From assembly GCA_902588585.1 (NCBI GenBank), contig CACIPQ010000001.1, positions 159,710 to 223,709 on the forward strand: 64,000 nucleotides of DNA, in the 5' to 3' direction. The notes below the pieces were generated by a model, which did no database searches, was not told where the DNA came from, and worked only from the letters and a program-made list of their open reading frames with translations. The position numbers and the translations under genes are program-made. Below, piece after piece: positions 1 to 64,000 of the stretch (positions within the stretch are counted from its first letter, which is position 1; the number at the start of each line of letters is the position of its first letter). Source of the DNA: an uncultured Pelagibacteraceae bacterium. Lineage in GTDB: Bacteria; Pseudomonadota; Alphaproteobacteria; Pelagibacterales; Pelagibacteraceae.

Positions 1-61
1 TCAAATAATATTGAAACTTATTTTGAAAATTTCTGGTTTTTGTATCTAATATTCTAATCAT
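1..61 (-). CDS. hisD: histidinol dehydrogenase, N-terminal fragment (runs off window)
   Basis: ATG at 61..59 (minus) overlaps the stop of the DUF2948 gene; reads MIRILDTKTRNFQNKFQYYL..., like the HisD N-terminus; murA-DUF2948-hisD order is common in alphaproteobacteria. Confidence 0.6.
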   Translation of the reverse strand, partial: MIRILDTKTRNFQNKFQYYL

Positions 62-503
62 TAAAAGGATCGTGTTTTGGTTTATTTTTTGTCTCCCAAG
101 GGTCGCTGATATCTTCAAGGAAGCATTCTATCACTTCTGAGTTTAATTTAATCAATATATTTCCTGCAAAATTTAATTTTATTTCGTAATTTTTATCAGA
201 CAAAAATTTAGTTTCAATTGCTAAAAAATCCAGAAAACGATCAATATTCTTTTGATTTAAATTCCTTGAGGAAACATTAATTACATTTTCAAACTTAAGA
301 ATAGATAATACTCTTTTGTTTTTTCTAAAAACTCCCTTTTCTATATCCTCCCACATAAATCTATTAAATTGTATTAAAAAAATTCTATTTTTTTTTAAAT
401 GTGCAATATTTTGTACCTGTGTAATGGAATCTTGTAAGTGTGCAGATATTATTTTTAAATCTTCTTCTGAAGTTGCATTTAATTTCAAATTTTTTTTTTT
501 CAT
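54..503 (-). CDS. DUF2948 family protein
   Basis: 149 aa ORF directly downstream of murA; sequence and position match the alphaproteobacterial DUF2948 family. Confidence 0.75.
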   Translation of the reverse strand: MKKKNLKLNATSEEDLKIISAHLQDSITQVQNIAHLKKNRIFLIQFNRFMWEDIEKGVFRKNKRVLSILKFENVINVSSRNLNQKNIDRFLDFLAIETKFLSDKNYEIKLNFAGNILIKLNSEVIECFLEDISDPWETKNKPKHDPFND

Positions 504-1771
504 TAGTAATTGAGTCTAGATATGTTTGCTCTACATTTTTTTAATTTTTTTTCCAAACATTCGTAACCTCTATCCAAATGATAAACTCTATTAATAGAAG
601 TTCTGTTTTTTCCGATTAAACCTGCTAAGACTAAACTTACTGAGGCTCTTAGATCGGTTGCCATAACTTCTGCACCATTTAATTCTTGTGGGCCATCTAT
701 CACAGACAGATTGCCTTTAATTTTTATTTTTGCCCCCATTCTATTTAGCTCGGGAACATGCATAAATCTATTTTCGAAAATATTTTCTCTAATCTTTGAA
801 ACTCCATTTGCTTTTATCATTAAAACCATTATTTGTGCTTGAAGATCAGTAGGAAAGCCCGGATATGGCTCTGTATTAATTGAGATAGATTTGATTTTAT
901 TTGAATGAAAAACTGTTACTTCGTTTTTCCTAATTTTTAAATTAATTCCCATTTTTTTTAAAACCGTCAATTCTTTTTTTAAAATTTTTGATTCTATTCC
1001 TGTAATTTTAAGTCTCCTACCTGCTAGCGCTCCAGCAATAATAAAAGTGCCCGCCTCTATTCTATCAAACATCATTGTATGGTTTACGGGTTTTAAATTT
1101 TGATTGCCTATAATTTTTATTTTTCTTTTATTCATCCAGAATATTTTCACTCCCATTTTTTTTAAAAAATCTGTTAAATTTTTTATCTCTGGTTCACATG
1201 CACAATTGTTTATATATGTAGTTCCCTTTGCGTAGCTTGCGGCTATAATTACATTTTCTGTTGCACCTACCGATATTGAAGGTAATGTTATTTTTGCTCC
1301 AACAAGTCCTTTTTTTGCTTCTGCAAAAATGTATCCATTTTTAATTTTAATACGGGCCCCTAGTTTTTTTAATCCGAAAAGATGTATATCGACAGGTCTG
1401 CTTCCAATTGCACAGCCTCCTGGTAAAGATACCTTTGCTTTTCCAAACTTAGATAATAAAGGCCCTAAAACAATTACACCAGCTCTCATGGTTTTAAGTA
1501 GACTATAGGGAGCAACAGTTTTAAATTTTCTTTTTTTATTATTTATTATAAATTTTTTTTTTTTTAAATTAACTTTTATACCAGACCCAATATGCTTCAA
1601 AAGTTCTGACATTGTCATCACGTCTTTAACTAAAGGTACATTATTTATTTCTATTTTTTTTTCGCTAAGTATAGAGGCTGCCAGAATTGGCAAAGTAGCA
1701 TTTTTTGAACCAGATATTTTAACAGTACCAGATAAGATTTTTTTACCTTTAACAATTAATTTCTGCATCAA
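503..1771 (-). CDS. murA: UDP-N-acetylglucosamine 1-carboxyvinyltransferase
   Basis: SGSKNATLPILAASIL, LPGGCAIGSRPVDIHL and PYPGFPTDLQAQ motifs of MurA. Confidence 0.97.
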   Translation of the reverse strand: MMQKLIVKGKKILSGTVKISGSKNATLPILAASILSEKKIEINNVPLVKDVMTMSELLKHIGSGIKVNLKKKKFIINNKKRKFKTVAPYSLLKTMRAGVIVLGPLLSKFGKAKVSLPGGCAIGSRPVDIHLFGLKKLGARIKIKNGYIFAEAKKGLVGAKITLPSISVGATENVIIAASYAKGTTYINNCACEPEIKNLTDFLKKMGVKIFWMNKRKIKIIGNQNLKPVNHTMMFDRIEAGTFIIAGALAGRRLKITGIESKILKKELTVLKKMGINLKIRKNEVTVFHSNKIKSISINTEPYPGFPTDLQAQIMVLMIKANGVSKIRENIFENRFMHVPELNRMGAKIKIKGNLSVIDGPQELNGAEVMATDLRASVSLVLAGLIGKNRTSINRVYHLDRGYECLEKKLKKCRANISRLNY

Positions 1772-2326
1772 TTAAATTTTGGGAAGTGTAACGCCCTTTT
1801 GTTTCATGTACTTACCTTTTCTTTTCGAATATGTTACCTCAGGTTTTTCGTTCCCCTTAATAAAAACAAACTGAGCAGCACCTTCGTTAGCATAAATTTT
1901 GGCAGGAAGTGGTGTGCTGTTCGAAAATTCCAGTGTAACATGACCTTCCCATCCTGGTTCCAAAGGTGTTACGTTAACTATTATCCCGCATCTCGCATAT
2001 GTAGATTTTCCTAAACAAATAACAATTACATTTTCAGGAATCTTAAAATATTCCACTGTTCTGGCCAAGGCAAACGAATTTGGAGGTATTATACAAACTT
2101 TTGATTTTCTGGAAACAAAACCGTCCTTTTTGAAATTTTTTGGATCTACTGTCGTAGAATTTACATTTGTAAAAATTTTGAAATCATCAGAAACTCTAGC
2201 ATCATAACCATATGAAGATAGACCGTAAGATATTTTTCCTTTTCTAGCTTGTTTTGAAATAAACGGAGAGATCATTTTATGGTTTTTCACCATTTTTTTT
2301 ATCCATCTATCTGACAAAACGCTCAT
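1772..2326 (-). CDS. dcd: dCTP deaminase
   Basis: [17 protein letters not shown] and [17 protein letters not shown] motifs. Confidence 0.96.
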
Positions 2327-2447
2327 TTTTAGTTCTTTTTTCTTTTATATTTATTTTTAAATTCTTTTCTTTTTTTTAAGTTCACCTTTAAAGCAAAACT
2401 CTTCCTAGAAAGAGATTTCTCTTTTTTTAAAAGAACTTTCATTTAAA

Positions 2448-2639
2448 CTAATTCTTATTTGGATCCGTTAGGTCCTCTAAGGTAATGGTTTTCTGAATAT
2501 CGTGCATTTTTTCAGACTCTTCGGTTCTTGGTTTGGATCCCTTTCTGGCTCTTTTTTGTTCTAGACGGGCTTTTTTCTTTGCTTCTTTACGCATAGCCTT
2601 TTCGCCTCTAGTTGATTTATAATCGTAATGAATACCCAT
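2448..2639 (-). CDS. small highly charged hypothetical protein
   Basis: 63 aa ORF, Lys/Arg/Glu-rich, plausible start in a same-strand gene run. Confidence 0.6.
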   Translation of the reverse strand: MGIHYDYKSTRGEKAMRKEAKKKARLEQKRARKGSKPRTEESEKMHDIQKTITLEDLTDPNKN

Positions 2640-2756
2640 TTTTGCACCATATTTTTTAGTAATGTTTTACTTTGAAGAATCCAATTATGCAAGCCTCTAC
2701 TGCAAAAGCTTGCAAAAATCCTCTAATAAAATGTGAAATTCAATATTCTATTTAAA

Positions 2757-4208
2757 CTAGAAGAATTTTTTTAAATCTTTTTCTATATTTTGAAATGGAA
2801 TGTCCCAGTTATCAATTTTTTTTGATCTGTATAAAGCAACATTGTCATACCACCTTGAGCTTTTCTCGTCCAAAAACCATCTCCAATCACTAATAAAAGG
2901 AAGTGGTATCCATGTGCTTTTTTCTAATGTTGCAGACACATGAGCAATAGAAGTGTCTGCGGTAATAATTAAATCAAGATTTTTTATTATCTCTATACTG
3001 TCTATAAAAGCCTTATCCGAATTATCTATATCAGGAAAATATATTAGATTTTTTCTATTTGAGATTTCTTTTAACTCAATCTTGTTAATTGATTTTTGCA
3101 AAACTATAAAGTTAAAATCAAAATTAGAGGCTAATTGGAGAAAATATTTCATTGGAATATCTTTTGCTGACAGCGATGTAGAAGAGTTTATACCTATCTT
3201 AGGACCTTTGTATTTATTTATCTTTAATTTCCATTTCTCTTCTAAATCTTTATTATTTTGAAAGAAATTTACTGATTTGCAGAAAAGATTATCATTTTTT
3301 AAAAAAACTTTTAGCAAACTAAGTAAATGATTATGATAGTCATGGGAAGGGATTGTATCTCCCTCAGAGATAATATTAAATTTTTTTTTATTAAAAAAAT
3401 GTGAAAATTTTTTGCTTTTGACGTATAAAATAATCTCTACTTTATATTTTTTTTTTAAAAAATATAAATACCTAGTAAATTGAATTAAATCTCCAATTCC
3501 TTGTTCTGCAATAACAAATAATTTCTTATTATCAAGATTCTCTCCATTCCATACTTTGCTTGTTAAATTTAGTTTAGAATAGTTAATATAGCCTGAAAAT
3601 GACTTGCTCTTTTTTCTCCATTCGTACTCTTCAAAGCCTTCTTCGAACTTTTCTAACATTAAGAGCTGCGTACTATAATTTACATGCCCATCTACATAGT
3701 TTTTATTTTTTTCTAAAGCATTTTTATAAGATTTTAATGCATCATTAAAATTTCCATTATTTTTAAAAGCAAGAGCTAGATTGTTATGAGCTAGAAAGTT
3801 TTCAGAATTGATTTTAATTGATTTTTTAAAGGCAAAAATTGCTTTTTCAAATTTCCCTTGGAGCGAATATATATTTCCCACATTATACATTGAAAAATTA
3901 TTTTTTGGATTTATTTCAAAAGACTTTTCATAAAACTTTATAGCCTTTTCAAAAATTTTTTGATCATGGAATAATTTTCCGTAATTGTACAAAATCACAG
4001 GATCGTCTGGTTTTATTTCGAGGCATTTTTTAAATACATCCTCTGCTTTTTTAAACTCTTTTGTTTGAGACAATAAAGTTCCATAATTTTGCAAAACAGC
4101 TAAGTCATTTGGATTTTTTAACAAAAGAGTTTCGTAAATTTCTTTGGCCTTTGAAAAATTTCCTTTGCCATGATGTAGAACTGCTGTTTTAAAAATATTT
4201 ACACTCAC
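2757..4208 (-). CDS. TPR-repeat protein with C-terminal glycosyltransferase-like domain
   Basis: about five N-terminal TPR repeats; C-terminal LDLIITADTSIAHVSATLEKSTWIPLPFISDWRWFL resembles the GT9-like tail of TPR glycosyltransferases. Confidence 0.8.
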   Translation of the reverse strand: MSVNIFKTAVLHHGKGNFSKAKEIYETLLLKNPNDLAVLQNYGTLLSQTKEFKKAEDVFKKCLEIKPDDPVILYNYGKLFHDQKIFEKAIKFYEKSFEINPKNNFSMYNVGNIYSLQGKFEKAIFAFKKSIKINSENFLAHNNLALAFKNNGNFNDALKSYKNALEKNKNYVDGHVNYSTQLLMLEKFEEGFEEYEWRKKSKSFSGYINYSKLNLTSKVWNGENLDNKKLFVIAEQGIGDLIQFTRYLYFLKKKYKVEIILYVKSKKFSHFFNKKKFNIISEGDTIPSHDYHNHLLSLLKVFLKNDNLFCKSVNFFQNNKDLEEKWKLKINKYKGPKIGINSSTSLSAKDIPMKYFLQLASNFDFNFIVLQKSINKIELKEISNRKNLIYFPDIDNSDKAFIDSIEIIKNLDLIITADTSIAHVSATLEKSTWIPLPFISDWRWFLDEKSSRWYDNVALYRSKKIDNWDIPFQNIEKDLKKFF

Positions 4209-4210
4209 AA

Positions 4211-4366
4211 TTACTTTTTAAAAAATTTTAGTGCTATTAAATTTAGTATAGATAATAAAACTGCAATTAAAACATCAAAAAATGGACTTGCTTCTGGATA
4301 ACCATAATTCCAAATAATAACAAGCAAAAACCAAATAAACCAAAAAGTTATTTTAATATTTTTCAT
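4211..4366 (-). CDS. 51-aa small membrane protein (absent from ORF track)
   Basis: MKNIKITFWFIWFLLVIIWNYGYPEASPFFDVLIAVLLSILNLIALKFFKK*; two hydrophobic segments; starts 2 nt after the stop of the upstream same-strand gene. Confidence 0.6.
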   Translation of the reverse strand: MKNIKITFWFIWFLLVIIWNYGYPEASPFFDVLIAVLLSILNLIALKFFKK

Positions 4367-4368
4367 AA

Positions 4369-5097
4369 TTAATTTTTTTTAAATAAAGTTTTTTTTAAAA
4401 TAACTGTCATAATTATAATTATTACAAAACCTAGAATTGGCAAATAAATATCCGGAGAACTAAAAACGGTAAAAAAACTTAAAGTTTCATTTTTTTCTAT
4501 AACATTTTCTATACCATCAGCCAAAGCCACAGTAACAAACATGGGAGGTCCACTTCCAATAAGGGTTCCCAAAAAATAATTTTTTAACGATATGTTAAAT
4601 AAAACTGGCAAGACATTTTGGATGCCGTAAGGTGTTCCTCCTCCACCTATAAATCTAAATATAGTAAAATAAAGAAGTTCTTTTTTTTTAAAAAAATCTT
4701 TAAATTTTGAAAACTTATGATCTAGCTTTTTTTTTATTATCTCTTTAAAAAAAAGACCTGCTAAAAGATATAGGAGTGTTGCACCTATAGTTGTTCCGAT
4801 TAAAACAATTAAAATTCCCCACCACTTACCATAAACAAAGCCAGCAAATAATAAGATTGGTGATGCAAAACCTAAAAGCAAGACCCAAATAATAGAAAAA
4901 ATAAAAAAGGATATAGTTAATAATAAAAAATTATTATTTTTATATTCTAAAATTGCATCTTTGTTTGATCTTATAAACTCATAGCTGGTTAAATCTTTAA
5001 AATCTATTAAGGAAAATAAAAAAAATAAACCAACAAAAAGCACTATTAAATAAATGCCCCCAATTGTAAGTTTTAAATTTTTTGAAGCAATGTTCAT
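4369..5097 (-). CDS. TVP38/TMEM64 family (DedA-like/VTT domain) membrane protein
   Basis: hydrophobic; [29 protein letters not shown] and [35 protein letters not shown] motifs. Confidence 0.85.
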
Positions 5098-5175
5098 AAA
5101 TTAACTTTTAACTGTACTTATACAAACTTATTACCTATAAATATCAAAAAATTTAATAGGAACCAAAGAAATCTT

Positions 5176-5310
5176 ATGAAAAGAACCTACCAACCTAGTA
5201 AGCTAGTAAGAAAAAGAAGACATGGCTTTAGATCTAGAATGTCAACAAAAGCTGGAAGAAAACTTTTGTCTAGAAGAAGAGCAAAAGGTCGTAAAATACT
5301 TTCTACTTAA
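5176..5310 (+). CDS. rpmH: 50S ribosomal protein L34
   Basis: [44 protein letters not shown]; too short for the ORF track. Confidence 0.97.
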
Positions 5311-5322
5311 AAAATAAAGACA

Positions 5323-5685
5323 ATGACAAAGCTTGAAAGTTTAAAAAAAAGCTCCCATTTTGCAAAAGTGTTAAAACATAGAGTTGTTAACGGTGATTGC
5401 TTTACAATATATCGTACAAAAAATTTTTTAAACAAAAAGAAAGAAAGTAAAAAATTATACATAAGTTTTGTAATGAGAAAGAAAACTGGAAATGCGGTTA
5501 AAAGAAATAAAATAAAAAGGAAATTGAAAGCTATTGTGCAAAAACTATTAAAAATAAACAGTGCAATTAATTTAAATTACGTATATGTAATTTTTGGAAA
5601 AGAGAGGGCCTACAAAGAATATTACGATTCTTTGTTTGAAAAGATGAAAAAAAGTTTTAAAAGAATGGATAGTGTAAGACTATGA
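5323..5685 (+). CDS. rnpA: ribonuclease P protein component
   Basis: follows rpmH; KKTGNAVKRNKIKRKLK RnpA motif. Confidence 0.93.
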   Translation: MTKLESLKKSSHFAKVLKHRVVNGDCFTIYRTKNFLNKKKESKKLYISFVMRKKTGNAVKRNKIKRKLKAIVQKLLKINSAINLNYVYVIFGKERAYKEYYDSLFEKMKKSFKRMDSVRL

Positions 5686-5939
5686 AAATTGCTAATTGGC
5701 TCGTAATAGGCCTAATAAAATTTTATAAATTTTTTCTATCACCAATTTTTGGGCAAAACTGTAGATTCCTTCCGTCCTGTTCTGAATACTTTATTGAATC
5801 ATTAGAAACACATGGTTTAATCAAAGGATTCTGTCTTGGATTCAAAAGAATATCTAAATGTCATCCTGTAAAATTTTTAGGAGGTAGTTCGGGATTAGAT
5901 TTGGTTCCAAAAAAACAAGATTTTAAAAAAAAATATTAA
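5682..5939 (+). CDS. yidD: membrane protein insertion efficiency factor YidD
   Basis: LIKFYKFFLSPIFGQNCRFLPSCSEYFIESLETHG and KCHPVKFLGGSSGLDLVP. Confidence 0.95.
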   Translation: MKIANWLVIGLIKFYKFFLSPIFGQNCRFLPSCSEYFIESLETHGLIKGFCLGFKRISKCHPVKFLGGSSGLDLVPKKQDFKKKY

Positions 5940-7649
5940 ATGGATCTTAGAAACGTCATTTTCGCAATCGCTTTATCATTTGCAGTTTTGTTTGGTTGGT
6001 CTGTAATTTTTGAATCACCTCAAGTTAATGAACAAAAAACCTCACAACAAAATGAAAGTTACCAAAAGACAGATGGTCAAAACTCGGATGCTCCAAGTGT
6101 TAATGTTGAAAATAAAAAGGTTCCTAATATTTCAAGACAAGATGCGATTCGTTCTGGAAAAAGAATAAAATTTGAAAATGATAACGTCAAAGGTTCGATT
6201 GCACTAAAAGGTGCTTTAATAGATGATATTGTTTTTAAAAAATATAAATCAAAACTCAACTCTGATGAAAGAGTAACCTATTTAAATCCAGCAGATACAG
6301 ACGAAGGCTACTTTGTAGAAACAGGTTGGGCGTCTAGTAATATAGACAAGATATCTCTTCCCACTGCAAAAACCTTATGGAAAGTAAAAGGAAATAATAA
6401 ATTATCAGTGAGTAATCCCGTGATAATGGAATGGGATAATAATTCTGGATTAATTTTTAGAAAAAAAATTGAACTAGATGACAAATTTTTATTTAAAATA
6501 ACTCAAGAAATTCAAAATAAATCTAGTGAGATAGTAGAATTGTATCCCTATGCACAAATAACTAGAAATCAAAAACCAGTTCTTGAAGCAGGATCTATGT
6601 CTGGAACCATGATACTACACGATGGCTTTATAGGAGTTTTTAATGAAGATCTTCAAGAATATGATTATGATGACATAAAAGATAAGAAAAAAGAACATAA
6701 TGCAGAGAGTGGCTGGCTAGGAATAACAGATAAGTATTGGATAACGGCACTGGTTCCGGAAAAAAATCAATCTTTCAAAGGAGAGTTTGTTTATAAAGAT
6801 AGTTTTAAAGCAAATTATATTCTTAACAAACCAGTTGTGGTTCAACCATCTTCTTCAAAAACATCTGGTACAAAAGTTTTTATCGCCGCTAAGGAAGTAA
6901 AGGTCATTGATGGATATGCAGAATCAGAGTCTATTAATAAATTTGATTTAACTATTGATTGGGGCTGGCTCTATTTTTTAACAAAACCATTATTTTTTAT
7001 AATAAACTATCTATTTGAACTTACTAAAAACTTTGGAATAGCTATAATTTTAGTTACAGCAGCTGTAAGATTATTATTCTTTCCGCTTGCAAACTATTCT
7101 TTTAGATCCATGGCAAAAATGAAAATTTTACAGCCAGAATTACTAAGGCTAAAAGAGCTGCACAAAGAAGATAAAACAAAACTTCAGCAAGAAATGATGG
7201 CTCTTTACAAAAGAGAAAAGGTTAATCCATTGTCTGGTTGTTTGCCAATTTTAATACAAATACCTTTCTTTTTTGCAATTTACAAAATGCTTCTGATTTC
7301 TTTAGAAATGAGACATCAACCATTCTTTGGTTGGATAAAAGATTTATCTGCACAGGATCCAACTTCAATTTTTAATATTTTTGGTTTAATTCCTTGGGAT
7401 CCACCTTCCTTTTTAATTATTGGAGCTTGGCCAATTATGATGGGTGCAACAATGTATTTACAACAAAAACTAAATCCAACGCCTCCGGATCCCATTCAAG
7501 CAAAAATATTTATGTTCTTCCCTCTTTTCTTAACAATAATTTTGGCTCCATTTCCATCAGGGCTGGTTGTCTATTGGACAATTAACAACATTTTAACAAT
7601 TGCTCAACAATGGGTAATTATGAGAACAACAACGGTCAAAACTAAATAA
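5940..7649 (+). CDS. yidC: membrane protein insertase YidC
   Basis: YidC/Oxa1 core (MKILQPELLRLKELHKEDKTKLQQEMMALYKREKVNPLSGCLPILIQIPFFFAIYK) plus N-terminal periplasmic domain. Confidence 0.97.
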   Translation: MDLRNVIFAIALSFAVLFGWSVIFESPQVNEQKTSQQNESYQKTDGQNSDAPSVNVENKKVPNISRQDAIRSGKRIKFENDNVKGSIALKGALIDDIVFKKYKSKLNSDERVTYLNPADTDEGYFVETGWASSNIDKISLPTAKTLWKVKGNNKLSVSNPVIMEWDNNSGLIFRKKIELDDKFLFKITQEIQNKSSEIVELYPYAQITRNQKPVLEAGSMSGTMILHDGFIGVFNEDLQEYDYDDIKDKKKEHNAESGWLGITDKYWITALVPEKNQSFKGEFVYKDSFKANYILNKPVVVQPSSSKTSGTKVFIAAKEVKVIDGYAESESINKFDLTIDWGWLYFLTKPLFFIINYLFELTKNFGIAIILVTAAVRLLFFPLANYSFRSMAKMKILQPELLRLKELHKEDKTKLQQEMMALYKREKVNPLSGCLPILIQIPFFFAIYKMLLISLEMRHQPFFGWIKDLSAQDPTSIFNIFGLIPWDPPSFLIIGAWPIMMGATMYLQQKLNPTPPDPIQAKIFMFFPLFLTIILAPFPSGLVVYWTINNILTIAQQWVIMRTTTVKTK

Positions 7650-8519
7650 ATGTCTGAGGAAAAAAGTTTAGATGAAATAAAAAAATTTTGGCCTAAGGAA
7701 GCACCAGATATTAATAATGTACCAAAGTATATCAAAAAATATAAAGAAGACTTAATAGTTATTAAATATGGTGGTAACGTTTTAATAGATAGAAAGATAT
7801 TTAATAATTTTATAGAGGATATAAGTGTATTAAATAAACTAGGTCTTTCAATTATAATTGTACACGGAGGAGGTCCAAGAATAGAGAGGGAGCTAAAAAA
7901 AGAAAATATTCAAACAAAATTTATAAATGGTTTAAGAGTAACAGACGAAAAAGTAATTAAGATTGTAGAAGAGGTATTGATTGATTTTAATAATGATATT
8001 GTAAGCTCTTTAAAGAAAAAAGGCTCAAAAGCAGTCTCAATAAATTCTAAAATTAATAATGTAATTAATGTAATTCCACATAAACAAGAGCTAGGTTTTG
8101 TTGGTGTACCAGATAAAATTAATTCAGATACTATTAAGGATATGATTAGTCAAAATCAAATACCTATAGTAGCGCCATTGGGTTTAGACAAAAATAATCA
8201 AACATATAATATCAATGGAGACACTGCTGCTAGTGCTATAGCAAAAAAACTAAAATCTAGAAGACTTATACTAATGACAAATGTTGAGGGAGTTTATGAT
8301 GATAAGAAAAAACTCATACCAGAGATTAAACCATTTGATCTTGAAAATTTAATAAAATGGAAAATAGTTGGTGAAGGAATGATACCAAAGATAGAAAATT
8401 GTGTAGATGCCGTTGAAAACGGTGTTAGAGGTGTCGTTATACTTGATGGTAGAAAACCCCACTCTATATTAGATGAAATTTTCTCAGACAAAGGTTCTGG
8501 CACCCTGATAAGAAAATGA
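7650..8519 (+). CDS. argB: acetylglutamate kinase
   Basis: IVIKYGGNVL, IVHGGGPRIERELKK and NGDTAASAIAKKLKSRRLILMTNVEGVYD motifs. Confidence 0.95.
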   Translation: MSEEKSLDEIKKFWPKEAPDINNVPKYIKKYKEDLIVIKYGGNVLIDRKIFNNFIEDISVLNKLGLSIIIVHGGGPRIERELKKENIQTKFINGLRVTDEKVIKIVEEVLIDFNNDIVSSLKKKGSKAVSINSKINNVINVIPHKQELGFVGVPDKINSDTIKDMISQNQIPIVAPLGLDKNNQTYNINGDTAASAIAKKLKSRRLILMTNVEGVYDDKKKLIPEIKPFDLENLIKWKIVGEGMIPKIENCVDAVENGVRGVVILDGRKPHSILDEIFSDKGSGTLIRK

Positions 8520-9187
8520 AAGAGCTTGTAAATATCAAATATTGGCTATTCGATCTAGATAACACTCTTTATTCAGGTGATACCAAAGTTTTTGACCAGG
8601 TGGATAAAAAAATGTCCAGATATATTTCAAATAAGCTTAATGTAAGTATTGAAGAAGCAAAAAAAATTCAGAAAAATTATTTTCACGAATATAATACAAC
8701 ATTAAATGGAATGATTAAAAACCATAAAATTGATGCACAAGAATTCTTGGATTTTGTACACGATGTTGATTTGAATTTTTTAAAAAATGATAAAGCTTTA
8801 GAAAAAGAATTAGGTAAAATAACAGATAAAAAAATAATTTTTACCAACGGATCTAGGGCTCATGCTGAAAATGTTACCAAAAGAATAGGTATTAATAAGC
8901 TATTTGATGGAATTTTTGACATTGTAGATTCGGATTTTGTTCCCAAACCAGCAATCGAAAGCTATAAAAGATTGATTGATAAATACAAAATTGAGCCACA
9001 ATATTGTATATTAGTAGAGGATATCGCTAGAAATTTAAAACCGGCACATGAACTAGGCATGAAAACTGTTTGGATTAAAAATAAAGAACCTTGGGCGGCA
9101 GAGTTTTCTAACGAAAGTTTTATAAATTATAGAGTTGAAAATTTAACGAATTTTTTAAAGGAAATTAATGAACTTAGAAAAAATTGA
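8516..9187 (+). CDS. HAD-superfamily pyrimidine 5'-nucleotidase-like hydrolase
   Basis: [29 protein letters not shown] and [16 protein letters not shown] motifs. Confidence 0.88.
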
Positions 9188-9992
9188 AAAATCAATAAAC
9201 GAGGCTTTTTCTAATAAAAATAAAATTAATCAATCAGATAAATCGCTGAATAAATTAATTAAAGAAACAATTGACTTATTGGATTCAGGAAAAATACGGG
9301 TTGCTGAAAAAAAAAGTGGTGCATGGCAAGTCAATCAATGGATCAAAAAAGCAATCTTATTAAGTTTTAGAGTTAACAAAATGAAAGCCTCTAAAGGTCC
9401 TTATTCAACTTGGTATGATAAAATTGAGGGAAAAACTCAAGGATGGGACGAGAAAAAAATTAAGAAAGCCGGGTTTAGATATGTTCCAAATGGAGTAATA
9501 AGAAAAGGAGCGTTCATTGCAAAAAATGTTGTTTTGATGCCTTCGTTTATAAATGTTGGAGCTTATGTGGATGAAGGAAGCATGATCGATACTTGGGCTT
9601 CCGTAGGATCCTGTGCACAAGTTGGAAAAAATTGTCATATATCTGGTGGAGCTGGAATTGGTGGAGTTTTAGAACCCATGCAAGCCAATCCAACAATAAT
9701 TGAAGACAATTGTTTTATTGGAGCACGAGCAGAAATTGCTGAAGGTGTTATTGTTGGAAAAGGATCAGTATTATCAATGGGAGTTTATATAGGAGGCTCG
9801 ACAAGAATTGTTGATAGAGCCACTGGTCAAGTTCATTATGGAAAAGTTCCTGACTACTCGGTTGTAGTACCTGGATCTATGCCAAGCAAAAACAATCCCG
9901 ATGGACCATCATTGTATTGTGTAGTCATTGTTAAAAAAGTAGACGAAAAAACGAGAAGTAAAACTTCAATCAACGATTTATTGAGAGACTAA
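9168..9992 (+). CDS. dapD: 2,3,4,5-tetrahydropyridine-2,6-dicarboxylate N-succinyltransferase
   Basis: left-handed beta-helix hexapeptides; [51 protein letters not shown]. Confidence 0.96.
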
Positions 9993-9999
9993 CAAGCTC

Positions 10000-11139
10000 A
10001 TGCCAATAAGTGAATTAAAATTAGCTAAAGAATTGATTCGTAGACAAAGCATTACACCAAAAGATGCTGGGGTGATAAATCTTTTGGCAAAAAATTTACG
10101 CTCTCTTGGCTTTAACTGTAAAATAATAAATTTTAAAAATATTAAAAATTTATATGCAAAACTTGGAAAATCTTCACCAAATTTTTGTTATGCTGGACAC
10201 ACAGATGTTGTGCCTCCGGGAAATATAAGTGATTGGAGTGTTAATCCATTTAGACCGGCTATAAAAAATAACAAATTAATTGGACGAGGCGCTAACGATA
10301 TGAAAGCTTCGATTGCTTGTTTCGTTGCAGCAGTAAGCAAATTTAAAACTCAAAATAAAAAATTTAAAGGCTCAATAAGTTTATTAATTACCGGAGATGA
10401 AGAAGGAATTGCAATAAACGGAACTAAAAGAGTTGTGAAATATTTAAAAAGAAAAAGAGAAAAAATTAACTTCTGTTTAGTAGGTGAACCTACAAATCCA
10501 AATAAGCTTGGAGAAATGATTAAAATTGGAAGACGGGGAAGTATAACTGGAAGACTTACCGTAATTGGTTCTCAAGGTCATGTGGCTTATCCTCATAGAG
10601 CTAATAATCCTTCAAACACAATGATTAAAATTCTAAAAAGAATAAAAGAATTGAAATTAGATAAAGGAACAAAAAATTTCCAACCCTCTAATCTAGAGGT
10701 AACAAAAATTAATATAGACAATCATGCTGATAATGTAATTCCAGGCTCAGCAAATGCTGTATTTAATATAAGGTTTAACGATAAACATTCATCTGGTTCA
10801 TTAAAAAGAAAATTAAATACTATATTCAAGTCTATAACTAAAAAAGCAAAATGCAAATTTAGAATACAATATGAAGTTTCGGGTGAATCCTTTTTAACAA
10901 AACCCAACAAAACCACTTATATGATTCAAAATACAATTAAAAAAATTACCGGTATTAAACCTAAACTATCTACTTCTGGCGGAACATCTGATGCTAGATT
11001 TATAAGAAACATTGCGCCTTGCTTAGAGTTCGGTCTAGTAGGCAAAACTATGCATAAAGTAGATGAAAGTGTATCGATTTCTGACTTAAAAAAATTAACT
11101 AAAATATATCAAAATATTTTGGTAAGTTATTTTAAGTGA
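10000..11139 (+). CDS. dapE: succinyl-diaminopimelate desuccinylase
   Basis: M20 peptidase motifs AGHTDVVPPG, GRGANDMKAS, TGDEEG; adjacent to dapD. Confidence 0.95.
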   Translation: MPISELKLAKELIRRQSITPKDAGVINLLAKNLRSLGFNCKIINFKNIKNLYAKLGKSSPNFCYAGHTDVVPPGNISDWSVNPFRPAIKNNKLIGRGANDMKASIACFVAAVSKFKTQNKKFKGSISLLITGDEEGIAINGTKRVVKYLKRKREKINFCLVGEPTNPNKLGEMIKIGRRGSITGRLTVIGSQGHVAYPHRANNPSNTMIKILKRIKELKLDKGTKNFQPSNLEVTKINIDNHADNVIPGSANAVFNIRFNDKHSSGSLKRKLNTIFKSITKKAKCKFRIQYEVSGESFLTKPNKTTYMIQNTIKKITGIKPKLSTSGGTSDARFIRNIAPCLEFGLVGKTMHKVDESVSISDLKKLTKIYQNILVSYFK

Positions 11140-12056
11140 AAACAGGAATTATAACTACAGACACTTATTTAAATCATGAAACAGGACAAGGTCATCCTGA
11201 GAGAGCTGACCGAGTTTCTGTTGTAATTCAAAATCTTAAAAAAAATAAAAAGCTAGCTTGGAAAAAACCAGGTAAATTTGACTCTAAATATTTAAAAATA
11301 ACTCATAATTCAAATTATATAAATGAAGTAGAAAAATCTTTTCCTAAAAAAGGTTTGTTTTTTTTAGATGGAGACACCATTGTATCTCCTGGAAGCAAAA
11401 AAGCTGCCTCAGATGCGGTTGGATCAATTATTGCAGCTATCGATAGTGTACAAAATAAAGAATTTAAAAATGCTTTTTGTGCTGTACGCCCGCCTGGACA
11501 CCATGCAGAAAAAGATAAAGCAATGGGGTTTTGTATTTATAACAACGTTGCTGTAGGTGCCTATTATCTTATTGAAAAATACAAACTAAATAGAATTGCA
11601 ATCATTGATTTTGATGTTCATCATGGAAATGGAACTCAGGATATTTTTTATGAAAATGAAAAGGTTTTATACATATCAACCCATCAATATCCTTTCTATC
11701 CTGGGAGTGGTTCAAATAATGAAAAAGGTAAACACAATAATGTTTTAAATATACCTTTGCCAGCTGGAACAAATTCTGAAGAATATCTAAACGCTTATGA
11801 GCATGTTTTAAAAAAACTCAAAGAATTTAAACCAGAGTTTGTATTATTTTCTGCAGGATTTGATGCTCACGAAGATGACCCTCTCGCACAATTTAAATTA
11901 AAATCCAAAGATTTTTACGAAATTACAAAAAGGACTTTGGAAGTTGCAAATAAAAGCAGTAACAATAAAGTGGTTTCAATTTTAGAGGGTGGTTACGATT
12001 TGAATGCATTAAAAGAAAGTACAGAAATGCATTTAAATGCTTTGATAGAAAATTAA
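11136..12056 (+). CDS. histone deacetylase/acetoin utilization family protein
   Basis: RPPGHHAEKDKAMGFCIYNNVAVGA, IDFDVHHGNGTQDIFY; GTG start overlaps the dapE stop. Confidence 0.9.
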   Translation: MKTGIITTDTYLNHETGQGHPERADRVSVVIQNLKKNKKLAWKKPGKFDSKYLKITHNSNYINEVEKSFPKKGLFFLDGDTIVSPGSKKAASDAVGSIIAAIDSVQNKEFKNAFCAVRPPGHHAEKDKAMGFCIYNNVAVGAYYLIEKYKLNRIAIIDFDVHHGNGTQDIFYENEKVLYISTHQYPFYPGSGSNNEKGKHNNVLNIPLPAGTNSEEYLNAYEHVLKKLKEFKPEFVLFSAGFDAHEDDPLAQFKLKSKDFYEITKRTLEVANKSSNNKVVSILEGGYDLNALKESTEMHLNALIEN

Positions 12057-12797
12057 TTAGTATTTTACTTTATCTAAATAAAGTCCATGTGCTGGAGCAG
12101 GAGGGGCACACATTGTTCTCTTTTTTGATAAAAATGCGCTTTTAAAATCATCTAAGTTCCACTTCCCTTCCCCTAAATATTTTAAAGAACCTACCATTGA
12201 TCTAACTTGTTGTTGTAAAAAAGATTTAGATTGAAAGATGAAAATAATTTTGTTTTTATTTTTTTTTACCATAGCTTTCTTTATAGTTTTTATTGGAGAC
12301 TTCGCTTGACAAGATGAAGCTCTGAATGTTGAAAAATTATGGGTACCCTTTAGAATTTCAGCGCCTTTTCTCATAACTTTTACATCAAGTTTCTTTTTAA
12401 TATGCCAGGCTTTATTTTTTTCTAAAACTAAAGATGAACGCCTATTAATAATAAAATATTTATAAATTCTTTCATTTGCACTGTGTCTTGCGTGAAATTT
12501 GTTTGGTCTTTTTTTTATACTAAGGACAGATACAGGGTATTTGCTTAAAAAAAAATTAATAGAATTTATGAAGATATTTTTATCAAGTATCTTTTGTTTT
12601 GTTTTAAAATGAGCTGACTGTTCGCTTGCATGAACACCAGCGTCTGTACGACCTGATCCTATGACTCTAATTTTATCTTTTAAAAACTTAGATAAAACTT
12701 TTTCTAAAACCTCCTGAACTGAAAGACCATTTTTTTGAATTTGCCATCCAACAAAATTCGTTCCTAAGTATTCAACATTAATTTGATATGTAAACAT
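12057..12797 (-). CDS. truA: tRNA pseudouridine synthase A
   Basis: VEYLGTNFVGWQIQKNGLSVQEVLE and GSGRTDAGVHASEQSAHF. Confidence 0.96.
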   Translation of the reverse strand: MFTYQINVEYLGTNFVGWQIQKNGLSVQEVLEKVLSKFLKDKIRVIGSGRTDAGVHASEQSAHFKTKQKILDKNIFINSINFFLSKYPVSVLSIKKRPNKFHARHSANERIYKYFIINRRSSLVLEKNKAWHIKKKLDVKVMRKGAEILKGTHNFSTFRASSCQAKSPIKTIKKAMVKKNKNKIIFIFQSKSFLQQQVRSMVGSLKYLGEGKWNLDDFKSAFLSKKRTMCAPPAPAHGLYLDKVKY

Positions 12798-13717
12798 TAG
12801 ACTATGTTTTCGCCATGTTTTATCTTGTTACCAAGTAAAAATTGATCAATTTCCTGTCTACTTTTTCCTTCTTTTTGGATCTCAAGAATTTTTATTGATC
12901 CTTCGTTGCAGGCAATTGTTAGTTTATCATCTAGTGTTTTTCCTGGCTTTCCTTTTCCATTTGCTATTTCGGCTTTCCAAACTTTAAACCTTTCTTTTTT
13001 GTATTCAAACCAAGCTCCAGGGTTGGGATTAAGGCCATTAATTTTTGCTAATATTTTTTTTGCGTCGATGTTCCAATGAATCTTGCCTTCTGCTTTGCTA
13101 ATTTTTTTTGCATAGGTTGCTACGCTATGATCTTGTTCTTCAAATTTTGCAGTTCCATCTGCTATTTTATTTATAGAATCTAAAAGAGTCTTTGCTCCTA
13201 GCTGGGACAAAACCTTGGCCAATATTTTTGCATCTGTATTTTGATTAATTGAAATCTTAGCTTGAAGCATCACGGGGCCAGTGTCTAAATCTTCTGTAAT
13301 TTTCATTATGCTTACACCAGTCTCATTATCCAAATTCATAATCGATCTTTGAATTGGAGCGGCCCCTCTCCATTTCGGCAATAGTGATGCATGAACATTA
13401 ATAAATCCTTGTTTAGCTAGATTTAAAAATTTTTTTGGTATAATTTTTCCATAAGCTATTACAATCACAATGTCTGGGTTTAAATTTTTAATAAAGTTAT
13501 ATTCTTCATCTGAATCCAGCTTAAGTGGAGTTCTAACATTAAGAGAATTTTTTTTAGAAAAAGATTCAACGTCTGAAGGTTTTATTTTCTGACCTCGGTT
13601 AGCTTTGCTTGGTGGTTGTGAATAAACTGCTAAAATTTTATGGTTTGATTTTAATAGTAGTTCTAAAGTTGGAACTGCGAACTCAGGAGTTCCCATAAAA
13701 ACAATTTTTTGTGACAT
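12797..13717 (-). CDS. fmt: methionyl-tRNA formyltransferase
   Basis: KIVFMGTPEFAVPTLELLL and NVHASLLPKWRGAAPIQRSIM. Confidence 0.97.
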   Translation of the reverse strand: MSQKIVFMGTPEFAVPTLELLLKSNHKILAVYSQPPSKANRGQKIKPSDVESFSKKNSLNVRTPLKLDSDEEYNFIKNLNPDIVIVIAYGKIIPKKFLNLAKQGFINVHASLLPKWRGAAPIQRSIMNLDNETGVSIMKITEDLDTGPVMLQAKISINQNTDAKILAKVLSQLGAKTLLDSINKIADGTAKFEEQDHSVATYAKKISKAEGKIHWNIDAKKILAKINGLNPNPGAWFEYKKERFKVWKAEIANGKGKPGKTLDDKLTIACNEGSIKILEIQKEGKSRQEIDQFLLGNKIKHGENIV

Positions 13718-13730
13718 TAAATTTCTGAAG

Positions 13731-14255
13731 TTAAACTACTATTCTTTCTAATTCTTTTTTTTGTTTTGAAAGTTTTTTTGTTATCATAGATCTTTTAAGT
13801 TTTGAAAGATAATCAATGAACAGTATTCCTTCTAGGTGATCTATTTCGTGTTGAATACAGGTTGCTAACAAGCCTTCTGCTTTAAGCTCTTTGAAATCAC
13901 CATTGTAATTCAAATATTTAATATGACATTTATCTGGTCTATCAATTTCAGCAAATTGTCCTGGAACAGATAAGCAACCTTCTTCATAGGTTGCCTGATC
14001 TTCTGATGTGAATACTTTTTCTGGATTAACAAAATACATTGGTTCTTTTTTTTCTGGATCCTTTGAAATATCTAGAACTATAATTCTTTTTGGTATTCCT
14101 ATTTGTATAGCGGCAAGACCAATTCCTGGGGCTTGATACATAGTCTCCAACATATCATCCATTATTTTTCTTATTGAATCGTCAACCTTTTCTACTGGTT
14201 TTGATTTCTGTCTTAAAAATGGATCTGGTTCCGTTAATATTTTTCTTATAGTCAT
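13731..14255 (-). CDS. def: peptide deformylase
   Basis: GIGLAAIQIG, EEGCLSVPG and QHEIDHLEGILFIDYLS motifs. Confidence 0.97.
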   Translation of the reverse strand: MTIRKILTEPDPFLRQKSKPVEKVDDSIRKIMDDMLETMYQAPGIGLAAIQIGIPKRIIVLDISKDPEKKEPMYFVNPEKVFTSEDQATYEEGCLSVPGQFAEIDRPDKCHIKYLNYNGDFKELKAEGLLATCIQHEIDHLEGILFIDYLSKLKRSMITKKLSKQKKELERIVV

Positions 14256-14273
14256 ACGGTATTTATATATGAA

Positions 14274-16034
14274 TTAAACTCTTAAAGGTAGGGTCAGATT
14301 TAAAATTTGATTTCTTACTTTTTTTATTTTTCCTTTGTTTAGTAAGTTATTAATAAAATATAAAGTTTCAGGATCTAGATTTTTTATCTCATCACTGCCG
14401 ATTATTTCAACAAGTTTAAGCATAAATAAACCTATTTCTCCATTTTCTACTAGCATACTCATAGTCGAAGGAACCGTTAAATTTTTTGAAAGGCTCTGAA
14501 CGCTCAGATCTTTTGGGATTTCTATCCCGTCAGATGCTAGGGTTTCTAAAAGAATTATATCTTTAATTGAAAAAAAGTATTTCTTGTTTCTCTTAATTTT
14601 TTTATAAGAACTTAAAAAATCTTTATTTACTTTTTCTCTGTTTGGATCCTCTTCAGTAAAAATTTTTATAGCTTTTGACCTATGCAAGATTTTGTCATCG
14701 TATTTAATTTTTCCTATTTCATTGTTTTTTTCTAATATTATATTTTTTTCAACAATCTTTTTGTATTCTTTAGGTATATCGTCAGAATCCATGCCCTTTA
14801 AAGTGTTGCTTAAATTTTCTTTAAAAATATTAACCAATTTTTCTTTCTCAAATAAATCCTTTAGTAAAAAAAGTAACTTCAGCTTGTTTTCTGTGTTATC
14901 AGATAATAACATTTTTTGATAAATTAAAGCTCTCGCCTCATATCCTTCTAGACTTTGATGTGCTGTGGAAGCATTAATTAACTGTGTAATTTTAAAAGGA
15001 ATGGACATATAGATTTCAAAAATTTTTTCTTTTTCAAAGTTTCCTTCGTTTGCTGCTGCTTCATATTTTTTTATTGTTTCAGAGTCTTCCAGCTCATCAA
15101 TAACAATTAAATTTGAAGCAACTAAATATTTCCATATATTTTTATCTGTTTTTTTATTTGGCTCATAATTAAAACCTTCTATAGTGACAGATGATAAATA
15201 AAAATTTAATAAGTTTTTATCAGAGATTGTATTGTTAGGTTTGTCTTTCATTCCTAATAAAAATAAAATTTTATCATCAAAAAACTTATCGGAACGTCCT
15301 TCTTCTCTCAACAAATCAAAATTAAGTTGTGCTTCCTCTTTTTTTTCATTTAGAATCAAGCAATAAATTCTAAATTTTTCCAAATACTTATCTTTAATTT
15401 CTTTATTGATAAAATCTGCTTTTTTACATCCTTCTAAAATGTCTCCTGATGAAATATAAAAATCTACTAAAAATTTAATTAATTTTGATTTCCCATCAAA
15501 TTCTAGATTATTATTTAAAAAATTTTCAATAACTTCTATTTTGTTATTTTTTATTAACCAATTTATTTTTAATTTCAGAAATTCGCCCTCTGATAAATTA
15601 TTTTTTGGAGCGTAGGAATATGTCAAAATAGTATTTAAAAATATTTCTTCAGAAAATTTTGAAAGTTCAATTTTTTCGATTCTTTTTATAGCGTCTCTTA
15701 TAAACTCACCGTTGGTTTCCGACCACATCTCTAGACTTAAATCATTTTTTCCAGGATCATATAACCCTACCAACTTGACAGGCGGATCCTCGTTTTGATT
15801 ATCTAAAATTTGGATTTGCTCTTTTTTACTTTTATTTATTTTTGAAATATCGATTTTTGATTCTTCTTTAAGATTTTCTTCTTTTTTATTTTTTTCAGAT
15901 GATTTTGTATTGTTCTTCTCGCTCCATATATCAACCGGCTTTTCTTCTCCAAATGATAAGGAGCAAAAAAACATTGCTATAAAAAGAAAAATTAAAAAAT
16001 TATTATTTAAGTTTGATAATTTGATTGGTGACAT
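14274..16034 (-). CDS. secreted/periplasmic hypothetical protein, helix-rich
   Basis: 586 aa with N-terminal signal-like segment NNNFLIFLFIAMFFCSLSFG; no family recognised. Confidence 0.75.
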   Translation of the reverse strand: MSPIKLSNLNNNFLIFLFIAMFFCSLSFGEEKPVDIWSEKNNTKSSEKNKKEENLKEESKIDISKINKSKKEQIQILDNQNEDPPVKLVGLYDPGKNDLSLEMWSETNGEFIRDAIKRIEKIELSKFSEEIFLNTILTYSYAPKNNLSEGEFLKLKINWLIKNNKIEVIENFLNNNLEFDGKSKLIKFLVDFYISSGDILEGCKKADFINKEIKDKYLEKFRIYCLILNEKKEEAQLNFDLLREEGRSDKFFDDKILFLLGMKDKPNNTISDKNLLNFYLSSVTIEGFNYEPNKKTDKNIWKYLVASNLIVIDELEDSETIKKYEAAANEGNFEKEKIFEIYMSIPFKITQLINASTAHQSLEGYEARALIYQKMLLSDNTENKLKLLFLLKDLFEKEKLVNIFKENLSNTLKGMDSDDIPKEYKKIVEKNIILEKNNEIGKIKYDDKILHRSKAIKIFTEEDPNREKVNKDFLSSYKKIKRNKKYFFSIKDIILLETLASDGIEIPKDLSVQSLSKNLTVPSTMSMLVENGEIGLFMLKLVEIIGSDEIKNLDPETLYFINNLLNKGKIKKVRNQILNLTLPLRV

Positions 16035-16185
16035 CTTCTTTTACTTCATTTTGTGGAAACGGGAAATCTATCCTATCTAATAAATAAAAAGCCAAACCAA
16101 TAAAAACAATAATGAAAAAGCCTTTCAACAATACATTAGGAAAAGATGAGTCGTTTTTTGATTTTAATTTTAATCTCGGTTGCAT
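16003..16185 (-). CDS. small single-TM membrane protein
   Basis: start refined to MQPRLKLKSKNDSSFPNVLLKGFFIIVFIGLAFYLLD; overlaps the next gene start by 32 nt. Confidence 0.6.
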   Translation of the reverse strand: MQPRLKLKSKNDSSFPNVLLKGFFIIVFIGLAFYLLDRIDFPFPQNEVKEDVTNQIIKLK

Positions 16186-16259
16186 AGTTGATAAAATATA
16201 TTTAAACTCAACAATTAAGACAAATTTGTGATAAATCAAATTAAAAATTTAGGTATAAA

Positions 16260-16769
16260 TTGAAAAAAAGCCTTATATTAACTGGAATGATGGGTGCTGG
16301 AAAATCTACTATTGGCAAGGATTTGTCAGGTAAACTAAACATACAATTCAAAGATATAGATAAAATTATTGAAAAAAAACTTTCACTTTCAATTGGGGAC
16401 ATATTTAAAAAAAAAGGAGAAGAGTTTTTCCGCAAAATAGAAGAAGAAGAAACGCTGAATCTCATAAAAGAAAGGAATGTCGTAGTAGCCCTAGGGGGCG
16501 GTGCCTTTATGAATAAAAAAATCAGAGAAGCCATAAAGAAACTATGTGTTTCTTTTTGGTTGGACTTAGAGCCTAAATATTTGTTTCCAAGAATTAAGAT
16601 GAACAAAAGAAGGCCTTTATTGAATAGTAAAAACTTAGAACAAGATGTGAAAAATCTTTATGAAAAAAGAAAAAAAACTTATTCGTTAGCAGATTATAAA
16701 ATTGATTGTAATTTAAAAACCAAAGAAGAAATAACTAAAGAAGTAGTAAAAATTTATGAAAATATCTAA
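16260..16769 (+). CDS. aroK: shikimate kinase
   Basis: LTGMMGAGKSTIGKDLSGKL and ALGGGAF; followed by aroB; TTG start. Confidence 0.94.
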   Translation: MKKSLILTGMMGAGKSTIGKDLSGKLNIQFKDIDKIIEKKLSLSIGDIFKKKGEEFFRKIEEEETLNLIKERNVVVALGGGAFMNKKIREAIKKLCVSFWLDLEPKYLFPRIKMNKRRPLLNSKNLEQDVKNLYEKRKKTYSLADYKIDCNLKTKEEITKEVVKIYENI

Positions 16770-17865
16770 GATTCAAGTAAAAAATAAGAATACAAATTAT
16801 CCAATTTTTATTGGCAATGAAGCAATAAGTTTGCTCGGGAAACAAATTAAAAAATTATGTCCCAAAACAAAAAAAGTAGGTTTAATTTTGGATAAAAAAA
16901 TACCTTCCAAATACAAAAGTAAAATTAAAAAGCAAATAAAAAATTATGAGATCTATGTTTACGAATATCTTCCTAGTGAAAAACTAAAATCTTTCACTAA
17001 AGCCAATAATTTGATTGAAGATTTACTAAAAAAAAATTTTAATAGAAGCGATGTAATTATTGCAGCTGGTGGTGGAATAATCGGAGATTTTGCAGGATTC
17101 GTGTCGAGCATTTTAAAAAGAGGAGTAAATTTTATAAACTTACCTTCTACGCTGCTTGCTCAAGTGGATTCTTCTATTGGAGGCAAAACTGGAGTTAACT
17201 CGGAAAAAGGAAAAAATCTTATTGGTTCATTTTATCAACCAACGGCAGTTATTAGTGATGTTGGGCTATTAAAAAGTTTATCAAAAAGAAATTTAGTTTG
17301 TGGATTTGCTGAAATTTTAAAACACTCTCTTATTCACGATAGGAGCTTTTTTAAATCACTTAATAAAAATTCAAAAAACATATTAGAAAAAATGAATTTT
17401 GAAACAATCAAAAATGTTATTACAAAAAGTTGTAAAATTAAAATTTATTTTGTTAATAAAGATGAAAAGGAAAAAAGCAAAAGAATGATTTTAAATTTTG
17501 GTCATACCTTTGCTCACGGCATTGAAGCTGCAAATAATTATTCAAGAAGAATTAACCACGGTGAGGCTGTACTGATAGGAATGATTCTGGCAACAAGATT
17601 ATCTTTTAGAAAAAAAATATGTTCTTATACTACTTTAAACACAATTGAAAATTTATATAAAACTAACAATTTGCCTAAAAATTTAAAAGATTTTTTTTCA
17701 AAAAAAGATTTAAAAAAAATAGTAAACTTTATGGCAATTGATAAAAAAAATTATGATAATAAAATAAATTTAATTCTTCTAAAGAGAATAGGCAAAACCA
17801 CAGTTCCTGGAAGCTTTAAAATAAGCCTAAAGGAAATGAAAAATGTTTTGGAAAAAATCAGTTAA
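16756..17865 (+). CDS. aroB: 3-dehydroquinate synthase
   Basis: AAGGGIIGDFAGFVSSILKRGVNFINLPSTLLAQVDSSIGGKTGVN; NFGHTFAHGIEA. Confidence 0.97.
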   Translation: MKISKIQVKNKNTNYPIFIGNEAISLLGKQIKKLCPKTKKVGLILDKKIPSKYKSKIKKQIKNYEIYVYEYLPSEKLKSFTKANNLIEDLLKKNFNRSDVIIAAGGGIIGDFAGFVSSILKRGVNFINLPSTLLAQVDSSIGGKTGVNSEKGKNLIGSFYQPTAVISDVGLLKSLSKRNLVCGFAEILKHSLIHDRSFFKSLNKNSKNILEKMNFETIKNVITKSCKIKIYFVNKDEKEKSKRMILNFGHTFAHGIEAANNYSRRINHGEAVLIGMILATRLSFRKKICSYTTLNTIENLYKTNNLPKNLKDFFSKKDLKKIVNFMAIDKKNYDNKINLILLKRIGKTTVPGSFKISLKEMKNVLEKIS

Positions 17866-18112
17866 TTTTTATTTGTAAAGAATGAATTTTTGTTTCCATC
17901 TCATGTTTTAAAATATCTGTTATCTTTCTATGAGACTCAATTGTGTCCAGCGATTTCAATAAATCTGATTCTATTATTATTTTTAAGTGAACTTTTTTTT
18001 TGTGAAAAGAATTATGGTGCTTGTGTTTATGGGTGTTGTCAATTATTTCTATCTTCTTAACCTGAATATTGTTTATAATTTTTTCTTTTATCGTTTCTAT
18101 AAAACTTTTCAT
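17858..18112 (-). CDS. BolA family protein
   Basis: 84 aa, C-terminal SHRKITDILKHEMETKIHSLQI resembles the BolA RHR...IHAL segment; next to the dnaJ-cobS-cobT cluster. Confidence 0.7.
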   Translation of the reverse strand: MKSFIETIKEKIINNIQVKKIEIIDNTHKHKHHNSFHKKKVHLKIIIESDLLKSLDTIESHRKITDILKHEMETKIHSLQIKIN

Positions 18113-18147
18113 TAAATGACTATTGTACTATATAATAAAATATTATC

Positions 18148-18660
18148 ATGAAAAATATTTGTGAATGGAGCAAATGTAATAAAATTGGGGTTCATAGAGC
18201 TCCAGTTGAAAAAGACAATAGTAAAAAATTTAGATTGTTATGTCTAGAACATATAAAGATCTTCAATAAAAGTTGGAACTATTTTGCAGATATGAATGAA
18301 AATGAAGTTGAAAATTTTATTAAATCTGATTTGACTTGGCACAAACCAACTAAAAGTTTTGGGTCATCTGAAAATTTTTTCAGAATTCTATGGGTGAATG
18401 CTTTGAGCGATAAACCTGGCGCATTTAAGAACTCAACGTTTGATGATTTTAAAAAATCAAAATTTTCAGATAGGGATAAAGATGCCCTTAAAATTCTTGG
18501 TTTAAAAAACAATACAAATTGGTCTGATATTCAAAAAAGATTTAAAATGCTTGTAAAGAAATACCATCCTGATAAAAATCACGGAAGTAAAAAATATGAG
18601 GACATTCTAAAAAAGATCACTTTGGCATATAGCCAATTGAGATTGAGTATGAGTAAATAA
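18148..18660 (+). CDS. J-domain (DnaJ-like) protein
   Basis: C-terminal [51 protein letters not shown] with HPD motif. Confidence 0.92.
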
Positions 18661-18667
18661 GAAAATT

Positions 18668-19642
18668 ATGAATTTAGAAAATCAAAAACCCGATATAAAA
18701 ATTTCTGTTAGACAGACTTTTGGTATAGACACAGATATGGAGATTGATGGTTTTTCAAAAAAAAATACTTATGTTCCCGACATAGACCAAGATTATAAAT
18801 TTGATCGAGACACAACTTTAGCTATTCTTTCAGGTTTTGCATTTAATAAGAGAGTTTTAATTCAAGGCTACCACGGAACAGGAAAATCTACACACATAGA
18901 ACAAATAGCATCAAGGCTTAATTGGCCTTGTGTAAGAGTAAACCTAGATAGTCATATAAGTAGAATAGATTTAATCGGGAAAGATGCAATAATTGTTAAA
19001 GACGGAAAACAAGTTACAGAATTTAAAGAAGGAATATTGCCTTGGTCTGTTCAAAATCCAGTAGCATTAGTATTTGATGAGTATGATGCCGGAAGACCCG
19101 ATGTAATGTTTGTTATACAGAGAATTTTAGAGAGTGACGGCAAGTTTACACTTCTTGATAAAAATAAAGTAATAAAACAAAATAAATTTTTTAGAATGTT
19201 TGCAACAACTAACACGGTTGGTCTTGGAGATACAACGGGGCTTTACCATGGAACTCAACAAATTAATCAAGGTCAAATGGATAGATGGAATATAGTTACA
19301 ACATTAAATTATCTTAAGGCTGAAAAAGAGTTAGAAATTGTTTTAGCAAAAAATAAAGGACTAAATAATGCAGAAGGAAAAGAAAATATTGTGAACATGA
19401 TTAAGGTTGCTGACCTGACAAGAAATGGATTCATTAACGGAGATATATCAACCGTTATGAGTCCGAGGACTGTTATACATTGGGCTGAAAATTCACAGAT
19501 TTTCAAAGATGTAGGTTATGCTTTTAGAGTAACTTTTTTAAATAAATGTGATGAACTAGAGAGAAAAATTATCGCCGAATATTACCAGAGATGTTTTGGG
19601 GAAGATCTTCCAGAATCTTCTGTAAATGTAAATATTGGTTAA
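18668..19642 (+). CDS. cobS: CobS-type AAA+ (MoxR-like) ATPase, cobaltochelatase subunit-like
   Basis: [69 protein letters not shown]. Confidence 0.93.
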
Positions 19643-21410
19643 AATGCAAAAAAAAGAGGACCACCTAGAGTTTTTTAAGAGCGCTTTAATTTCAACAATA
19701 AAGTCAATATCAGAAAAAAAAGATTGCGAAATAAAATTTGGCAAACCAAGTTTAGGTGACAATAACAAAGTTGTAAATCTTCCTGAACTAAATAAGATTG
19801 AAAGTATTAAAGACTTTTCCCAGATGAGGGCCAGGGCCGATTCCGAGGCATTAAGATTAAAATACAGCAATAATGATATTTTTGAAGAGTATAAGCCAAA
19901 AGGTGAGTTATCCAAAAAACTTTATAAAATTGCTGAAAAAATTAGATACGAAAAAATTGGTAGCGAAAAATTTATAGGAATAAAAAAGAACTTGTTTTCT
20001 GTTTATAAAGAAAGAGAAAAAAAATCTGAATCAAATAAAAATCAATTAACAGATTCTTTTGAAAAATATCTAAAAAGTCACTTTTTTAATATAAAAGAAA
20101 GTAAAAAGTCTAAGATAAATTTTGCAAAAAACTTTAAAAAAAAATTAAATTTTTTAAAAAAAAATATAAAAGATCAAAGAAAATTTAACCAGTTAATTGC
20201 AGAAATAATTTCTAGCTTAGATATCGAAGATAAAGAATTTAGCGAAGATAGAGAAGAAAATAAAAACAACTTAGAAAACAAAGATAGACAAGAAAGAAAG
20301 GACGAGGCTGAAAGTCAGTCTTTGAAAAAAGAACAAAATGAAGAGTTTTCAATTGACACCAATACTCCGGATATTAAAGACGTATCGGGAGAAGACGATA
20401 AAAGTTTAGAAGAAATTGAAGACCCAAATGAAGAAGCCAATCTAAGACCGAAGACGGTTTTTTCACAAAACAAAAAAAAATATAAAGTATACACCAGTCA
20501 GTTTGATGAGATTATTAAAGCAGAGAATCTAGAGAACAATGAAGAATTAAAGAGATTAAGAGCTACTTTGGACCAACAACTCTTACAATTAAAAAGTTTT
20601 GTGGCTAAGTTGGCTAATAAGTTGCAAAGAAAACTTTTAGCAAAACAAAATAGATCTTGGGATTTTGATTTAGAAGAAGGAGTTCTTGATACATCTAAAT
20701 TGACAAGAATAATAATTGATCCTTTGAATTCATTATCTTTTAAAAAAGAAAAAGAAACAGAATTTAAAGATACCTTGGTAACCATATTAATTGATAATTC
20801 TGGATCAATGAGAGGAAAACCAATTTCAGTTGCTGCTGTTTGTGCAGATATATTATCGAGAACTTTAGAAAGATGTTCTGTTAAAGTTGAGGTTTTAGGT
20901 TTTACCACAAAGCACTGGAAAGGTGGTTCAAGCAGAGAACAATGGATAAATAATAAAAAACCAAAATCTCCTGGTAGACTTAATGATTTAAGACACATAA
21001 TTTATAAATCTGCTGATACACCGTGGCGACAAGCAAAAAACAATATAGGATTAATGCTCAAAGAAGGTCTTTTAAAAGAAAATATTGATGGAGAGGCTTT
21101 GAGGTGGACATTTAATAAAATGAAAAAAAGAAAAGAAGAAAGAAAAATATTAATGGTTATATCTGATGGTGCTCCAGTAGATGATTCGACTCTGTCTACA
21201 AACGCTAATGATTATCTAGAAAATGATTTAAAAAATACAGTAAATTTCATAGAAGAATTATCTTCTGTGGAATTACTAGCTATTGGAATTGGTCATGATG
21301 TTACACGATATTATAAAAGAGCTGTAAAAATAACAGATGTTCATGATCTAGGTGATGCTATGATAAATCAGCTAACAGATCTGTTTTCAAATAAAAAAAT
21401 TATTCATTAA
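19635..21410 (+). CDS. cobT: CobT-type VWA-domain protein, cobaltochelatase subunit-like
   Basis: acidic linker then [51 protein letters not shown]; adjacent to cobS. Confidence 0.92.
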
Positions 21411-21985
21411 GATATATTTGTAAATAATTTTGTTTCATCAGGAATTTTTTTCAACAATAATTTAAATGGTATTAACATTAGTGCTACCATAATTAATTTT
21501 ACAACAAAATCACCTGCTGCTAAAGATAACCATGGCATTTCCGTATTGTAAAAAGAAATTGAAAAAAACAATAAAGTATCTACTAAGGAACCAATCAGCG
21601 AAGATACTAATGGTGCTATAAACCATATCTTTCTTCTTAAAATATCAAAAATATGAACATCTAACAGTTGAGCAGCTAAAAAAGCAGTTCCAGATCCAAT
21701 TGCTATCCTGATGGATATTAAATCTTTAAAGTTTGTAGAAAAATATAAAGTTAAAAGCACACCTGTAAAAAAACCTAGATAAACTATTTTTCTAGCAATA
21801 AACTTTCCATATTTCCGATTTGCAAGATCAGTTATTAAAAAAGTTATTGGATAACTAAATGCTGCGTAGGTAAGTAAATTTTCTAACCCAAAATGATCTA
21901 CTGGAAACTGAACTAAAAAATTTGAAATAACAACCGTTCCAGCCATACAAATAGCCAGTCCTATAAAAAGTTTAGACCTGAACAT
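21407..21985 (-). CDS. queuosine precursor transporter family (YhhQ/VUT)
   Basis: start refined to [45 protein letters not shown] motif. Confidence 0.88.
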
Positions 21986-21992
21986 AAAAATC

Positions 21993-22274
21993 CTAAGCTT
22001 CTTTTGATAATATTTTGACTCTATACTTTTTTGCTTTCTTCGATAGCTTGAAAGCTTTTGCTGACTGAAGGAACTTGTCAATCCCACCCTTAAAATCTAC
22101 AGTTCTTAAGGCTGCATTGGTTACCTTAAGTGTAATATTCTTTTTTAAAAGATCACTTTTAAATCTAATTTTTTTTATACCGGGATTAAATTTTCTTTTT
22201 GTTTTATTGTTAGCGTGACTAACATTATGCCCCTTGAGAGGTCTTTTCCCTGTAAGCTCACATTTCTTAGTCAT
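21993..22274 (-). CDS. rpmB: 50S ribosomal protein L28
   Basis: start refined to MTKKCELTGKRPLKGHNVSHANNKTKRKFNPG. Confidence 0.95.
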   Translation of the reverse strand: MTKKCELTGKRPLKGHNVSHANNKTKRKFNPGIKKIRFKSDLLKKNITLKVTNAALRTVDFKGGIDKFLQSAKAFKLSKKAKKYRVKILSKEA

Positions 22275-22367
22275 AAAATATCCAATAGCTGTATAATTGG
22301 AGCCGAATATATAATCAAGTAAATATATGTGTATTGACAATGTTTGTGCCAAAGAATAATAAACTGA

Positions 22368-23465
22368 ATGGAATTTTTCCTGCCTGTCGCACAAGTTCAA
22401 GTAAGTATTTTGGTAATTTTGCTCCTAAGTTTCATTGTTGGTTTTGTATCTGGGCTATTTGGTATTGGTGGTGGCTTCTTAATGACACCTGTTTTGATAT
22501 TTATGGGAATCCCTCCTACATTTGCCGTTGCAAATGAGGCAAATAATATTTTAGGAACATCGGTTTCTGGTGCGCTACACCATTGGTTTAGGAAAACTCT
22601 AGATTATAAAATGGGCATAACAATTGTAGCAGGCGGTGTATTAGGAACGGCTGTTGGAATGTTGATTTTTGCCTATCTAAAACAAATGGGGATAATCAAC
22701 GTTAGTATTACTTTGGCATACATTTATATGTTGGTAATAGTTGGTACTTTAATGTTTGCAAAAGGATACAAAGAGTTAATTAATATTAGAAAAAAAATTG
22801 CTGTTAAAAGAAAAGCACATGATCATTATTGGATCCATGGTTTGCCTTTTAGAATGAAGTTTCATAAATCAAGACTTTATGAGAGCGCTATTGTTCCAAT
22901 CATGTTGGGATTTATCGTTGGTATATTCGCTTCAATTATGGGTGTTGGCGGTGCATTTATAATGGTACCCGCAATGATTTATATTATTGGAATGCCAACC
23001 AAATTAGTTCCGGGTACATCTCTATTTGTAACAATTTTTATAACCGGATTGGTGGTTATTGTGCATGCATTAAAATTTCAAACTATAGATTTTATATTAG
23101 TTTCTGTTTTAATAACTGGATCAATCATTGGTTTACACGTTGGTTTAAAAGTTTCAGAAAAATTAAATGCTTCAGAATATAAAACTTTACTGGCTGTTTT
23201 GTTGTTGGCCGTAGGAATAATGATGGGTATAGAAACTTTTGTCCTTGAAAAAGGCTCTAGCTTATTTATCACTCAGAAGACAGGAGAAATAGACAACAAA
23301 TTAGCAGAGGTCGTACTTGCCCTTTCTACTAGTAACCCAATGGTTTATGGATTCTTATCAATAATTTTAGTCATTTTAATTGGCGTTACTTTTTCATATG
23401 CAAGAGAGTTAATACATCATATTAGATATGACCTTGATAAGAAAAAATATAACTTTTTTAAATAG
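22368..23465 (+). CDS. sulfite exporter TauE/SafE family protein
   Basis: multi-TM; GFVSGLFGIGGGFLMTPVLIFMGIPPTFAVANEANNILGTSVSG and repeated IMGVGGAFIMVPAMIYIIGMPT. Confidence 0.88.
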   Translation: MEFFLPVAQVQVSILVILLLSFIVGFVSGLFGIGGGFLMTPVLIFMGIPPTFAVANEANNILGTSVSGALHHWFRKTLDYKMGITIVAGGVLGTAVGMLIFAYLKQMGIINVSITLAYIYMLVIVGTLMFAKGYKELINIRKKIAVKRKAHDHYWIHGLPFRMKFHKSRLYESAIVPIMLGFIVGIFASIMGVGGAFIMVPAMIYIIGMPTKLVPGTSLFVTIFITGLVVIVHALKFQTIDFILVSVLITGSIIGLHVGLKVSEKLNASEYKTLLAVLLLAVGIMMGIETFVLEKGSSLFITQKTGEIDNKLAEVVLALSTSNPMVYGFLSIILVILIGVTFSYARELIHHIRYDLDKKKYNFFK

Positions 23466-24515
23466 TTAATTTGAATCGGAGCCTATTGCTTCTTTTATAT
23501 TTTTAAAACCTTTGTTTTTTAAAATATCTATTAACTCTTTTTTAATATCTTTAATAATTGTCGGTCCTTTGTAAATAAGCCCGGTATACAGTTGTACTGC
23601 AGATGCTCCGGCAGCTATTTTTTCAAATGCAGATTCTCCAGAATCAATTCCTCCAACTCCAATGATCGGTACCTGGCCTTTTAGTTCTTTATAAAATCTT
23701 CTAACGAATTCGGTTGATAAATCTTTTAATGGTCTTCCTGACAATCCTCCAGTTTCTTTTTTTTTATCATCTAACAAACTATCTCTGTTTTTGTCGGTAG
23801 TATTTGTTAAAATTACTCCGTCAATCTTATATTCTAAAATTAACTTAATAATTCCATCCGCATAAGAATTCTCAAGGTCCGGAGAAACTTTTAATAGAAA
23901 AAATTTATTAAAATTACTTTTTTCTCTTATCTCGTTAATTTTTGACAATAATTTTCTAAGAACATCCTCCTTGTGAAAATTTCTTAGACCTGGAGTATTA
24001 GGAGAAGATATATTTACTGTGATATAATCGCCTAGAGGAAAAAAAATTTCTGCACATTTTAAAAAATCATTAAGCATACTTTCTGTATCTTTGTTAGGCC
24101 CTATATTAATTCCCAAAAGATTGTTCGGAGTATTACTTTCAATTCTTTTTCTTACCACTTCGGATCCATCATTATTAAATCCCAATCTATTTATTAGAGC
24201 GTGGTCCTTTGTTAATCGAAAGACTCTAGGTTTTTCATTACCATATTGCTGCTTAGGGGTGATAGTTCCAACTTCCACAAAGCCAAAACCAAGTTTAAAT
24301 ATTTCATTGTACACTTCTGCGCTCTTATCGAAACCAGCCGCCAAACCTATCGGATTGCTAATTTCTTTTCCAAAAAGCTTAATGTTTAACATTTCCTCGT
24401 CTGCAACAGAAAAAAGACTGCTTGGAAGAAAATTAAATTTTAAAGATTTTATTGCTAAATCGTGTGCTGTCTCAGGATCTAGATTAAATACAAAAGGTCT
24501 TAGAAAAGAAAACAT
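23466..24515 (-). CDS. pyrD: dihydroorotate dehydrogenase (quinone)
   Basis: NPIGLAAGFDKSAEVYNEIFKLGFGFVEVGTITPKQQYGNEKPRVFRL; NISSPNTPGLR. Confidence 0.97.
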   Translation of the reverse strand: MFSFLRPFVFNLDPETAHDLAIKSLKFNFLPSSLFSVADEEMLNIKLFGKEISNPIGLAAGFDKSAEVYNEIFKLGFGFVEVGTITPKQQYGNEKPRVFRLTKDHALINRLGFNNDGSEVVRKRIESNTPNNLLGINIGPNKDTESMLNDFLKCAEIFFPLGDYITVNISSPNTPGLRNFHKEDVLRKLLSKINEIREKSNFNKFFLLKVSPDLENSYADGIIKLILEYKIDGVILTNTTDKNRDSLLDDKKKETGGLSGRPLKDLSTEFVRRFYKELKGQVPIIGVGGIDSGESAFEKIAAGASAVQLYTGLIYKGPTIIKDIKKELIDILKNKGFKNIKEAIGSDSN

Positions 24516-24520
24516 TAAAA

Positions 24521-26086
24521 TTACATTCTCAACTTTTTTTCCATTAAATCAATTGTCTCTTTAACTCCAAAAAAGCTTATAAAAAAACCCATTCTTGGAC
24601 CATTTTCTTCTCCAAAACAAACTTCATATATCAATTTAAACCAATCTCTCAAATTCTCACTATAACCATTTTCTTTTCCAGCTGTGTAAATTTTGGTTTG
24701 TATTTCTTCTGCAGGAGTATTTTGTGAAACCTTTTTTAAAACAGCAATAAGGTTCTCTAAAGCTTTTTTTTCATTTTTATTTGGTTTCTTATATTTTTTC
24801 TTTGGTTCAACTTCATCGATAAAATAATTAATTGCATATCCAGTTAGTTCGTTTAAAATTTTATGGTTTTTTGGGTCTATTTCTTTATGAAACTTTTTAA
24901 TAAATTTCCATAAAACATCTTTTGTTTTTGCATTACTGGAACCAACAATATTTAACAACATAGAAAATGGCATAACAATTTTTTCTTTGGGGGGAGAACC
25001 TCTGTGTACATGCCAAACTGGATTTAAGAGTTGCTCGTTAGATTTTTGCTTATCATATTTTTCAATTAAGGATAGGTACTCATCAACTGCTTTTGGAACA
25101 ACGTCTGGATAAAGTTTTTTTGCTCTCTTTGGATTTTGGTACATATAAAGGGACAAACTTTCTGGTGATGCATATCGTAACCATTGCTCTATGGTTATCC
25201 CATTACCTTTTGATTTAGAAATTTTTTCTCCCTTTTCATCCAAGAATAGTTCATAAGCAAAACCATTTGGAGATTTTTTTCCCATGGCCTCGCATATCTT
25301 GCTAGACAATATAGCGCTTTCAATTAAATCTTTTCCATACATTTCAAAATCTACATCAAATGTAAACCAACGCATAGCCCAGTCAACTTTCCATTGTAAT
25401 TTGCATTTACCATTTAAAATATCTACTTTCATTTTTTTTCCATTATTATCAAAAACTACATTATTATTTTTTTTATCCATTTCGATAACCGGTATTTCTA
25501 AAACTTTTCCTGTATCTGGACATATCGGTAAAAACGGACTGTAAGTTTTTCTCCTCTCGCTTCTAAGTGTGGGCAAAATTATATTCATAATATTGTCATA
25601 TTTTTCCAGAACTCTTTTGATTGAATCATTAAATATTCCTTTTTTATAATTTTCTGTGGAGCTTTTAAAAATAAAGTTAAATTTAAATTTTTTTAAAAAC
25701 TCTACTAACATTTTATTATTATGTTCCCCAAAGCTTTTATATTTTTTAAAAGGGTCGGGAATATCTGTGAGTGGCTTTCCGATATTGTCGTGTAAAATTT
25801 TATCGTTAGGTATATTGTCAGGAACTTTTCTCAAACCATCCATGTCATCAGAAAATGTTATTAATTCAGATTCAATTTCCTTAATGTGATTCAGTGCGTT
25901 TATCATCATTGAGGTTCTTGAAACTTCGCCAAATGTACCAATGTGCGGCAAACCACTTGGACCGTATCCTGTCTGAAAGGTAATTTTGTTCTTCTTCTTG
26001 ATGATGTCTTTCCTATCTTTAAGAAGTTTGCGAATTTCAACAAATGGCCAAGAAGATGTTGATTGAATTAGATCAGACTCAAGCAT
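24521..26086 (-). CDS. lysK: lysyl-tRNA synthetase, class I
   Basis: HIGH-type GPSGLPHIGTFGEVSR and KMSKS-type EKISKSKGNGITIEQWLRYA. Confidence 0.95.
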   Translation of the reverse strand: MLESDLIQSTSSWPFVEIRKLLKDRKDIIKKKNKITFQTGYGPSGLPHIGTFGEVSRTSMMINALNHIKEIESELITFSDDMDGLRKVPDNIPNDKILHDNIGKPLTDIPDPFKKYKSFGEHNNKMLVEFLKKFKFNFIFKSSTENYKKGIFNDSIKRVLEKYDNIMNIILPTLRSERRKTYSPFLPICPDTGKVLEIPVIEMDKKNNNVVFDNNGKKMKVDILNGKCKLQWKVDWAMRWFTFDVDFEMYGKDLIESAILSSKICEAMGKKSPNGFAYELFLDEKGEKISKSKGNGITIEQWLRYASPESLSLYMYQNPKRAKKLYPDVVPKAVDEYLSLIEKYDKQKSNEQLLNPVWHVHRGSPPKEKIVMPFSMLLNIVGSSNAKTKDVLWKFIKKFHKEIDPKNHKILNELTGYAINYFIDEVEPKKKYKKPNKNEKKALENLIAVLKKVSQNTPAEEIQTKIYTAGKENGYSENLRDWFKLIYEVCFGEENGPRMGFFISFFGVKETIDLMEKKLRM

Positions 26087-26142
26087 TATTAAGGTTTATA
26101 ATAAGTTGAATTTTATTGCTATTTAAATATTGTCCAGATTTT

Positions 26143-27588
26143 ATGGCATCAAATAAAACCGTTTTTTTTATAATTGGTATCCTTCTAGTTGTTCTAGGCA
26201 TCTTTATGCTGATACCTTACACTGTACAATTAATTTACAATGAAAATAGTAACAGTTTTTTTTCCTCATCAATTATAACAGTTTTTATTGGGATTTTAAC
26301 AATTCTTGCTAGCATAAAAAAAGAGAAGCAGCTTAATCTTCAACAGGCTTTTTTATTTTCTACGTTGGCATGGATAAGTGTTGCAATTTTTGGAAGCATT
26401 CCATTTGTTCTTTCGAGTTTAAAACTCTCGTTTAGTGAAGCATTTTTTGAGAGTATGTCTGGGATAACCACTACCGGTTCAACTGTAATTTTAGATTTGG
26501 ACTCTTCGCCAAAAAGCATCTTGCTTTGGAGAGCTATTATGCAATGGTTAGGCGGAATTGGAATAATAGTAATGGCAACAACTGTGCTGCCTTTGTTGAA
26601 GGTTGGTGGTATGCAGCTCTTTAAACTCGATTCCTCTGGAACTGAAAAAATACTACCAAAAACAGTAGAGGTTTCTTTTTTAATTATCACAATTTATACA
26701 ACACTAACTTTTGCTTGTGCTTTTGTTTATTGGATTCAGGGTATGAATATATTTGATAGTATTGCTCATTCTTTAACAACCTTAGCTACAGGGGGGTTTT
26801 CAACTCATAATGAATCAATTGGTTATTTTAAAAATCCGGGAATTGAGTTTACAGCCACAATATTTATTATCCTTGGAAGCATACCTTTCATATCCTATTT
26901 AAGATTTATTAAAGGAAACAAAAAAATATTTTTTGAAGATGTACAGATTAGAGGCTTTCTTTATCTCTTGATTACTTCAATAATAATAATGTTTCTGTAT
27001 TTATTTATAAATAACAATGAACATTCTTTTCTAGATAATTTAAGGATTTCGTCTTTTAATGTTATTTCCATTTTGTCTGGCACTGGATATGTAACTGATG
27101 ATTTTGGTTTGTGGGGGGAGTTTCCATTAATATTTTTCCTTTTTTTAATGTTTGTTGGAGGATGTGCTGGCTCTACCACATGCGGAATTAAAGTATTTAG
27201 ATTGCAAATACTTTTTCTTTTTTTAAAAAATCAAGTAAAAAAAATAATCTACCCAAATAGTATTTTTATATTTAGTTATAATAAACAAAAGATTGAAGAT
27301 AGTTTTATTAATTCTGTAATAGTTTTTATATTTTCTTATTTGTTTATTTTTTTAATGATAGCAATTTTGCTCTCAATTACTGGACTTGATTTTTTATCTG
27401 CCGTATCTGGAGCTGCTACTTCTATATCTAACGTAGGACCTGGACTAGGTGAGATGATAGGGCCAAATGGAAATTTTAACCAAGTTTCAAATGTTTCAAA
27501 ATGGATACTATCGTTCGGGATGCTTCTTGGAAGATTGGAAATTTTTGCTGTATTAGTTCTCTTTTTACCATCTTTCTGGAGATCATAA
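26143..27588 (+). CDS. TrkH family potassium uptake protein
   Basis: SMSGITTTGSTVI, ATGGFST, GGCAGSTTCGIKVFR; ORF track extends to 26116 but the ATG at 26143 is the likely start. Confidence 0.9.
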   Translation: MASNKTVFFIIGILLVVLGIFMLIPYTVQLIYNENSNSFFSSSIITVFIGILTILASIKKEKQLNLQQAFLFSTLAWISVAIFGSIPFVLSSLKLSFSEAFFESMSGITTTGSTVILDLDSSPKSILLWRAIMQWLGGIGIIVMATTVLPLLKVGGMQLFKLDSSGTEKILPKTVEVSFLIITIYTTLTFACAFVYWIQGMNIFDSIAHSLTTLATGGFSTHNESIGYFKNPGIEFTATIFIILGSIPFISYLRFIKGNKKIFFEDVQIRGFLYLLITSIIIMFLYLFINNNEHSFLDNLRISSFNVISILSGTGYVTDDFGLWGEFPLIFFLFLMFVGGCAGSTTCGIKVFRLQILFLFLKNQVKKIIYPNSIFIFSYNKQKIEDSFINSVIVFIFSYLFIFLMIAILLSITGLDFLSAVSGAATSISNVGPGLGEMIGPNGNFNQVSNVSKWILSFGMLLGRLEIFAVLVLFLPSFWRS

Positions 27589-27611
27589 GTTAATATATAG
27601 TATTATGAACT

Positions 27612-28988
27612 ATGGAAATTTATCAGAAACAAACTTTTAAAGATTCTTTTAAAATTTACCTCGACAGAAGAATGCTCCGAATATTATTGTTGGGAGTTAT
27701 AAGTGGATTTCCATGGGTTCTTATTGGGAGCAGTTTAAGTCTTTGGCTAAAAGAAGAAGGTTTGAGTAGAAGTACAATAGGTTGGGCTGGATTAATATTT
27801 GCAGTTTATGCTTTCAATTATTTATGGGCTCCACTAATTGATAGAATTCGTATTCCTTGGTTAACCAATAAAGTTGGTCATCGTCGTGGCTGGATCATAG
27901 TTATGCAGCTCGTTATTTTATTAAGTTTGCTCTGTTGGAATTTAGTAAACCCTACAGCAAATCTTACGCTAGTAATCGCTGTTGGTTTAATTATTGCAAT
28001 CGCTTCAGCAACTCAAGATATTACTGTAGACGCATTAAGGATTGAACAAATTGGAAGAGATGAAGGAAAATCAATGCAGGCTGGGGCTGCCATGGCTGTC
28101 GTTGGTTGGTGGACTGGATATAAACTTGGTGGAGTAATTGCGCTAAATGCTGCAGAGTATTTTCAAAATGCAGGATTTGAAAATTATTGGCAGCTCACTT
28201 TTTTAATTCTTGGCATAGTTATTATCGCCTGCAACATTGGTTTGATGTTTGTCCATGAAGCACAGCCTACAGAAAGACAAGAAGCACAAAGAAGAACTGA
28301 TGAAATGATTCAGAGTAAGCTAGGAGCTTCTAATTTTGCAACAAAATCGGCTGCATGGGTTAGTGGAACAATTGCTGGTCCTATAATAAGTTTTTTCAAA
28401 AAAAATGGATTTAAAATTGCCTTAGGAATTTTGGCCTTTGTATTTCTTTTCAAAATTGGAGAGGCCTTTCTTGGACGGATGTCCATAGTATTTTATAAAG
28501 AAATAGGTTTCTCGAAATCTGATATTGCACTTTATTCAAAAGGTTTGGGCTGGATTACCACAGTTGTCTTTACTCTTTTGGGGGGATTGTTTGCCATTCG
28601 ATCGGGTGTGATTAAAGCAATGTTTGTTTCTGGAATATTAATGGCATCAACAAATCTTTTGTTTTCTTTGCTGGCATGGTCAGGAAAATCTGAATGGTTA
28701 TTTGCAGTGGCTGTAATTTTTGATGATATGGCCGCAGCATTTGCAACTGTTGCTTTTGTTGCTTTTATTTCAATGCTGGTAGATAGAACTTATACAGCAA
28801 CCCAATATGCTCTTCTTGCTTCAATTGGAACAGCTGGAAGAACTACACTGGCAGCTTCTTCAGGGGCAATGGTAGATTGGCTGAACGGTGATTGGGGTAT
28901 ATTCTTTATAATCACAGCTATCATGGTAATACCTTCTTTGATTTTTCTTTATATGATTAAAAACGATATAAAGTTAAGTGAAAAATAG
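27612..28988 (+). CDS. MFS transporter, AmpG/PAT-like
   Basis: 12-TM-like ORF; SGFPWVLIGSSLSLWLKEEGLSRSTIGWAGL; ASATQDITVDALRIE. Confidence 0.88.
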   Translation: MEIYQKQTFKDSFKIYLDRRMLRILLLGVISGFPWVLIGSSLSLWLKEEGLSRSTIGWAGLIFAVYAFNYLWAPLIDRIRIPWLTNKVGHRRGWIIVMQLVILLSLLCWNLVNPTANLTLVIAVGLIIAIASATQDITVDALRIEQIGRDEGKSMQAGAAMAVVGWWTGYKLGGVIALNAAEYFQNAGFENYWQLTFLILGIVIIACNIGLMFVHEAQPTERQEAQRRTDEMIQSKLGASNFATKSAAWVSGTIAGPIISFFKKNGFKIALGILAFVFLFKIGEAFLGRMSIVFYKEIGFSKSDIALYSKGLGWITTVVFTLLGGLFAIRSGVIKAMFVSGILMASTNLLFSLLAWSGKSEWLFAVAVIFDDMAAAFATVAFVAFISMLVDRTYTATQYALLASIGTAGRTTLAASSGAMVDWLNGDWGIFFIITAIMVIPSLIFLYMIKNDIKLSEK

Positions 28989-29721
28989 TTTTGGAAATAA
29001 TTTACCTATAGTTAATCTCTACAAAAATAAGAGTTTAAAATCTGGAATAGACACTCAATTGCTTTATGGTGATAATTTTAAGGTAATAAAAAAACATAGC
29101 GGTTGGAAGAAAATTAGAATAAAAAAAGATGGTTACATTGGATACATTAAAAACAAGAAATTTTCTCGTACTATAAAGCCAAATTTTAAAGTTTCTGTTT
29201 TAAAAGCACGTCTCTTTAGCAAACCCAGCTTAAAAAAAAAATTAAAAAAATTTCTTCCATACGAATCTAGATTGAGAATAGTTAAAAAAAATGGGAAATT
29301 TGGTAAGTTTGAAAAGTATTGGATAAAAATTTCTGATATAAAAAAAATTAATTTTAAGTATAAAGATGTTTTTAAAGATATAAAATTATTTAAAAATATT
29401 AAATATTTATGGGGTGGAAAAAGCTATAAAGGTATTGATTGCTCTGCACTGGTACAAATTTTTTTCAACCATAATAATAAATATTGTCCCAGGGACTCAA
29501 AGGATCAGGAAAAATTTTTTAGGAAAAAGATAAAACTAAAAAATATAAAAAAAAATGACATGATTTTTTGGAAAGGTCATGTGGCTGTGGTTTTATCTAA
29601 AAATAAACTAATTCATGCCTACGGACCTATGAAAAAAGTAGTTATAATGAATATAAAAAAAACAATAGAAAGAATCTACAAAACTGCTAATCTAAAGGTG
29701 ACAAGCGTTCGTAGAAATTAA
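28978..29721 (+). CDS. SH3 + NlpC/P60 family cell-wall peptidase
   Basis: N-terminal SH3-like repeats; YLWGGKSYKGIDCSALVQIFF and KGHVAVVLSKNKLIHA catalytic motifs; GTG start overlaps the upstream gene. Confidence 0.88.
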   Translation: MKNSFGNNLPIVNLYKNKSLKSGIDTQLLYGDNFKVIKKHSGWKKIRIKKDGYIGYIKNKKFSRTIKPNFKVSVLKARLFSKPSLKKKLKKFLPYESRLRIVKKNGKFGKFEKYWIKISDIKKINFKYKDVFKDIKLFKNIKYLWGGKSYKGIDCSALVQIFFNHNNKYCPRDSKDQEKFFRKKIKLKNIKKNDMIFWKGHVAVVLSKNKLIHAYGPMKKVVIMNIKKTIERIYKTANLKVTSVRRN

Positions 29722-29782
29722 AATGCACTGGATATTACTAGGAATAGCAATTGGTTTGATATTTTATCTTGGAGATAAATAT

Positions 29783-30019
29783 CTATTTTAATAATTTTCT
29801 GTATGCAAATATTACAGCAAACACAATTATTAATGCGGCGATCCCTTGACTTCCCAAATTATTAAGTAGTCCAACTAAATTTTTAGTAACTTGAGAACCA
29901 AAAAAAGCAACATTGGGGCCAAATATTACTTCTGCAATAACCGATACGGCCAGCAAAAGTACACCTACTTCTATAAAACTGTTTAAATAATATTTTATCT
30001 TCGATATCCAATTTTTCAT
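29783..30019 (-). CDS. small two-helix membrane protein, paralog of the next gene
   Basis: 78 aa; strong SD CAAGGAGACTTATG; hydrophobic helix - polar loop - hydrophobic helix; aligns with the 30144..30359 product. Confidence 0.75.
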   Translation of the reverse strand: MKNWISKIKYYLNSFIEVGVLLLAVSVIAEVIFGPNVAFFGSQVTKNLVGLLNNLGSQGIAALIIVFAVIFAYRKLLK

Positions 30020-30129
30020 AAGTCTCCTTGTTTTGAGTTCGTTACCCCAACCTAATCAATTAACCAAGGAGGAAAAGACTGGGGTAACAAAGATTAGCAA
30101 CTGCCTTATACTGGGAGGTTTTCAGCTGC
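30020..30129 (-). promoter_or_regulatory. structured intergenic leader (candidate SD-sequestering pseudoknot)
   Basis: 9-bp perfect stem 30080-30088/30041-30049 whose loop contains CTCCTTG (30071-30065, minus), complementary to the SD CAAGGAG (30030-30024); second hairpin 30129-30123/30103-30097. Confidence 0.5.
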
Positions 30130-30143
30130 CAATATTTTATTAG

Positions 30144-30359
30144 TTACTTGTAAAAGCCAAGGATGATTATAGCTGCTACTAAACCAACTATTCCAGCATC
30201 ACCTAAAGCTTGTACTAATCCAACGATATTATCTGCAATTCCGCTAACGAATGGAACGTTTCCACCAAGTAGCGAAACTACGATTCCTAACCCAAGTAAA
30301 GATATAACTACTCGAGTTAAAGAAGTGATAGTCGATGATAGTCCTGCTAACATTTTCAT
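30144..30359 (-). CDS. small two-helix membrane protein, paralog of the adjacent gene
   Basis: 71 aa; SD-like GAGGGAAG upstream; VVISLLGLGIVVSLLGGN-VPFVSGIADNIVGLVQALGDAGIVGLVAAIIILGFYK. Confidence 0.75.
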   Translation of the reverse strand: MKMLAGLSSTITSLTRVVISLLGLGIVVSLLGGNVPFVSGIADNIVGLVQALGDAGIVGLVAAIIILGFYK

Positions 30360-30528
30360 AACTTCCCTCTTTTTTTGTTAAACAAAAAACAAAACGAACT
30401 GATTCGTTTTGTACTGACTTACTTTACCACCTATTGAGTCTGGCCTCTATTAAATTGAACGGGCTCTATAAGTGAGTCTAATCAAGCTTTTTGTGACCCA
30501 GATTGGGGATAAATGATTCGTTAATTTT
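30360..30528 (-). promoter_or_regulatory. long 5' leader with terminator-like hairpin (candidate attenuator or small RNA)
   Basis: ~169 nt non-coding; perfect 10-bp hairpin ACAAAACGAA-TCAG-TTCGTTTTGT followed by a T-run, about 24 nt before the ATG; shares a motif with the leader of the paralogous gene. Confidence 0.5.
30384..30412 (-). terminator. intrinsic-terminator-like hairpin upstream of a small membrane protein gene
   Basis: 10-bp inverted repeat 30389-30398/30403-30412, 4-nt loop, U-run on minus strand. Confidence 0.6.
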
Positions 30529-31650
30529 CTACTTTTCAGCTTTAAGAACTATGTTTGAAACTTTCCAAGACTTTAAATATGTATCTACTAAAATTTCTAC
30601 TCTTTTAAAACCGGCTTTTTTCAGTAAAAATTTTAAAGAATTTGAGGAATGCCTAACAAATCCATCTGAATCATCTATTTTTGCATTAAGATATTTGTCA
30701 TTTTTAATACCTTGGGTTTCTATTATTAATGTTTCGTTAGTTACTTGAAATAAATTTTCAATGGCCTTATAGGGGTTTTTAAGATGATATAAAACTCCAA
30801 AACAAAAAACAAAATCAAAATTTTCATCTCCTAAATTGTAAACATTTTTGTATTCAAATTTGAGTTTTGAACTACCGGTTAATCCATATTCTTTTGTCAA
30901 AAAGTTTTGTGTTTCTTCTATATCTTTTCTCCTTCTAGGCGTGACTCCTTTCCCTCTTAGACGATTTGGAAAGAAATCATATTCTTTATCTTCATAAATG
31001 TTCAAACCTTTTGCAAATTTAGCATTTTTTTTAATAGCATTAAAAACTCCATAGCCTTCTTCAGATCCTATATCTAAAAAAGTTTTATTTTTTAAATCAG
31101 GAATAAAATTTAGTCTAAATGTTATATCGCCTTGATCGCCGATTGACTTACCACCCGAAGGTAATTTAAATGAACCATTGAAATTAAAAGATCTATGATT
31201 GGTTCCGATGTTTGTAATATGATTTTCTCGATCTTTAAGAATATAAAAAATATTTTGTGGATAATTATTAATTTCGTAATTCTTACTATAATTTTCCAAA
31301 AATTTACTACTTACTATTTCGGTATTAAAAGGACAATCTCCGTCATAAATTAATTCATATTTTTTTGTTTTTGCTAATTTTATAATTTTTTCAAGCTTTT
31401 CGTTAGAGTATTTTTTTATTAATCTTTTATCAAAAACTAAAAAAAAATTAGAATCTTTTTTAAATTTCAAAAAGTTTTTTTTCGTAAAGCTATAATATTT
31501 TTTTTTCAAAATATTATCGTCTAAATCATCAATATCAAAAAAGAAAAAAATTTTTTTATTGTCAAATCTGAAGTATAGATTTTTAAGTAGTTTATAAATA
31601 TGACTATCGTCAGATAAAAAAAACTGAATATACTTTTTGATATTATCAAT
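30529..31650 (-). CDS. class I SAM-dependent methyltransferase
   Basis: FLDIGSEEGYGVFNAIKK motif I; FDFVFCFGVLYHLKNPYKAIENL; start possibly 31683 or 31650. Confidence 0.8.
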   Translation of the reverse strand: MDNIKKYIQFFLSDDSHIYKLLKNLYFRFDNKKIFFFFDIDDLDDNILKKKYYSFTKKNFLKFKKDSNFFLVFDKRLIKKYSNEKLEKIIKLAKTKKYELIYDGDCPFNTEIVSSKFLENYSKNYEINNYPQNIFYILKDRENHITNIGTNHRSFNFNGSFKLPSGGKSIGDQGDITFRLNFIPDLKNKTFLDIGSEEGYGVFNAIKKNAKFAKGLNIYEDKEYDFFPNRLRGKGVTPRRRKDIEETQNFLTKEYGLTGSSKLKFEYKNVYNLGDENFDFVFCFGVLYHLKNPYKAIENLFQVTNETLIIETQGIKNDKYLNAKIDDSDGFVRHSSNSLKFLLKKAGFKRVEILVDTYLKSWKVSNIVLKAEK

Positions 31651-31703
31651 CATAATCATCGTTAAATGTATAAGATAAAACAATTACTTTAAGAAGTAAA
31701 TTG

Positions 31704-31791
31704 TGGCGGAGAGAGTGGGATTCGAACCCACGATACCCGAAGGTATACACACTTTCCAAGCGTGCGCTTTAAACCGCTCAGCCATCTCTCC
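31704..31791 (-). tRNA. tRNA-Ser(GGA)
   Basis: GGAGAGATGGCTGAGCGGTTTAAAGCGCACGCTTGGAAAGTGTG...GGGTTCGAATCCCACTCTCTCCGCCA: cloverleaf with long variable arm and encoded CCA. Confidence 0.96.
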
Positions 31792-33600
31792 TTAGGTCTC
31801 CTTGTTAATTTTTAATACACCTATAAAGGCTTCCTGAGGTATTTCAACTTTTCCAAATTGTTTTGCTCGAGCTTTTCCTTTTTTCTGTTTTTCTAATAAT
31901 TTTCTTTTACGATCTCGCGCCCCTCCTCCATGTATTTTTGTTAAAACATCCTTCTTAAAACCTTTGATACTTTCTCTTGCAATAATTTTTCCACCAATAG
32001 CTGCTTGGATAGGAATCATAAAATTGTGCCTTGGTATTAAATCTTTTAATTTTTCGCAGACTAATCTTCCTTGATTTTGTGCAAATTCTTTATGAATAAT
32101 CATTGATAATGCATCTACCGGTTCGTTATTAACTAAAATACCAAGTTTAACCAAATTACCTTCTTTATAGCCAGTAATCTCATAATCAAAACTAGCATAA
32201 CCACTCGTAATAGATTTTAGTCTGTCATAAAAATCAAAAACAACTTCGTTAAGAGGTAGCTCGTAAACTAAAACGGCTCTATTTCCTGAATAAGATAAGT
32301 CTTTCTGAATACCTCTTTTATCTTGGCATATTTTAATTATGGATCCCAAATATTCATCAGGTGTAATAATCGTTGCTTTAATCCATGGCTCTTCAATAAA
32401 TTTAATTTGTGAAGGATCAGGCATGGTAGTGGGGTTTTGAAGATCTACTGTCTCATCGTTAATTTTATTAACTTTATAAACAACCCCCGGAGTTGTGGTT
32501 ATTAAATTAATATCAAATTCTCTCTCTAACCTTTGAGTTATGATCTCCAAATGAAGTAAACCTAAAAATCCACATCTAAAACCGAGACCTAAAGCACTAG
32601 AAGACTCGGGCTCATAAGAAAAACTAGAGTCATTTAGTTTTAATTTTCCTAATCCATCTTTTAACCTCTGATACTCTGAGCTATCCACTGGAAACAAACC
32701 ACAAAATACTACTGGTTTACTAGGTTTAAAGCCTGGTAACGGTTTATCTAAAGGATCCTTTGAATCGCAAATTGTATCTCCTACTTTGGTTTCCGATAAA
32801 CTTTTTATTCCTGTAATTATGAATCCAATTTCCCCTGAATTAAGTTCTTCTACATCTTTTGGTTTTGGAGTAAAAACTCCAACTTTTTCTATTTCATAAT
32901 CTTGATTTGTGGACATTAATTTTACTTTCATTCCTTTTTTTATTTTTCCATCTAATACTCTGACAAGAATGACTACACCCAAATAACTATCGTACCAACT
33001 ATCTACAAGTAAGGATTTTAACTTCGATGACTGATCTCCTTTTGGAGAAGGCATATCTTTTACGATAGATTCTAAAATCTCTTCTATACCTTCGCCCGTT
33101 TTACCAGAGCAGGAAATAGCTTTTGAAGTTTCTATTCCAATAACATCTTCAATTTGTTTTTTTACTTTATCTACATCCGAAGCGGGAAGATCTATTTTGT
33201 TTAAAACTGGAATAATGTGATGATTAATATCAAGTGCCTGATATACATTTGCCAAAGTTTGAGCTTCAACACCTTGTGAACTGTCAACAATTAATACCGA
33301 ACCTTCGCAGGCAAGTAAAGAACGGCTAACTTCGTAACTAAAATCTACATGCCCAGGAGTATCGATGATGTTTAAAATATATTCTTTTCCATCTTTTGAT
33401 TTATAATTAAGTTTTACTGTCTGGGCTTTAATAGTAATTCCTCTTTCTCTTTCTATGTCCATAGAGTCTAGAACTTGCTCTTTCATTTCTCTTTTTGAAA
33501 GACCTCCGCAAATTTGAATCATTCTGTCAGCGATTGTTGACTTTCCATGGTCGATATGTGCGATAATCGCAAAATTTCTTACTTTATTGATATCTGACAT
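31792..33600 (-). CDS. lepA: elongation factor 4
   Basis: [40 protein letters not shown]-terminal [27 protein letters not shown]. Confidence 0.98.
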
Positions 33601-36002
33601 TAGGATCTTATTGTTCCGCCAGTCTTGGCTTTAACAACATTTATTATTTTTTGACTTACTTGGTCTAAATCTTTTTGGGAAAGTGTTTTATCCATTGATT
33701 GGATTGTTACATTAATAGCAACAGACTTTTTTCCTTCCGGCATATTTCCACCCTCAAAAACATCAAATATTAAAACTTTTTTAATTATATCTTTATCAAC
33801 CTCACTTATCAGTTTTTCAATATCTCCTGCTTTATAATTTTTATCTATTACAAAGGCAAAATCTCTTTCAGACTTTTGAAACTCTGATACAAAATAATTC
33901 TTTTTATAAAATCTATGTTTTTTTTTAAATTCTGGTATGTTTTTTAAAAAAATTTCAAATCCACAAACATTTTTTTCTTTTAAGTCTAAGGTGGATACTA
34001 TAGCGGGATGAATTTCACCAAAAAGAGCTAATATAGTTCCATTTTCCGACTTTAAATTAACAGAACCAGATCTTCCTGGATTATAATAGTTTTGAGTCTT
34101 GTTACTAATGTGTAAATCATTTTCTTCAATACCAAGCTCTAACAATGTTTTCATTGCATCTGCTTTAACATCAAAAACATCTATATTTCTTGTTTGAGCG
34201 TCCCAACTTTTTCTATTTGCAACACCAGACTTTAAACCTCCTAAAACAATTTCTTGTTCACCAGGTTTGTTTCCAAAAAAAATTGGTCCGATTTCAAATA
34301 ACGAAATATCTGGATAGCCTCTGTCTTGGTTTTTTTTTAAATAAATAATTAAATTTGAAAATATTGATCTTCTCAAAACATTAAGATCGTTTGAGATAGG
34401 ATTGGCAATTTCTATTTCTTTTTTTCCTTGTGCAAATTGCTTATCAATACGGGAATCCGTGAATGACCAGGTTACTGCTTCCAAGTATCCTTTGTTTGCA
34501 ACAGCTCTTTGGGACAAATGAAATAATTTTTGTTTAAAGCTGAGAGTTTCTTTAGTTCTGATTTTTTCAGGACGAACCAGTGAAATTTTATCAAAACCCT
34601 TTATCCTTATAAGTTCTTCTATAAGATCTATATCTTCTTTAATATCAGGTCTCCAGCTAGGTGGTATAACCTTAATTTTTTTGCCACTAATTTTTAATGA
34701 GCATCCAAGAGAAATTAAAATCTTTTTAATTTCTCCAATTGTTATTGAAAATCCAATAACTTTTAAAAACTTTTCTAGCTCCAAATCAATCGTTGGTCTT
34801 TCATCCTTTATTTTACCCACGATTGAAAACTTGCTGGCCTCACCACCACATATGTCTAATATCATGCACATTCCAAGTTCTAAACCTAACCTTATAGAAC
34901 CTGGGTCAATACCTCTTTCGAATCTATATTTTGCATCTGTATCAATATCTAAACTTTTAGAAGTTTTTCTAATTGAAGAGGGAAAAAAATAAGCAGACTC
35001 CAATAAAATATTTGTGGTAGAAAGTTCTGTCCCAGATCTAGTTCCTCCAATAATTCCTCCTAGACCCAAGACTCCTGATTTATCACTTATTGTACACATA
35101 TTATTTTTAAGTTTGTATGTCTTATTGTCTAAAGCCTCAAAAGACTCACCTATTTTTGAATTTCTAACAATAATTTCCTGATCAATTTTATCAGCATCAT
35201 AAGCGTGCAAAGGTCTATTTAAATCATACATTACATAATTAGTAGCATCCACAATTGCCGAAATAGGTTTCAGCCCCAAAGATATAATTCTTTTTTTTAA
35301 CCAGTCTGGACTTTCTTTATTTTGAACATTTTTAATATATACACTTCCAAAAATGCCACAACCTTGGTGCTTTTCTTTTTTTATTGAAACTTTAATTGGG
35401 TTTTTAAATTTTTGATTTATTTTAATTGAAGGTTGTTTTTTTAACTTGCCCAAGCCAGAAGATGATAAATCTCTGGCAATACCTCTAACACCTAAACAAT
35501 CGGGTCTATTTGGTGTGATTGATATATCAATAGACTTTTCGCCTTTGCTTTTAAAATAATTTTTTCCAATATGCTTTTCGCTGTTCTTTAGCTCAATTAT
35601 TCCGTCACTTTCATTTGAAATATTAAGTTCGCTTTCGGAGCAAAGCATGCCGTGCGACTCTACACCTCTTATCTTTACTACCTTTAATTTCATTTTAGTT
35701 TTTGGAATTACCGAACCTGGAGGAGCATATATGGTTACCAATCCATCTCTTGCGTTAGCAGCTCCACATACAACTTTAATTATTTTATTGTCTCCAAGAC
35801 TAACATCACAAAGTTTTAGCTTGTCTGCGTTAGGGTGTTTTTCTGCCTTTATAACTTTTGCAACTTTAAAATCAGACAGTTCCCCTTGACTCTCTTTAAC
35901 TCCTTCAACCTCAAGGCCTATTCCCGTAAGTTTATCAATTATTTTTGATAAATTTGCACTGGTAGTTAGATGATTTTTTAACCAAGACAAAGTTATTATC
36001 AT
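33600..36002 (-). CDS. pheT: phenylalanyl-tRNA synthetase beta subunit
   Basis: LSWLKNHL, tRNA-binding EMAP domain, [18 protein letters not shown]. Confidence 0.97.
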
Positions 36003-37054
36003 CTGCTTAGTCCTCTATAGTTTGTTGGAACATCTAATGGATCAAAACCAAAATAATTTAGCCACCTGTAGTCAGCCTCAAAGAAAGATCTAAGATCATT
36101 TATTCCATACTTTAACATTGCAAGTCGATCTATTCCCATTCCAAATGCAAAACCTTGAAATTTTTTTGGATCAACTTTAGCATTTTTTAAAACATTTGGA
36201 TGAACCATTCCACAACCTAATATCTCAAGCCATTTGTCTCCCTCGCCAACAATAATTCTTCCATTTTCCAATCTATAACCGATATCAACTTCAGCTGAAG
36301 GTTCTGTAAATGGAAAATGACTTGGTCTAAATCTCATTTTAAGTTTTTTAACTTCAAAAAATTCTTTAACAAAATAATCTAAACATCCTTTTAAATGACC
36401 CATAGTTATATCTTTATCAATATGCAATCCTTCAAGTTGATGGAACATGGGTGCGTGGGTTTGATCACTATCACAACGATAAGTTCTTCCTGGAACAATA
36501 ATTTTGAAAGGTGGCTTGCCACTTAACATTGTTCTAATTTGAACTGGTGACGTATGGGTTCTTAATAAAATTTTTTTGTTATCGTCCAAATAGAAAGTAT
36601 CATGCATATCTCTAGCTGGATGATCCTCTGGAGTATTTAAAGCTGTAAAATTATTATATTCAGTTTCTACATCCGGACCTTCTGCAACTGAAAAACCTAT
36701 TTCAGAAAATATAGAAGAAATTTCATCAATAACCTGTGAGACGGGATGTATTTTTCCGTTTGGTCTTTCTCGAGCCGGCAATGTCACGTCGACTTTATCT
36801 TTTTCAAGTTTTTGATTTATTTCTGATTTTTCTAATTCTCTAAACCTATTATTGATGGCTTCAGTAATTTTCTGTTTTTCATTATTTAGGGAACCTGCCC
36901 TTCTTTTTCTCTCGTCCTCAGTTAGGGAACCAAGTTTTTTGAATTCTTGATTGATCTGACTATTTTTTCCTAAAAACTGAGTTTTTAAACTTTGCAGTTC
37001 TAACTTGTTTTTGGCTTGGGATACTTTTTGAATTAATTCTCGTAAATCTACCAT
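35999..37054 (-). CDS. pheS: phenylalanyl-tRNA synthetase alpha subunit
   Basis: [55 protein letters not shown]. Confidence 0.98.
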
Positions 37055-37095
37055 TAGTTAGTTTTTACTCTAACTTTGTAAAAGAAAAAACAAGT

Positions 37096-37452
37096 TTATT
37101 TTATTGATAACTGAACTTTTTTAACAAGTGATTTAAAAGCTTCTGGATTATTATACGCTAAATCAGCTAAAACTTTTCTGTCTAATTTAATTTTCGATTT
37201 ATTTAGACCATTTATAAATCTAGAATAAGTTAAGCCTTCTGCTCTAACGCCTGCATTGATTCTCTGTATCCAAAGTGATCTGAACTCTCTTTTTTTTGCT
37301 CGTCTATCTCTATAGGCATACTGCAATGCTTTTTCCATTGCTTGGCGAGCTATACGAATTGTATTTTTTCTTCTGCCCCATTGACCTTTGACAGCCTTAA
37401 AAACTTTTTTATGCCTTGCTCTGCTAGTAACTCCTCTTTTCGTTCTAGACAT
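37096..37452 (-). CDS. rplT: 50S ribosomal protein L20
   Basis: [54 protein letters not shown]. Confidence 0.97.
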
Positions 37453-37456
37453 TTAA

Positions 37457-37663
37457 TTATCCTCGCAAACTATATGGCATATACGATTTAACAATTTTGG
37501 AGTCTTGTTTAGACATTATCGTAGTGCCTCTTTGTTTTCTTATCTGTGAATTTGTTCTTTTAATCATACCATGTCTTTTACCAGCTTGTGGCATTTTAAC
37601 TTTTCCTGACTTAGTCAGTTTAAATCTTTTTTTTGCAGAACTTTTAGTTTTTAGCTTAGGCAT
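37457..37663 (-). CDS. rpmI: 50S ribosomal protein L35
   Basis: [23 protein letters not shown]. Confidence 0.97.
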
Positions 37664-37704
37664 GGTAACGGATTTATATATATATTAATTTAAGTTTACA
37701 ATGA

Positions 37705-38244
37705 TTAATTAGGGTGAATAATCATAATCATTTGTCTTCCTTCGAATTTTGGGCTTACCTCTACTTTGCCAATATCCTTAGTGTCTTCAATTATTCTATT
37801 CATTAAATCTTTACCCAACTGCACATGCTGCATTTCTCTTCCCTTAAATCTCACGGTAAATTTTACCTTGTCTCCTTTTGTTAAGAATTTTTTAGCATTT
37901 TTTATTTTAAAATTGTAATCATGTATTTCGGTTCCAGGTCTTAATTTTAATTCTTTCAGGGTGGCAATTTTTTGATTCTTTTTGGCTTTACTAGCTTTTT
38001 TTTGCATATCATACTTATACTTTCCCATATCCATAATTTTACAAACGGGAGGATTAGCGTTTGGAGATATTTCTATTAAATCTAAACCTTCTTCTTTAGC
38101 AGCTTCAATTGCTTTTTTTATTGGCAAAGTACCTAGATTTTCTCCGCTGCTATTAATAACCTGAACATCAAGACTTTTTATTCTATGGTTTGTTCTTGGC
38201 CCCTGAAATTTAGTTCTTCTATGAAAGTAATTTGGTTTATACAC
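37705..38244 (-). CDS. infC: translation initiation factor IF-3
   Basis: EEGLDLIEISPNANPPVCKIMDMGKYKYD. Confidence 0.97.
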   Translation of the reverse strand: MYKPNYFHRRTKFQGPRTNHRIKSLDVQVINSSGENLGTLPIKKAIEAAKEEGLDLIEISPNANPPVCKIMDMGKYKYDMQKKASKAKKNQKIATLKELKLRPGTEIHDYNFKIKNAKKFLTKGDKVKFTVRFKGREMQHVQLGKDLMNRIIEDTKDIGKVEVSPKFEGRQMIMIIHPN

Positions 38245-40164
38245 TTAGTTTATTGGTAGGTTGTTTAATAATTTAATATCTTTAAGAGCTTTATCAAGTT
38301 TTTTTGTATCTTGTTTTTCTGATCCAAGTTTTCTTATAGTAACACTCTTGCCCTTAACTTCTTTACTTCCACAAATCAACAAAAGAGGAACTTTAGACAA
38401 AGAGTGTTCTCTAATTTTATAATTAATTTTCTGATTTCTTAAATCCACTTCGGATTTTATACCTTCTTTAAAGAGTTCTTTAAATATTTTTTTTGCGTAT
38501 TCATTGTGTTCCTCGGCTATGGGTAATACAACAACTTGTGAAGGTGAGAGCCAAAATGGAAGTTTGCCAGCATAATTTTCAATTAAAATTCCAATAAACC
38601 TTTCTAAAGAACCAAAAAGTGCCCTATGTAGCATAACTGGTACTTTTTTGCTTCCATCTTTGTCTACAAAAGTGGCTCCTAGTCTTCCTGGTAAATTTAA
38701 GTCAACCTGTAACGTTCCACACTGCCAATCACGTCCAATAGAATCTCGAAGTACAAAATCTATTTTTGGTCCATAAAAAGCTCCGTCACCTTTATTAATT
38801 TCATATTTTAATTTTGATTTTTTTATTGCTTTTAGTAATGCCGCTTCTGCCTTATCCCAAATTTTATCGTCTCCAACCCTTTTTGTGGGTCTGTCTGAAA
38901 ATTGAAGTAAAACATTTTTAAAACCAAGATCCTTATAAATTTCTAATATCAAACTAGTTACGCTTAGGCACTCTTCAGTGATTTGGTCTTCGGTACAAAA
39001 AATGTGCGCATCATCTTGGGTAAATGCTCTTACTCTTAATAATCCATGTAGAGCTCCTGAAGGTTCATATCTATGAACTTTGCCAAATTCAGATAATTTA
39101 AGAGGAAGGTCTCTATAGCTTTTAAGCCCTTGGTTAAAAACTTGTATACATCCAGGACAATTCATGGGCTTAATAGCAAAAGTTTTTTCATCTGGAGTTT
39201 CTGAGGTAAACATGTTTTCTCCAAATTTTTCCCAATGACCAGATTTTTCCCATAAAGCTTTATCCAAAATCTCTGGAGTATTAATTTCCTTGTAGCCCGC
39301 ATTTCTTTGTTTCAATCTCATATATTCAATAAGTCTCTGAAACAAATTCCAACCTTTTTCATGCCAAAATACTGCTCCCGGGCTTTCTTCTCTAAAATGA
39401 AATAAATCCATTTCTTTGCCTAACTTTCTATGATCTCTCTTTTCAGCTTCCTCTAATCTATGTAAATAATCATCTAATTCCTTTTTAGAACTCCAGCATG
39501 TCCCGTAAATCCTTTGTAACATTTCATTATTAGAATCACCTCTCCAATATGCACCAGAGACTTTTGTTAGTTTGAAAGCTTTTCCAATTTTGCTTGATGA
39601 TGCAAGATGAGGCCCCCTACACAAATCGTGCCATGTATCTCCGTGATGATAAACTGAAAGTTCCTCGTTTCCAGGTATGCTCTCAATGATTTCTGCTTTG
39701 TACTTTTCTCCTATCTTTTTGAAATGTTCGATAGCCTTGTTTCTTTCCCATACTTCTCGTTTGGTTTTAACATCTCTATCAATTATTTCTGACATTTTTT
39801 TTTCAATTTTTTTTAAATCATCACTTGTAAATGGTTCTTTTCTAACAAAATCATAATAAAAGCCGTTTTCAATTACTGGACCAATTGTTACTTGAGTTCC
39901 TGGAAATAATTCTTGAACTGCCATTGCCATTATGTGAGCAGCATCGTGTCTTATTACATCTAGGCCTTCTTTATCTTTATTGGTAATTATTTTAACCGAA
40001 GAGTCTTTTTGTATTGAAAAACTTAGATCTTTCAATTCACCATTCACGCTCACAATAAGCGCTTGTTTTGAGAGTGATTTACTTATCTTCTCAGCAATCT
40101 CTAAGCCGGTTACCTTGTTTTTAAAGCTTAACTTTTTTCCATCAGGTAAAGTTATATCTGGCAT
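38245..40164 (-). CDS. thrS: threonyl-tRNA synthetase
   Basis: TGS domain, RHDAAHIMAMAVQELFPGTQ, MNCPGCIQVF. Confidence 0.98.
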   Translation of the reverse strand: MPDITLPDGKKLSFKNKVTGLEIAEKISKSLSKQALIVSVNGELKDLSFSIQKDSSVKIITNKDKEGLDVIRHDAAHIMAMAVQELFPGTQVTIGPVIENGFYYDFVRKEPFTSDDLKKIEKKMSEIIDRDVKTKREVWERNKAIEHFKKIGEKYKAEIIESIPGNEELSVYHHGDTWHDLCRGPHLASSSKIGKAFKLTKVSGAYWRGDSNNEMLQRIYGTCWSSKKELDDYLHRLEEAEKRDHRKLGKEMDLFHFREESPGAVFWHEKGWNLFQRLIEYMRLKQRNAGYKEINTPEILDKALWEKSGHWEKFGENMFTSETPDEKTFAIKPMNCPGCIQVFNQGLKSYRDLPLKLSEFGKVHRYEPSGALHGLLRVRAFTQDDAHIFCTEDQITEECLSVTSLILEIYKDLGFKNVLLQFSDRPTKRVGDDKIWDKAEAALLKAIKKSKLKYEINKGDGAFYGPKIDFVLRDSIGRDWQCGTLQVDLNLPGRLGATFVDKDGSKKVPVMLHRALFGSLERFIGILIENYAGKLPFWLSPSQVVVLPIAEEHNEYAKKIFKELFKEGIKSEVDLRNQKINYKIREHSLSKVPLLLICGSKEVKGKSVTIRKLGSEKQDTKKLDKALKDIKLLNNLPIN

Positions 40165-41328
40165 TTATTTTTTTTGTTTAATTAGTTTTTGATATTCTGT
40201 GAAAGTTGATTGACACATTTTTTCTACGTCAAATTTTATCAATATGTTTTTCCTACCCTCATTTCCAATTGATTGCAACTTGTCTTTATCCATTTCAATT
40301 ATATTGTTCAGATGTTCTGCAAGGGAGTCGGGATTTCCATTTTTAAACAAAAATCCAGATTTGCCATTCATTATAGTCTCCTTTGAGCCACCTAAATCGC
40401 TAGCCAAGATGGGTTTTTCCATTGCTTGTGCTTCAACGGCAACTCGTCCAAAAGCCTCGGGTTCAATAGATGCTGAAACAACTACGTCTGCAATGTAGTA
40501 GGCAACAGGCACTTCTTCATAAAAATTTAAAAAAACAATGTTGTCTTTTAATTTAAGTTTTTCTACCATTGAAATTAACTTTTTGTAATAAACTTTACGA
40601 CCTTGATGAGAGCCTAGTACAATCGCCTTAAAGTTTGTTTTATTATATTTGGTTTTTAGTAGATTAAGAGATTCAATAAACATTTCTTGTCCTTTCCACC
40701 TTGTCAACCTTCCAGGTAAGAGAATTTTAAATATTGTAGTTTCTAATTTTAAGACTGAATTAATTTTTTCTATTTTTTCTCCTGAAATATTTGAGTTGCT
40801 ATAATATTCAGTATTAATCCCTCTGAAAATAACTAAAAGTTTTTTTTTAGGACCAAGCAAATCACTATAGTTTGAGTGAATATGGTCAAAAATAAAATTT
40901 GATCCTGCGATGGTTAGGTCGGACCTGAGCATTATAGAATTATAAAATTTTTTTATTTTACTTTTAAAATTATAAGTGCCGTGAAAAGTTGTTACAAATT
41001 TTCTTCTTGTAATTAGGTTGGCAATCCAACAAGACCAAGCAGGCGCTCTACTCCTTGCATGAATGATATCGATATTTAACAGAACAATTAAAAAAGCAAT
41101 TATAATAGCATTAACGATCATTAGAATTGGATTTTTTGAATGAACTGGTAATCTAAAAACTTTTACCTTTTCTTTCCGAATAAACTTTAATAACGGTCCA
41201 CCACTTGTAACAATATAAGACTTACAATTCTTTTCTGGTAAATAATGTGCCAGGTCATAACAGCCCGTTTCCGCTCCACCGTAACCTAGTTTTGGAATAA
41301 CTTGTAAAACTTTTATTTTAGATGACAT
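40165..41328 (-). CDS. glycosyltransferase family 4 (GT-B)
   Basis: LQVIPKLGYGGAETGCYDLA; PGRLTRWKGQEMFIESL; EAFGRVAVEAQAMEKPILASDLGGSKETI. Confidence 0.9.
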   Translation of the reverse strand: MSSKIKVLQVIPKLGYGGAETGCYDLAHYLPEKNCKSYIVTSGGPLLKFIRKEKVKVFRLPVHSKNPILMIVNAIIIAFLIVLLNIDIIHARSRAPAWSCWIANLITRRKFVTTFHGTYNFKSKIKKFYNSIMLRSDLTIAGSNFIFDHIHSNYSDLLGPKKKLLVIFRGINTEYYSNSNISGEKIEKINSVLKLETTIFKILLPGRLTRWKGQEMFIESLNLLKTKYNKTNFKAIVLGSHQGRKVYYKKLISMVEKLKLKDNIVFLNFYEEVPVAYYIADVVVSASIEPEAFGRVAVEAQAMEKPILASDLGGSKETIMNGKSGFLFKNGNPDSLAEHLNNIIEMDKDKLQSIGNEGRKNILIKFDVEKMCQSTFTEYQKLIKQKK

Positions 41329-41371
41329 ATAATAAAGATATATAATAACAGATTAGTTGGATAAACTTTAT

Positions 41372-42127
41372 ATGAAAAAATTTAAATACCTGAAAATATC
41401 AAAAACAAAAAAACTGAGATATATAGGCAATTATTACAAAAAAAAACTGTATATAATTTTTCTTCCAGGTTTTATGTCTGATATTGAAGGAAAAAAACCT
41501 CAGGCATTCAAAAAATATGCAATTAAAAATAAGTTGGGTTTTTTGGCTATTGAATATTCTGGTCATGGAAAATCGTCGGGAAAGTTTACTGAGGGTAATA
41601 TTAGTAAATGGACTAATGAAGTTAAAATCTCCATAAGAAGAATAGTTAAAAAAAATTATTTTATTTTGATTGGTTCTAGTATGGGTTCTTGGATTGCTTT
41701 GAATCAATTCAAATATTTTAAAAAACAAACCAAAGGCTTTATTGGTATTGGGTCTGCTCCAGAATTTTTAACAAGATTAATGTGGAAAAAATTTACAAAA
41801 AAAATAAAGAAAGAAATCATGCAAAAAGGAATGTGTATTATAAAGCATGGACAATATGAATATCCTATTACTCATCAACTAATAAAAGATGGAAGAAAAA
41901 ATAAAGTTTTATCAAAAAAAATTAAATCATCAATTTATGTAACAATGATTCATGGAGAAAAAGATAAATCCGTTCCAACTTCATTTTCAAGAAAAGTTTT
42001 GAAAACATTTGTTGGTGCTAAAAAAAAACTTATAATTATTAAAAAAGGCGACCATAGTCTTTCCAAGAAAAAAAATTTAAAAATAATTATTAAAGAATTA
42101 GACAGCTTTAGAAACTCTGGATTTTAA
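41372..42127 (+). CDS. alpha/beta hydrolase
   Basis: FLPGFMSDIEGKKPQAF; LIGSSMGSWIALNQF nucleophile elbow; HGEKDKSVP; GDHSLS. Confidence 0.88.
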   Translation: MKKFKYLKISKTKKLRYIGNYYKKKLYIIFLPGFMSDIEGKKPQAFKKYAIKNKLGFLAIEYSGHGKSSGKFTEGNISKWTNEVKISIRRIVKKNYFILIGSSMGSWIALNQFKYFKKQTKGFIGIGSAPEFLTRLMWKKFTKKIKKEIMQKGMCIIKHGQYEYPITHQLIKDGRKNKVLSKKIKSSIYVTMIHGEKDKSVPTSFSRKVLKTFVGAKKKLIIIKKGDHSLSKKKNLKIIIKELDSFRNSGF

Positions 42128-45100
42128 GCTTATTGGATTTTCAAGTTTATCTAACATTTCTACTGGACAAACTTGTTTAAAATTTTTTATCTCATTTGAA
42201 AAGTTATCTAAAATTTTTTTAGCAATTTCCGAATTGGTCTCTGTACTGTACTCCTCTAAATATGATTCTAACCTTTCTTTCCAGTATTTAGTTTCGGGTT
42301 TTTGCCATATAACTGAAGTTGGATTTACATAATTTTCGAAAACATCATTGGGGTCATATACAAAAGCTATACCACCCGTCATTCCAGCAGCAAAATTATC
42401 TCCGACACTTCCTAATATTACCACTGTTCCTCCAGTCATATATTCACAACCATTAGAGTCACAACCTTCAATCACTGATGCTGCACCAGAATTTCTCACT
42501 GCGAATCTTTCTCCAGCTTTACCTGCAGCAAATAATTTACCCGAGGTTGCTCCATATAAAACAGTATTACCAATAATTGTATTTTCTGTTGTCTTAAATT
42601 GGTTTAATTTTGACGGAACAACAACAATCTTTCCTCCAGATAATCCCTTGCCGACATAATCATTTGAGTCTCCAAAAACTTTTAGTTTAATAGATTTTGA
42701 TAAAAATGCCCCGAGAGATTGTCCTGCAGAGCCCTTTAAAGTAATTTTGATTAAACTCTCTTTTAAATTATTTTTGAATTTTTTATAAACATAATGTGAA
42801 AGCTTAGTTCCTACTGCCCTATCAGTATTTGTTACATCTCCCTCATAAGAAATATCTTTTTTACTTTCAATTTCATCTTCGATTTTTGACCATACCTTTT
42901 CGTCAATATTATTGTCTGGTACAGAATTTATTAATTTATTGTTTGAGTATCTTTTGTGATTACCGGGATCAGCTTGTACTAACAAAGGATTTAGATCTAA
43001 ATCATCTAAATTGGGAGATCCTCTGCTAACTTGAGCAAGAAGGTCGGTCCTTCCTATAACATCTTTAAGCGTTTTAAATCCTAATGAAGCTAAAATTTCT
43101 CTAACCTCCATTGCCACAAATGTAAAAAAGTTTACTACTTTTTCTGGTGTGCCAGTAAATTTTTCTCTAAGTTTTTCATCCTGTGCACAGACTCCAACGG
43201 GACAAGTGTTTGAATGACATTGTCGAACCATAATACATCCCATGGCAATCAATGATGAAGTTCCCATTCCAAATTCCTCCGCTCCCATCATAGCTGCCAT
43301 AACAACATCTCTTCCTGTTTTAATTCCACCGTCAGTTCTAAGAGTGACGTTGTGTCTAAGCTGATTTAAAGTCAAAACTTGGTTAGCTTCTGTAAGACCC
43401 ATCTCCCATGGTATACCGGCATACTTAACGCTTGTTTGAGGACTTGCTCCAGTTCCTCCAGAATGTCCGGATATCAAAATAAAATCAGCTTTCGCTTTTG
43501 CTACTCCTGCAGCAATAGTTCCTATTCCTGTTGATGCAACTAATTTTACACCAACCCTAGCTTTTGGATTTATTTGTTTTAAATCGTAAATTAATTGTGC
43601 CAAGTCTTCTATAGAATAAATATCATGATGTGGTGGGGGCGATATTAAGGTTACTCCTTTAGTAGAGTGGCGTAATCTTGCAATCTCTTTCGTAACTTTA
43701 AAACCTGGTAGCTGTCCACCTTCTCCTGGCTTTGCTCCTTGGGCTATTTTGATTTCTATCTCACTGCAATTGTTAAGATATTCTATAGTCACTCCAAACC
43801 TTGCTGATGCTATTTGTTTAACTTTAGAACTTGCTGAATCACCATTTTCTAAAACCTTATATCTTTTTTTATCCTCTCCTCCTTCTCCACTACAAGAGGC
43901 GCCTTTTATTCTATTCATACCGATAGCTAAAGTTTCGTGAGCTTCTTTGGATAGAGCTCCATGAGACATGCTTCCGCTTCCAAATCTTTTCATTATTTCT
44001 TCTGTTGGCTCAACCTCATTAAGACCAATAGATTTATAATTCTTTTTAAACTCTAAAAGATCCCTAAGATTTATTGGATTTAATCTATGAATTCCTTCTG
44101 AATATTTTTTATATAAATCATATGATTTTGTACCTACAGAATGTTGTAGAATGTGTATAAGATTTCCCTGGAATTGATGATCTTCTCCAGATTTTCTATA
44201 CTTATATAGTCCGCCAATGGGAAGAATAGCAACATTTGTTTGATAAGCCTTTTTGTGTAGTTCCTTTATTTTTTTCTCAATACCAAACACCCCTATACCA
44301 GATATTCTAGAAACCATTCCTGGAAAATAGTCTGCAACAATAGCTCTGCTTAAACCTACGGCTTCAAAATTACATCCTCCTCTATATGAGCTTAAAACTG
44401 AAATGCCCATTTTTGACATGATTTTCAAAAGACCATTGTTAACAGATTTTTTATATCTCTCGACAGAACTTAAAAAATCTAATTTTCCAAATAATTTTTT
44501 TTGGTGTCTTTGGTAAATGCTATCTATTGCAAGATACGGATTTATTGTAGTGGCTCCCACTCCCAATAAAACAGCGAAAGAATGTGTGTCCATAGCTTCC
44601 GCAGTTTCAACATTAATCGAAGAATATCCTCTCAAACCTAACTTAACCAAGTTTGAATGGATTGCTCCAACAGCTAAAATCATTGGTACAATTGCTTTTT
44701 CCTGGGAAATTCCTTGATCAGAAAGTATAAGATGATTAATTCCTTCTCGAACTGAAATTTCAGACTCCGATCTAATTTCCTCTAGTCTCTGCTTTAAAGA
44801 TTCACCTATTTTAAAAGTACAGTCAATTATTTTGATTTTATTTGAAAAAAAACTCTTAAACTTTTTAAATTCTGCATTTGATAGTATGGGGTTATCCAAA
44901 ACATATATGTTCTCTTTTGTTAAATTATCAAAATCTAAAATGTTACCTAGATTTCCAAATCGAGTTTTAAGACTCATCACTTTGTTCTCTCTTAATGAAT
45001 CAATGGGAGGATTGGTTACTTGGCTAAAGTTTTGCCTAAAGTAGTGGGAGATTGGCCGGTAATGATTTGACAAAACAGCAACTGGCGTGTCATCTCCCAT

Positions 45101-46594
45101 CGAACCTGTTGCCTCTTTTGCCTCCTCAACCATCGGATGCAAAATAAGTTCCAGATCCTCAATACTATAGCCTGATACAAACTGTCTTTTTCTCAAATCC
45201 TCGTTTTTAAAATGAGGAAACTCAGTATTAGTTTTTAGTTTTTTATCAAAGTGTACTATCTGTTTGTGAAATTTTTTATAATCCTTAGATAAATAATCTT
45301 TTATTTGTCTATCCCTATAAATCTTCCCTGTTTTTAAATCGACCGAAATTAATTGCCCAGGTCCAAGCCTTCCTTTTTCAATAATTTTTTCTTCAGGAAT
45401 TGAAACCATTCCTGTTTCAGAACCTGCAAATAATAATTTATCGGAAGTTATAGAATACCTTAGTGGTCTTAGTCCATTTCTGTCAGTTGCTGCTATAGCC
45501 CATTTACTATCGGTGGCACAAATTGCTGCTGGGCCATCCCATGGTTCAATTGTGCTATTTAAAACGTCAAAAAGTTGTTGATGGGATCTCGGTAAAATCT
45601 TACTTCTTTTCGACCATGCATCTGGCATCATCATTAATTTGATTAAAGGAACTGATTTTCCAGAATGTATTAAAAGTTCAAAAACATTATCCAATGCCGC
45701 TGAGTCAGAATTTCCTGGAGTTACAATTGGCTTTAAATCTTCAACATCTTGAAAAAGTTCACTAGACATATCTTGCTCATGAATTTTCATCCAATTTATA
45801 TTTCCCTTCAAAGTATTAATTTCTCCGTTATGAGCCAAAGATCTAAAGGGCTGAGCTAACTTCCAACTCGGGAAAGTGTTGGTTGAAAATCTTTGGTGAA
45901 AAATGGCGAATCTTGAAATAAATCTTTTATCTTTCAAATCAGAATAAAAATCTGAAAGTGCTTCAGCCAAGAACATTCCTTTATAAACAATTGAACGAGA
46001 GCTCATGGAACAAATATAAAAATCATCTATTCCTTCTTCTCTCGTTTGTTTAAGAATCTTTTTTCTTACCACATAAAGTAATCTTTCAAGATCGTTTCTT
46101 TCCATAACTTTGTTGCTTTTAAAAATTACTTGAGTTATTTCCGGTCTATTAGAATCTGCGGTTCTTCCAAGGACAGAGGGGTTTACTGGAACTTGTCTCC
46201 ATCCGTAAATATAAAAATCGTTTTCTAGAAGATTTTGTTCAACTAAAGTTTTGCTTCTTTCTTGTACTGAATATTCGGTTCTAGGTAAAAAAATCATGCC
46301 TACACAGATATCGCCATTTGTATGTTTGTGACCAGTATCTTCAATTTTTTCTAAAAAGAAATCTTTAGGTATCTCAAAACTAATACCCGCACCATCGCCA
46401 GATTTTCCATCAGCATCTACTGCGCCACGGTGCCATACAGCCTTTAGTGCTTCGATTCCGTATTCGACTACTTTTCTACTCTTCTCTCCGTTCAATGAAG
46501 CAATAAGCCCAACACCACAAGCATCATGTTCCATAGTGGAATCGTAAGAATAGTTTTTTTTTAAAATATTTTTATTTTTATTATACAATTTCAT
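42098..46594 (-). CDS. gltB: glutamate synthase large subunit
   Basis: DACGVGLIASLNG (Ntn), ISGHSGGTGASP, GMGTSSLIAMGCIMVRQCHSNTCPVGVCAQ. Confidence 0.98.
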   Translation of the reverse strand: MKLYNKNKNILKKNYSYDSTMEHDACGVGLIASLNGEKSRKVVEYGIEALKAVWHRGAVDADGKSGDGAGISFEIPKDFFLEKIEDTGHKHTNGDICVGMIFLPRTEYSVQERSKTLVEQNLLENDFYIYGWRQVPVNPSVLGRTADSNRPEITQVIFKSNKVMERNDLERLLYVVRKKILKQTREEGIDDFYICSMSSRSIVYKGMFLAEALSDFYSDLKDKRFISRFAIFHQRFSTNTFPSWKLAQPFRSLAHNGEINTLKGNINWMKIHEQDMSSELFQDVEDLKPIVTPGNSDSAALDNVFELLIHSGKSVPLIKLMMMPDAWSKRSKILPRSHQQLFDVLNSTIEPWDGPAAICATDSKWAIAATDRNGLRPLRYSITSDKLLFAGSETGMVSIPEEKIIEKGRLGPGQLISVDLKTGKIYRDRQIKDYLSKDYKKFHKQIVHFDKKLKTNTEFPHFKNEDLRKRQFVSGYSIEDLELILHPMVEEAKEATGSMGDDTPVAVLSNHYRPISHYFRQNFSQVTNPPIDSLRENKVMSLKTRFGNLGNILDFDNLTKENIYVLDNPILSNAEFKKFKSFFSNKIKIIDCTFKIGESLKQRLEEIRSESEISVREGINHLILSDQGISQEKAIVPMILAVGAIHSNLVKLGLRGYSSINVETAEAMDTHSFAVLLGVGATTINPYLAIDSIYQRHQKKLFGKLDFLSSVERYKKSVNNGLLKIMSKMGISVLSSYRGGCNFEAVGLSRAIVADYFPGMVSRISGIGVFGIEKKIKELHKKAYQTNVAILPIGGLYKYRKSGEDHQFQGNLIHILQHSVGTKSYDLYKKYSEGIHRLNPINLRDLLEFKKNYKSIGLNEVEPTEEIMKRFGSGSMSHGALSKEAHETLAIGMNRIKGASCSGEGGEDKKRYKVLENGDSASSKVKQIASARFGVTIEYLNNCSEIEIKIAQGAKPGEGGQLPGFKVTKEIARLRHSTKGVTLISPPPHHDIYSIEDLAQLIYDLKQINPKARVGVKLVASTGIGTIAAGVAKAKADFILISGHSGGTGASPQTSVKYAGIPWEMGLTEANQVLTLNQLRHNVTLRTDGGIKTGRDVVMAAMMGAEEFGMGTSSLIAMGCIMVRQCHSNTCPVGVCAQDEKLREKFTGTPEKVVNFFTFVAMEVREILASLGFKTLKDVIGRTDLLAQVSRGSPNLDDLDLNPLLVQADPGNHKRYSNNKLINSVPDNNIDEKVWSKIEDEIESKKDISYEGDVTNTDRAVGTKLSHYVYKKFKNNLKESLIKITLKGSAGQSLGAFLSKSIKLKVFGDSNDYVGKGLSGGKIVVVPSKLNQFKTTENTIIGNTVLYGATSGKLFAAGKAGERFAVRNSGAASVIEGCDSNGCEYMTGGTVVILGSVGDNFAAGMTGGIAFVYDPNDVFENYVNPTSVIWQKPETKYWKERLESYLEEYSTETNSEIAKKILDNFSNEIKNFKQVCPVEMLDKLENPISLKSRVSKAV

Positions 46595-48030
46595 GCAGCT
46601 TTTATTTTTTTTTCACTTATCGAATTTAAATATTTTTCTATCTCTATTGCAGCATCTCTCCCATCTCTTATAGCCCAAACAACTAGGGAGGCTCCTCTAA
46701 CAATGTCTCCAGCAGCAAAAACTCCTGGTAAATTTGTTTGCATAGTTTTCAAATCAATTTTAATTGTTCCCCATTTAGAAACTGATAAATTTTCTGAACC
46801 AAAGAGCTTTGGAATATTTTCAGGATCAAATCCAAGTGCTTTGATCACCATATCAGCTTCGAGCTTGTATTCAGAATTTTTAATTGAAATTGGTTTTTTT
46901 CTTCCGGAAGAGTCTGCCTCTCCTAATTCCATCTTGGTAACTTCAACTGCTTCTACCTTGGTTCTTCCGATAAACTTTTTTGGATTAGAAAGCCACAGAA
47001 ACTCTATTCCTTCTTCTATTGCGTTACTTACTTCCCTAGAGGACCCCGGCATGTTTTCTCTGTCCCGTCTATACAAACATTTCACTGATTTTGCCTTCTG
47101 TCTTATGGCAGTTCTCACACAATCCATTGCGGTATCTCCGCCCCCGACAACCACTACATTTTTGTTTTCTCCATTTAAAGTTCCGTTATCAAAAAGTTTA
47201 ACTTCATCGCCTAGACCTTTACGATTTGATGCTGTTAAAAAATCCATTGCAGGAAAAATATTTTTTAGATTTTTTCCTTCTATTTCAACATTTCTTGCCT
47301 TATAAACGCCCGTTGCAATTAGCACTGCATCATGTATTGACTTAAGTTCTTCTAAAGAAGAATCTTTTCCAATTTCAAAGTTTTGTTTAAATTTTATTCC
47401 TGACTCTTTTAAAAGTTTTGTTCTTCTTTCAACCACAAATTTTTCAAGCTTAAAATTAGGTATTCCATAAATTAATAGTCCACCAGGTCTATCATATCGA
47501 TCGTATATTGTTATTTTGAAACCAGATTTTCTTAACTGTTCAGCGCAAGCTAAACCGGCTGGACCGGCTCCAATTATTCCAACAGATTGGTTTTTTTCTT
47601 TTTTAACTTTAATTGGTTTTATCCAACCTTTTTCCCATGCTGTTTCTGTAATATATTTTTCAACAGACCCTATTGTTACCGTCCCATGACCAGACCGTTC
47701 AATGACACAATTTCCTTCGCATAGCCTATCCTGAGGACAAATTCTACCACAGACTTCTGGCATGTTGTTTGTGCTTTGAGCCAATTCATAAGCATCTTCT
47801 AATCTTCCCTCGGCAGTAAGCTTTAACCAATCAGGAATGTTATTGTGAAGTGGGCAATGAACCTGGCAAAAAGGGACCCCACATTGTGAGCATCTACTAG
47901 ATTGTTCCTTTGCCCTATTGTTAATAAATTCATCATAGACCTCCTTAAAGTCATCTTTTCTTTTATTGGCAGATCTTTTAGGTGGTGTTTGTTGGCCTAT
48001 ATTTACAAATTTCAACATTTTTTCTGTCAT
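46591..48030 (-). CDS. gltD: glutamate synthase small subunit
   Basis: RCSQCGVPFCQVHCPLHNNIPDWLKL; VGIIGAGPAGLACAEQLRKSG; adjacent to gltB. Confidence 0.97.
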   Translation of the reverse strand: MTEKMLKFVNIGQQTPPKRSANKRKDDFKEVYDEFINNRAKEQSSRCSQCGVPFCQVHCPLHNNIPDWLKLTAEGRLEDAYELAQSTNNMPEVCGRICPQDRLCEGNCVIERSGHGTVTIGSVEKYITETAWEKGWIKPIKVKKEKNQSVGIIGAGPAGLACAEQLRKSGFKITIYDRYDRPGGLLIYGIPNFKLEKFVVERRTKLLKESGIKFKQNFEIGKDSSLEELKSIHDAVLIATGVYKARNVEIEGKNLKNIFPAMDFLTASNRKGLGDEVKLFDNGTLNGENKNVVVVGGGDTAMDCVRTAIRQKAKSVKCLYRRDRENMPGSSREVSNAIEEGIEFLWLSNPKKFIGRTKVEAVEVTKMELGEADSSGRKKPISIKNSEYKLEADMVIKALGFDPENIPKLFGSENLSVSKWGTIKIDLKTMQTNLPGVFAAGDIVRGASLVVWAIRDGRDAAIEIEKYLNSISEKKIKAA

Positions 48031-48199
48031 GATCTAAAATTAGTTTAAAAATTAAACTATTTAAAGGATATTTAGGTCAGTTTTACTTACCTTTTTTACA
48101 AAAAACCAAGTATTTATATAGTTTTTTTATATGCATATCAGCTATGCTATATTTGTGATGAACTCAGTGGTTGAATTCAATATAAATTAATATCCTACA

Positions 48200-48967
48200 A
48201 TGGAAAACTTTTTTCAGATTTTTGTAATATCAATTATTCAAGGTATTACTGAATTTTTACCAGTAAGTTCATCAGCTCACCTAAATTTGATTTCAAACTT
48301 TTTTGAGCTTCAGAAAGAATCGCTAATGCTGAGTGTAAGCGCACATACGGGTTCTTTGTTAGCTGTTTTATTATTTTTTAAAAAAGAGATTGTTGATTTT
48401 GGAAAAAATCAAAAATTATTTTTTAAAATTATTTTTGCCTCAATACCATTATTTTTATTTGGTTATTTGATAGTTAAATATAACTTGGTTTCTGATTTAA
48501 GTACTTACAAGGTTATAGGTTGGACAACTATAATTTTTGGTATATTGCTTTATTTTGCAGATAAATTTGATTTAGGTCAAAAAATTGAAAACAATTTCAC
48601 ACCAAAAAATGCGTTTATTATTGGATTTTTTCAAGTTTTAGCTCTAATTCCGGGTGTAAGTAGATCTGGAATAATAATGACAGGAGCAAGATTTCTAAAA
48701 TTTAATAGAGAAGATTCTGCAAAAATTTCATTTTTAATGTCTATACCAGCCTTAGCTGGTGCAGCAATCTATGGGATTTATTCACTGATTGGCGAAGGTA
48801 ATTTTTTATTAAATATAAGCTCGATTTTAACAGTTGGTCTTTCATTTGTCTTTTCGTATATAACCATAAAGTATTTTTTGATCTATTTGAAAAGGTTTAA
48901 TTTTAATCTAATAATTGGGTATCGATTGATACTAGGAGCAATCATATTGTTAATGGTTTATTTATAA
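48200..48967 (+). CDS. uppP: undecaprenyl-diphosphatase
   Basis: IQGITEFLPVSSSAHL and ALIPGVSRSGIIMTGARFL. Confidence 0.96.
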   Translation: MENFFQIFVISIIQGITEFLPVSSSAHLNLISNFFELQKESLMLSVSAHTGSLLAVLLFFKKEIVDFGKNQKLFFKIIFASIPLFLFGYLIVKYNLVSDLSTYKVIGWTTIIFGILLYFADKFDLGQKIENNFTPKNAFIIGFFQVLALIPGVSRSGIIMTGARFLKFNREDSAKISFLMSIPALAGAAIYGIYSLIGEGNFLLNISSILTVGLSFVFSYITIKYFLIYLKRFNFNLIIGYRLILGAIILLMVYL

Positions 48968-49056
48968 AACCATAGATAGAATTAAAAGTACAAAAAATAC
49001 CAAAATGAAAAAAACAATTACTGCTTTTTGTAATGACATATTAAATCCTCCCTGTC

Positions 49057-49134
49057 TGGAGGTCCCAGAAGGATTTGAACCCTCAACCTTCTCGTCCGTA
49101 GCGAGACGCTCTAATCCAATTGAGCTATGGGACC
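49057..49134 (-). tRNA. tRNA-Arg(ACG)
   Basis: GGTCCCATAGCTCAATTGGATTAGAGCGTCTCGCTACGGACGAGAAGGTTGAGGGTTCAAATCCTTCTGGGACCTCCA folds as a cloverleaf, loop CTACGGA. Confidence 0.95.
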
Positions 49135-49224
49135 GCATGCAAAAAATACCAAAGAAAATAGCTATAATAAAGCGATTTTATGCTTATTGCTATTCGTTAA
49201 ATAAGAATATAATGAAGGAAAAAT

Positions 49225-50409
49225 ATGTCTGAAGAAAACAGTGTTGTAATAACTTCTGCGGTAAGAACTGCAATTGGAGATCTAGGTGGGTCACTTAAGA
49301 ATGTGCCTGGCTACAAATTAGGCTCTACAGCGATTTCAAACGCTATAAAAAAATCAAATTTAAAACCTTCTGATATAAATGAAGTTATAATGGGACAAGT
49401 GCTAACTGGTGGAACAGGACAAAACCCGGCACGTCAAGCGGCTATGGACTCAGGCATACCTAAAGAGGTTCCTTCATATGTTGTAAACCAAGTTTGTGGA
49501 TCAGGGTTAAGATCTATTGCCTCAGGATTTCATTCCATCCTTTCTAAAAGCTCAGGTATTGTTGTTGCGGGTGGACAAGAAAGCATGTCTCAAGCACCTC
49601 ATGTAGTTCATCTAAGAAATGGAAAAAAATTGGGTGATACAGATTTGGTTGATTCAATGATTAAAGATGGTCTTTGGGACGCATTTAATGGTTATCATAT
49701 GGGAGTTACTGCAGAGAACGTTGCTCAACAATTCCAGGTTACAAGAAAAGATCAAGATAAATTTGCATTTGAGTCTCAAACAAAAGCTTTAAAGGCTCAA
49801 AAGGAAAATAGATTTGATAACGAGATAATACCGTTCACTATTCAATTAAAAAAGGGAAGTTCAACCTTTAAAAAGGATGAACATCCACGTGAGGGAATAT
49901 CAATGGAAGCTTTGCAAAGACTTAAAACTGCTTTTCAAAAAGATGGAACGGTAACAGCTGGTAATGCTTCAGGAATTAATGATGGAGCTGCAGCAGTAGT
50001 TCTAATGTCAAAAAAAGAAGCTGAAAAAAGAGGAATAAAGCCTATAGCAGAAATTAAATCTTGGGCATCATGTGGTGTTGATCCTTCGGTTATGGGAACT
50101 GGCCCAATACCGTCATCAAAGAAAGCTTTAGAAATTGCTGGATGGAAATCCCAAGACTTGGATTTAATAGAAGCAAATGAAGCTTTTGCTGCACAAAGTT
50201 GTGCAGTTGTAAAAGAATTATCTTTGCCAATGGAAAAAGTTAATGTGAATGGCGGAGCAATTGCATTAGGTCATCCTATCGGGGCATCGGGAACAAGAAT
50301 TTTTGTCACACTTATTCATGAAATGTTAAAAAGAGATTCCAAAAAGGGTCTGGCTACGCTATGTATAGGTGGAGGAATGGGCGTAGCAATGTGTATAGAA
50401 AGAAAATGA
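49225..50409 (+). CDS. acetyl-CoA C-acetyltransferase (thiolase)
   Basis: NQVCGSGLRSIASG, VAGGQESMSQAPH, NVNGGAIALGHPIGASGTRI, LCIGGGMGVAM. Confidence 0.95.
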   Translation: MSEENSVVITSAVRTAIGDLGGSLKNVPGYKLGSTAISNAIKKSNLKPSDINEVIMGQVLTGGTGQNPARQAAMDSGIPKEVPSYVVNQVCGSGLRSIASGFHSILSKSSGIVVAGGQESMSQAPHVVHLRNGKKLGDTDLVDSMIKDGLWDAFNGYHMGVTAENVAQQFQVTRKDQDKFAFESQTKALKAQKENRFDNEIIPFTIQLKKGSSTFKKDEHPREGISMEALQRLKTAFQKDGTVTAGNASGINDGAAAVVLMSKKEAEKRGIKPIAEIKSWASCGVDPSVMGTGPIPSSKKALEIAGWKSQDLDLIEANEAFAAQSCAVVKELSLPMEKVNVNGGAIALGHPIGASGTRIFVTLIHEMLKRDSKKGLATLCIGGGMGVAMCIERK

Positions 50410-50558
50410 AACTTAATAAAAACTTTTTTAAACCAAGAAAAAATTTAAAGAACAGAGTTATAAAAAAAATGCCCTTTACTGTTAGGGGTTATCAGTACTA
50501 CTATGGTGCTATAATTGTAATAGTCCTATTAATTGGTTTTAGCCAAGTATTTTCTTAA
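50406..50558 (+). CDS. 50-aa small single-TM protein
   Basis: MKLNKNFFKPRKNLKNRVIKKMPFTVRGYQYYYGAIIVIVLLIGFSQVFS; ATGA start/stop overlap with the thiolase gene. Confidence 0.6.
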   Translation: MKLNKNFFKPRKNLKNRVIKKMPFTVRGYQYYYGAIIVIVLLIGFSQVFS

Positions 50559-50581
50559 CAAAATTTTTTGTATTAACACCT

Positions 50582-50609
50582 GAGAGTTTATATCTGCTCT
50601 CTTTTTTTT
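50582..50609 (+). terminator. intrinsic terminator
   Basis: GAGAG-N10-CTCTC followed by eight T. Confidence 0.6.
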
Positions 50610-50703
50610 AAAAAAAAGTCTTAAAAGTTGCATATAGTATATTGCAAGCTTGAAGTGTCAAAAAAGCGGATAAAATGTGTCAAAAATTGTGTATAATGTT
50701 TAT

Positions 50704-53700
50704 ATGGCAAAGAGCATTTCTGTTCCAGATATTGGTGATTTTAAAGACGTAGAAATCATTGAAGTTCTTGTTAAGCCTGGAGACAAAATAAAAAAAAATG
50801 ATCCTATTGTCACATTAGAAAGTGATAAATCCAGCGTTGAAGTACCTTCCCCTTTTGAAGGTAAAATTTCTGAACTAAAAGTTAAAATTGGAGACAGGGT
50901 ATCTGAGGGCAGTATTTTAGCTACTCTAGAAGGGTCTGAGGTTAGAGAGGAAAAAGAAACAATTGTAAAAAAAGAAATTAAAAATGAAGAAATTGAAAAA
51001 AACGAAATTAAATCTCAGGAAATTGAAAAAAAAGAAAAAACAAATGGTCAAATCATAAAAAGAGAGAAACTCTATGCGCAAGCAATCTCAAAAGATGATA
51101 TTGACCCAGTAGAAACCCAAGAGTGGCTTGATTCATTAAAGGGAGTTATAGAAAATGATGGTCCTTCTAGAGCCGGATATCTTATTAAAAAAATAATAGA
51201 CGAAGCTTATTCTGAGGGATTAACTTTACCAGATACAAGAACAACCCCATATATAAATACCATCCCGGCATCAGCAGATGTTAGATCTCCGGGAGATCAA
51301 AATATAGAAAGAAAAATACGAGCCTATATAAGATGGAACGCTGCAGCAATGGTGGTAAGAGCAAATAAAAAAAATCCCGAACTAGGTGGACATATTGGAA
51401 CTTTTGCTTCTGCAGCAACTTTGTATGACGTTGGAATGAATCATTTTTGGAGAGCAAAAAATAATAAGTTTGGTGGGGATTTAATTTATTTTCAAGGTCA
51501 CAGTGCGCCTGGAATGTATGCTAGAGCTTTTTTAGAAGGAAGAATTAGTGAAAAACAATTAGATAGGTTTAGACAAGAAGTTGAGCCCGGAGGGCTTTCA
51601 TCATATCCACATCCTTGGCTGATGCCTAAGTTTTGGCAATTCCCAACTGTTTCTATGGGTCTAGGACCAATGATGGCAATCTATCAAGCCAGGTTCACAA
51701 AGTACCTTATCAATAGAGGTCTTTTAAAAGATGAAGATAGAAAAATTTGGTGTCATTTAGGTGATGGTGAAATGGATGAACCTGAGAGTTTAGGCGCTAT
51801 AGGTTTAGCTGCTAGAGAAAAACTAGATAATTTAATATTCGTAGTAAATTGTAACCTACAAAGACTTGATGGACCTGTCAGAGGTAATGGAAAAATAATT
51901 CAAGAGCTTGAAGGAAGATTTAGAGGTGCGGGATGGAATGTTATTAAAGTTATTTGGGGTTCTTATTGGGATCAATTATTAGCGAAAGATAAAACTGGAT
52001 TATTAGTAAAAAGAATGACTGAGTGTGTAGATGGAGAATATCAAGCCTTTAAAGCCAAAGGCGGAAAGTATGTAAGAGATAATTTTTTTGGCAAATATTC
52101 AGAATTAAAGGAATTAGTATCAAATATGACTGATGCTGATATATGGAGACTAAATCGAGGAGGTCATGACCCGCATAAAGTTTATTCTGCTTATCATGCT
52201 GCAGTTAAAAACAAAGGTAAACCCACAGTAATAATAGCTAAAACAATTAAAGGTTACGGGATGGGTAGTTCAGGCGAAAGCATGAATACTACACATCAAC
52301 AAAAAAAATTAGATGAAAAAGATTTGCTTTACTACAGAGATCGTTTCAATGTTCCTTTAACCGATAAACAGGTAAAAAATGTAGAGTATTATAAGCCAGC
52401 AGATAGCTCTAAAGAAATAAAATATCTTAAAAACTGTAGAGTGAAACTTGGAGGCAATGTTCCTGAAAGGACAACGTTTGCAAAACCAATTAAAACACCT
52501 CCTTTGGACATTTTTGAAAGTTTTATGAAATCAACCGGTGAAAAAGAAATGTCTACCACTATGGTTTTGGTAAGGATGTTGGCCAATCTACTTAGAGATA
52601 AAAATGTAGCCCCGAGATTGGTTCCTATTATACCGGATGAAGCAAGAACTTTCGGTATGGAAGGATTTTTTCAAAAAATAGGAATTTATGCTCATGAAGG
52701 CCAAAAATATGAGCCTGTAGATTCTGAACAATTAAGTTCTTACAGAGAAGATAAAAGCGGTCAGGTTTTACAGGAAGGCATTACTGAAGCTGGTGCGATG
52801 TCGTCTTGGATAGCGGGAGGAACAGCTTACACAAATCATGATATAGAGATGATTCCTATCTATCTCTTTTATTCAATGTTTGGTTTTCAAAGAATTGGTG
52901 ATTTAGCTTGGGCAGCTGCAGACTCTCAAACAAGAGGTTTTTTAATTGGTGCTACCTCTGGAAAAACAACGCTTGCTGGAGAGGGTTTACAACACCAAGA
53001 TGGTCACAGTCATTTGTTAGCTTCTGCAATACCTAATTGCGTAAGTTACGATCCAACTTTTGCATACGAAATGGCAGTAATTTTTAGAGATGGTTTAAAA
53101 CGAATGCATGAAAAGAAAGAAAATATCTATTACTACATCACTGCAATGAATGAAAATTATTCCCATCCAGAAAAACCTGCTGGATCAGATCAGGGTATCC
53201 TTAAAGGAATGTATTTATTCAAGGAATTTAAAGGTAAAGGAAAAGCAAAAGTACAAATGCTTGGGTCAGGAACTATACTAAGAGAAATTATTAAAGCTGC
53301 TGAAATTTTATCAAAAGATTACGGTATAGACTGTAAAATTTGGAGCGTTACAAGTTTTAACGAACTTAAAAAAGATGGTATGGAGGTAGAGAGAAAAAAT
53401 CTTTTAAACCCATCTGAAAAACCAAAAAAAAGCTACGTTGAAAGCTGTTTACATGGGGAAGAAGGTACAGTAATCGCTGCATCTGATTATATAAGATCTT
53501 ACTCTGACCAAATCAGACCGTTTGTTAAAAAATCTTTTTATTCTCTAGGCACAGATGGGTTTGGAAGAAGCGACACAAGAGAAAAGTTAAGAAAGTTTTT
53601 CGAAGTTGATAAAAAGCACATAGTTGTATACACCTTGAGTGCTCTTGCAAATGAACAGCTGCTAGAGTCAAAACAGGCCGAGAAAGCAATTAAAAAATAT

Positions 53701-53739
53701 AATATCGATCAAAAGAAAATTTTTCCTGCAAAACTTTAA
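50704..53739 (+). CDS. aceE: pyruvate dehydrogenase E1 (homodimeric AceE type) with N-terminal lipoyl domain
   Basis: AceE-type core (NTIPASADVRSPGDQNIERKIRAYIRWNAAAMVVRA; HLGDGEMDEPES; GMEGFFQKIGIY); residues 1-80 are a lipoyl domain with ESDKSSVEVPSP. Start refined from 50677. Confidence 0.96.
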   Translation: MAKSISVPDIGDFKDVEIIEVLVKPGDKIKKNDPIVTLESDKSSVEVPSPFEGKISELKVKIGDRVSEGSILATLEGSEVREEKETIVKKEIKNEEIEKNEIKSQEIEKKEKTNGQIIKREKLYAQAISKDDIDPVETQEWLDSLKGVIENDGPSRAGYLIKKIIDEAYSEGLTLPDTRTTPYINTIPASADVRSPGDQNIERKIRAYIRWNAAAMVVRANKKNPELGGHIGTFASAATLYDVGMNHFWRAKNNKFGGDLIYFQGHSAPGMYARAFLEGRISEKQLDRFRQEVEPGGLSSYPHPWLMPKFWQFPTVSMGLGPMMAIYQARFTKYLINRGLLKDEDRKIWCHLGDGEMDEPESLGAIGLAAREKLDNLIFVVNCNLQRLDGPVRGNGKIIQELEGRFRGAGWNVIKVIWGSYWDQLLAKDKTGLLVKRMTECVDGEYQAFKAKGGKYVRDNFFGKYSELKELVSNMTDADIWRLNRGGHDPHKVYSAYHAAVKNKGKPTVIIAKTIKGYGMGSSGESMNTTHQQKKLDEKDLLYYRDRFNVPLTDKQVKNVEYYKPADSSKEIKYLKNCRVKLGGNVPERTTFAKPIKTPPLDIFESFMKSTGEKEMSTTMVLVRMLANLLRDKNVAPRLVPIIPDEARTFGMEGFFQKIGIYAHEGQKYEPVDSEQLSSYREDKSGQVLQEGITEAGAMSSWIAGGTAYTNHDIEMIPIYLFYSMFGFQRIGDLAWAAADSQTRGFLIGATSGKTTLAGEGLQHQDGHSHLLASAIPNCVSYDPTFAYEMAVIFRDGLKRMHEKKENIYYYITAMNENYSHPEKPAGSDQGILKGMYLFKEFKGKGKAKVQMLGSGTILREIIKAAEILSKDYGIDCKIWSVTSFNELKKDGMEVERKNLLNPSEKPKKSYVESCLHGEEGTVIAASDYIRSYSDQIRPFVKKSFYSLGTDGFGRSDTREKLRKFFEVDKKHIVVYTLSALANEQLLESKQAEKAIKKYNIDQKKIFPAKL

Positions 53740-53745
53740 TAAAAT

Positions 53746-54663
53746 ATGTCAAAAAAAATAACAAAAAAAGGTTCTGCTAGCCCCAAAGTTAGAAAATTTG
53801 CTAGGGAGCTCGGGGCTAATATTGTTGAAATTCCCGGTTCACAAAGAGCAGGAAGAGTAACGGAAGAGGATGTAAAAAAATTCGTTAAATCCCAAGTTTC
53901 AGTTAATCAAGGAAAAATAGAAAAAAAAATTTATAAAGATGAATATCCTCACGAAGCATTTGGTGGAGTAGAAATGCAAGATTTACCAAGAGTAAAAAAA
54001 TTATCTGGACCACAACTTGTTAGATCTTGGACTGAAATACCCCATGTTACTCAGCATGACGAGATTGATGTTACTGAGATGGAACAATTTAGAACATCCT
54101 TAATTGATAATTATACGGGTGAAAAAATCAGAATAAGTCCTTTGGCCTTTATAACTAGGGCGGTAGTAAATGCTCTTAAAAAATATCCAAATTTTAATTC
54201 ATCTATTGATAGCCAAAATAATAAATTAATTTTTAAAAAGTATTTTCATATTGGTTTTGCGGTAGACACACCTCATGGTTTAATGGTACCCAAGATAAGA
54301 AATGTTGATCAAATGGGCTTAAAAGAAATTTTTGAGGAATTAAAAAGAGTTAGCAAAGCATGTAAAGAACTAAAGATAGATAAAAAAGAATTTTTTGGTG
54401 GTTCTATCACAATTTCAAGCTTAGGAGGTATTGGTGGAAACTTTTTTACACCCATAATTAACCCTCCTGAAGTTGCTATACTTGGAGTTGGAAAAACATT
54501 TGAAAAAATTAAAAAAATTAATGGTCAATTCATTACAAGAAAAATCCTCCCAGTATCTCTATCTTATGATCACAGAGTAATAGATGGTGCTGAAGGTGCT
54601 AGATTTTGTGTCCACTTATCCCAAAGTCTGGGTAAAGACTTTGCATTTAAACTGGCTGTTTAA
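53746..54663 (+). CDS. aceF: dihydrolipoamide acetyltransferase E2 without lipoyl domain (PSBD + catalytic domain)
   Basis: begins with PSBD (SASPKVRKFARELGANIVEIPGSQRAGRVTEEDVKKFV); catalytic SYDHRVIDGAEGARF; only 305 aa. Confidence 0.93.
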   Translation: MSKKITKKGSASPKVRKFARELGANIVEIPGSQRAGRVTEEDVKKFVKSQVSVNQGKIEKKIYKDEYPHEAFGGVEMQDLPRVKKLSGPQLVRSWTEIPHVTQHDEIDVTEMEQFRTSLIDNYTGEKIRISPLAFITRAVVNALKKYPNFNSSIDSQNNKLIFKKYFHIGFAVDTPHGLMVPKIRNVDQMGLKEIFEELKRVSKACKELKIDKKEFFGGSITISSLGGIGGNFFTPIINPPEVAILGVGKTFEKIKKINGQFITRKILPVSLSYDHRVIDGAEGARFCVHLSQSLGKDFAFKLAV

Positions 54664-55566
54664 ATGAATAAAAAAATATTCTCATTAATCTGTGCAATTT
54701 CATGCTCTGTTATTTGGGGAACCTCTTTTGTGGCTCAAGATATGGGTATGGATTATATCGGACCATACACATTCGCAGCAAGTAGATTACTCTTAGGTTT
54801 TTTAGCTCTTCTTCCTTTTTTTTTTATTTTCGAATATAAAAAAGTTAAAGAAAGTAAATTAAGTTTAAAAGTTGCAGCAAGCTATTGGTTCTTAATAGGA
54901 TTTTCTTTAGCAGCGGGGAATGCCCTTCAGCAAATTTCGCTTTTGTATACTGATGTTGCAAATTCTGCAATTTTCACAATACTCTATGTAGTTATTGTGC
55001 CGATATTATCTTATTTTTTGTTTTCAAAAAAAATACACCGCTCAGTTTGGCCGTCTGTTATTCTGTGTTTAGTTGGTGGTCTATTTTTAAGTGAACTAAA
55101 CAATATAAGAGTTCGTTTTGGTGACTCGCTAGTTGTTGCTGGTGCCTTTTTTTGGGCATTGCATATAATCTATATAGCAAAGTTTATTAAAATATTTAAT
55201 TACCCAATCACTATAGCTACCTTTCAATGCTTAACAGCCTCGATAATGTCATTTATTCCGGCATTTTCTTATGAGTATATTTCTCTTCAAGTTCTTTTAA
55301 TGGAAAGCAAAGAGCTACTTTATGCTGGTGTATTATCAAGTGGAATAGCTTTTCTGCTCCAGGTATATGGACAACAAAATTTATCTCCTGCACCTGTAGC
55401 AATTATTTTTTCTTTGGAAGGCGTCTTTGGTACAATGGCTGCATGGATGATCTTAGGTCAGTACCTAAACGAATTTAAAATTTTGGGAATAGTTATAATT
55501 TTATCAGCTGTTATTTTCTCACAACTAGCACCAATGTATGATAAAAGGAAATATGGACGAAACTAA
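54664..55566 (+). CDS. DMT family transporter (EamA)
   Basis: 10-TM-like; WGTSFVAQDMGMDYIGPYTFAASRLLLG; tandem EamA-type domains. Confidence 0.9.
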   Translation: MNKKIFSLICAISCSVIWGTSFVAQDMGMDYIGPYTFAASRLLLGFLALLPFFFIFEYKKVKESKLSLKVAASYWFLIGFSLAAGNALQQISLLYTDVANSAIFTILYVVIVPILSYFLFSKKIHRSVWPSVILCLVGGLFLSELNNIRVRFGDSLVVAGAFFWALHIIYIAKFIKIFNYPITIATFQCLTASIMSFIPAFSYEYISLQVLLMESKELLYAGVLSSGIAFLLQVYGQQNLSPAPVAIIFSLEGVFGTMAAWMILGQYLNEFKILGIVIILSAVIFSQLAPMYDKRKYGRN

Positions 55567-55933
55567 TTCAGGTTATTCGAAGCATGTTGGTGGATTAAAA
55601 GGAAAAAAGATTGATGACTCTAACTATGAGTATCAGACCACAGTCAAAGATATGCATCTAAACACGGCTGGAATGGCTCATGGTGGTTTTCTTACTTTTA
55701 TTGCCGATACAGGAATGGGAAATGCAGCTCACAGAGTATCTGATGGAAAGCAATGCGTAACAATTTCTCTAGAAATGAAATTTATTTCAGCAGGTAAGCC
55801 GGGAGATAATTTGATTGCTAAAGTAAAAGTTCAAAAAAAAACAAGAACTTTAGTTTTTTTAACTTGTGAAATAATTAATTCTCAAGGTGTAGTGGCTGTA
55901 ACTTCAGGAGTGTGGAAAATTCTAAAACCCTAA
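55553..55933 (+). CDS. PaaI-family hotdog thioesterase
   Basis: NTAGMAHGGFLTFIADTGMGNAAHRVSDGKQCVTISLEMKFISAGKPGD. Confidence 0.9.
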   Translation: MDETNSGYSKHVGGLKGKKIDDSNYEYQTTVKDMHLNTAGMAHGGFLTFIADTGMGNAAHRVSDGKQCVTISLEMKFISAGKPGDNLIAKVKVQKKTRTLVFLTCEIINSQGVVAVTSGVWKILKP

Positions 55934-58275
55934 ACTGGCTTTCTTCTATAATTCAAATATCCAAAAACAAATAAAACTAAGAACGCAAATGGATAAACTA
56001 TTGCCTTATTAGGTCTATTTAAATTCTCAACTTTAAATTCTGTTATCTGATCATCAAGTGATAATCCTATTTTTTTAGCAAGACCATTCCATTTTAGATT
56101 ATCAATAACAAACTTTCCATCTTTTGAGATCACAGAAATTCCCAATTTTTCTAAATCATAATTTTCTTCAAAAGAATTCTTTGGAATAACAAAAAGTTTG
56201 TACCTTTCCCCATACTCAGTAACCCTGGTAACCTTAACACGAACTTCTTTCTCTGGTTTTAAAATTAATTCTTGGCTTTGATTCAAATCTTTAAAATTAT
56301 ATTCAGGTGTAAATTTATTTAATATGAAACCTGGCCTCAGTAAAGCAGCTGCAATAACTAGAAAAATTATAATTTCATAAATTCTAAGCTTGTTAAAAAA
56401 CCATCCCTGTGTTGCTGAAGTGAAAACGAGTATTCCCGCTAAGGATGTAAAGATAACGATTAAACCGTGCCAAATATTATCTACACCAATCAAAAGCAGT
56501 TCATGATTAAACAAAAATACAATAGGAAGAATTCCTGTTCGTAAACTGTACCAAAAAGATTGAACTCCCGTTCTTAAAGGGTCTCCCCCCGATATTGCTG
56601 CAGCCGCATAGGAAGCTAAACCGACTGGTGGCGTTATATCGGCCATTAATCCATAGTAAAATACAAATAAGTGAACTGCTATTAGTGGAAATATGTAGCC
56701 TGATGCATTTCCTACATCAACCAATACTGCTGCCATTAAAGATGCAACAACAACATAGTTAGCTGTGGTAGGAAGACCCATCCCTAAAAGCAAACACAAT
56801 ACAATTGTTAAAAGAATTAAAATAACAACATTATCTTTTGCTAAAGACTCAACTACAATAATTAAGTTTGTACTTAACCCTGTAGAACCAACTGCGCCAA
56901 CTATTACACCGGCTGTAGCAATAGCAACTCCGACTCCGACCATATTATAAGCACCTTTTTGAAAACCTGTTATTGATTCATTGAACCATTTCTTCAAAGG
57001 ATTAATAAAATCTTTATCTTTTGAACCATCAATAAGTTTTTTTATTAGATTGACTGCTAGTAAAGTAACTATTGTATAAAATATTGAGAAAGAGGCTGTA
57101 AGTCTTAAATAAACTAACAAATAAATTAAAACAAAAATTGGAATCAAAAAATGAAGACCTGAAATAAAAGTTTTACGTAAGTTTGGTATATCCTTTTCTT
57201 CCATACCTTTAAGATTTAGTTTTAGAGCCTCAAGGTGAGAAATATAAAACAAAGCTATGTAAGATATAATCGCAGGCAAAAATGCATGTTTAACTACTTC
57301 AAAATAAGTAATTCCAATAAAGCTAGCGATAATAAAGGCTGCTGCTCCCATAACGGGTGGCATTATTTGTCCATTAACTGATGCTGAAACTTCGATGGCC
57401 CCTGCTTTCTCTTTGGAGAAACCAGTTTTTTTCATTATCGGAATAGTAAATGTTCCGGTTGTAACAGTATTTGCAATGGATGAGCCTGAAATTAAACCTG
57501 TCATTCCTGATCCAAGTATTGCTGCTTTGGCAGGACCACCTCTCATTTTTCCAACCATAGCAAAGGCTAAATCTAAAAAATACTTGCCGCCTCCAGCGGT
57601 ATCTAATAGAGCTCCAAATAATACAAAAAGAAATATAAAATCTAAAGAAACACTAATTGGTATTCCAAATATAGCTTCCTGATCAAACCAATGATAACCA
57701 ACGAGCCTTTTTACTGAGAGTCCACCATGAGAAATTATATCAGGAAAATATTGTCCAAAAAAAGAAAATAATAAAAATGCTGTTGCCACTAACACAAGTG
57801 GCAAACCAATTACTCTTCTGGTGGACTCTAATAATACTAAAATTCCGAAAGATCCAATTATCAATTCAATTGGTACAACAAATTCTTTGCCTAAAAAATT
57901 TAAATCTAGATTTAATAATATTCCGCCTCTATCAACTATCTGGTCATAAAAAAAATAAATATAAATGCAGGCAGAAAATGCCAAGCATGCAAGAGCGACA
58001 TCACTAATACCTATCTTGCCTTTTTTTTTATTAAGCGGAAATATTAAAAATGCTAATAGGAGTGCAAAGCCTAGGTGAATAGCTCTTGCTGGTAATCCCT
58101 TAAAAAGACCAACGCCAAACATGAACGGAAATGGAGAGGCATACCAAAGTTGGAACAATGACCATATAATTGCTATAGCTGCTACGATCTTTAAGTGTAA
58201 TCCAGAAAGATTACGGGTTGGTGACAAATCTTCTTGAATCTTTGCGTCTATAAAACTTTCTTTTCTGTTCGTCAT
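55930..58275 (-). CDS. TRAP transporter fused permease (TAXI-associated)
   Basis: large multi-TM protein; GSGMTGLISGSSIANTVTTGTFTIPIMKKTGFSKEKAGAIEVSASVNGQIMPPVMGAAAFI; GLPTTANYVV. Confidence 0.95.
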   Translation of the reverse strand: MTNRKESFIDAKIQEDLSPTRNLSGLHLKIVAAIAIIWSLFQLWYASPFPFMFGVGLFKGLPARAIHLGFALLLAFLIFPLNKKKGKIGISDVALACLAFSACIYIYFFYDQIVDRGGILLNLDLNFLGKEFVVPIELIIGSFGILVLLESTRRVIGLPLVLVATAFLLFSFFGQYFPDIISHGGLSVKRLVGYHWFDQEAIFGIPISVSLDFIFLFVLFGALLDTAGGGKYFLDLAFAMVGKMRGGPAKAAILGSGMTGLISGSSIANTVTTGTFTIPIMKKTGFSKEKAGAIEVSASVNGQIMPPVMGAAAFIIASFIGITYFEVVKHAFLPAIISYIALFYISHLEALKLNLKGMEEKDIPNLRKTFISGLHFLIPIFVLIYLLVYLRLTASFSIFYTIVTLLAVNLIKKLIDGSKDKDFINPLKKWFNESITGFQKGAYNMVGVGVAIATAGVIVGAVGSTGLSTNLIIVVESLAKDNVVILILLTIVLCLLLGMGLPTTANYVVVASLMAAVLVDVGNASGYIFPLIAVHLFVFYYGLMADITPPVGLASYAAAAISGGDPLRTGVQSFWYSLRTGILPIVFLFNHELLLIGVDNIWHGLIVIFTSLAGILVFTSATQGWFFNKLRIYEIIIFLVIAAALLRPGFILNKFTPEYNFKDLNQSQELILKPEKEVRVKVTRVTEYGERYKLFVIPKNSFEENYDLEKLGISVISKDGKFVIDNLKWNGLAKKIGLSLDDQITEFKVENLNRPNKAIVYPFAFLVLFVFGYLNYRRKPV

Positions 58276-58302
58276 AAATTCTTAGGATACTCCATTATAA
58301 AA

Positions 58303-58331
58303 AAAAGGCCCAATAAAATATTGGGCCTTTT
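58303..58331 (-). terminator. intrinsic terminator between TRAP solute-binding gene and permease
   Basis: perfect 13-bp inverted repeat AAAAGGCCCAATA-AAA-TATTGGGCCTTTT with T-run on the minus strand. Confidence 0.9.
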
Positions 58332-58352
58332 AATTTTAAAATGTAAGAATTA

Positions 58353-59357
58353 TTACATTAATCCAGCTTCTTTATAATATTTCAAAGCACCTGGATGTAA
58401 TGGAGCTGAAAGTCCATCTTTGATCATGTTTTTCTTTTCTAGAAAAGCAAAAGCCGGATGTTGTTTTTTGAAATCATCAAAATTTTCCATAACAGCTTTT
58501 GTTACAAGATAAACAAGTTCTTCAGATACATTAGCACCAGTTACAAATGTAGCTTTAACACCAAAAGTAGTTACATCTTTTTTCTGACCTGTGTAAGTAC
58601 CTTTAGGTATCACTGCTTTTGCATAGTAATCAGCGCCATCGATTAAACCTTGAACAGGTCCACCTGTAAGATTTATAGGCATAGCTTTTGCTGCGCAAGT
58701 AGCTGCTTCTTCCATAGCTCCGTTAGGAAATCCTACAGAGTATCCAAAAGCATCTATTTTTCCATCGCATAAAGCTTTTACTTGCTGTGAAGATGTTAAT
58801 TCAGTAGTTCCTTTGAACATACTCATATCAGCACCCATAGCTTTCATTAGCTCTTCCATTGTTCCTCTTTGACCAGAACCTGGATTTCCAATGTTAACTA
58901 CTTTGCCTTTTAGACCATCAAAGTTTTTAACTTTAGCTTTTTTTCTTGCCCAAATTTGAAAAGGTTCGTTGTGAACTGAAAAAACAGCTCTTAAATCGCC
59001 AAACTTTTTCCCTTCCCATTTGCTAGATCCATTAACTGCATGAAACTGCCAGTCAGATTGAGCAACGCCGAATTGGAATTCTCCAGCTTTGATTTGACCA
59101 ATATTATAGTTGGATCCACCAGTTGAAGGAGCGGTACATCTGTATGCTTTGTTTGTACCTTTTTTTCTTCCGTGTTCAGCACTTATTGCTTGTTTGTGTA
59201 ACATTTTACAAACAGAGTTACCTACTTGGAAATAAACTCCAGTCGGTCCACCTGTTCCTATCGTAAAGAACTCAGCAGCTTTTGCTACAGACATCATCGG
59301 TAATGATAATGCAAATAACATTGCAATAGCTGAGATTGTAGAGATTATTCTCTTCAT
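58353..59357 (-). CDS. TAXI family TRAP transporter solute-binding protein
   Basis: signal peptide; FFTIGTGGPTGVYFQVGNSVCKML; upstream of the TRAP permease. Confidence 0.95.
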   Translation of the reverse strand: MKRIISTISAIAMLFALSLPMMSVAKAAEFFTIGTGGPTGVYFQVGNSVCKMLHKQAISAEHGRKKGTNKAYRCTAPSTGGSNYNIGQIKAGEFQFGVAQSDWQFHAVNGSSKWEGKKFGDLRAVFSVHNEPFQIWARKKAKVKNFDGLKGKVVNIGNPGSGQRGTMEELMKAMGADMSMFKGTTELTSSQQVKALCDGKIDAFGYSVGFPNGAMEEAATCAAKAMPINLTGGPVQGLIDGADYYAKAVIPKGTYTGQKKDVTTFGVKATFVTGANVSEELVYLVTKAVMENFDDFKKQHPAFAFLEKKNMIKDGLSAPLHPGALKYYKEAGLM

Positions 59358-59372
59358 ATTTCCTCCCTTGTA

Positions 59373-59413
59373 TTAATTGTACAATTAATGATGAAAATGT
59401 ATCAATTCATCAT
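59373..59413 (-). promoter_or_regulatory. putative promoter/operator region of TAXI-TRAP operon
   Basis: perfect 16-bp palindrome TTAATTGTACAATTAA (59373-59388) and inverted repeat ATGATGAA-N10-TTCATCAT (59388-59413); minus-strand TTGATA-N18-TACAAT promoter-like. Confidence 0.5.
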
Positions 59414-59465
59414 AGGTATTGTAAAACTAAATAACTTGATTTGGACGTTTATTTTATTGCTGAAT

Positions 59466-60725
59466 CTAGAGACTTTTAGACCACTCAACCAATTTATTGG
59501 TTCCCTCTACAATATTTGGAGCATACTTTTCGATGAAGTCATCATCTAGTTTTTTACTACCATCAATATTCTTTAAGAGTAAATCTCCATCAAAGTCAGT
59601 ATAACTCAATCTAGCTAACATTCTATTTTCTTTAAATCCAAAATCTGAGCCAGGTAATAATGCAACTCCTGTTTTGTTTAAGATATCGTCACACATTTGT
59701 TGTGAAGTTTGAAATTTAGAATTTAAAAACTCTGGCATTATGTAAAAGCCACCTTGGGGAGGTGTTATTAAAACTTTATTTGATTTTAACTTATTATAAA
59801 CATAATTCCCTATTGAAAATAATATGTATCTAGTTTTATTGAGATAATCTGAATGATCTTCAGAAAATGCTTCTACAGCTGCATATTGTATAGGTGCACT
59901 AACTGCAGAAAGCGACTCGCTTGAAAGTATCTTAATCATCTCAAGAATATTTCTTAATTTACTAGGAACTGCAAAAAAACCTAGTCTCCATCCTCCCGCT
60001 CCTAGCCATTTGCTTAAACCGCTGCTTATAATAGTTCCTTCAGGATAATATTCTGATATCGAATTATACTTTTCGTCAAACTGAAGTTGGGTATATATTT
60101 CATCTGACAAAACTATAATTTTATATTTTTTTGCAACCTCGGCAATTTGTTTTAAATTTTTACAAACTGCACCAGTAGGATTATTGGGTGAGTTTAAGAA
60201 TAAAATAATGTTTTTATTTTTAATACTTTTTATTTTTGCTTCTATCTGTTCAGGTTTTGGAAACCAATTATCTTCTCTAAAAGTTTCAAGCCAATGTACT
60301 TTATTTTTAGCTATAATGGCCTGTGGTTCATAGGACACCCAGCTTCCGGTAGGGAAAATAAACTCTCCTTCAAAACCTAGCTGAAGTAAAAACATCAATT
60401 GCTTTGTTCCCGGGCCTATAATGATGTCTTCCTGTCTATAGTTGGCGTGCAAATTAACTGGTCTATTACTGTTTGAATTTTGATTTATATATTTTGCAAT
60501 TGCTTCTCTTAAATCTTTCAATCCTACGCTAGGCAAGTATTCTTTTTTATGCGCATTATTTTTTAAAGCCGAAACAATCTTTTCTGGAATTGAAAAAGGA
60601 GAGCCTCCAAAACCATAATTAAAAACTTTTTTACCATTTGCCCTTAACTCTTTACATTTTTCATTTATAGCTAAAGTCGCAGAAGGTTTTAATGATTTGA
60701 TGTGCTTCTTTGTATAATTTTGCAT
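59466..60725 (-). CDS. class I/II PLP-dependent aminotransferase
   Basis: NSPNNPTGAVCKNLKQI; SSGLSKWLGAGGWRLGFFA. Confidence 0.93.
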   Translation of the reverse strand: MQNYTKKHIKSLKPSATLAINEKCKELRANGKKVFNYGFGGSPFSIPEKIVSALKNNAHKKEYLPSVGLKDLREAIAKYINQNSNSNRPVNLHANYRQEDIIIGPGTKQLMFLLQLGFEGEFIFPTGSWVSYEPQAIIAKNKVHWLETFREDNWFPKPEQIEAKIKSIKNKNIILFLNSPNNPTGAVCKNLKQIAEVAKKYKIIVLSDEIYTQLQFDEKYNSISEYYPEGTIISSGLSKWLGAGGWRLGFFAVPSKLRNILEMIKILSSESLSAVSAPIQYAAVEAFSEDHSDYLNKTRYILFSIGNYVYNKLKSNKVLITPPQGGFYIMPEFLNSKFQTSQQMCDDILNKTGVALLPGSDFGFKENRMLARLSYTDFDGDLLLKNIDGSKKLDDDFIEKYAPNIVEGTNKLVEWSKSL

Positions 60726-60791
60726 TCTAATTTATTTAAATTTCAAACAGAGTATAGCCTACTACAAAAATAATTTATTAAAATAGAACGT

Positions 60792-60820
60792 TTGACAAAG
60801 TGATTCGGTCATGATTTAAT
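60792..60820 (+). promoter_or_regulatory. sigma70-like promoter for helicase gene
   Basis: TTGACA-N17-TTTAAT. Confidence 0.5.
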
Positions 60821-60881
60821 CATCTTTTGTTCTCTATTCTAATCTACATGTAGTGTTTAAAAAAAATGATAGCACAACCTA

Positions 60882-63350
60882 ATGAACAACGTAGAAAATA
60901 AAATCATCGCAATATTAGGTCCAACAAATACTGGAAAAACTTATATGGCCATCGAAAAAATGTTGGAATTTAACTCTGGTATATTTGGTCTGCCTTTAAG
61001 ACTTCTGGCTAGAGAAGTTTATGACAAATGTGTCAAAAAAATTGGCTCAGAAAAAGTTGCCTTAATCACTGGTGAAGAAAAAATAATACCTAATTCAGCT
61101 CAATTCTTTATATGTACTGTTGAATCTATGCCAAAAAATAAGGTTGTAGATTTTGTTGCTGTAGATGAAATTCAAATGTGTGGTGACAGAGAAAGGGGCC
61201 ATATTTTCACGGACAGACTACTAAATTTTAGAGGTGAGGTTCTTACTATGTTTTTAGGCTCTCAAATTATGCAAAATATCATCTCTGGTCTTGTTGAAAA
61301 TGTAGAATTCATAAAACAAGAACGTTTTTCAAAATTATCTTTTAATGGTTCTAAAAAAATTTCTAGACTAAATAGAAAAAGTGCGCTTATCGCATTCTCA
61401 ATAGAAGAAGTTTATGCCTTGGCAGAGTTAGTGCGAAGACAAAAGGGAGGTTCGGCTGTAATAATGGGTTCATTAAGTCCAAAAACTAGAAATTCCCAGG
61501 TAGAGTTGTATCAATCAGGCGATGTTGATTATCTTGTTGCAACAGACGCAATAGGAATGGGAATAAATATGGACATAGAACAAATAAGTTTTTCAAATCT
61601 GAGAAAGTTTGATGGAAAAAAAATAAGAAGGTTAAGAATTACTGAAATTTCACAAATAGCAGGAAGGGCTGGCAGATATAAAAATGATGGCTACTTTGGG
61701 TTAACTGGAGACTGTGAAAACTTGGAACCTGACGAAATAGATAGAATAGAAAAACATAAGTTGGATGATATGAGGTTTCTATATTGGAGAAATTCTAATT
61801 TAGACTTTAAAGACCCTGAAAGTTTAATAAGATCCCTTGAAAGAAAATCTGGTAATAAAAACTTATTAAGAATTGCTGAGTCGGTTGATGAAAATATATT
61901 AAGACATCTAACTAGGGATAAAAAAATTAAATTTGCATCAGAAAATCTAGAACTATTATGGGAATGTTGCCAAGTTCCTGATTTTCAAAAAAAAGCTTTC
62001 ACCCACATAGATGTGGTAACAAAAGTTTTTAATTTTCTTACTACTAAAAAAAAACGTATTCCAAATGATTATATGAAAAATCAATTAAAAGGTTTGGATA
62101 AATATCATGGAAATATTGATATGATCTCAAATAAAATTTCGGATGTAAGAACTTGGTCGTACGTAGCGAATAAAAAAAATTGGGTTGAAAATTCTGATTA
62201 CTGGATAGAAGCAAGTAAAAATATCGAAGATTTTTTATCTGAAAGATTGCACCAAGAACTAACTAAAAGTTTTATAGATAAAAGAATAAGTGTTCTGTCA
62301 AGGGGACTTAAGCAGGATATAAAACTTGATACCAATATTAGTGAAAATGATGATGTAATAATTAACAAACAACTGATTGGGAAATTGAAAGGACTTAGGT
62401 TGAATTTAGAGTTTACTACAGGAACACTAGATACAGATATAAAGTCACTAAAAAAGGCCGCGAGACAGGGAATAGCCGATGAGTTAATAAAAAGGGCACA
62501 AGATATAATTGATAAAAAAGAGCTTGAACTTAAAGATGACTATAAAATTTATTGGAAAGATAGTCCGATAGCAAAAATTAAAAAAGGAAGAAATTATTTA
62601 TCGCCTGAAATAGAAGTTATTGCTGACGAAGCTTTGGAAATTGGAATGAAAGAAGTTTTATTGTCTTCTTTAAATAATTGGATAAGAGACCTAATATCCG
62701 AACAGCTAAGTGATTTGATTAATTTAATTAAACTGGAAAATAAAAATCAATATCTAAGAGCTCTAGCCTACCAACTATATGAGGGAAATGGAGTTCTAAA
62801 AAGAAATGAAGTTAAAGACATTATCAATGCAATTTCAAAGGAAGAAAGAAAACAATTTAGAAAATTAGGTATTAAAATTGGTCGATACCATATATTTTTA
62901 ATAAAAATGTTAAAACCTAAAGCAGTTAATTTAAGAATTACATTATGGAAGTTTTTTAATGGTATTTTAAAAACTGATGAAATTCCAAAATCTGGTTTAA
63001 ATTTTCTAGTTGATAATGAAAAAAAATTTAATTCTAAATTTCTTCTTTTATGTGGTTTTGAAAAGTTTAAAAATTTCTATGTAAGAGTTGATATATTGGA
63101 AAAGCTTTTCTTAAAAATTATAGAAAATACTAAAGAGGGAAAGTTTCAAATAACGTCTGAAATGATGAACCTTTTGGGGTCTTCTAAAGAAAATTTCTAC
63201 CAGCTATTAGAGCTTATGAATTATAAAAGAGAAAATAATAAAAAAGATATATTTTTCTATATTGGTGATAGAAAAGAAAGAAAAAAGAGTAAATTTTTTA
63301 ACAAAAAAGATAGTCCCTTTAAAAAATTAACAGCTCTAAATATTAAATGA
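60882..63350 (+). CDS. SUV3-like ATP-dependent RNA/DNA helicase
   Basis: ILGPTNTGKTYMAIEKMLEFNSGIFGLPLRLLAREVYDK; VDEIQMCGDRERGH; AGRAGRY; SUV3-like C-terminus. Confidence 0.9.
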   Translation: MNNVENKIIAILGPTNTGKTYMAIEKMLEFNSGIFGLPLRLLAREVYDKCVKKIGSEKVALITGEEKIIPNSAQFFICTVESMPKNKVVDFVAVDEIQMCGDRERGHIFTDRLLNFRGEVLTMFLGSQIMQNIISGLVENVEFIKQERFSKLSFNGSKKISRLNRKSALIAFSIEEVYALAELVRRQKGGSAVIMGSLSPKTRNSQVELYQSGDVDYLVATDAIGMGINMDIEQISFSNLRKFDGKKIRRLRITEISQIAGRAGRYKNDGYFGLTGDCENLEPDEIDRIEKHKLDDMRFLYWRNSNLDFKDPESLIRSLERKSGNKNLLRIAESVDENILRHLTRDKKIKFASENLELLWECCQVPDFQKKAFTHIDVVTKVFNFLTTKKKRIPNDYMKNQLKGLDKYHGNIDMISNKISDVRTWSYVANKKNWVENSDYWIEASKNIEDFLSERLHQELTKSFIDKRISVLSRGLKQDIKLDTNISENDDVIINKQLIGKLKGLRLNLEFTTGTLDTDIKSLKKAARQGIADELIKRAQDIIDKKELELKDDYKIYWKDSPIAKIKKGRNYLSPEIEVIADEALEIGMKEVLLSSLNNWIRDLISEQLSDLINLIKLENKNQYLRALAYQLYEGNGVLKRNEVKDIINAISKEERKQFRKLGIKIGRYHIFLIKMLKPKAVNLRITLWKFFNGILKTDEIPKSGLNFLVDNEKKFNSKFLLLCGFEKFKNFYVRVDILEKLFLKIIENTKEGKFQITSEMMNLLGSSKENFYQLLELMNYKRENNKKDIFFYIGDRKERKKSKFFNKKDSPFKKLTALNIK

Positions 63351-63808
63351 TTTTAAATTTACTTAAAAAAGACAATAAAAATAAAACTGATAATGAAAAT
63401 GTTAGTTTGGTAAGACTGGTTGCCCTATTGATACATGCTGCAAAAATTGATGAAAACTATTCTGAAAGAGAAAAAAAAATAATTATGGAATTTGTGGTAA
63501 TGTCATCAGAAAATGATAAAAACCAAAAAGAAGTTGTGGATTTGTTAAAAAAAGCAGAAGATTATGAAAATAATTCAAATCAGATTTTAGAATATACTAG
63601 AGAGGTAAAAAAAATGAGCTTAAATACAAAAAAATTGGTTTTAGAATTTTTGTGGAAAATTATTTTATCAGATGATAAATCGGATGTTTATGAAAGCAAT
63701 TTAATGAGACGAATTTGTGGATTGCTATATGTGCCAGATAAATTAAGTGGAGAAATAAAATTAAATATATTAAAAGGAAAAAGTCATGACGTATATCGTA
63801 AAGGATGA
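63347..63808 (+). CDS. TerB-like family protein
   Basis: [27 protein letters not shown] resembles the TerB fold; between helicase and ferredoxin. Confidence 0.65.
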
Positions 63809-64000
63809 ATGTATTAAATGTAAGTTGATGGACTGTGTTGAGGTGTGTCCTGTTGACTGTTTTTATGAAGGTGAAAATATGCTTGTAATTCATCCGGATG
63901 AATGTATTGATTGCGGAGTTTGTGAACCTGAATGTCCAATAGACGCTATCGTTTCTGATTCAAACTACCAAGAAAGCGACAAAGAAAAATGGCTAAAAGT
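63786..64000 (+). CDS. fdxA: 7Fe/2[4Fe-4S]-type ferredoxin, truncated at window end
   Basis: [56 protein letters not shown]. Confidence 0.95.

Follow-up and report, generated by a model that had tools for sequence, protein, structure and literature searches.

The spacer between two paralogous membrane-protein genes arranged in tandem on the minus strand of a Pelagibacterales (SAR11) genome holds a real, evolutionarily conserved RNA hairpin, here called hairpin B, which lies directly 5' of the second gene and whose pairing is maintained by compensatory changes in relatives; in this respect the expectation of a structured RNA element in front of gene 2, raised by an earlier sequence-only reading of the same DNA, is borne out. 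The most probable role of hairpin B, to which a likelihood of roughly 55% is assigned, is that of an intercistronic mRNA-stabilising hairpin that sets the expression of gene 1 above that of gene 2. SAR11 bacteria are among the most abundant bacterial groups of the ocean and their genomes encode few regulators, so that the adjustment of protein ratios through RNA stability would be a plausible and economical route. The result is a clearly covarying RNA element tied to a family of small membrane proteins that is widespread in Alphaproteobacteria.

The features of the locus are given below in the direction of transcription, with positions referring to the window, that is, the whole 64-kb stretch of DNA that was analysed.

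30389-30412, minus strand: 10-bp hairpin 5' of gene 1, core AAAACGAA/TTCGTTTT, with a T-rich tail.
30144-30359, minus strand: gene 1, coding for a 71-aa two-helix membrane protein, paralogue of gene 2 by profile match.
30093-30133, minus strand: hairpin A, 11-bp helix (30133-30123 with 30103-30093), loop 30122-30104, with CCTCCC at 30118-30113.
30038-30091, minus strand: hairpin B, 16-bp helix (30091-30076 with 30053-30038), 22-nt loop 30075-30054 containing CTCCTTG.
30024-30030, minus strand: Shine-Dalgarno (SD) region of gene 2, CAAGGAG, an exact 7-nt complement of loop B in the window genome only.
29783-30019, minus strand: gene 2, coding for a 78-aa two-helix membrane protein.

The two genes are separated by 124 nt and the start codon of gene 2 is the ATG at 30019-30017. 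Both proteins are predicted to be helical hairpins and are homologous to each other by profile comparison; their AlphaFold models are of moderate confidence (pLDDT 77 and 74, pTM 0.35 and 0.38). Sequence and fold searches of Pfam, NCBIfam, PHROGs and PDB gave no family assignment for either protein, no relatives were matched in the viral contigs searched, and a literature search for small membrane proteins of SAR11 returned nothing. The family, albeit without an assignment, is widespread in Alphaproteobacteria: two-helix membrane proteins of 70-80 aa, sometimes in tandem, recur across the class (loci L116-L138, besides window 29783-30359). The pair is present in 5 of the 31 genomes of the window's genus (g1, G000-G030), in 41 of 396 genomes of the family and in 53 of 398 of the order, and the class sample of 386 genomes has relatives of the proteins, single or paired, in 39; these fractions are rough, since many genomes are incomplete and the samples of order, family and class overlap. 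The neighbouring genes on both sides differ between clades, which fits a self-contained two-gene unit, and the patchy presence in the genus together with the differing flanks suggests loss or transfer. In relatives, hairpins of different sequence are found at the same place 5' of gene 1 as the one at 30389-30412 in the window; this hairpin may represent the mRNA 5' end or else a terminator of the upstream gene.

In the window, the arms of hairpin B, TTTGTTACCCCAGTCT (30091-30076) and AGGTTGGGGTAACGAA (30053-30038), form 16 contiguous pairs including G-U. All the minus-strand elements on which the sequence-only reading was built are in place, namely GTTACCCCA (30088-30080), CTCCTTG (30071-30065), TGGGGTAAC (30049-30041), CAAGGAG (30030-30024) and the ATG; the 9-bp stem that it described is present and perfect, but represents only a part of the longer helix. 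The competing pairing of CTAATC with GATTAG can likewise be drawn, but it overlaps hairpin A and the extended stem of B and, by eye, is lost in relatives. Helix B is the sole helix of -24 kcal/mol or lower on either strand of the window (loops of up to 30 nt), and dinucleotide shuffles yield 0.11 helices of such stability per strand.

When the 127-nt leader was searched for as DNA in 61 relatives, its sole match was itself, and the homologous loci were therefore gathered through the proteins, with gene starts placed by homology and hairpin positions assigned by a best-helix rule. The resulting comparison set consists of 75 distinct spacers, 43 from Pelagibacteraceae and 32 from another family, drawn from partial genomes (MAGs and single-cell genomes) with uneven sampling. 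A strong hairpin is located just 5' of gene 2 in all 75 spacers, with a median of -26.8 kcal/mol and the weakest at -18.6 kcal/mol, a value reached by 1.1% of shuffled spacers, whose median is -11.2 kcal/mol. Genus g2 contributes 16 spacers, in which pairing of helix B reaches 99.5% and 9 of 12 pairs are changed on both sides; when hairpins A and B are evaluated jointly in this genus, none of 500 shuffles is as good and slid controls are 20-55% paired, the latter preserving relatedness among the sequences while shuffling does not remove it. In the window's group, formed by the window and its six nearest relatives aligned from hairpin B onward, the helix is 92.9% paired with compensation at 5 of 16 pairs. 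Among non-Watson-Crick cells, GT predominates over AC (13:2 and 21:2 in two alignments), an excess that indicates selection on the sense RNA. Stem and loop sequences of hairpin B are entirely different from genus to genus; the loop is AU-rich or tiny in most genera and has 3-7 nt in the subclade-II-like family. Among protein relatives outside the order, not counted here as support, a hairpin can be seen by eye before the gene in some cases and is absent in others.

The specific architecture proposed by the sequence-only reading is an H-type pseudoknot: base pairing between loop B and the gene 2 SD would control translation of gene 2, possibly upon binding of a ligand. As the conserved function this is very unlikely. 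The window does contain the exact 7-nt complement, with a duplex of -12.4 kcal/mol including a second short helix, and loop B is C/U-rich in 5 of the 7 sequences of its group; against this, the loop-SD helix is 55.6% paired in the same group, compared with 52.3% after shuffling and 36-58% in slid controls, so that in the alignment of orthologous leaders, named beforehand as the check, stem 1 is conserved and compensated while stem 2 does no better than the controls. Swapping partners between loci gives the same picture for a conserved sequestering of the SD, since native pairs of loop B and gene 2 SD reach -5.4 kcal/mol and swapped ones -5.5 kcal/mol, with 56% of permutations as good. In most genera loop B is too short to pair with the SD; the 7-nt complement is found in 1 of 43 Pelagibacteraceae spacers, the window itself, and no spacer of the other family has even 5 nt. 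In particular, a genome of the same genus (G018), whose gene 2 protein is 96% identical, has a 9-nt loop, TCATAGATT, with an SD complement of at most 3 nt. The motif as such, a stem of 9 bp or more whose loop and tail are complementary over 7 nt, is at chance level in the window, with 3 cases on one strand and 2 on the other, compared with 2.0 per strand in shuffles; in 8-12% of shuffles a loop of such composition has a 7-nt complement in the SD region.

The kinship with preQ1-I, SAM-II and SAM-V riboswitches that had been suggested is not upheld either: the stem sequence varies freely, leaving no aptamer core, while in SAM-V most triplex nucleotides are more than 97% conserved (PMC6061858). 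Rfam searches of the window gave no riboswitch family at the gathering threshold, nor any at E <= 10 in 29950-30500, lax hits being at chance level, and in the relatives only a neighbouring tRNA reached the gathering score. A whole-genome search for SAM-V was also without match, which is weak evidence in that control genomes gave none as well. In the RNA of the window itself the pseudoknot may still form, without visible selection, and the locus provides a worked case of a convincing single-sequence pseudoknot that dissolves once relatives are compared.

Hairpin A is restricted to Pelagibacteraceae and absent in the other family, and its stem changes while the motif of its loop stays: 34 of 43 Pelagibacteraceae spacers carry a CU-rich motif (CCCTC, CCTCC or CTCCC) 5' of B, compared with 4.2 expected from shuffles. 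The loop (window 30104-30122, loci L072-L114) resembles an anti-SD and fits no specific partner tested. In swap tests this loop did not covary with the SD of either gene, and the specific pairings were rejected as candidates: A with SD1 reaches -8.2 kcal/mol native and -9.5 swapped, A with SD2 -4.7 and -5.1, and B with SD1 -2.3 and -2.5. The swap test addresses specific partners, and a generic anti-SD role of C/U-rich loops is compatible with its result; hairpin A may act in trans. According to one such explanation, A and B would together constitute an sRNA processed from a 3'-UTR, whose C/U-rich loops pair with the SDs of other mRNAs as in CcsR or cuckoo RNAs. The retention of the CU-rich motif despite changing stems and the 71-aa protein gene upstream, a layout resembling the CcaF1-CcsR locus, speak for it; it is nonetheless quite improbable, given that most genera have an AU-rich or tiny loop B, that the other family has no hairpin A, that gene 1 encodes a membrane protein and not a DUF1127 protein, and that no terminator follows B. 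A related proposal, in which loop A of a processed two-hairpin spacer RNA would pair with SDs in trans and loop B would have been recruited as an extra anti-SD and pseudoknot in the window's lineage only, is held to be similarly doubtful.

The position of hairpin B near the start codon, with a median distance from the helix base of 23 nt in Pelagibacteraceae and 12 nt in the other family, would also suit a role in impeding or tuning gene 2 translation that needs no pseudoknot and works, for example, through ribosome block or reinitiation, and in many subclade-II-like spacers the sole GGAGG sits within the 3' arm of the helix. This mode of action is nevertheless unlikely, as 41 of 43 Pelagibacteraceae spacers, and two of the other family (L065 and L068), have an unpaired SD-like sequence 3' of the helix. 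Strong stems are able to pause polymerase, and hairpin B could also attenuate transcription between the genes as a partial terminator; this is given little credence, since 0 of 43 Pelagibacteraceae spacers and 3 of 32 of the other family have five or more T among the 8 nt that follow the helix, a terminator scan of the window reports none at hairpin B, and the hairpin lacks the succession of GC-rich stem and U-tract typical of intrinsic terminators. One Pelagibacter genome (L072) differs from almost all others in that its helix B ends in TTTTTTT, which is part of the stem, and there termination is possible. The long palindromic sequence between the genes could finally act as DNA, as a protein-binding site or cruciform, an explanation that is extremely improbable, because GT cells far exceed AC cells and the pattern is not strand-symmetric, the sequence of the inverted repeat is unconserved between genera, and its place before gene 2 is constant and orientation-dependent.

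The reading of hairpin B as an mRNA-stabilising element accommodates most of these observations: the fixed position, the strong pairing independent of sequence and the lack of a U-tract in nearly all copies (L072 being the exception) fit a hairpin that shields the upstream message against decay from its 3' end, and what is found is a stable RNA hairpin, conserved in structure, between co-directional genes. A promoter 5' of gene 1 would drive both genes; after cleavage of the downstream part, the GC-rich helix B would halt 3'-to-5' exonucleases, and the gene 1 segment of the message would outlast that of gene 2, yielding more gene 1 protein than gene 2 protein. The hairpin would thus act through its stability and not through its sequence, and the lineage-specific complement between loop and SD might slightly lower gene 2 translation in the window genome alone. 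The SD of gene 1 scores stronger than that of gene 2 in 39 of 43 Pelagibacteraceae spacers and in 30 of 32 of the other family, SD strength being a proxy for translation only. Points against the decay model include the SD of gene 2 in the window, which outscores that of gene 1 (-8.3 against -6.5), hairpin A with its conserved CU-rich loop, for which stability alone does not account, and the possible termination at helix B in L072.

Among known systems, SAM-II, SAM-V and preQ1-I riboswitches share with the window genome the ability of a loop to pair with the SD in an H-type topology; they differ from this locus, in which there is no conserved aptamer core, the pseudoknot is unconserved, no Rfam family is matched and the downstream gene encodes a small membrane protein instead of a metabolic enzyme. 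The CcaF1-CcsR locus of Rhodobacter (cuckoo RNA, CIN1 locus) is a loose alphaproteobacterial parallel, in that a hairpin whose loop is C/U-rich and anti-SD-like comes after a small-protein gene; its defining DUF1127 protein is absent here (gene 1 has no Pfam match), tandem sRNA copies were not found at this locus, and the cuckoo motif CCUCCUCCC contrasts with CCUCC/CCCUC. The C/U-rich motif lies 5' of B, does not form the CCUCCUCCC repeat and is missing from loop B in most genera. In Ca. Pelagibacter ubique, candidate structured RNAs (Meyer et al. 2009, PMC2704228) are similarly SAR11 intergenic elements found from sequence; the named motifs seen there, rhtB, pntA, bablM, rpsB, SAR11_0636, ffh and SAM-V, have gene contexts different from that of hairpin B.

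The closest likeness is with the hairpins of the puf operon (after pufBA) and of malEFG, which are stable, lie between two genes without a U-tract and are unrelated in sequence to hairpin B; the upstream gene is needed in excess in those operons, while here decay protection and the protein ratio are deduced from sequence. Of 34 E. coli operon pairs whose first gene is stabilised, 26 have a 3' end just past a stable hairpin, and these hairpins are without a terminator-type uridine tract (PMC5927463). In Rhodobacter, according to work cited in PMC10253847, the photosynthetic complexes are made in different proportions when the hairpin behind pufBA is removed. The upstream genes of that operon also code for small membrane proteins, as in the locus described here.
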